23,254 nt of DNA from a virus: positions 1 through 23,254 of IMG/VR virus record IMGVR_UViG_3300037130_000020; one strand, written 5' to 3'. Of this stretch, positions 1 through 23,254 are shown in pieces. Position numbers and translations under genes: made by a program. The notes beneath the pieces were generated by a model. That model was not told the origin of the DNA. It did no database searches and saw only the letters and a list, made by a program, of their open reading frames with translations. Numbering within the stretch: the stretch's first letter is position 1; each line of letters starts with the position of its first letter.

Positions 1-117
1 CATTGTTTCGTTCGCGCCGTGAAAGTCGTGCAGACCTTCAAGCCGCTCGATTGCGTTGAACAGGAGCACGGCCTGATCGCTAGAAATCCACTGATTACCT
101 CTGCTGTCCTTTGCCAT
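1..117 (-). CDS. Small hypothetical protein, partial (runs off window start)
   Basis: This is the N-terminal 39 codons of a minus-strand gene that continues beyond base 1. The ATG at 117-115 is preceded by a clear Shine-Dalgarno (SD) sequence, AGGAAGG, and follows the upstream gene by 33 bases, so it reads as the third gene of a leftward operon. The visible protein starts MAKDSRGNQWISSDQAVLLF and continues with an Asn-Ala-Ile-Glu-Arg-Leu-Glu helix-like stretch. I do not recognise a family. It is too short for a firm call, but the SD, spacing and shared orientation with two neighbours support a real gene. Confidence 0.55.
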   Translation of the reverse strand, partial: MAKDSRGNQWISSDQAVLLFNAIERLEGLHDFHGANETM

Positions 118-150
118 TTTCTTGCCTTCCTGTGCTACTCCGTTAGGCTG

Positions 151-381
151 CTAGCTGTTCTGTTTATGGCAATCTGGGCAAGCCTTTGCGTCGAGCATTT
201 CCTGCAATCCAAGATTCAACATCTGATACGCTTCGCATCGTTTCCGAAGTTCTGCGATCTCGATTACAAGGTTAGCCATCGTGCGCGACGTTACCTCTAT
301 CAGGTCTGCCTGCGCTCCCTCAAGTCCAGCAACCCGCGCACGAAGTTGAGTAATAGTACGCAGAGATGAATAATTTTTCAT
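151..381 (-). CDS. Small coiled-coil-like protein with C-terminal CxxC
   Basis: A 76-aa protein starting MKNYSSLRTITQLRARVAGL. Residues about 8-65 form a nearly continuous Leu/Ala/Glu/Arg heptad-like helix (QLRARVAGLEGAQADLIEV, then ELRKRCEAYQML), so a coiled coil is likely. The tail carries a CPDCH motif (CxxC) that could bind a metal ion. The ATG (381-379) overlaps the upstream stop as ATGA, and AGAGG lies 8 bases before it, so it is translationally coupled to the gene at 381-608. An in-frame upstream ATG at 441 exists but would lie inside that gene; the overlap start fits better. Function unknown; no membrane segment or signal peptide is visible. Confidence 0.6.
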   Translation of the reverse strand: MKNYSSLRTITQLRARVAGLEGAQADLIEVTSRTMANLVIEIAELRKRCEAYQMLNLGLQEMLDAKACPDCHKQNS

Positions 382-608
382 CACGCGGCCTCTGTATTCC
401 GGTTCAGTTCGCGCGAGACGGCAAGCAAAGCGTATCCACATTCATCGTGCTCAGCCTGAAGCTGCGCAACCTTTGCCTTTGCTCGCTCCAACTGCTTGCG
501 AATCTTGTCGCTGCGCCTGTATGCCTCATCGCGGACAGCGTACACGTCGAGGTCAACCGCCGTCTTCAACTCGCTGGTCTTGTATTCACTCATGTCCATG
601 ATTGTCAT
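381..608 (-). CDS. Small coiled-coil-like hypothetical protein, first gene of leftward operon
   Basis: A 75-aa protein starting MTIMDMSEYKTSELKTAVDL. Residues about 20-60 are rich in Glu, Lys, Arg, Ala and Gln (including IRKQLERAKAKVAQLQAEHD), the signature of an amphipathic coiled coil. The chosen ATG at 608 has GAGGA about 8 bases upstream; the Met codons at residues 4 and 6 are alternatives. It is the first gene downstream of the leftward promoter at 633-661, and its stop overlaps the next start (ATGA). I recognise no family. Its position opposite the late genes suggests an early or regulatory role, which is inference only. Confidence 0.6.
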   Translation of the reverse strand: MTIMDMSEYKTSELKTAVDLDVYAVRDEAYRRSDKIRKQLERAKAKVAQLQAEHDECGYALLAVSRELNRNTEAA

Positions 609-632
609 CTATGTGTCCTCTGCAACAAAACC

Positions 633-661
633 AGATTAGTCGCAACCTTGCGCAATGTCAA
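633..661 (-). promoter_or_regulatory. Leftward sigma70-type promoter with palindrome in the spacer
   Basis: On the minus strand, TTGACA (656-661) and TAATCT (633-638) are separated by exactly 17 bases. The start point would be near 626, giving a short leader before the ATG at 608. The spacer holds the perfect 8-bp palindrome TTGCGCAA (648-655) followed by a further TTGCG, a layout typical of a repressor site. The -35 is a full match; the -10 keeps only the TAnnnT core. Confidence 0.6.
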
Positions 662-732
662 GCAATATTATGATATATACAAGTAGTATACAGTTACCAA
701 AGAGTAAACAGTGTGCTATGCCGTTGATACTG

Positions 733-748
733 AGTCCAGACCTGGACT
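733..748. promoter_or_regulatory. Operator-like dyad upstream of terminase genes
   Basis: AGTCCAG (733-739), a two-base spacer AC, and CTGGACT (742-748) form a perfect 7-bp inverted repeat. It covers the place where the -35 of the TACAAT box at 760-765 would be, and no good -35 is present there. That fits a site for an activator or repressor of late transcription, although a hairpin in a longer transcript is also possible. Confidence 0.45.
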
Positions 749-759
749 TGCGCTTAGGG

Positions 760-765
760 TACAAT
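760..765 (+). promoter_or_regulatory. -10 box (TACAAT) for terminase genes
   Basis: TACAAT preceded by GGG lies only six bases before the terminase small subunit ATG at 772. A start point about 7 bases downstream would fall on or next to the ATG, giving a leaderless message. No SD is visible at the usual distance, which agrees with this. No matching -35 is visible. Confidence 0.45.
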
Positions 766-771
766 TCAGCC

Positions 772-1215
772 ATGGCAAAGGTTGGCAGACCGAGCGAATA
801 CGATCCAGCAGTCGCAACAGGGATATGCGACGCCTTGATTGCAGGTCACTCTCTGACTCAGATATGCACACGCGACGAGTTCCCGGCAAAGCCTACTATT
901 CTCAAATGGTTGTGCGCGTATCCTGGGTTTGCTACCCAGTACGCCCGTGCGCGCGAGATGCAGATGGAATTGATGGCTGCTGAAATCATTGAACTTAGCG
1001 ACGATAAGAGCGATGACGTTACTGGCGAGTTGAAGATGCCCAACGGTGTGGCCGTGCAACGCTCGCGCCTCATGGTTGATACACGCAAGTGGTTGATGAG
1101 CAAGCTGGCTGCGAAGAAGTACGGTGACAAGGTGCAGACAGAGATCAGCGGGCCGGACGGTGGGGCGATTGGGATTCAGCTTGTGAATGACATCCCCAGA
1201 CCAGTGCGCAAGTAA
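772..1215 (+). CDS. terS: Terminase small subunit
   Basis: A 147-aa protein that recognises phage DNA and hands it to the large subunit for packaging. The N-terminus MAKVGRPSEYDPAVATGICD followed by a helix-turn-helix-like stretch (about residues 24-52, with GHSLTQICTRDEFPAKPTIL then KWL) is typical of phage small terminases whose first lines read GRPSxY. Central residues about 60-85 are the Ala/Arg/Glu helix, and the C-terminal part has the RLMVDTRKWLMSKLAAKKYG block that is strongly conserved in this family. The reading frame is open back to 655, but ATG 772 starts at the family's conserved beginning. No SD is seen and a TACAAT box sits six bases upstream. The next genes are the RHH protein and the large subunit. 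Confidence 0.88.
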   Translation: MAKVGRPSEYDPAVATGICDALIAGHSLTQICTRDEFPAKPTILKWLCAYPGFATQYARAREMQMELMAAEIIELSDDKSDDVTGELKMPNGVAVQRSRLMVDTRKWLMSKLAAKKYGDKVQTEISGPDGGAIGIQLVNDIPRPVRK

Positions 1216-1234
1216 CATCTGTTACACTTGTTAC
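1212..1234. promoter_or_regulatory. GTAACA/TGTTAC operator-like repeats before the RHH gene
   Basis: GTAACA (1212-1217), TC, TGTTAC (1220-1225), ACT and TGTTAC (1229-1234) run straight up to the ATG at 1235. The first two half-sites form a perfect inverted repeat; the last two are direct repeats nine bases apart. RHH regulators commonly bind 4-6 bp half-sites repeated in this way and repress their own genes. There is no SD in the interval. Confidence 0.5.
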
Positions 1235-1459
1235 ATGGCACTAAACCTTAGAACAATCGACAAAGCGATACATGGGGAACTGAAGGCTGCCGCTGCGAAG
1301 GCAGGTCAAACACTGGAATCTTTCTGTGTGGAGTGTTTGACGCGAGAGATTCGCGGACACGTTGAGCGAAAGATGGCAGTAGTCAGCCCGTTGTCGGCGG
1401 CAACTCGTACGTCGGCTGTGAACCGTCCAACGTACACTCCGCCAAGGTTCAGAGTATGA
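1235..1459 (+). CDS. Ribbon-helix-helix (Arc/FitA-like) DNA-binding protein
   Basis: A 74-aa protein. Residues 1-40 (starting MALNLRTIDKAIHGELKAAA, then KAGQTLESFCVECLTREI) match the RHH pattern: a short beta strand followed by two helices, as in Arc, FitA and other antitoxin-type regulators that read 'RtIdkaihxeLKaaAakaGqTlE'. The C-terminal 35 residues are Pro/Thr/Arg-rich and look unstructured. It probably binds DNA as a dimer; the repeats at 1212-1234 are the obvious target. The frame is open to 1187, but ATG 1235 begins exactly at the RHH strand. No toxin gene is beside it: the next gene is the terminase large subunit, whose ATG overlaps this stop (ATGA). A stand-alone regulator is more likely than a toxin-antitoxin pair. 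Confidence 0.7.
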   Translation: MALNLRTIDKAIHGELKAAAAKAGQTLESFCVECLTREIRGHVERKMAVVSPLSAATRTSAVNRPTYTPPRFRV

Positions 1460-2973
1460 GCGAAGGATGGGAACGCGCTGTCATTGATCTGCGCAAGACC
1501 TACAGCCCTTATCCTCCCCAGGCTCGCTTCCATGCGTCTACGGCTCCATACGGCTTTCTAGGTGGCGCGGCCGGCCCTGGGAAGACTACGGCAATGCTGA
1601 TGGAGAACCTTATCAGCGTCAACGAATTCAACGCTGAGGATGGCAAGCAAGTCCAGACTTTGATGATGCGCCGCACACAGCCAATGGTGCGCAACACGCT
1701 CATCACCCGATTCCGTGAGAAAATCCCACAAGAGTTGTACAAGTCCTTCAACGAAACCACCTTGACCGTAAAGTGGCTCAATCGTGCAACGACGCAGTTT
1801 GGGTCTATGCAGTACGAGGCCGATGTGTTCGGGTGGCAGGGGCAATGGAAAGACATTTACTACGATGAACTGTGCGACTTCACCTGGGGGCAGTGGGCTA
1901 ATATCAGCGCGTGGAATCGTTGCCCTGTCAGCCCTTATGCTCGCCGCTTAGGAGCTGGTAATCCTGTTGGCGTGGGCTCGCCCTGGGTGCGTAAGATATT
2001 CGTTGAGCACCGTCCCTACGATGAGATGGACGCGGCGCAGAAGAGGGCTTACAACCCCAAGGACTACGCCTATTTTCCCTGCACCTATCTTGATAACCCT
2101 ATATTCGCAAACGATCCGCAGTTTATTGCAGGGTTGATGAGCCTGCCGGAACGCTTACGGCTGGCGTTGATGGAGGGATCGTGGGATGTGACAGGCGGAT
2201 ACTTCACGGGTGCATTCGATGGTGCGTTCAACGTCATCCCATCGGAGGAATGGAACCCGCAGCCGTGGCACCGGCAATGGATAAGCGGTGACTGGGGATT
2301 CGAGCATTGGTCTGCGCTCTATCGTCATTACATGGATGACTACGGAGTGATTCGGACAGGGCGGGAGTTGATGATCCAGCACCACGATCCTGAGATGCTG
2401 GGCGAACGGATTGTCGCATGGTTGGTGCAGGACGATGGCAAGTTCCCTAAGATTGTGGAGTTCCCGTTCAGTCACGATGCCTTCGCCACCACAACTACCA
2501 AGTCATTCGGAGCGACCGCGAACAGCGTTGCTATGCGCCTGGGTGCTGTACTGAGGCCATTTGGCATACCGCTGCCACTTAACTCGGGCAAGGACAAGTT
2601 GGGGCGCGAGCAGACGATGTACAACCTGCTGCGCAAAGAGATTTGGGGTGGAGAGAAGGTTGAGGGGCAGAAGAAGATGGTGCGCAACTGGCTCATCTGC
2701 GAGGATTGCCCCAAACTGATTGACACATTGATTGCGGCTCCGAGAGACGAAAAGCGTCCTGAGATGATTGCAAAGTTCAGCGGTGACGATCCATTGCAAG
2801 GGGCTGGGTATGGACTGTACCATATCGTCGGACGACCGGCTGCGATACCGCGTGAGGAGAAGCTGAGGCGTGAACTTGCGGCGACTCCCGATCCGATGGC
2901 GAACTACCTGATACAATTGCGGGAGTACGCAAGGCAGGAGAAGCAGGCTGACGGGGGCGAGTGGTGGAAATGA
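1456..2973 (+). CDS. terL: Terminase large subunit (ATPase and nuclease)
   Basis: A 505-aa packaging motor. Walker A is GAAGPGKT at residues 37-44 (Lys43). Walker B is IYYDE with Asp137 and catalytic Glu138. The C-terminal RNase H-like nuclease begins at ISGDWGFEHW with Asp279; SHDAFA near residue 342 and FSGDDP near residue 443 carry the other likely metal-binding acidic residues. It translocates DNA into the prohead through the portal and cuts the concatemer. ATG 1456 overlaps the preceding stop as ATGA, and its own stop overlaps the next ATG at 2970, so translation is coupled on both sides. Length is normal for the family. Confidence 0.95.
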   Translation: MSEGWERAVIDLRKTYSPYPPQARFHASTAPYGFLGGAAGPGKTTAMLMENLISVNEFNAEDGKQVQTLMMRRTQPMVRNTLITRFREKIPQELYKSFNETTLTVKWLNRATTQFGSMQYEADVFGWQGQWKDIYYDELCDFTWGQWANISAWNRCPVSPYARRLGAGNPVGVGSPWVRKIFVEHRPYDEMDAAQKRAYNPKDYAYFPCTYLDNPIFANDPQFIAGLMSLPERLRLALMEGSWDVTGGYFTGAFDGAFNVIPSEEWNPQPWHRQWISGDWGFEHWSALYRHYMDDYGVIRTGRELMIQHHDPEMLGERIVAWLVQDDGKFPKIVEFPFSHDAFATTTTKSFGATANSVAMRLGAVLRPFGIPLPLNSGKDKLGREQTMYNLLRKEIWGGEKVEGQKKMVRNWLICEDCPKLIDTLIAAPRDEKRPEMIAKFSGDDPLQGAGYGLYHIVGRPAAIPREEKLRRELAATPDPMANYLIQLREYARQEKQADGGEWWK

Positions 2974-3191
2974 TCCAACGCTGGAAGGCTGAGTTCCGCA
3001 TGTGGCTGGTAGACTTGGTACGCGATGCCGTGCGCGTTGAGTTGCTGGCGTTCACCTACGTCAAACTTAATCCTCCGCTGATACCAAAGCCGAAACCGCC
3101 TGCGGTGCCAGTCGTGACCGAGCCATCATTCGAGCAGATGCAGACCCAGGCGATCACAGAGCAAGAGAAGTTCTACGCGCCAAAAGAATAG
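2970..3191 (+). CDS. Small hypothetical protein between terminase and portal
   Basis: A 73-aa protein starting MIQRWKAEFRMWLVDLVRDA. The first 35 residues form an amphipathic helix with charged residues and hydrophobics (VRVELLAF); the middle is proline/lysine-rich (LIPKPKPPAVPVV), and the end is Gln/Glu-rich. ATG 2970 overlaps the terL stop (ATGA) with GGTGG just upstream; an in-frame GTG at 2961 is less likely. Family not recognised. Small genes between terL and portal are common in phages and are often virion or head-assembly accessories, but nothing here fixes a role. Confidence 0.65.
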   Translation: MIQRWKAEFRMWLVDLVRDAVRVELLAFTYVKLNPPLIPKPKPPAVPVVTEPSFEQMQTQAITEQEKFYAPKE

Positions 3192-3196
3192 CGTGG

Positions 3197-3202
3197 TACG
3201 AT
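3197..3202 (+). promoter_or_regulatory. Possible -10 box (TACGAT) directly before the portal gene
   Basis: TACGAT lies seven bases before the portal ATG at 3210, and the overlapping GATAAT (3200-3205) is another candidate. No SD is present in the 18-base gap, unlike most genes here. The placement copies that at the terminase small subunit and suggests a leaderless start. No -35 is seen. Confidence 0.3.
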
Positions 3203-3209
3203 AATCCCG

Positions 3210-5657
3210 ATGGCCACTGAATCAACAGACGAGACGGAAGAAGTAGGCGAAGCGGTAGAACTCAAGCCGATGGACACGTCCAAGCTCAACCTGGGGATGT
3301 ATGCTCCGTTTGAGATGTCGCCAGAGGATATGTATGGCCCCGATGAACTGGGAGTCGATACTGTCACAGCGATACGCGAGATGATTGACGGCGCGGGAAA
3401 GTATGAGGACGCTGCCCGCATCTGGGAAGTGATACAAGCGGCTGAGGCGCGGCTGTTTGACCGTGGATACCAGTGGCTTACGAACGCGAAGTCTGGCGGA
3501 TCGTGGGTGATTGCCGGGACGGGTGGCAATGCAGGACTGGGTGCAGGGGCAGTCACACAGCAAGATCGTGGGCGCATGTGGTCAATCAACATTTATGGCG
3601 CACGAAAGGACAAGATCGTCTCTGCGCTGACGGTGAAAGACCCTGAGCCTGAATTCTTCCCAAAGTTACCTGAGTCTGCGATTGACCAGCAATACGCTGA
3701 GGAAGCAGAACAGTATAAGCACCTATGGAAGCAGGCGACGAACGTCCGCAAGGTGTGTGTGAAGGTGGGGGGACTGTTCTACACCGATGATCGCGTTGCT
3801 CTGATTACCGAGACGATTGCCGATGCGCAGCGGTTCGACATGGACGGCAATAACCCGGGGATGCAGGAGGTTACACGGGCATACGGGAAGCTGGAGTTTC
3901 GCGTCCCGATGTCGATTGACGAGGATGAGCCGTTGCCGTGGTGTGAGCGCGAGCGCGAGATTGATCAGGCAACGTCGAAAGAGAAGTATCCGTGGATTGC
4001 CAGCAAGATTTCAGGAGGTGCTGGAAATCACGGGCAGATTTCGCGTACTTGCCGACTGACGGTCAGGAATGCTGTGCAGAACCAGACGGGCTTCACATCG
4101 AACGCGACTGACCGGGCAGTGACTGAGAATACATGGTGGGTCAGGCCATCGCAGTACCGAGATATTGTCGATGAGGGATTGCGTAAGCAGTTCCGGTCGA
4201 TGTTCCCCGATGGGATGAGGATTGTTTTCTGCGGTGGGGAGTTTGCCTACTGCCGCAACGAGAAGATGGACGACTGCGTGATTATCCTGTACTCACGTGA
4301 GGGTACTGGGCAGAACCGGCGAGCAATTGGCACAAACAACCTGACCACGCAAAAGGTTTTGAACTACGATTTCAACCTGTTCAATCGCTACATGACGGCT
4401 TGTGTTCCGCGCAAGATGCACGACGCTGAGAAGATTAGTTCCGAGGCGATTACCCAGCAGAGAAACGACCCCGCATACTCGATGCCGGTCACGCGCGATG
4501 CCGGGGAAGACATCTCAAGCTATACGGGGATCGAGCAAGTTCCTACTCCTCCCGCGCAGCTTGCCGACTTCATTCAGCAGATGATTGACGGGCTACCTGA
4601 AGCACTAGATGGCGCGAGTCCTTCTATGTTTGGGCAAGATACCAACACAGACACTGTAGGCGGCATCACAATCCAGCGCGACCAGGCTTTGCAGGTGTTT
4701 GGAACTCCCTACAACGCGATGACGTGGGGAATCGCAATCTCATGCGGCAACGCGGCGAAGTGGGCTGGCAAGAACCGGCAAGGGAAAGCATCTGGTATGG
4801 TTCCGGGAGTTGGGCGCATCTCGGTTGACTTCTCGAAGATGGCAAACGGGGATGCGTATTGTTTCCCAGAGGCGGACAGCGGATTCCCTGAGTCTGAGGC
4901 TGAGAAGGAATCGCGGTTAATGGATGCGGTAGAGAACTCGGCGAATGTTCCCGTTCTGGCGCAAAGCCTCAACGACCCGATGAACTTCGAGGCATTGAAC
5001 CGGGTGACGAAGCGGTTTGGCATCCTGATTTCTGGCACTGATTCGGTTCGCAAGCAGCAGGAAGAGTTTGAGGTTATTCTCAAGACTGTCCCGAACCCGA
5101 ATCCCGCACTCGCACAAGTGCAGATGGCTCTACAGCAGTCTCAGATACACGCGGCGACCGATCCGCAAGCCCAGGCAGAGTCGCAGTCACCTGAAGGCCA
5201 ACAGGCGATGCAGCAGGTACAGCAGGCCGTGGGTCAGATTCCCCCAACGGTTTGCTCTGTTCCGGTTGAGCAGGATGCCAGTGTTAACCATGCAATCGAA
5301 GCTGCAACCTGCTTCAACAAGATCAATTCGCCGGAAGGCCAGAAACTCAAGCGCGAGAAGCCTCTCATCTTCCAGAACCTGATGATGCATTGGCAGGGTC
5401 ATACGCAGATGGCCCAGAAGTTGTCCGCGCCGCCTCCGATGCCAGAAGTGAAGCCGGGTGTGACGATGGCCGTTGACAAGCTCGGACCGGTTGCTCAGGT
5501 TGCAGTGCTGGGAAAGGAATACGGCATCACAGTAGCGCCAGAGGACGTGCAGCCTACGCCAGATGTGCATGAGATCGTGCAGGAAAAGGAAGGCGTTGAT
5601 GGGCAGGGTGTTCCGACGAAACAGAAACTCTCGTATTCAGGAAAGGCGTTGGAATGA
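3210..5657 (+). CDS. Portal protein
   Basis: An 815-aa portal, the dodecameric ring at the head vertex through which DNA enters and leaves and on which the head starts to assemble. The length and layout resemble P22-type podovirus portals: an acidic N-terminus (to about residue 25), an alpha/beta core containing SINIYGARKDKIVSALTVKD near residue 130 (the usual 'n.. .p.v..l...'-type portal start), and a core ending around residue 600. The Gln/Ala/Pro-rich C-terminus (about 620-700: LAQVQMALQQSQ... QQAMQQVQQAV) would form the helical barrel. It sits directly between the terminase and scaffold genes. The start lacks an SD. The stop overlaps a following ATG (ATGA). Confidence 0.85.
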   Translation: MATESTDETEEVGEAVELKPMDTSKLNLGMYAPFEMSPEDMYGPDELGVDTVTAIREMIDGAGKYEDAARIWEVIQAAEARLFDRGYQWLTNAKSGGSWVIAGTGGNAGLGAGAVTQQDRGRMWSINIYGARKDKIVSALTVKDPEPEFFPKLPESAIDQQYAEEAEQYKHLWKQATNVRKVCVKVGGLFYTDDRVALITETIADAQRFDMDGNNPGMQEVTRAYGKLEFRVPMSIDEDEPLPWCEREREIDQATSKEKYPWIASKISGGAGNHGQISRTCRLTVRNAVQNQTGFTSNATDRAVTENTWWVRPSQYRDIVDEGLRKQFRSMFPDGMRIVFCGGEFAYCRNEKMDDCVIILYSREGTGQNRRAIGTNNLTTQKVLNYDFNLFNRYMTACVPRKMHDAEKISSEAITQQRNDPAYSMPVTRDAGEDISSYTGIEQVPTPPAQLADFIQQMIDGLPEALDGASPSMFGQDTNTDTVGGITIQRDQALQVFGTPYNAMTWGIAISCGNAAKWAGKNRQGKASGMVPGVGRISVDFSKMANGDAYCFPEADSGFPESEAEKESRLMDAVENSANVPVLAQSLNDPMNFEALNRVTKRFGILISGTDSVRKQQEEFEVILKTVPNPNPALAQVQMALQQSQIHAATDPQAQAESQSPEGQQAMQQVQQAVGQIPPTVCSVPVEQDASVNHAIEAATCFNKINSPEGQKLKREKPLIFQNLMMHWQGHTQMAQKLSAPPPMPEVKPGVTMAVDKLGPVAQVAVLGKEYGITVAPEDVQPTPDVHEIVQEKEGVDGQGVPTKQKLSYSGKALE

Positions 5658-5758
5658 GCATTAGAAAGATGGCGATTCAGATTTACACAAACAAATTGAA
5701 CGCTGAGGCGAATGCTAAACTTCCTATTCGCCTACGCAGAAAGTTAGGGTTGCGATGA
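5654..5758 (+). CDS. 34-aa basic microprotein, overlapping at both ends
   Basis: ATG 5654 overlaps the portal stop and the TGA at 5756-5758 overlaps the next ATG, both as ATGA. It encodes MSIRKMAIQIYTNKLNAEAN followed by AKLPIRLRRKLGLR, with about ten basic and one acidic residue. This exact tiling, with no untranslated base, argues that it is translated. No SD is needed if the ribosome restarts. No family is recognised. It could serve mainly to couple portal translation to the gene at 5755, or bind nucleic acid; both are inference. Confidence 0.5.
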   Translation: MSIRKMAIQIYTNKLNAEANAKLPIRLRRKLGLR

Positions 5759-6006
5759 GTGCAATGAATGGCAAGAGCGTAGGCGGAGTGGTAGCGGATG
5801 CGATGACGAAGAAGCCCAAGACGAAGACAGTCAATTTGGGCGCAAAAGGATCGTTTACTGAGCATCCCGGCGCATTGCATCGCGCGTTGGGTATTCCGCA
5901 AGGCGAGAAGATACCTGCGAAGGACTTGCAGGGACACCACAGCGGACGGCTGGGTAGAATGATAGCCAGCGCAAAAGGTTTCAAGGCAATGTCACACAGT
6001 AAATAG
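5755..6006 (+). CDS. Small conserved basic phage protein
   Basis: An 83-aa basic protein. Residues about 32-80 contain FTEHPGALHRALGIPQGEKI followed by PAKDL...RLGRMIASAKGFKAM, a pattern (GaLHxxLGIPxgeKIP) that I recognise from many small phage and bacterial proteins of unknown function, often encoded near portal or capsid genes. ATG 5755 overlaps the microgene stop; AGGG lies about seven bases upstream. Met4 is an alternative start. It sits between portal and scaffold-like genes, so an assembly accessory or head-internal DNA-binding role is plausible but unproven. Confidence 0.7.
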   Translation: MSAMNGKSVGGVVADAMTKKPKTKTVNLGAKGSFTEHPGALHRALGIPQGEKIPAKDLQGHHSGRLGRMIASAKGFKAMSHSK

Positions 6007-6024
6007 ACCACGGAGACTTGACCA

Positions 6025-7275
6025 ATGGCAGATGAAGCCGCAGTAATCGACCAAACGACCGAAAGCGACCAGGATTTATCCACCGCTGCTGAAACGCAAG
6101 AACTCGACCAAGCGGAATCTCAGACCGAGAACCAAGAGAGTACACAGCAGACCGAAGCCGACAAGGTTGACGGTCGCCGGTTCAATCCTGAGTGGTCGAA
6201 GGCGCTCAAGGAACTCCGCGAACTCTACCCCGACAAAGCCGACATGCTTACGAAGATGCGGGACAACTACGCCCGGTATCAGGCGTTGCAGGAGGTCGCG
6301 CCGAAGGGTTTGGAGGATGTACGGGCATGGAAGTCTACGCTGGACGCTCTGGGCGGCTCTGAGGCTGCGGCTGACCTCATGCAGCGCGTGGCAGACGTTG
6401 AGCAAGTGGACGCCAAGATCGAGGCTGGAGACTACTCCGTGATTGCGGAACTTCCTGAGTCGATGCAGAAGGGCTTTTACCAGATGTTGCCCGACGCGCT
6501 GGCGGAGTTGAGCACGAAAGACCCACAAGCGTTTGACGCCGCAGTTGCTCCGCATTTTCGGGCTGCGTTGATTGGAACAGGCATCGAAGCGATGCTAAAA
6601 GAACAATGGAGTGCTACTGAAGACCCGGCAGCTAAGGGTGCGATTAATGCCCTTTGGAACTGGTACCAAAAGGCAGTGCAAGGTGGCGCGGCAATCCCCC
6701 CAGGCCAGAAGACGGCCAGCCCAGAAGTGCAGAGGCTTCAGGCGGAATTGAACTCGCGCCGGGAGGCTGACGATCAGTCATTCATCGGCGGAATCGCTGA
6801 GAAGACAAACCAGTACGCCACGGAATCATTCGCCAAGAACGCGGAAGTGTACCTGAAGCAACTCAACCTTACCGATGCGCAGAAGTCCGACCTTGCGGAA
6901 TCGTTCAACGTGAAGCTGGTCGATAAGCTCGCTGCGGACACAGCGTTCCAGAAGCAGCTTGCCGCGTATAAGTCCCTGAAGAATCGCAATCCAGAGACGG
7001 TCAATTCCTACATCCGGTCGAAGATTGACGAGAGCGCGAAGGCGATCATCGACGGCCTGGTGACGGCGCGGTACGGCGGTATGCGTAAGGCCAAGCCTGT
7101 TGCTACGGCTGGAACGTCCACGACGGACGCTGGCGCGGTGCGCGTGGCGAAGACCCCCGATCAGTCCGAATGGGACATGGCGAAAATGGACGCGGTTGGG
7201 TACGAGCAGACGGCCAAAATTGGCAAGTTCTTTTTGAAGGGTGGCAGAACAGTGCAGGTTGTGCGCCCCGCATAG
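6025..7275 (+). CDS. Scaffold-like head assembly protein
   Basis: A 416-aa protein. The first 50 residues are highly acidic and Gln/Thr/Glu-rich (Asp/Glu/Gln runs such as TQELDQAESQTENQESTQQT), and the rest is predominantly helical with coiled-coil-like stretches (residues about 60-100 and 235-330). Around residue 345 is an SAKAIIDGLVTARYGG region followed by a basic linker. This composition and the position just before the capsid gene are typical of capsid scaffolding proteins. ATG 6025 has ACGGAGA about nine bases upstream. It is called by position and composition, not by a catalytic motif; a minor head protein is the alternative. Confidence 0.7.
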   Translation: MADEAAVIDQTTESDQDLSTAAETQELDQAESQTENQESTQQTEADKVDGRRFNPEWSKALKELRELYPDKADMLTKMRDNYARYQALQEVAPKGLEDVRAWKSTLDALGGSEAAADLMQRVADVEQVDAKIEAGDYSVIAELPESMQKGFYQMLPDALAELSTKDPQAFDAAVAPHFRAALIGTGIEAMLKEQWSATEDPAAKGAINALWNWYQKAVQGGAAIPPGQKTASPEVQRLQAELNSRREADDQSFIGGIAEKTNQYATESFAKNAEVYLKQLNLTDAQKSDLAESFNVKLVDKLAADTAFQKQLAAYKSLKNRNPETVNSYIRSKIDESAKAIIDGLVTARYGGMRKAKPVATAGTSTTDAGAVRVAKTPDQSEWDMAKMDAVGYEQTAKIGKFFLKGGRTVQVVRPA

Positions 7276-7284
7276 GAGTAATGG

Positions 7285-7458
7285 ATGCCTTATAAATCGC
7301 AGGCTCAAGAGCGTTATTTCAACGCAAATCGAGGGAAACTGGAAGCGCAGGGAGTCAACGTCGATGAATGGAACGCTGCATCGAAAGGCGACAAACTGCC
7401 CGCGAAGAAAAGCGGCCCTGTAGGAGATTTTGTACGGAAACATCTGACCAAGAAGTAG
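7285..7458 (+). CDS. 57-aa conserved small phage protein (MPYKSxAQxRYF family)
   Basis: The ORF encodes MPYKSQAQERYFNANRGKLE, then AQGVNVDEWNAASKGDKLP and a lysine-rich tail ending FVRKHLTKK. The opening MP(Y/F)KSxAQxR(Y/W)F and the later 'eWnxASKGxKLP' are a pattern I know from many short proteins encoded in phage structural gene clusters. The SD AGGAG lies about nine bases before ATG 7285. It fills the gap between the scaffold-like gene and the capsid promoter. Function is unknown; it is basic and probably soluble. Confidence 0.75.
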   Translation: MPYKSQAQERYFNANRGKLEAQGVNVDEWNAASKGDKLPAKKSGPVGDFVRKHLTKK

Positions 7459-7471
7459 ACTGTGCTATATT
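7444..7471 (+). promoter_or_regulatory. Capsid gene promoter (extended -10)
   Basis: TGCTATATT (7463-7471) is an extended -10 (TGn plus TATATT). CTGACC (7444-7449) stands 16 bases upstream as a four-of-six -35. The start point would be near 7478. This is the only large gap in the head genes, and it precedes the most abundantly needed product. Confidence 0.55.
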
Positions 7472-7620
7472 GTTTGCAGTATCCGAGTGCCTCCTGAAGC
7501 AAAACGGATTGACCCCCGAATTGCCAGCGGTGTGAAATATAACGCCTCTCGGTTGAATGATGTGTTGACCCGCATCCCGCGTTGCGATAAGCGCGAAATT
7601 CAATCAAGAGGACAAATATC
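7472..7620 (+). other. Long untranslated leader of the capsid gene
   Basis: About 140 bases between the promoter and the capsid ATG contain no supported ORF. It has two TTGACCC copies (near 7510 and 7566), a GC-rich CGCG...GCGCG segment around 7579-7597, and the SD AGAGGAC shortly before ATG 7621. No run of T following a hairpin was found, so it is not an obvious terminator. Confidence 0.5.
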
Positions 7621-8991
7621 ATGGCAGGCGCACTTTCGGAAACAGCGGTAGAAGGCGTAGAGGTCGAAGTCTGGGCCGATAACGAGTTGAAGAATTACCA
7701 GCCCTTCTTCAACGGTCTATACAACAAGCTCATCAAGAACGGTGCCAAGAAAGTTCCAGTGGGGTTCAATACCTCTTCTGGGACGATCACTCGCGGCGCG
7801 TTCCGTGCGGGATTCCGTGCGCAGGGCGGCGGCAACTTCACCGCAATGGCGCTTTCAACTCCGGGCAGTGTGCCCCCGATTCCGCGTGGCTCTGCATCGG
7901 CTTACGATTCGTTCGTCGCAACCCCCTTCCAGTACCTCGGAGTGACCGAGATCGCGTCGGATGCGATTGCGGCCGTGGCTGGTGGGCGCGGCAAGATCAA
8001 ACTGCCTTCGAGCGAGATGGAGTATTCGTCCGACTCGTTTATGAACGACATGGAAGGCTTGATCTACGGCGATGCTTCGGGCACTATCGACACCATCCCT
8101 TCGACCGGCACGGTCAACAGCGCGACGGGCGGCGGTACGATTGGCACCGCAACGTATTCCAGCATCGTCGGCATCAACGCTGCGCTGTTCACTGACCAGA
8201 TGGTTGTGCAGGTCTTCCCGGCAGTCGGCGGGGGTGCGCGTGGTTCATTCACCATCAGCTTCACCGACCCGGTTGCTGGCATCATCTACTCGACTGCTGC
8301 CCTTCCGGGGGGAACCACCACAGGCGACATTCTGGTTGTCCAGGGTGGCACCGGCGCGGCTGGTTCTGCGGTCTATGGGCTGAAGTACTGGTATCGCAAC
8401 GGAAACTCAGGGACGCTGGCTGGAATCACGAAGGCCAACTACCCTGGTCGCCTATCGACCCCAACACTCAACGCGAATGGGCAATCTCTGCCGCCTTCCC
8501 TGGCTGCGAAGATCGAAGCTATCCGCATGAGGGCACAGGGCGACAAGAACTACCTCCAGAACGACAAGGGGGCATTCTGGTACGTCAACCCGGCCCAGGG
8601 AGCGCAGTTCGCCAGCGACTTCTACAACAAGTACACGCCGACGTATGACCTGAGCGGTAAGGGCGCAGTGCCCGATCTGGCGAAGGGAATGCAGAAGACG
8701 TTCCTTGGCGAAGACTGTCTCTGGTCTACCACTTGCGACATGACCCGCGCCGACCGCGTTCGACCGAAGGATTTCATCATCGGCGAGGCGTTCCCGATGC
8801 GACTCAAGGACTTCGGTGAGGGCATGACCATCGTTCCGGTTCCGGCGCAGGCTGGCGGATACGGCACGGGTTGGACTTACCTCAACTCCAAGATGTTCGC
8901 ATGGGAGCACGCGTTGAACATGATCTGCACCGATTCGAAGGGTGGATTCTATCTCAGCAGCCTCCCGACTGTCTCTCTCACCTCCGTCTAA
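7621..8991 (+). CDS. Major capsid protein
   Basis: A 456-aa protein of the HK97-fold phage capsid type. It has an N-terminal arm (MAGALSETAVEGVEVEVWAD...), a region with conserved-looking GSASAYDSFVATPFQYLG near residue 97, and a C-terminal A-domain ending with residues MICTDSKGGFYLSSLPTVSL. Residues about 155-270 form a Gly/Thr/Val-rich beta insertion (...MVVQVF...GSFTISFTD...GDILVVQGG...), a size and place expected for an added surface domain in this capsid family. It follows the scaffold-like gene, has its own promoter, a strong SD and a codon-optimised look. The fold is inferred from pattern and position. Confidence 0.85.
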   Translation: MAGALSETAVEGVEVEVWADNELKNYQPFFNGLYNKLIKNGAKKVPVGFNTSSGTITRGAFRAGFRAQGGGNFTAMALSTPGSVPPIPRGSASAYDSFVATPFQYLGVTEIASDAIAAVAGGRGKIKLPSSEMEYSSDSFMNDMEGLIYGDASGTIDTIPSTGTVNSATGGGTIGTATYSSIVGINAALFTDQMVVQVFPAVGGGARGSFTISFTDPVAGIIYSTAALPGGTTTGDILVVQGGTGAAGSAVYGLKYWYRNGNSGTLAGITKANYPGRLSTPTLNANGQSLPPSLAAKIEAIRMRAQGDKNYLQNDKGAFWYVNPAQGAQFASDFYNKYTPTYDLSGKGAVPDLAKGMQKTFLGEDCLWSTTCDMTRADRVRPKDFIIGEAFPMRLKDFGEGMTIVPVPAQAGGYGTGWTYLNSKMFAWEHALNMICTDSKGGFYLSSLPTVSLTSV

Positions 8992-9002
8992 ACAACTGGC
9001 CA

Positions 9003-9023
9003 GCCGGGAGCCATAATCCCGGC
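9003..9023 (+). other. GC-rich hairpin after the capsid gene
   Basis: GCCGGGA (9003-9009) pairs perfectly with TCCCGGC (9017-9023) across a seven-base loop. There is no T-run after it, so it is more likely a 3'-end stabiliser or a weak attenuator that limits downstream expression than a complete rho-independent terminator. Confidence 0.45.
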
Positions 9024-9045
9024 GATTCATAAGGAGTGACCGTCC

Positions 9046-9660
9046 TTGAAAGTCAGCCCAGAAGTAGAAAAAGCCCTCACGCAAGCCGGTGGCCGGAACT
9101 TTTACGGCAAGCCAAACTATCGCTTCGCATGGAGCGGCCAAGAAACCCAACTCATCTCCAACGGGAAAAGTTACGAGCATTTCCGTGTCTGTGCAGAGGA
9201 TTGCTGGCTGCTGATGAAGTGGGAAGGCCCGGAGTTCTGGGGGAGCGAAGAAGAGTGGAACGCGAACAATATTGAACTCCCCAGCGGTCTGTATACGGCA
9301 GGCCCGTATCCGCATCAAGGCCGTTATCGAGTGGTGCGGACGCTGAAGAAGGCGGTTATCAAGGGTGATGTGATGGAGTTTGAGTATCCCGCTCCCGACC
9401 TTGCCTTCGTCCGCGAGATGTTCCCTTTGATACGCGACTTTCTGGACTTGACGACAGAGGAGAAATCCAAACTTCTATTTACGCGAGAAGAAGAAGCAAA
9501 AGCAAAACTCGCGCATGACTTTGGGGCAAGCCGTGAGAACTATCGCGGGATTGCCACGGCAAAACAGGTTCAAGACAGGACGGAAGCAATCGAACGCTTC
9601 TTACATGATCCGGTACGAGTAAAACAAGCCTTAGAATTGACCAAAAGGAGACCAATCTAA
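9046..9660 (+). CDS. Conserved phage protein after the capsid, probable connector or head accessory
   Basis: A 204-aa protein. It starts at TTG 9046 (KVSPEVEKALTQAGGRNFYG) with AAGGAG nine bases upstream; no ATG is available near it. The NFYGKPNYRFAWSGQETQLI pattern near residue 18, the aromatic-rich LLMKWEGPEFWGSEEEW region and the later YTAGPYPHQGRYRVV region recall a family of uncharacterised proteins coded beside phage capsid and portal genes. The C-terminal third is charged and helical. Its stop overlaps the next ATG (TAATG). No catalytic motif is seen; the role is inferred from location. Confidence 0.65.
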   Translation: MKVSPEVEKALTQAGGRNFYGKPNYRFAWSGQETQLISNGKSYEHFRVCAEDCWLLMKWEGPEFWGSEEEWNANNIELPSGLYTAGPYPHQGRYRVVRTLKKAVIKGDVMEFEYPAPDLAFVREMFPLIRDFLDLTTEEKSKLLFTREEEAKAKLAHDFGASRENYRGIATAKQVQDRTEAIERFLHDPVRVKQALELTKRRPI

Positions 9661-10493
9661 TGTCGTCACCCTCTGTTTACCATTCGGATATTTCGATGGG
9701 AATGTCTCGCGGCAACAACGTAGGCGAGTACGCTTTTGACCGCAACATGAGCCGAAACCCTGAGAACGTCGTCACAATCTTCACCGTCAACACCCGCGAG
9801 CAGTTTTCAGTGAGCGGCGGAGTCAAGTTCGCAGGGCGCGACCCGAAAGAGCGATTTCGCAAGGTTGCCAGCTTCAATGACCCGAAATACTACACCGATA
9901 ATCTGGCCGTGGAAGGGTCGAAAGACCAACGCAGGACGACAGCGGACGATGGCAAGTGGGTTGCGATGGACTGGCTGAACCCGCAAAATACGTTTTCGCT
10001 GGATCAGGATTATGTTGTGCCGAACATGATGGAAGACGGGACGAATCTCTTGTCAAGAGGTTTATTTTTCATCGTTCGCCCATTCGACGCCAAGAACGGG
10101 AATGTGCATGACCAGCCAACCGAAGCGGAGATTGCACCGGCAGAGAAGCGGCTGCGTGACCGCTACACGGGACTTGTGAGGCTCTATCAGACGACCAGTT
10201 CGGCGAGTCCTGCCAAACTCCCCCTGATTCTCAATGAGGAGATGATCGACGCGCTCAACTATGCGCGGTTGAAGACCCCATATAACACTGCACTGACCGA
10301 GATGAAGACCTGCGAGACGTGCGGCGAGTCGATCCAGGCTGGGGCGAAGTTCCACAAATCTGAGACACTGGGCGTTATCTGCATCAATCCAAGCGTTGAG
10401 GGATGGAAAGCGGCGGTCAACGCGGGCATCAAGTCGCGCGAGGATGTGCCGGAAGAGTTCCGCTGGGCTGGAAGGACTCCCAACCCGCGATAA
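9660..10493 (+). CDS. Structural-cluster protein with a C-terminal Cys cluster
   Basis: A 277-aa protein. It begins MSSPSVYHSDISMGMSRGNN, and the N-terminal 120 residues are mostly polar and beta-prone. Near residues 220-240 there is a CETCGES(I)QAGAKFHKSETLGVIC segment, a CxxC followed about 17 residues later by one more Cys with a His between, as in an imperfect zinc-ribbon. ATG 9660 overlaps the previous stop (TAATG) with AAAGGAG nine bases before it. In this phage group I recall proteins with similar CxxC ends beside the capsid gene. A head-tail connector or head-completion role is possible; not proven. Confidence 0.55.
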   Translation: MSSPSVYHSDISMGMSRGNNVGEYAFDRNMSRNPENVVTIFTVNTREQFSVSGGVKFAGRDPKERFRKVASFNDPKYYTDNLAVEGSKDQRRTTADDGKWVAMDWLNPQNTFSLDQDYVVPNMMEDGTNLLSRGLFFIVRPFDAKNGNVHDQPTEAEIAPAEKRLRDRYTGLVRLYQTTSSASPAKLPLILNEEMIDALNYARLKTPYNTALTEMKTCETCGESIQAGAKFHKSETLGVICINPSVEGWKAAVNAGIKSREDVPEEFRWAGRTPNPR

Positions 10494-10505
10494 GAGCTTC
10501 GGGCG

Positions 10506-10552
10506 GGGGATTCTGCGATGAAAGCCTGGTCAGCGGAAGTTTCAGAATCTCC
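10506..10552 (+). other. Ten-bp stem in the 86-base gap before the neck gene
   Basis: GGGGATTCTG (10506-10515) pairs with CAGAATCTCC (10543-10552), ten pairs with one G-U, enclosing a 27-base loop. The remaining gap holds a TAGGAT box at 10568-10573, six bases before the next ATG. There is no T-run. The structure could pause or process the transcript between the capsid-side genes and the neck gene. Confidence 0.45.
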
Positions 10553-10579
10553 TGCACGTCGAAATGATAGGATGGAACC

Positions 10580-11359
10580 ATGCCGAGCATCGTAGGCAAT
10601 GACGGGCTGGAAGGCGCACCAAGTTTGCAGTCTATCTGCGACTTATACCGCTCCATCGTCAATGACACTTTCGACGGTGGAGCGGGACAGATCAACACAG
10701 ACACCGCCCCGTGGATGTTGCCGTTTCTCAACTCTGCCATCCGCGACCTTTACTCTGACTTGCGAATCGTAGGAGACATGCGGGTGATCGTGGACAATGC
10801 GATCATCTCTGGGATTCCACCAATTCCAGCAGCCAATCCGACAGTCCAAGTAGCTCTGGCCTATCAGGGTTACTTCAATGGTTCCACTTGGAACAGTTCG
10901 TATCTTCTGCCCCCGGATTTGATGTGGCTGATGAAGGTGTGGCAGCGTCCATCGAATGTCGGAGCGACGTTCTTCCCAATGACACCGGCCCCCGCTGGGC
11001 TTTCCGGCGTATATCAGGGCTATGGCCTCGGCCAGTACGAGATGCGCGGGAACAATGAACTGTGGTTCAACGGCGCGTTGCTGGCGACTGACATACGCTT
11101 GCGCTACATGGCCGCTTACCCTGACATCACGGGCGACGACATAGACTTTAGCAACACTTACGTTCCGATTCAGGACAGCACGAACGCGATAGCTCACAAG
11201 ATGGTGGCAAACTACGCGCAGCGGCTAAGTCCAGACCAGTATCAGCTTGCCGACAGTCGTCAGGCTGGTTTCACAAAGAAGCTTATTGCTGAATCCGTAC
11301 TTAACTCTCAAACCAAGCAATTTGCGCGTCAGCCGTTTGGCTCGCAAGATTGCCCATAA
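10580..11359 (+). CDS. Probable neck / head-tail connector protein
   Basis: A 259-aa protein. It contains MLPFLNSAIRDLYSDLRIVG near residue 48, SYLLPPDLMWLMKVWQRPSN near residue 110, DIRLRYMAAYPDIT near residue 173 and NAIAHKMVANYAQRL near residue 206. This order (FLNxAIRDLYxxLR, LPxDLxxxLxxWxR, DIRLRYxAxxP) is one I recognise from uncharacterised phage proteins encoded between capsid and tail genes, with the length expected of a head-completion or adaptor protein. AGGA lies about seven bases before ATG 10580, although TAGGAT is also at leaderless distance. It begins a new sub-operon after an 86-base gap. The exact place in the neck is inferred. Confidence 0.7.
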   Translation: MPSIVGNDGLEGAPSLQSICDLYRSIVNDTFDGGAGQINTDTAPWMLPFLNSAIRDLYSDLRIVGDMRVIVDNAIISGIPPIPAANPTVQVALAYQGYFNGSTWNSSYLLPPDLMWLMKVWQRPSNVGATFFPMTPAPAGLSGVYQGYGLGQYEMRGNNELWFNGALLATDIRLRYMAAYPDITGDDIDFSNTYVPIQDSTNAIAHKMVANYAQRLSPDQYQLADSRQAGFTKKLIAESVLNSQTKQFARQPFGSQDCP

Positions 11360-11369
11360 GGAGAATCAC

Positions 11370-11975
11370 ATGGCACAACCTACTTTCACCCTCGCAAACC
11401 GCCCCGCTGGCTACGATCAAACCCAAAAGAAGTTCACCCTCTCCGGCCTACTCGGTTTGGCTGGACTGTACACGACTTCGACGGGCATCCCCATCGACTT
11501 CACTTCGATTTACAACGCCTCTGGCACCAAGCTGGTTATCCCCCCGACCTATACCGGCGCAAATGGGCCTGGGCAGTCGGTTCCAGTACCCCCTTCGACG
11601 ATTCAGCCCACCGCTGGATATTCCACGTTCTTCGACAGCGTAAACAAGTCAATCCGCCTCTGGAATGGCACAACTGAAGTGTCTACGGGGGCAATTCCTG
11701 CTGCTCTGCTGGCGACAACCATCGCTATCAACGTGGCCGGGACTGGCTATGCGGCGAACGACACTTTCTCGGTGGCTGGCTCGCCGGGTCTGGTCGGCCA
11801 GGTTGTCAGCGTTTCAGCGGGCGTTCCGACTGCCATAACCATTACCGCGCAGGGAGCGGCTGTGGCGGCTACTGCTGCTGTAACCACCAACATCATCGGA
11901 TCGGGTGCTGGCTTGACGGTGAACATTACCGTTGCGGCAGGCATCCCCGCAACATTCACGTTCCTGCGAGGGTAA
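11370..11975 (+). CDS. Structural protein with C-terminal Gly/Ala/Val-rich beta module
   Basis: A 201-aa protein. ATG 11370 has TAAGGAG about seven bases upstream; the frame is open to 11247 but inside the preceding gene. The N-terminal half (MAQPTFTLANRPAGYDQTQK, with LSGLLGLAGLYTTSTG) is predicted mostly beta, and residues about 120-200 hold the INVAGTGYAANDTFSVAGSP...TGAGLTVNITVAAGIP pattern (GTGYaxgDtfsvaG ... GsGaGxtvnvT). That module occurs in several phage tail-associated proteins. Likely a minor head or tail decoration protein. It is followed at two bases by the TTG start of the next gene. Confidence 0.6.
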   Translation: MAQPTFTLANRPAGYDQTQKKFTLSGLLGLAGLYTTSTGIPIDFTSIYNASGTKLVIPPTYTGANGPGQSVPVPPSTIQPTAGYSTFFDSVNKSIRLWNGTTEVSTGAIPAALLATTIAINVAGTGYAANDTFSVAGSPGLVGQVVSVSAGVPTAITITAQGAAVAATAAVTTNIIGSGAGLTVNITVAAGIPATFTFLRG

Positions 11976-11976
11976 C

Positions 11977-12255
11977 TTGCACAATCTCAGTGGCAAGTCT
12001 TCCCTCAACCTAACCACGTTTGGTGGACTCGTGACATACGCGGGGCCGGACAGTCTACCGTCCGGCGTCTCGCCGCGTGTGCATGATGTGGACTTCTCTG
12101 TTGGAAGTGTTGTATCTCGCAAAGGAACTCGGGGGGTATATTCATCCTCTGGAAACTCGGTCACAGAACCGGGAAGCCATGCAGTAAGCTCGGCATGGTC
12201 GAACCCAGCGAATGCCTACAGCACAAGCCTCTACGCTTCAGGTGGGGCGATCTAA
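11977..12255 (+). CDS. N-terminal fragment of the split large tail protein
   Basis: A 92-aa product from TTG 11977 with GAGGG just before it. The sequence runs HNLSGKSSLNLTTFGGLVTY, then DSLPSGVSPRVHDVDFSVGS, VVSRKGTRGVYSS and ends AWSNPANAYSTSLYASGGAI. The DLPxGxSPxxxDvdFxxGSVxxRxG stretch is the usual start of a large phage tail protein, and the WSNPANA...YAS end is the first half of a beta module whose second half (LDVTEFAFNV...) is found in the next gene after residue 282. The stop overlaps the next ATG (TAATG). I therefore read it as the N-terminal part of the ancestral protein, cut off by the Ig-like cassette in 12255-13094. It may still be made and assemble with the larger part. Confidence 0.65.
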   Translation: MHNLSGKSSLNLTTFGGLVTYAGPDSLPSGVSPRVHDVDFSVGSVVSRKGTRGVYSSSGNSVTEPGSHAVSSAWSNPANAYSTSLYASGGAI

Positions 12256-15200
12256 TGGCCACCATCCTCAGTCCGATGCTTGTTGGTGCGAGTTATGGAA
12301 TCTATCTCGATGCCGACGGTGGAATATCTGGCGGAGTCCCTGGCGGAGTTTCTGTATCGTATGGTGTATTTTCAGGGACTCTTCCGCCTGGGTTGACAGT
12401 AAATGCGTTTGTGGGAGTTCTTACTGGCATCCCGACGACGGCTGGAACATATACATTTGACGTAATGTGTGTCAGTGAAGGAACGGAACTTGGTTGGGAA
12501 GAATTTTCGGTCATTGTCTCAGTTCCATCAGGGTCACCTCCTTCAATCACAACTACAAGTCTCCCAAACGGGAGTGTCGGAACTTCCTATAATCAGACGT
12601 TGCTGGCAACAGGCGGCATCGCTCCCTATGTATTTCAAGACCTCGCGGGAGGTCTACCGCCTGGAATACTTCTGAATGGGAGCGATGGGGCACTTACTGG
12701 CATCCCGACGATGGCTGGGTCTTACACCTTCTCAGTAAAGGTGTTCGACTCTCAACTCCTCAACAGTTCCTCGACTTTTACAATCGTCATATCCAACGGA
12801 GTAAATCCCTTATCTCTCACCACATCGAGCCTACCGGATGGAACTGTTGGAGTTTCATACGGAAACATATTGTCAGCGGAGTATGGCGTATCTCCTTATA
12901 GTTTCTCTATCAGCGCAGGGACTCTACCGAATGGCCTTACACTCAATTCGATTTCGGGAACGATTACCGGAACACCTAGTAGCCCAGGTACGTTCGATTT
13001 TACTGCTACCGTCACCGATTCGGTTTCATCGACTTCATCCGCAAACCTATCGGTTGTAATTTCCTATGCTCCGCCTCCGCCCCCGCCTTCTCCTGGGGGG
13101 CAGTCTGTTGGCCCTTTGGATGTGACTGAGTTTGCATTCAATGTGACACAGCCACCCGCAGGTATTACTGTAAAGTTGAATGGTCTATGCAACACGCCGG
13201 GGAACATAACGGCACAACTCATCATCGGTGGTGTTCCGGTTGGTGCGCCAAAGATTGCGACGTGCCCGGTTACATCGTTCGGAGGGCCGCTGGATTTATG
13301 GGGTACGACGGGGCCGAACGTCAATGACACGACATTTGGGGTTAGGTTCACGGCAAGCAGCGATTTTGGGTTAGCGGTATTCCAGATCAACAGTGTTGCC
13401 ATCACGGTTTCGGTTTCCGGGGCATCGGCAAACTTCCAGTACATCAAGAGCTTCCCCGCATCGAATGGGACGCTCAAGACGCTCGCTATCGACGCGGAGG
13501 GAGAATGGTGGGTTGAGGACGTTACAAACGCGCCTGGGGTGCTTACGCCGCTGCTGAGTGGCCTTCCTGTGAACGGTTACGCCAAGTCGGTGACGGCGGA
13601 TGATAGGGAGTATGTCTGCTTCAATGATCTATCGACCGGGAACGACATCCCACGGCAGTATACGGGGCAGTGGATCGACCGCATCACTCAGGTTGGGCCT
13701 GGTGCGCCTCCATCGTTTACTCCGCAAGTCAATACCGGGAACAGCTACGCTATCAGCGCGATTTCTCAGCCTGCGGCGCACAGCAACGGGTACAGCTACT
13801 TCCTGCAATCGTCGGGGCCGGGATCATCGACAGCCGGGAACATCGTCACTTTCTACTATCTCGATTCCACTGTTTCCGGGCCGGACACGGATTTAGTGAA
13901 TGCACTCAACAGCGGCTTTCCTGTGTACGCCTACGCCTCTTTCGCAGGCACCCCAACGCCGTTCCCCGCAACCGTGGTGCAAATCCTGACAACGGGTTTA
14001 GGTTCGCCTCCAGGCCAACCGAGACAGTTTTACTATCTGACATTTAGCGTTCCAACGGTTGCCTATACTTACTACGCGGGGAGCGGCCACGCTGGGTATA
14101 CGGCCAATTATCAGCGCAGTATTGCGTCGATGACGACGGCTGTGCCTGTTCCGGGTCTTCAGGTTGGAAGCCGCGCCACAATCACCGGCTCAAGCGTCTC
14201 AAACTACGATTCGACATGGCTAATTTCTGAGACGTTGAACTCTGGCGCGATGGTCATAACGCAGACCTCGGTAACGTCCGGCGTGGCGACTTTTTCCTAC
14301 AGCCTTTCGTCTGGCGTAGCTCCGATTGCTGCTGAATTGGTCACGATTACCGGCACGACCAACGCAAACGGTGTTTTGAACGTCACGAATGCCGCGATTG
14401 CGACAGCTTCAGGCGGTTCGAGCGGGACATTTACGGTCAACGTAGCGGCTCCCGACACGACTGCGGCGGCTGAATCAGGGCAAGCAACCACGGCAGGGAC
14501 GCAATTCGACTTTGACCCCGGATTTCCACTACTGGGAAGTTCTACCACGCCGATTTATGGCGCGGCGACGGGCGGAAACATCGTATTTGCTGGCACGGGA
14601 CAATATATCAGCCCTGGAACACGTCAGGGAGTCGTTTTCTTCGGTACGCGCAATAGTGCCGAGACATTTCCGAGCATCCCTGTGACCTTTACAATTCCGA
14701 CGAACATCTCCACGCTGATTTCATCGCAAATCCCCCTTGGCCCCCCTGATTGCGCCTATCGGCAAATTGCGATCACGGAACCGGGGCAAAATGGAGTGCC
14801 AGGCGGAGACTTCTACACGATTGACGACCCGGTTACCTACATAGTCAATGGCGTAACATATACCTCTACGTCTTTCCGTATCCCCAACAATACAGACACG
14901 ACTATTTCGCTGACTTTCCGTGATTCTGACCTGTTGGCTGCGCGGAGAATCGACGTGCAAGGCGAAGACCTGTTCAATCAGGTTGAGATCGGCAACCCTG
15001 CCTGGGATGTTGCCTATGCGGGGCGCATGTTCTATGGGCTGACGCAGCAAAAGGTGCAGAACTTCCTCAATCTCAGTTTCGATGGAGGCTATCTCCCATC
15101 CACAACGCAACAGCCGCTCGGATGGTCGATTGCAGGCTCTGGCGGGTCGCTCATTGCATCTCCGATCTTTGGCAACTCCTACTATGTTCAGAACACTACG

Positions 15201-16658
15201 GGATCGCTTGCGGCTACGCTAGGGCTTCTCACGCAGTCTGCGTATCAGGACTACTACGATGCAGCGATCATCAATCCAAATATCCCCTATTCTGTGAGGG
15301 TTACTGCTCGGATACCCTCTGGAAACACTGGTGGAAATCTCGTCATTGACCTGTTTTCGGCTGGGGGGAGCGTCGGGTCGTTTACCATCCCATTTGCGAG
15401 CATGACAACCACCATGCAGACGTTCTCCGGCGTCTTGACCACTGGACTTGCGCAAGTTCCCTCTGACCTGACATACCGCATCTACGGAACGAACATGGCC
15501 AACGGCGCGGACTATGAAATCGACCGATCCGAGGTCTTCACGACGCGCCAGCCGGTCAACACCACGCTCTTGCTGGCGAGCTACGTTGGCAACATCGAAG
15601 GCGTAGACGGAGTATCGGGAGCACTGGATACGAACAGCGAAAACACACAACCCTGCTATGGCGGAGTAGTGATGAAAGACTTGCTGTATCTACTAAAGAG
15701 CGGGTCGCTGTACTACACGCAGGATTCAAGCGGCGACGAACCGGCAGACTGGGGAGTGCATGAGGTTAGCAATAAGGCGGGGGCGTGCGGTGTTAATGCT
15801 TACGATTCCGGCGAAGAGTGGATACTCATGGCGAACCGCAATGGGGTGTATCTATTCGACGGCGGCGAGCCTCAGAAAGTTTCACAAGAGATTCAGCAAG
15901 TTTGGGATGCACTGAACTGGGACTCAGGAAAGTCAATCTGGGTCAGAAATGACGTGGCGGCGCGAAGGTTCTATATCGGCGTTCCGTTGCCGACTCCAAA
16001 TAAATGGCTCCCTGAAGCTCCCGTCAATGCATCCCCGACGTACCCGAATGTTGAGTTGATGTGTTCGTATCAAGGATCATCTACAGGTAGCGCAATTACA
16101 GATGCAGACCCAGTGCATAAGACTTTCTACGGAGATATTCTGGCGGAAGAGTTGGAGCGAAAGTGGAGCATTCAGCAGATTCCTTGCCCCTACGCTGACT
16201 TCATTACGCAAGCGAACGGAATAGATGCGCCGCTGCTCTTCTGCAATGGGATCGGGAACTCGAAAGTCTACATCCTCGACCAGACAAACGACGACGGCGC
16301 TGAGATTCCGTGGAAGTACACGACATACGGGTTTGGCTCCGATAAGGACGTTGAAAAGTACTCTGCTCTCGGCAATGGGCGCAAACGCTGGTCACTGTGG
16401 CGGGCGAAGATGGTTGGTGCGGGCACGGCCATCATAAAGATGCTGGAAGACAACATAGACGCGGCGGTGTCGAGTAGAAACACCTATTCGATTACTCTTG
16501 ACCAGACCGGAGATTTGCGCGGATCGTCATGCAACGCGACGGGGAGTGTAGTCTACGTCGAAATATCATCGGGTGGAATCGACAGCGTAATCGACTTGTC
16601 AAACTTCAAGATGGGCGGCACAAAGGATGTGTTCAGTGCCGACTATGTGCGTGACTAA
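12255..16658 (+). CDS. Very large tail protein with three N-terminal He_PIG Ig-like repeats
   Basis: A 1467-aa protein, starting at ATG 12255 that overlaps the previous stop. Residues about 1-275 hold three Ig-like 'putative Ig' (He_PIG) repeats of about 91 aa, each with the LPxGLxLxxxxGxLTGxP...AGxYTFxVxVxD pattern. A poly-Pro linker (APPPPPPSPG) follows near residue 273-282. From residue 283 on is the tail core: LDVTEFAFNV..., a tail-type AIDAEGEWWVEDVT near 410, beta modules with ITGTTNANGVLNVTNA around 690-730, RRIDVQGEDLFNQVEIGNPA near 900, NFLNLSFDGGYLP near 935, a carbohydrate-binding-like SVRVTARIP...LDLFSAGG about 1015-1090, and a C-terminal segment GVHEVSNKAGACGVNAYDSG...MANRNGVYLFDGGEPQKVSQ near 1165. 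It is probably a structural, receptor-facing tail or tail-hub protein. No catalytic motif is seen. Confidence 0.8.
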   Translation: MATILSPMLVGASYGIYLDADGGISGGVPGGVSVSYGVFSGTLPPGLTVNAFVGVLTGIPTTAGTYTFDVMCVSEGTELGWEEFSVIVSVPSGSPPSITTTSLPNGSVGTSYNQTLLATGGIAPYVFQDLAGGLPPGILLNGSDGALTGIPTMAGSYTFSVKVFDSQLLNSSSTFTIVISNGVNPLSLTTSSLPDGTVGVSYGNILSAEYGVSPYSFSISAGTLPNGLTLNSISGTITGTPSSPGTFDFTATVTDSVSSTSSANLSVVISYAPPPPPPSPGGQSVGPLDVTEFAFNVTQPPAGITVKLNGLCNTPGNITAQLIIGGVPVGAPKIATCPVTSFGGPLDLWGTTGPNVNDTTFGVRFTASSDFGLAVFQINSVAITVSVSGASANFQYIKSFPASNGTLKTLAIDAEGEWWVEDVTNAPGVLTPLLSGLPVNGYAKSVTADDREYVCFNDLSTGNDIPRQYTGQWIDRITQVGPGAPPSFTPQVNTGNSYAISAISQPAAHSNGYSYFLQSSGPGSSTAGNIVTFYYLDSTVSGPDTDLVNALNSGFPVYAYASFAGTPTPFPATVVQILTTGLGSPPGQPRQFYYLTFSVPTVAYTYYAGSGHAGYTANYQRSIASMTTAVPVPGLQVGSRATITGSSVSNYDSTWLISETLNSGAMVITQTSVTSGVATFSYSLSSGVAPIAAELVTITGTTNANGVLNVTNAAIATASGGSSGTFTVNVAAPDTTAAAESGQATTAGTQFDFDPGFPLLGSSTTPIYGAATGGNIVFAGTGQYISPGTRQGVVFFGTRNSAETFPSIPVTFTIPTNISTLISSQIPLGPPDCAYRQIAITEPGQNGVPGGDFYTIDDPVTYIVNGVTYTSTSFRIPNNTDTTISLTFRDSDLLAARRIDVQGEDLFNQVEIGNPAWDVAYAGRMFYGLTQQKVQNFLNLSFDGGYLPSTTQQPLGWSIAGSGGSLIASPIFGNSYYVQNTTGSLAATLGLLTQSAYQDYYDAAIINPNIPYSVRVTARIPSGNTGGNLVIDLFSAGGSVGSFTIPFASMTTTMQTFSGVLTTGLAQVPSDLTYRIYGTNMANGADYEIDRSEVFTTRQPVNTTLLLASYVGNIEGVDGVSGALDTNSENTQPCYGGVVMKDLLYLLKSGSLYYTQDSSGDEPADWGVHEVSNKAGACGVNAYDSGEEWILMANRNGVYLFDGGEPQKVSQEIQQVWDALNWDSGKSIWVRNDVAARRFYIGVPLPTPNKWLPEAPVNASPTYPNVELMCSYQGSSTGSAITDADPVHKTFYGDILAEELERKWSIQQIPCPYADFITQANGIDAPLLFCNGIGNSKVYILDQTNDDGAEIPWKYTTYGFGSDKDVEKYSALGNGRKRWSLWRAKMVGAGTAIIKMLEDNIDAAVSSRNTYSITLDQTGDLRGSSCNATGSVVYVEISSGGIDSVIDLSNFKMGGTKDVFSADYVRD
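12420..12445 (+). repeat. 26-bp direct repeat, copy 1 (in He_PIG repeat 1)
   Basis: The segment starting CTTACTGGCATCCCGACGA and ending GGCTGG matches 12693-12718 at 25 of 26 positions (C/T difference). The 273-bp period equals 91 codons, the length of one Ig-like repeat. It encodes LTGIPTxAG in both copies and points to a tandem duplication of the module. Confidence 0.85.
12693..12718 (+). repeat. 26-bp direct repeat, copy 2 (in He_PIG repeat 2)
   Basis: Second copy of the repeat at 12420-12445, 25 of 26 identical. The flanking parts of the two Ig-like repeats have diverged far more, so the near-identity is local. The third Ig-like repeat has only a diverged equivalent (TGTPSSPG) near 12965. 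Confidence 0.85.
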
Positions 16659-17225
16659 ATGAAACTCAGCGGCGGCAAAGAACTCGCAGCACTCAATCGC
16701 ATCAATCCCTCTCTCGGTGCGCTTCTATCTCGCCTCATTGACGCGCATAACCATGTTGCATCTCAGGCGGGGATTGACCCTGTTAGCCAAGCCGTTGCAC
16801 CTCCCCCTCCGCAAGCCGTGAATGCGACCGTGACAGGCGAGCAACTCCATCTGCGGGTGACTGACAATAATCCGACAAATCGGGCGCGGACCTACTTCTC
16901 GGAGATTCACACAGACCCGAACTTCACATCTCCAAAGATGGTCATTCAACATGGCGCGACACGGGACGCTCAGGTGGTTCTTCCAACGCTCAATTCCGGC
17001 TCCGCAACGCAGAATTACTATGTGAGGACATACTCGCAGACCCCAGGTTCTCCTCCGTCAACACCGATTGCATATCCTACGGCAATCACGATGACAGGTG
17101 CGACGCAGGGCGATTTGCCCCCTTCGGCGGGGAGTGGGACATCCCCGGCATCTGGAACGGTCTCAGGGCAGGGATTCGGCAGTTTTCAGACACGCAAGGC
17201 TACGGGCATCAAGAGGACGGTTTGA
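16659..17225 (+). CDS. FN3-like tail protein
   Basis: A 188-aa protein whose ATG directly follows the previous TAA. Residues about 1-40 are a helix (KLSGGKELAALNRINPSLGA...LSRLIDAHNHV), and residues about 50-140 form a fibronectin-type-III-like beta sandwich starting PPPPQAVNATVTGEQLHLRV and including the inner DNNPTNRARTYFSEIHTDPN and QNYYVRTYSQTPGSPPSTP. The C-terminal 45 residues are Gly/Ser/Pro-rich. Phage FN3-type proteins next to large tail genes are common; they probably help bind the cell surface. The stop overlaps the next ATG (TGATG). Confidence 0.75.
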   Translation: MKLSGGKELAALNRINPSLGALLSRLIDAHNHVASQAGIDPVSQAVAPPPPQAVNATVTGEQLHLRVTDNNPTNRARTYFSEIHTDPNFTSPKMVIQHGATRDAQVVLPTLNSGSATQNYYVRTYSQTPGSPPSTPIAYPTAITMTGATQGDLPPSAGSGTSPASGTVSGQGFGSFQTRKATGIKRTV

Positions 17226-17626
17226 TGATCGTTCGTCCGTACACCGAGGCCGATCTGGACGCATTCAAGCGCATCCACGCCGACAGTAAGCTAGATTATT
17301 TGTACCCCGCGCTGGATTCCCCGCTCTTCATCGTAAAGACCGTCATAGAACGCGCTGGGAGGCCCACCACGCTCCTCGCTGGGAAGATTGATGTAGAGAC
17401 CTACCTAATGACCTCTGGCACGGCTGCGGAGCGTCTGGAGGACATAGAAGCGGCTCAGGAGAGATTCTTGGCTGACTTGTGGGAGAAGGGCATAGACAAC
17501 TGCTATTGTGGGGTTCCCGCGTCAGTGAATCGGCACTTCGGGAAGCACATGGAACGGCTCGGCTGGGAACGTGGACGGCCCGGTTGGATAAATTTCTTCC
17601 GGGATACGGAACCTATGGTAAAATAG
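17225..17626 (+). CDS. GNAT-like N-acetyltransferase fold protein
   Basis: A 133-aa protein starting MIVRPYTEADLDAFKRIHAD, the classical beta1-alpha1 opening of the GNAT fold, and ending with KHMERLGWERGRPGWINFFR, which resembles the last helix and strand (xFxxrLGWxxxrpgWxxxxR). Residues between are less typical, and the acetyl-CoA binding Arg/Gln-x-x-Gly-x-Gly/Ala loop is not evident, so it may be inactive or bind another ligand. ATG 17225 overlaps the previous stop (TGATG) with AGAGGA about seven bases before. It opens an accessory block inserted between tail and ejection genes. Substrate unknown. Confidence 0.65.
   Translation: MIVRPYTEADLDAFKRIHADSKLDYLYPALDSPLFIVKTVIERAGRPTTLLAGKIDVETYLMTSGTAAERLEDIEAAQERFLADLWEKGIDNCYCGVPASVNRHFGKHMERLGWERGRPGWINFFRDTEPMVK
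17616..17624 (+). promoter_or_regulatory. Extended -10 promoter for the HNH gene
   Basis: TGGTAAAAT (TGn plus TAAAAT) lies in the last codons of the GNAT-like gene and 64 bases before the HNH ATG. No convincing -35 is present, but extended -10 elements do not need one. It matches the form of the capsid (TGCTATATT) and Hint gene (TGCTATAAT) promoters. Confidence 0.45.
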
Positions 17627-17655
17627 AAGCATCGTCGCGGAACGCTTTATCAGAG

Positions 17656-17682
17656 CCTCCCGGCGCAAATCCTGTTTGGAGG
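17656..17682 (+). promoter_or_regulatory. SD-sequestering stem before the HNH gene
   Basis: CCTCC (17656-17660) is the exact complement of the SD GGAGG (17678-17682) with a 17-base loop. Pairing would hide the ribosome binding site of the gene at 17688. RBS-occluding stems are known for phage homing endonucleases such as I-TevI of T4. The stem is short, so the evidence is suggestive. Confidence 0.35.
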
Positions 17683-17687
17683 AACCG

Positions 17688-18194
17688 ATGCCTAAAGGCC
17701 ATTATACCCACAAACCACACGTTCCTAAACCTAGACCCATTGTAATTCCCATCGGCCCGTCGATAGCCTATGTGGAATTGACAAAAGGGAAGTGGGCTTT
17801 GATCGCAGTGGATGATATACCGAAAATCAGCGGACGGTGTTGGTTCTATCAACCTGGAGGATACGCCATGTCTCGCCACATTTATATGCACAGATTGCTG
17901 ACAGGTGCTCTTCCAAAAACGGAAGTAGACCACGCTAACGGTATAGGGCTACACAACTTACCTCACAACATGAGAGTTTGCTCTTCCTCTCAAAACAAGT
18001 TCAATAAAGGCAAAACTGCCCGGAATGCGAGTGGATTCAAGGGTGTGTCTGCGAGTAGGGGAAGTTGGTATGCCTGTATTGCCGTGGAAGGACACTCCAT
18101 GTCGCTTGGCCGATTCCCCACGCCTGAACTTGCCCACGTCGCCTACTGCGAAGCGGCCCAACGTCTCCACGGCGAATTCGCCAGAACGGAGTAA
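17688..18194 (+). CDS. HNH homing endonuclease with AP2 domain
   Basis: A 168-aa protein. Residues about 59-109 form an HNH_3-type nuclease: YAMSRHIYMHRLLTGALPKT with His68, then EVDHANGIGLHNLPHNMRVC with Asp81-His82 and Asn94, followed by SSSQNKFNK. Residues about 115-163 form an AP2-type DNA-binding domain (SGFKGVSASRGSWYACIAVE ... SLGRFPTPELAHVAYCEAAQ). This combination is the standard phage homing endonuclease, which cuts DNA and spreads its own gene. SD GGAGG stands five bases before ATG 17688; an in-frame TTG at 17676 overlaps the SD and is rejected. It is free-standing between two small genes, and its DNA looks richer in A/T than the neighbouring virion genes. Confidence 0.9.
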   Translation: MPKGHYTHKPHVPKPRPIVIPIGPSIAYVELTKGKWALIAVDDIPKISGRCWFYQPGGYAMSRHIYMHRLLTGALPKTEVDHANGIGLHNLPHNMRVCSSSQNKFNKGKTARNASGFKGVSASRGSWYACIAVEGHSMSLGRFPTPELAHVAYCEAAQRLHGEFARTE

Positions 18195-18196
18195 CT

Positions 18197-18472
18197 ATGA
18201 ACCGCGATAGCAGGCTTTTTAAGTCGGTGGTACTCAACCCCCCAACACCGGAAGAAATCGCATGGCGGCAATACCCATTTGTTGATCTTTGGAACGCCCG
18301 CGAACAGCGTGAAGGCAGAGCAGTCATGGAACTGGAATTTTTTGATGGTATCCCCACGATTATCTACCAGATGACTCAATCTCCGGGGGATCGTATAACG
18401 CATTGGAGATGGTCGCGTAACCGTGACACGGAACCCCGTGCTATAATTCCGCGTAGCAACATCTTGCGCTGA
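18197..18472 (+). CDS. Small hypothetical protein in accessory block
   Basis: A 91-aa protein starting MNRDSRLFKSVVLNPPTPEE with VDLWNAREQREGRAVMELEF in the middle, an aromatic-rich HWRWSRNRD stretch and an Arg-rich end. ATG 18197 has GGAG five bases upstream and begins two bases after the HNH stop. I do not recognise a family. The promoter of the next gene (18439-18447) lies inside its last codons. It may be a passenger of the homing-endonuclease insert. Confidence 0.55.
   Translation: MNRDSRLFKSVVLNPPTPEEIAWRQYPFVDLWNAREQREGRAVMELEFFDGIPTIIYQMTQSPGDRITHWRWSRNRDTEPRAIIPRSNILR
18439..18447 (+). promoter_or_regulatory. Extended -10 promoter for the Hint-domain virion gene
   Basis: TGCTATAAT is a perfect extended -10 (TGn plus consensus TATAAT). 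The start would be near 18454, giving a leader of about 74 bases to the ATG at 18528. There is no clear -35, as is usual for this promoter type. It is the best -10 in the window. Confidence 0.6.
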
Positions 18473-18527
18473 CCCCGCTCGCTAAAACAGCAACCCGCCT
18501 CTCGGCGGCTCCTCATTCGAGGGTCAG
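18469..18527 (+). promoter_or_regulatory. Structured leader hiding the SD of the Hint-domain gene
   Basis: CTGACCC (18469-18475) pairs perfectly with GGGTCAG (18521-18527), which contains most of the SD (GAGGG, 18519-18523) and abuts the ATG. Inside are CCGCC/GGCGG (18495-18499/18504-18508, loop TCTC) and an alternative CCTC/GAGG hairpin (18511-18514/18519-18522, loop ATTC) that also occludes the SD. The two SD pairings are mutually exclusive, which suggests a translation switch rather than a terminator. Confidence 0.5.
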
Positions 18528-19520
18528 ATGGCGCGACAACAAACCGCACAGGCAAATCAGACATTTGGAACGGCAACCAACAACTCCGCGAACTACGGCG
18601 CGGATGCTTCGACCATCAACGGTGCGCTAACCCCGTTCCTCATGCAGCGACTCACGAATCCCCAAGGCTATTCGCAGGGAGACATGGGCGCGATGCTGGC
18701 GAATGCGATGGGTGGCGCGGGCGGCGCGACTTCGGGCATCACGGGACAGGCAAACTTGCAGGCAGGCCGTTCGCGGAATGACGCCGGATTCGGTACGGCA
18801 CTCGACGCGGCGGCTCGCGCTAGAACGGCTGCGGCGGCTGGCTCGGCGGAAGGGGTAGCTGCAAGCAACGCCAATCTGAAGCAGGATCAGACGAACAATG
18901 CGGCCAAAATGCTGCAAGGACTTTATGGGACGGATGTTGGAGCGCAGGGTTCTGAACTGAATACGGCAAACGATGCAACGGACGCTGCAACCAAGTCTGG
19001 ACAGAGCGGTTGGCTTCAGAATATGAATGCGATATGGGCGAATGCTAATAAGTCCGGCGACGTAGTAGCTTCCTTTATGTGCCCGATTGAAGGTTCCCTA
19101 TATCTACTACCAGACGGCATAGAAGTACCCGTTGAGACACTTAGAGTTGGAGATTTGATCGCCGGGATTGACGACGAAGCACAAACCATTGAGGAAATTG
19201 AAACTGGAACGGCACCATGCGTTGCAGTGACTACAGAAAATGGCTATACGGCGAAGAACTCCAATGTTCATGCTTACGCTCTACCTAAGGGCGGTTTTGT
19301 CGTAGCTACAAAGGCTCTCGGCAAGACCATCGTAACAACTGAAGGGCCGTCTAAGGTAGTCAGCGTTGACTCTATCGGTGAACATCTTGTGTTCAATATC
19401 ATCACGGACGGATCGCATACCTATCGTGTGGATGGAATCTGGGCGTTAGGGGTTGGGGATGCAGAGCGTCATGTGAGTATGGACACATGGAAGCGCATAG
19501 GTGAAGGGTTGGGTGCATAA
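18528..19520 (+). CDS. Virion-type protein with C-terminal Hint (hedgehog/intein) domain
   Basis: A 330-aa protein in two parts. Residues 1-184 are Ala/Gly/Asn/Gln-rich and helical (MARQQTAQANQTFGTATNNS ... MLANAMGGAGGATSGITGQA), like internal or ejection proteins of podovirus-like phages. Residues 185-330 form a Hint domain: Cys185 opens CPIEGSLYLLPDGIEVPVET, then LRVGDLI (block A), ENGYTAKNSNVHAYAL (block B, with SNVH replacing the usual TxxH) and VFNIITDGSHTYRVDGIWAL (block F). The usual C-terminal His-Asn and the following Cys/Ser/Thr are missing, so splicing is not expected, but an N-S acyl shift and cleavage before Cys185 is possible. The Hint part is visibly more A/T-rich than the first half. 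It is the first of three consecutive virion-type genes. Confidence 0.8.
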   Translation: MARQQTAQANQTFGTATNNSANYGADASTINGALTPFLMQRLTNPQGYSQGDMGAMLANAMGGAGGATSGITGQANLQAGRSRNDAGFGTALDAAARARTAAAAGSAEGVAASNANLKQDQTNNAAKMLQGLYGTDVGAQGSELNTANDATDAATKSGQSGWLQNMNAIWANANKSGDVVASFMCPIEGSLYLLPDGIEVPVETLRVGDLIAGIDDEAQTIEEIETGTAPCVAVTTENGYTAKNSNVHAYALPKGGFVVATKALGKTIVTTEGPSKVVSVDSIGEHLVFNIITDGSHTYRVDGIWALGVGDAERHVSMDTWKRIGEGLGA

Positions 19521-20947
19521 TGGCAGACCTACAGCCCCTACTTCCGCGCAAGATTCCTCCAATGACGGCGATTGGTGACGCTCCGGTAATGCCCGATCTC
19601 TCGTCGATGAGCGGCGGCGGGATGCCCGTACTCCCTCCTATCGTCGCGCCGAACGTGATTGGAAATCCGCGCATGGTAGCCAATTCGACGGACTCTAACG
19701 TCAACCGCATGTCGGCTGACAATGCAGACCTGTACGACCGTACCCAACGCTCGCAGTTTTCTGGATTGAATAAGCCCACGACGACGCTCGGCAAAATTGG
19801 CCACGTTGCGGCGAACATCGGGAACGTGCTGGGAGACATATTCGCGCCGTCCACGATGGCTCTCATCCCCGGTACCGGACTTAATAATCAGATGATGGAG
19901 AACAAAGACCGCGCAGACATCAACACGGTTTCCGACTTGCAGACGGCGGAGGCTGGGCGCAAGCAGCAAGCGGCGCAAACGGCATATGCAGCGGCGCGAC
20001 CTGAAATCGAGACTGCCAAACTTCAGAGCAAGATGGATTTGCAGCGCGTCCGCTCTGACCAGTTGGCGGCAAAGGCTGGACAGAAGCCGGTAGAGGATGC
20101 GGACGGCAATGTTAGTTATGTTGACGATCCCGAATCTGCGGCTTTCCAGTCGCGCAAGATTCACGATGATGTGATGACTGCGCAACAGCAGCTTGCAGAG
20201 GCAAATGAGCAGGTAAGACAGGCATCGCTTGACCCGAATAGCCCCGCATACAAGATGGCACAGGATAAGGCCATTACCGCCAAAACGAACGCGGCGGCTG
20301 CGGTCGAACGCGCTCAGGCTTACTATGGCCGCTATCTCCAAAGTGCATACAACAAAGGCTTAGGTGGAGATACGCTTCCCGGTGCTCCACAGATTGAGAA
20401 TCAGGCCGGACACGTGACCACGGTTGGAACTGGGAATGCGGCGCAAGCGGCCAAGTCTCAGACTAACGCAGCCATGTTCAATGATGTTCACGGTGCGCTC
20501 GATAACCTCGAAGCGAAGGCGACTGCGCTGGTCAATTCTGGCGGACGACTCAACAGCCCCGGTGTTGTGTACGCGATGCAGCATTCTTCGGGTACGCCTA
20601 GCCAGATCATTCAGAGTCTAGATAAGGCCAACCTCTCGCCAGAAGAGCGCGAGTATGTGATGTCGAACCTTGCCGCACATGAGAACGTGCAGGCTCTCCG
20701 CAAGTCGGCTGGCGGACTCGCTACCGACCAGTCTGTTGAGAAGCTGGATGCGCTGTTGCCTACCGGCTCAACTCCCGATCTTGCTTACCTCAAGAATCAG
20801 ACAAACCAGATTCGCCAGACCGCAGAACGGCTCGGCAAGGGCGTTACGACGGCGCAAGGTGGACTTGGAGTGCGCGGCCAGAAAGCGAATAACGGCCCGT
20901 CACAGACCGTTAGAACGTACAACCCTGCCACTGGAAGGATTGAATAG
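19520..20947 (+). CDS. Probable internal virion / ejection protein
   Basis: A 475-aa protein. The first 90 residues are Pro/Met/Asn-rich and probably disordered; residues about 130-160 and 190-270 are long Ala/Gln/Lys/Glu helices with coiled-coil character (DLQTAEAGRKQQAAQTAYAA..., VMTAQQQLAEANEQVRQASL). The end, TVRTYNPATGRIE, resembles the closing YxPxTGxIE element of some phage ejection proteins. ATG 19520 overlaps the previous stop (TAATG), and the stop overlaps the next GTG start. The position between the Hint protein and the FPD-motif protein suggests a set of proteins ejected together. No transglycosylase motif is seen. Confidence 0.65.
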   Translation: MADLQPLLPRKIPPMTAIGDAPVMPDLSSMSGGGMPVLPPIVAPNVIGNPRMVANSTDSNVNRMSADNADLYDRTQRSQFSGLNKPTTTLGKIGHVAANIGNVLGDIFAPSTMALIPGTGLNNQMMENKDRADINTVSDLQTAEAGRKQQAAQTAYAAARPEIETAKLQSKMDLQRVRSDQLAAKAGQKPVEDADGNVSYVDDPESAAFQSRKIHDDVMTAQQQLAEANEQVRQASLDPNSPAYKMAQDKAITAKTNAAAAVERAQAYYGRYLQSAYNKGLGGDTLPGAPQIENQAGHVTTVGTGNAAQAAKSQTNAAMFNDVHGALDNLEAKATALVNSGGRLNSPGVVYAMQHSSGTPSQIIQSLDKANLSPEEREYVMSNLAAHENVQALRKSAGGLATDQSVEKLDALLPTGSTPDLAYLKNQTNQIRQTAERLGKGVTTAQGGLGVRGQKANNGPSQTVRTYNPATGRIE

Positions 20948-22359
20948 TGCCTATAATTCAAACTCCCGATGGGCCAGTCAATTTCCCCGACAGCATGAAG
21001 GACGCAGATATTGAGTCCGTGCTGCAAAAGCAGTATGCCCCAAAGGTTGCCGGTGCTGGGCCTCTCGGTGTGCCAAGTCCAGCGGCGCACCCATCGGTGA
21101 ACATGCAATCTCCTAGCCTATGGCAGCAGTACAAAAACAATTTCAATGAAGGGACTCAAGGAGCAAAACCAGGCGACGGACTTATCAAAGGTGCTTTGGA
21201 GAACTTCGGAGCGGGAGGCGGAGATGTTGTTCGCGCCGTAGCCCATCCACTTCGCACTCTGGGAAGTATTGCCGCGCAGACTGATCCCGGTATTCTTGCA
21301 CTTGGATCATTGGGAGTTGGCCCAGCAAAAGATCAAGCAAAAGCAGTTGCGAATGGCCCTATTCCCAGCATCCCCCGGATAGCTGGACAGGTTGGTACAG
21401 GGATGATTCTAGGCAAAGTCGGAGCGGATGTTGGCGGGGCTGCGATGGACGCTGTGCCTAAAGTCGGAAGCGCGATTCGCACGGCTGCTATCGGGAACCC
21501 AGACGTACCACTCACGCGGGGGCTGGGTATCACCGCCCGGACAAAGACCGGACTTTCCGCGTTACAGGCATCTGGGGAAGCTGCGCCGACAGATGTGTCT
21601 CTTGAAGATGCGCAAGGGGCGCGTCCCTACGGGCAGGGAGCAAAGAACCTCCAAGACCTTCAAGGAAAATTGTCGTCTGCGCGGACAGAAATCAACGCTC
21701 CACTCAACGCATCTTTGGATGCGATAGGCGATAGGGTTGTTCAAGGCCCAGACGGGCCGACTACCATTTCCGAACTTGAAGCGGAACGCTCGCAGCTTTC
21801 CGCACAGCTGAGAGGACTACAGCAGAAAGACCCTCTCGCCATTCAGACAGCATTGCAGAAGGGACAAGGACAAGCCGAACTGCAAGCGAGATACGATGCC
21901 GTCAAAGACGCGATGACGCCTCACCTTGACTCTACAGGGATTGATTCGCGTCTTATCCGCCAGCAGGACGCTCAGGTTGCGGCTACCAATGCGAGGGTTG
22001 CTGGGCGCACGACGCTACCAGAAGAAACTAAGCCGTATGGGTTTGCCCGTTTGGGTGATCTTGCGAAGTTTGGGAATGGCAGTGGCATCGACCTTTTGGC
22101 TCCGGTGAAAGCACTGGGGAGTATCGGCAAAGACATTGCAGCAGGACGCTATTGGAGCGAACGCCCAACAGACGTGAATATCAGGGAGGGGTTCCGTCTT
22201 GCTGGGCCTAAGCCGAATCTGGGATGGCCACAGCCGAATCTGACGGCTGCGAAGCCGCTTGGACTGCCTGCGAGAACACCGAGTCTCGGACTTCCAATCT
22301 CTTCCTACAGCGATCTTTTCCCTGACCAGATACCCAACGGCACAAGGATTAGGAGATAG
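20947..22359 (+). CDS. Probable internal virion / ejection protein with N-terminal FPDxM motif
   Basis: A 470-aa protein from GTG 20947, which overlaps the previous stop (TAGTG). The N-terminus PIIQTPDGPVNFPDSMKDAD followed by IESVLQKQY is a short module (xxPDGxxxxFPDxMxDxxIexvLxxxY) that I recognise at the start of many phage internal or tail-ejected proteins. Residues about 75-170 are Gly/Ala-rich with hydrophobic runs (TGMILGKVGADVGGAAM) suggesting membrane interaction; residues about 225-340 are Gln/Ala/Arg helices; the last 60 residues are Pro/Leu-rich. Function by position: DNA ejection across the cell envelope. Confidence 0.65.
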   Translation: MPIIQTPDGPVNFPDSMKDADIESVLQKQYAPKVAGAGPLGVPSPAAHPSVNMQSPSLWQQYKNNFNEGTQGAKPGDGLIKGALENFGAGGGDVVRAVAHPLRTLGSIAAQTDPGILALGSLGVGPAKDQAKAVANGPIPSIPRIAGQVGTGMILGKVGADVGGAAMDAVPKVGSAIRTAAIGNPDVPLTRGLGITARTKTGLSALQASGEAAPTDVSLEDAQGARPYGQGAKNLQDLQGKLSSARTEINAPLNASLDAIGDRVVQGPDGPTTISELEAERSQLSAQLRGLQQKDPLAIQTALQKGQGQAELQARYDAVKDAMTPHLDSTGIDSRLIRQQDAQVAATNARVAGRTTLPEETKPYGFARLGDLAKFGNGSGIDLLAPVKALGSIGKDIAAGRYWSERPTDVNIREGFRLAGPKPNLGWPQPNLTAAKPLGLPARTPSLGLPISSYSDLFPDQIPNGTRIRR

Positions 22360-22361
22360 TA

Positions 22362-22628
22362 ATGGCCGCGCAACCACAGATCCCGGAAGCGAAGATACAG
22401 GCCATGCTTGCGAGCCTGTACGCTTCCCGCGTGCCACAGCAACCCCAGGTGCAGCCGGTGAATCTTGGCAGACCACAGCCGCAGATGATTGCCCAACAAC
22501 TGCGTCCTGTAAACTTAGGTCAGCAGCAGGAACGAACTGATTTGCAGGTTACGCCGTACGGATCGCCGAATATGAGTAATCTTGTAATTGACGATACGCC
22601 AGAAATGAACACACGAAGGAGACGATAA
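22362..22628 (+). CDS. Small Gln/Pro-rich hypothetical protein
   Basis: An 88-aa protein starting MAAQPQIPEAKIQAMLASLY. Residues 25-60 are Gln/Pro-rich with two PVNLGxxQ copies (QPVNLGRPQPQ and RPVNLGQQQ), and the end is a basic RRRR. ATG 22362 follows the previous stop by two bases, with AGGAGA upstream; its stop overlaps the next ATG (TAATG). I recognise no family. A virion linker or a head-tail peptide is possible, not supported by any motif. Confidence 0.55.
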   Translation: MAAQPQIPEAKIQAMLASLYASRVPQQPQVQPVNLGRPQPQMIAQQLRPVNLGQQQERTDLQVTPYGSPNMSNLVIDDTPEMNTRRRR

Positions 22629-23254
22629 TGCCTTTATACCGCAACGCACCGCCCGAATCCGCCAAACTGATTGAGCAGGGATGGCCTGTATACCTTTTCG
22701 GTTCGCGCCAGACTGTTGACGCTCAACTGAGCGTATCTTCCGTCACGATTGCCTCCAACGTCGCCACGGTTGCCGTGACCTCGTGGAGCGGTCCATTGCC
22801 AGTTGTGGGGTCGTTCGCTTCCATTGTGGGGACGCAGTCGAATAGCGGCCTGTTCAACGTCACCAATCTCCCGATCACGGCAGTCACGCTCAATGCGACC
22901 AATACGGACATCGTATCACTCTCGTTTGCCCTCTCCAACGCAAATATCGGAGTCACGCCAGATGTGGGGATGGTGAACGTCCGCTTTGCTCCCATTGGCG
23001 AGGCTGTGACTTCGGCTGGTGGTGCTTCTATCGCTGGCTCAGTCAACACGACAGAAGGACGGTACGGCAATGTTCTGACCGCTCAAGTCTACTTCCCAAT
23101 CGCTCCCTCAGCCGCTACGGTTGCTCTGCAAGGCGCGAATCGGGACAACGACGCGGACTATGTGGACATTGTGGCTATACCGATCACCTCGGGACGCGGA
23201 TTTGCGCAGGTAGAGAGCAATTTCGAGTTTGTCAGATTCAACATCACCGCAGTC
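22628..23254 (+). CDS. Structural protein with adhesion-like beta module, partial
   Basis: The first 209 codons of a gene that runs off the window end. It begins MPLYRNAPPESAKLIEQGWP then VYLFGSRQTVDAQLSVSS. Residues about 34-105 (SNVATVAVTSWSG...SIVGTQSNSGLFNVTNLPIT...) follow the same pattern as residues about 675-740 of the large tail protein (SGVATFSYSLSSG...ITGTTNANGVLNVTNAAIA). The remainder is beta-rich with no membrane or signal segment. Overlap with the previous gene (TAATG) keeps it in the operon. Probably a tail or receptor-binding component; full length unknown. Confidence 0.65.
   Translation, partial: MPLYRNAPPESAKLIEQGWPVYLFGSRQTVDAQLSVSSVTIASNVATVAVTSWSGPLPVVGSFASIVGTQSNSGLFNVTNLPITAVTLNATNTDIVSLSFALSNANIGVTPDVGMVNVRFAPIGEAVTSAGGASIAGSVNTTEGRYGNVLTAQVYFPIAPSAATVALQGANRDNDADYVDIVAIPITSGRGFAQVESNFEFVRFNITAV

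Follow-up and report, generated by a model that had tools for sequence, protein, structure and literature searches.

A C-terminal Hint domain recurring on a small ejection-type phage protein: a probable self-cleaving cap

The sequence analyzed here, called the window, is a 23,254-base virus record of IMG/VR from a soil phage. One of its genes probably encodes a small ejection-type virion protein that carries a removable, self-cleaving Hint domain as a C-terminal cap. The open reading frame, its frame and length and the codon of Cys185 are as an earlier note on this DNA had given them, and the SNVH sequence it had pointed to is present as S245-H248. The note had also stated that splicing signals are missing, and this stands: the Hint domain is the end of the protein, without an endonuclease insert, His-Asn or a C-extein. 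The N-terminal half, termed here the carrier, is rich in Ala, Gly, Asn and Gln (22% Ala, 13% Gly, 10% Asn) and is free of Cys. The features discussed are collected in Table 1.

Table 1. Positions of the carrier-Hint gene, its parts and its neighbors in the window
Feature	Position	Strand	Remarks
Small ORF, 134 aa	17222..17626	+	shortly before carrier gene
HNH/AP2 homing-endonuclease-like ORF (HNH_3+AP2)	17676..18194	+	upstream of carrier
Carrier with C-terminal Hint fusion	18528..19520	+	complete ORF, 330 aa; small ejection-type virion candidate
Carrier part, residues 1-184	18528..19079	+	homologous to Hint-less proteins over residues 1-~167
Junction before Cys185	19029..19079	+	AIWANANKSGDVVASFM in place of the native Gly/Ala-rich tail of relatives
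Hint domain, residues 185-330 (146 aa)	19080..19517	+	profile and alignment
Cys185 (Hint Cys1), predicted nucleophile; predicted cut before it	19080..19082	+	invariant, 8/8
Block B, S245-N-V-H248, equivalent of TxxH	19260..19271	+	S and H invariant, 8/8
Block F, VFNIITDGSHTYRVDG, residues 288-303	19389..19436	+	eight-row alignment
Class signature W-A-L-G-V-G-D-A-E-R	19440..19469	+	replaces intein end V-H-N
Next ORF, 475 aa	19520..20947	+	start overlaps Hint stop; place of gp15-like ejection protein
ORF, 470 aa	20947..22359	+	place of gp16-like ejection protein

That the C-terminal half is a Hint domain, which the note had concluded from motif patterns, is borne out by profile comparison. Taken alone, the window protein matches Pfam Hint_2 at E 1.3e-3 with 19.6 bits, below the gathering score of 28.4 bits, and Hom_end_hint at E 0.11; tblastn gave weak matches, the majority of them to inteins or Hint proteins. 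In hhalign the Hint half scored 97.3% (E 1.6e-11) against a profile of six known Hint and intein sequences, versus 0.1% for the N-terminal carrier half, run against the same profile as a negative control. When the eight-member Hint family described below was used, the score was 98.9% (E 2e-17). Profile searches of the PDB, the kind of check that the note had proposed, returned in the significant range only inteins and one bacterial intein-like domain, aligned at Cys1; the best matches were 2lwy, a BIL domain (E 7.5e-5), and PI-SceI (E 9e-5). The nucleophile at position 1 and the block B motif [TS]xxH are both present, in the window (C185, S245-H248) and in all eight copies. AlphaFold models from a single sequence and from four sequences were poor (pLDDT 38 and 49, respectively) and too weak for a judgement of the fold; the latter is mostly beta. 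VIA-align of the poor model placed inteins in all of its top eight rows (Z 6.6-7.6), over some 56-63 residues of the first half only, and Foldseek with the pLDDT 49 model found nothing at E<=0.001, with Tudor domains ranked first.

Is this arrangement peculiar to the window? Scanning IMG/VR with a degenerate DNA pattern for block F yielded 97 contigs, most of which encode inteins or Hint domains with an HN end. The class to which the window belongs was recognized in seven further phages (L042, L082, L084, L088, L109, L112, L130), where the pattern VFN[VI]ITxGSHTYxADG[VIF]W[AS]LGVG[DE]AER lies close to the end of frames of 344-402 codons; this family size is a lower bound because the search pattern required exact block F features. 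The seven Hints are 51-66% identical to that of the window, and pairwise identities among the copies are 48-76%. All eight proteins stop 7-25 residues past the AER motif, and His-Asn or a C-extein is found in none of them. The carrier preceding Cys1 has 184-203 residues (222 in L042, where the start is uncertain) and 18-24% Ala, and in seven of eight cases the residue before Cys1 is bulky and hydrophobic (F, M, I, Y or W). No member of the class was found among 50,697 phage records, or at E<=1e-12 in a sample of 591 bacterial genomes (398 Pseudomonadota and 193 Myxococcota, searched with no positive control from either phylum). An IMG/VR protein scan with a two-sequence alignment returned terminase inteins only.

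Hint domains of other kinds were also seen in phage proteins. Very long tail-tip-like (gpJ-like) phage proteins have a Hint near the N-terminus, occupying roughly the first 120-180 residues, that finishes in VHN and is followed by a Gly-rich stretch (L046, L047, L055, L071, L083, L089, L090, L093, L096, L103, L115, L117, L120, L131, L132, L134, L135). Another set has Hints with a VxHNK end ahead of Pro-rich tails (L041, L050, L061, L052, L059, L062, L122, L133), and some of these proteins contain two Hint domains in tandem.

Within the window class, the residues invariant in all eight copies are, numbered from Cys1, C1, P2, G5, Y8, the Ser and His of SxxH, VFN, GSHTY, DG and AER. Synonymous changes among the eight Hints are saturated (pS 0.68-0.94) while nonsynonymous differences amount to 0.16-0.37 per site (pN); by this measure the domain is under strong purifying selection. 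This bears on the idea that the domain is a dying intein, a remnant that has lost its endonuclease and its C-terminal splice site. Such an origin would account for the homology to inteins and for the HNH-type endonuclease ORF lying shortly upstream, but it is very improbable given that the eight copies are placed exactly at the C-terminus, share the same non-HN end and are kept by selection, and that the HNH ORF occurs also in L001, a relative with no Hint. Weak PT-HINT matches in two of the eight members (best E 0.0066) raise the further thought of a polymorphic-toxin module that releases a toxin. This is exceedingly improbable, as nothing follows the domain in any of the eight proteins and there is thus no C-terminal cargo. 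These data contradict both readings.

What is the carrier? Where contigs are long enough, the carrier gene is found at the far end of the head-tail module, and the gene order is the same: ORFs of portal, scaffold, capsid and adaptor size, then a tail ORF 1.0-1.5 thousand residues long, then small ORFs, the carrier with its Hint, and one or two long ORFs. At the spot of the window's small ORF, three of the Hint phages examined have an ORF of 138-147 aa. Pfam and PHROGs name TerS and TerL in the window, and Pfam an SU10-type head-tail adaptor in L112; all other gene names in the module are assigned by position. In the order and the sizes of its genes, this neighborhood matches the ejection genes of T7-like phages. 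T7 gp14 resembles the carrier in having about 190-200 residues and in lying ahead of two long ejection-protein ORFs; it differs in having no Hint and no detectable sequence similarity to the carrier. Indeed, PDB and PHROG searches gave no sequence match between the carrier and gp14 or any named virion family, and no homology was detected between carriers of different lineages. The gp14 family diverges fast, so a distant homology of the carrier may escape such searches. The ejection-type label of the earlier note therefore agrees with gene order, size and composition and finds no counterpart in sequence matching; by position, size and composition, the carrier may be a gp14-like ejection protein. 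In T7, gp14 is a 196-residue protein, insoluble without detergent, that is the first to be ejected and forms a pore in the outer membrane (PMC8954989).

Endonuclease ORFs occur just upstream of the carrier in three phages: the window, L001 (5346-5873, 40% identical to the window HNH protein) and L082 (877-1290, Endonuclease VII type). There is none in L035. The upstream HNH ORF was considered as a part or vehicle of the Hint module and rejected, since it is carried by Hint-less L001.

Two relatives of the window phage show the carrier without a Hint. In L001, whose surrounding genes are 84-94% identical to those of the window, the carrier has 191 aa; residues 1-~167 are common to both and the protein then ends in TGILSSLGGIGQLGTGAAAQGLKIR. 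In L035, where the genes on either side are 52-58% identical, it has 187 aa and ends in NVIQTLSGAATGAANAKKAFG. A Hint of the window class was not found elsewhere in the L001 or L035 records, both of which are possibly incomplete. Downstream of the graft, homology resumes at the next start codon. The Hint has thus either taken the place of the final residues of a protein some 190 aa long or been added to them, and a cut before Cys185 would restore one of normal length (184 aa). The two relatives, together with the same module in unrelated phages, agree with the earlier claim of a C-terminal graft acquired later. So does composition, the Hint half being A/T-richer as the note had remarked (GC 49.5% and GC3 43.8%, versus 58.7% and 60.3% in the carrier half). 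A GC3 equally low is found in 142 of 4,023 in-frame segments of the same length from the window's other genes, and the gap between Hint and carrier is smaller in the other seven phages. This contrast is consistent with the window's phage having gained the domain recently.

The Hints are more alike than the phages that bear them. Compared with their counterparts in L088, L109, L112 and L130, the window's portal-like and tail-like proteins reach only 21-27% identity, and this over parts of their length; between its long tail protein and those of L042, L082 and L084 no similarity is detectable. The Hint closest to the window's (66%) is that of L084, and the sister phages L001 and L035 have none. 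In the pair L042 and L112 the Hints are 76% identical, and neither the long tail protein (E 0.28) nor the carrier (z -0.2) shows detectable similarity. Because Hints 51-66% identical accompany remote or unrelated core genes, the domain is, judging from these identities, a module that is passed horizontally from one phage lineage to another and arrives each time at the same gene position.

Does the Hint release its carrier? From the conserved residues we infer a cut before Cys185. Two observations favor cleavage: Cys1, SxxH and the block F residues do not vary over eight divergent copies kept by purifying selection, and the predicted product has the native length. The fusion would be synthesized as a single chain, in which the Hint folds and an N-S acyl shift at the Met184-Cys185 bond, aided by S245-x-x-H248, converts the bond to a thioester. 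In the absence of a C-terminal His-Asn and of a C-extein nucleophile this thioester would not proceed to splicing; instead, water or some other small nucleophile would break it. Type B BIL domains, which have no block G, take this course and undergo cleavage but not splicing (PMC4031507). The analogy with these domains and with hedgehog makes the acyl shift followed by nucleophilic attack the likely chemistry. The freed carrier of 184 residues, the length of its Hint-less homologs, would then enter the virion, cleavage presumably coming before that step. By analogy with the properties of gp14, the cap may keep a pore protein that is membrane-active and of poor solubility in a soluble or inactive state up to the time of assembly. 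One point counts against a self-cleaving cap: Pro2 is invariant in the class, and the other Hints aligned have different residues at this position.

Pro2 and the invariant end W-[AS]-L-G-V-G-[DE]-A-E-R could be structural, which brings in the possibility that the Hint is catalytically silent and simply a structural C-terminal domain of the virion protein. We consider this rather unlikely, since Cys1, the block B Ser and His and block F are invariant across copies that are only 48-76% identical overall, two relatives manage without the domain, and an attached globular domain of about 15 kDa would presumably have to pass through the tail channel. Alternatively, the thioester might be passed to a specific nucleophile (a lipid, an amine or an amino acid side chain of some other virion protein), and the carrier would then be anchored or cross-linked through its C-terminus. 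The chemistry would be that of hedgehog Hint domains, likewise without HN, and the extension after block F, [DE]AERxVSMDxWxxIG, which is kept in most copies, could bind something. That said, the extension has only about 20 residues and is mostly missing from L082, and such a transfer is distinctly unlikely. In a wider form, a mobile self-cleaving Hint cassette of unrelated short-tailed phages would cap the pore-forming ejection protein and hand its C-terminus to a nucleophile, anchoring or cross-linking the DNA-delivery channel; this too we regard as unlikely. The preferred reading remains release of the carrier by simple cleavage.

Neither Hint domains nor BILs nor phage inteins are new in themselves, and the Hints known from phages are mainly inteins in replication and packaging genes. 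Like type B BILs, the window domain is a Hint by profile with Cys1 and blocks A, B and F, lacks the block G His-Asn and is expected to cleave without splicing; unlike them, it sits at the extreme C-terminus of a phage virion-type protein and has its own WALGVG[DE]AER end, and it is too distant in sequence to be placed inside the BIL families. C-terminal Hints of Tistrella (L016) and Myxococcus (L025, L027, L029) also lack HN, end in GILVGD or GLLVGD and are 27-29% identical to the window's across the domain, but belong to unrelated bacterial carriers, have a block F loop about 10 residues longer and lack Pro2. The hedgehog Hog domain is a C-terminal Hint with Cys1 that performs N-terminal cleavage only; there is no evidence of its sterol-recognition region in the window Hint. 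Phage inteins, as in terminases, helicases and the tape measure of Ruegeria phage DSS3-P1, share the occurrence of a Hint in a phage protein, but are internal, with an HN end and a C-extein. The DSS3-P1 match (L149) was accordingly rejected as a class member: it is an intein ending in HHN-T. It appears to be complete, starting at residue 539 of a protein annotated only as 'tail tape measure protein'.

Searches of the open-access literature turned up no account of a podovirus ejection-type protein that ends in a Hint domain. The recurrence of this Hint class at one gene position in unrelated phages, on a probable envelope-opening protein, suggests that autoprocessing has a part in building or firing the ejection machine. 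With this system one could test directly what keeps an insoluble membrane-pore protein harmless in the cell that produces it, and a compact self-cleaving C-terminal domain could serve as a laboratory tool.

It is of note that the large terminase gene of the window (1456-2973) is itself mosaic. Several contigs whose portal genes are >93% identical to that of the window have in common with it only the last ~74 terminase residues (55-59% identity), with a different terminase ahead of them.
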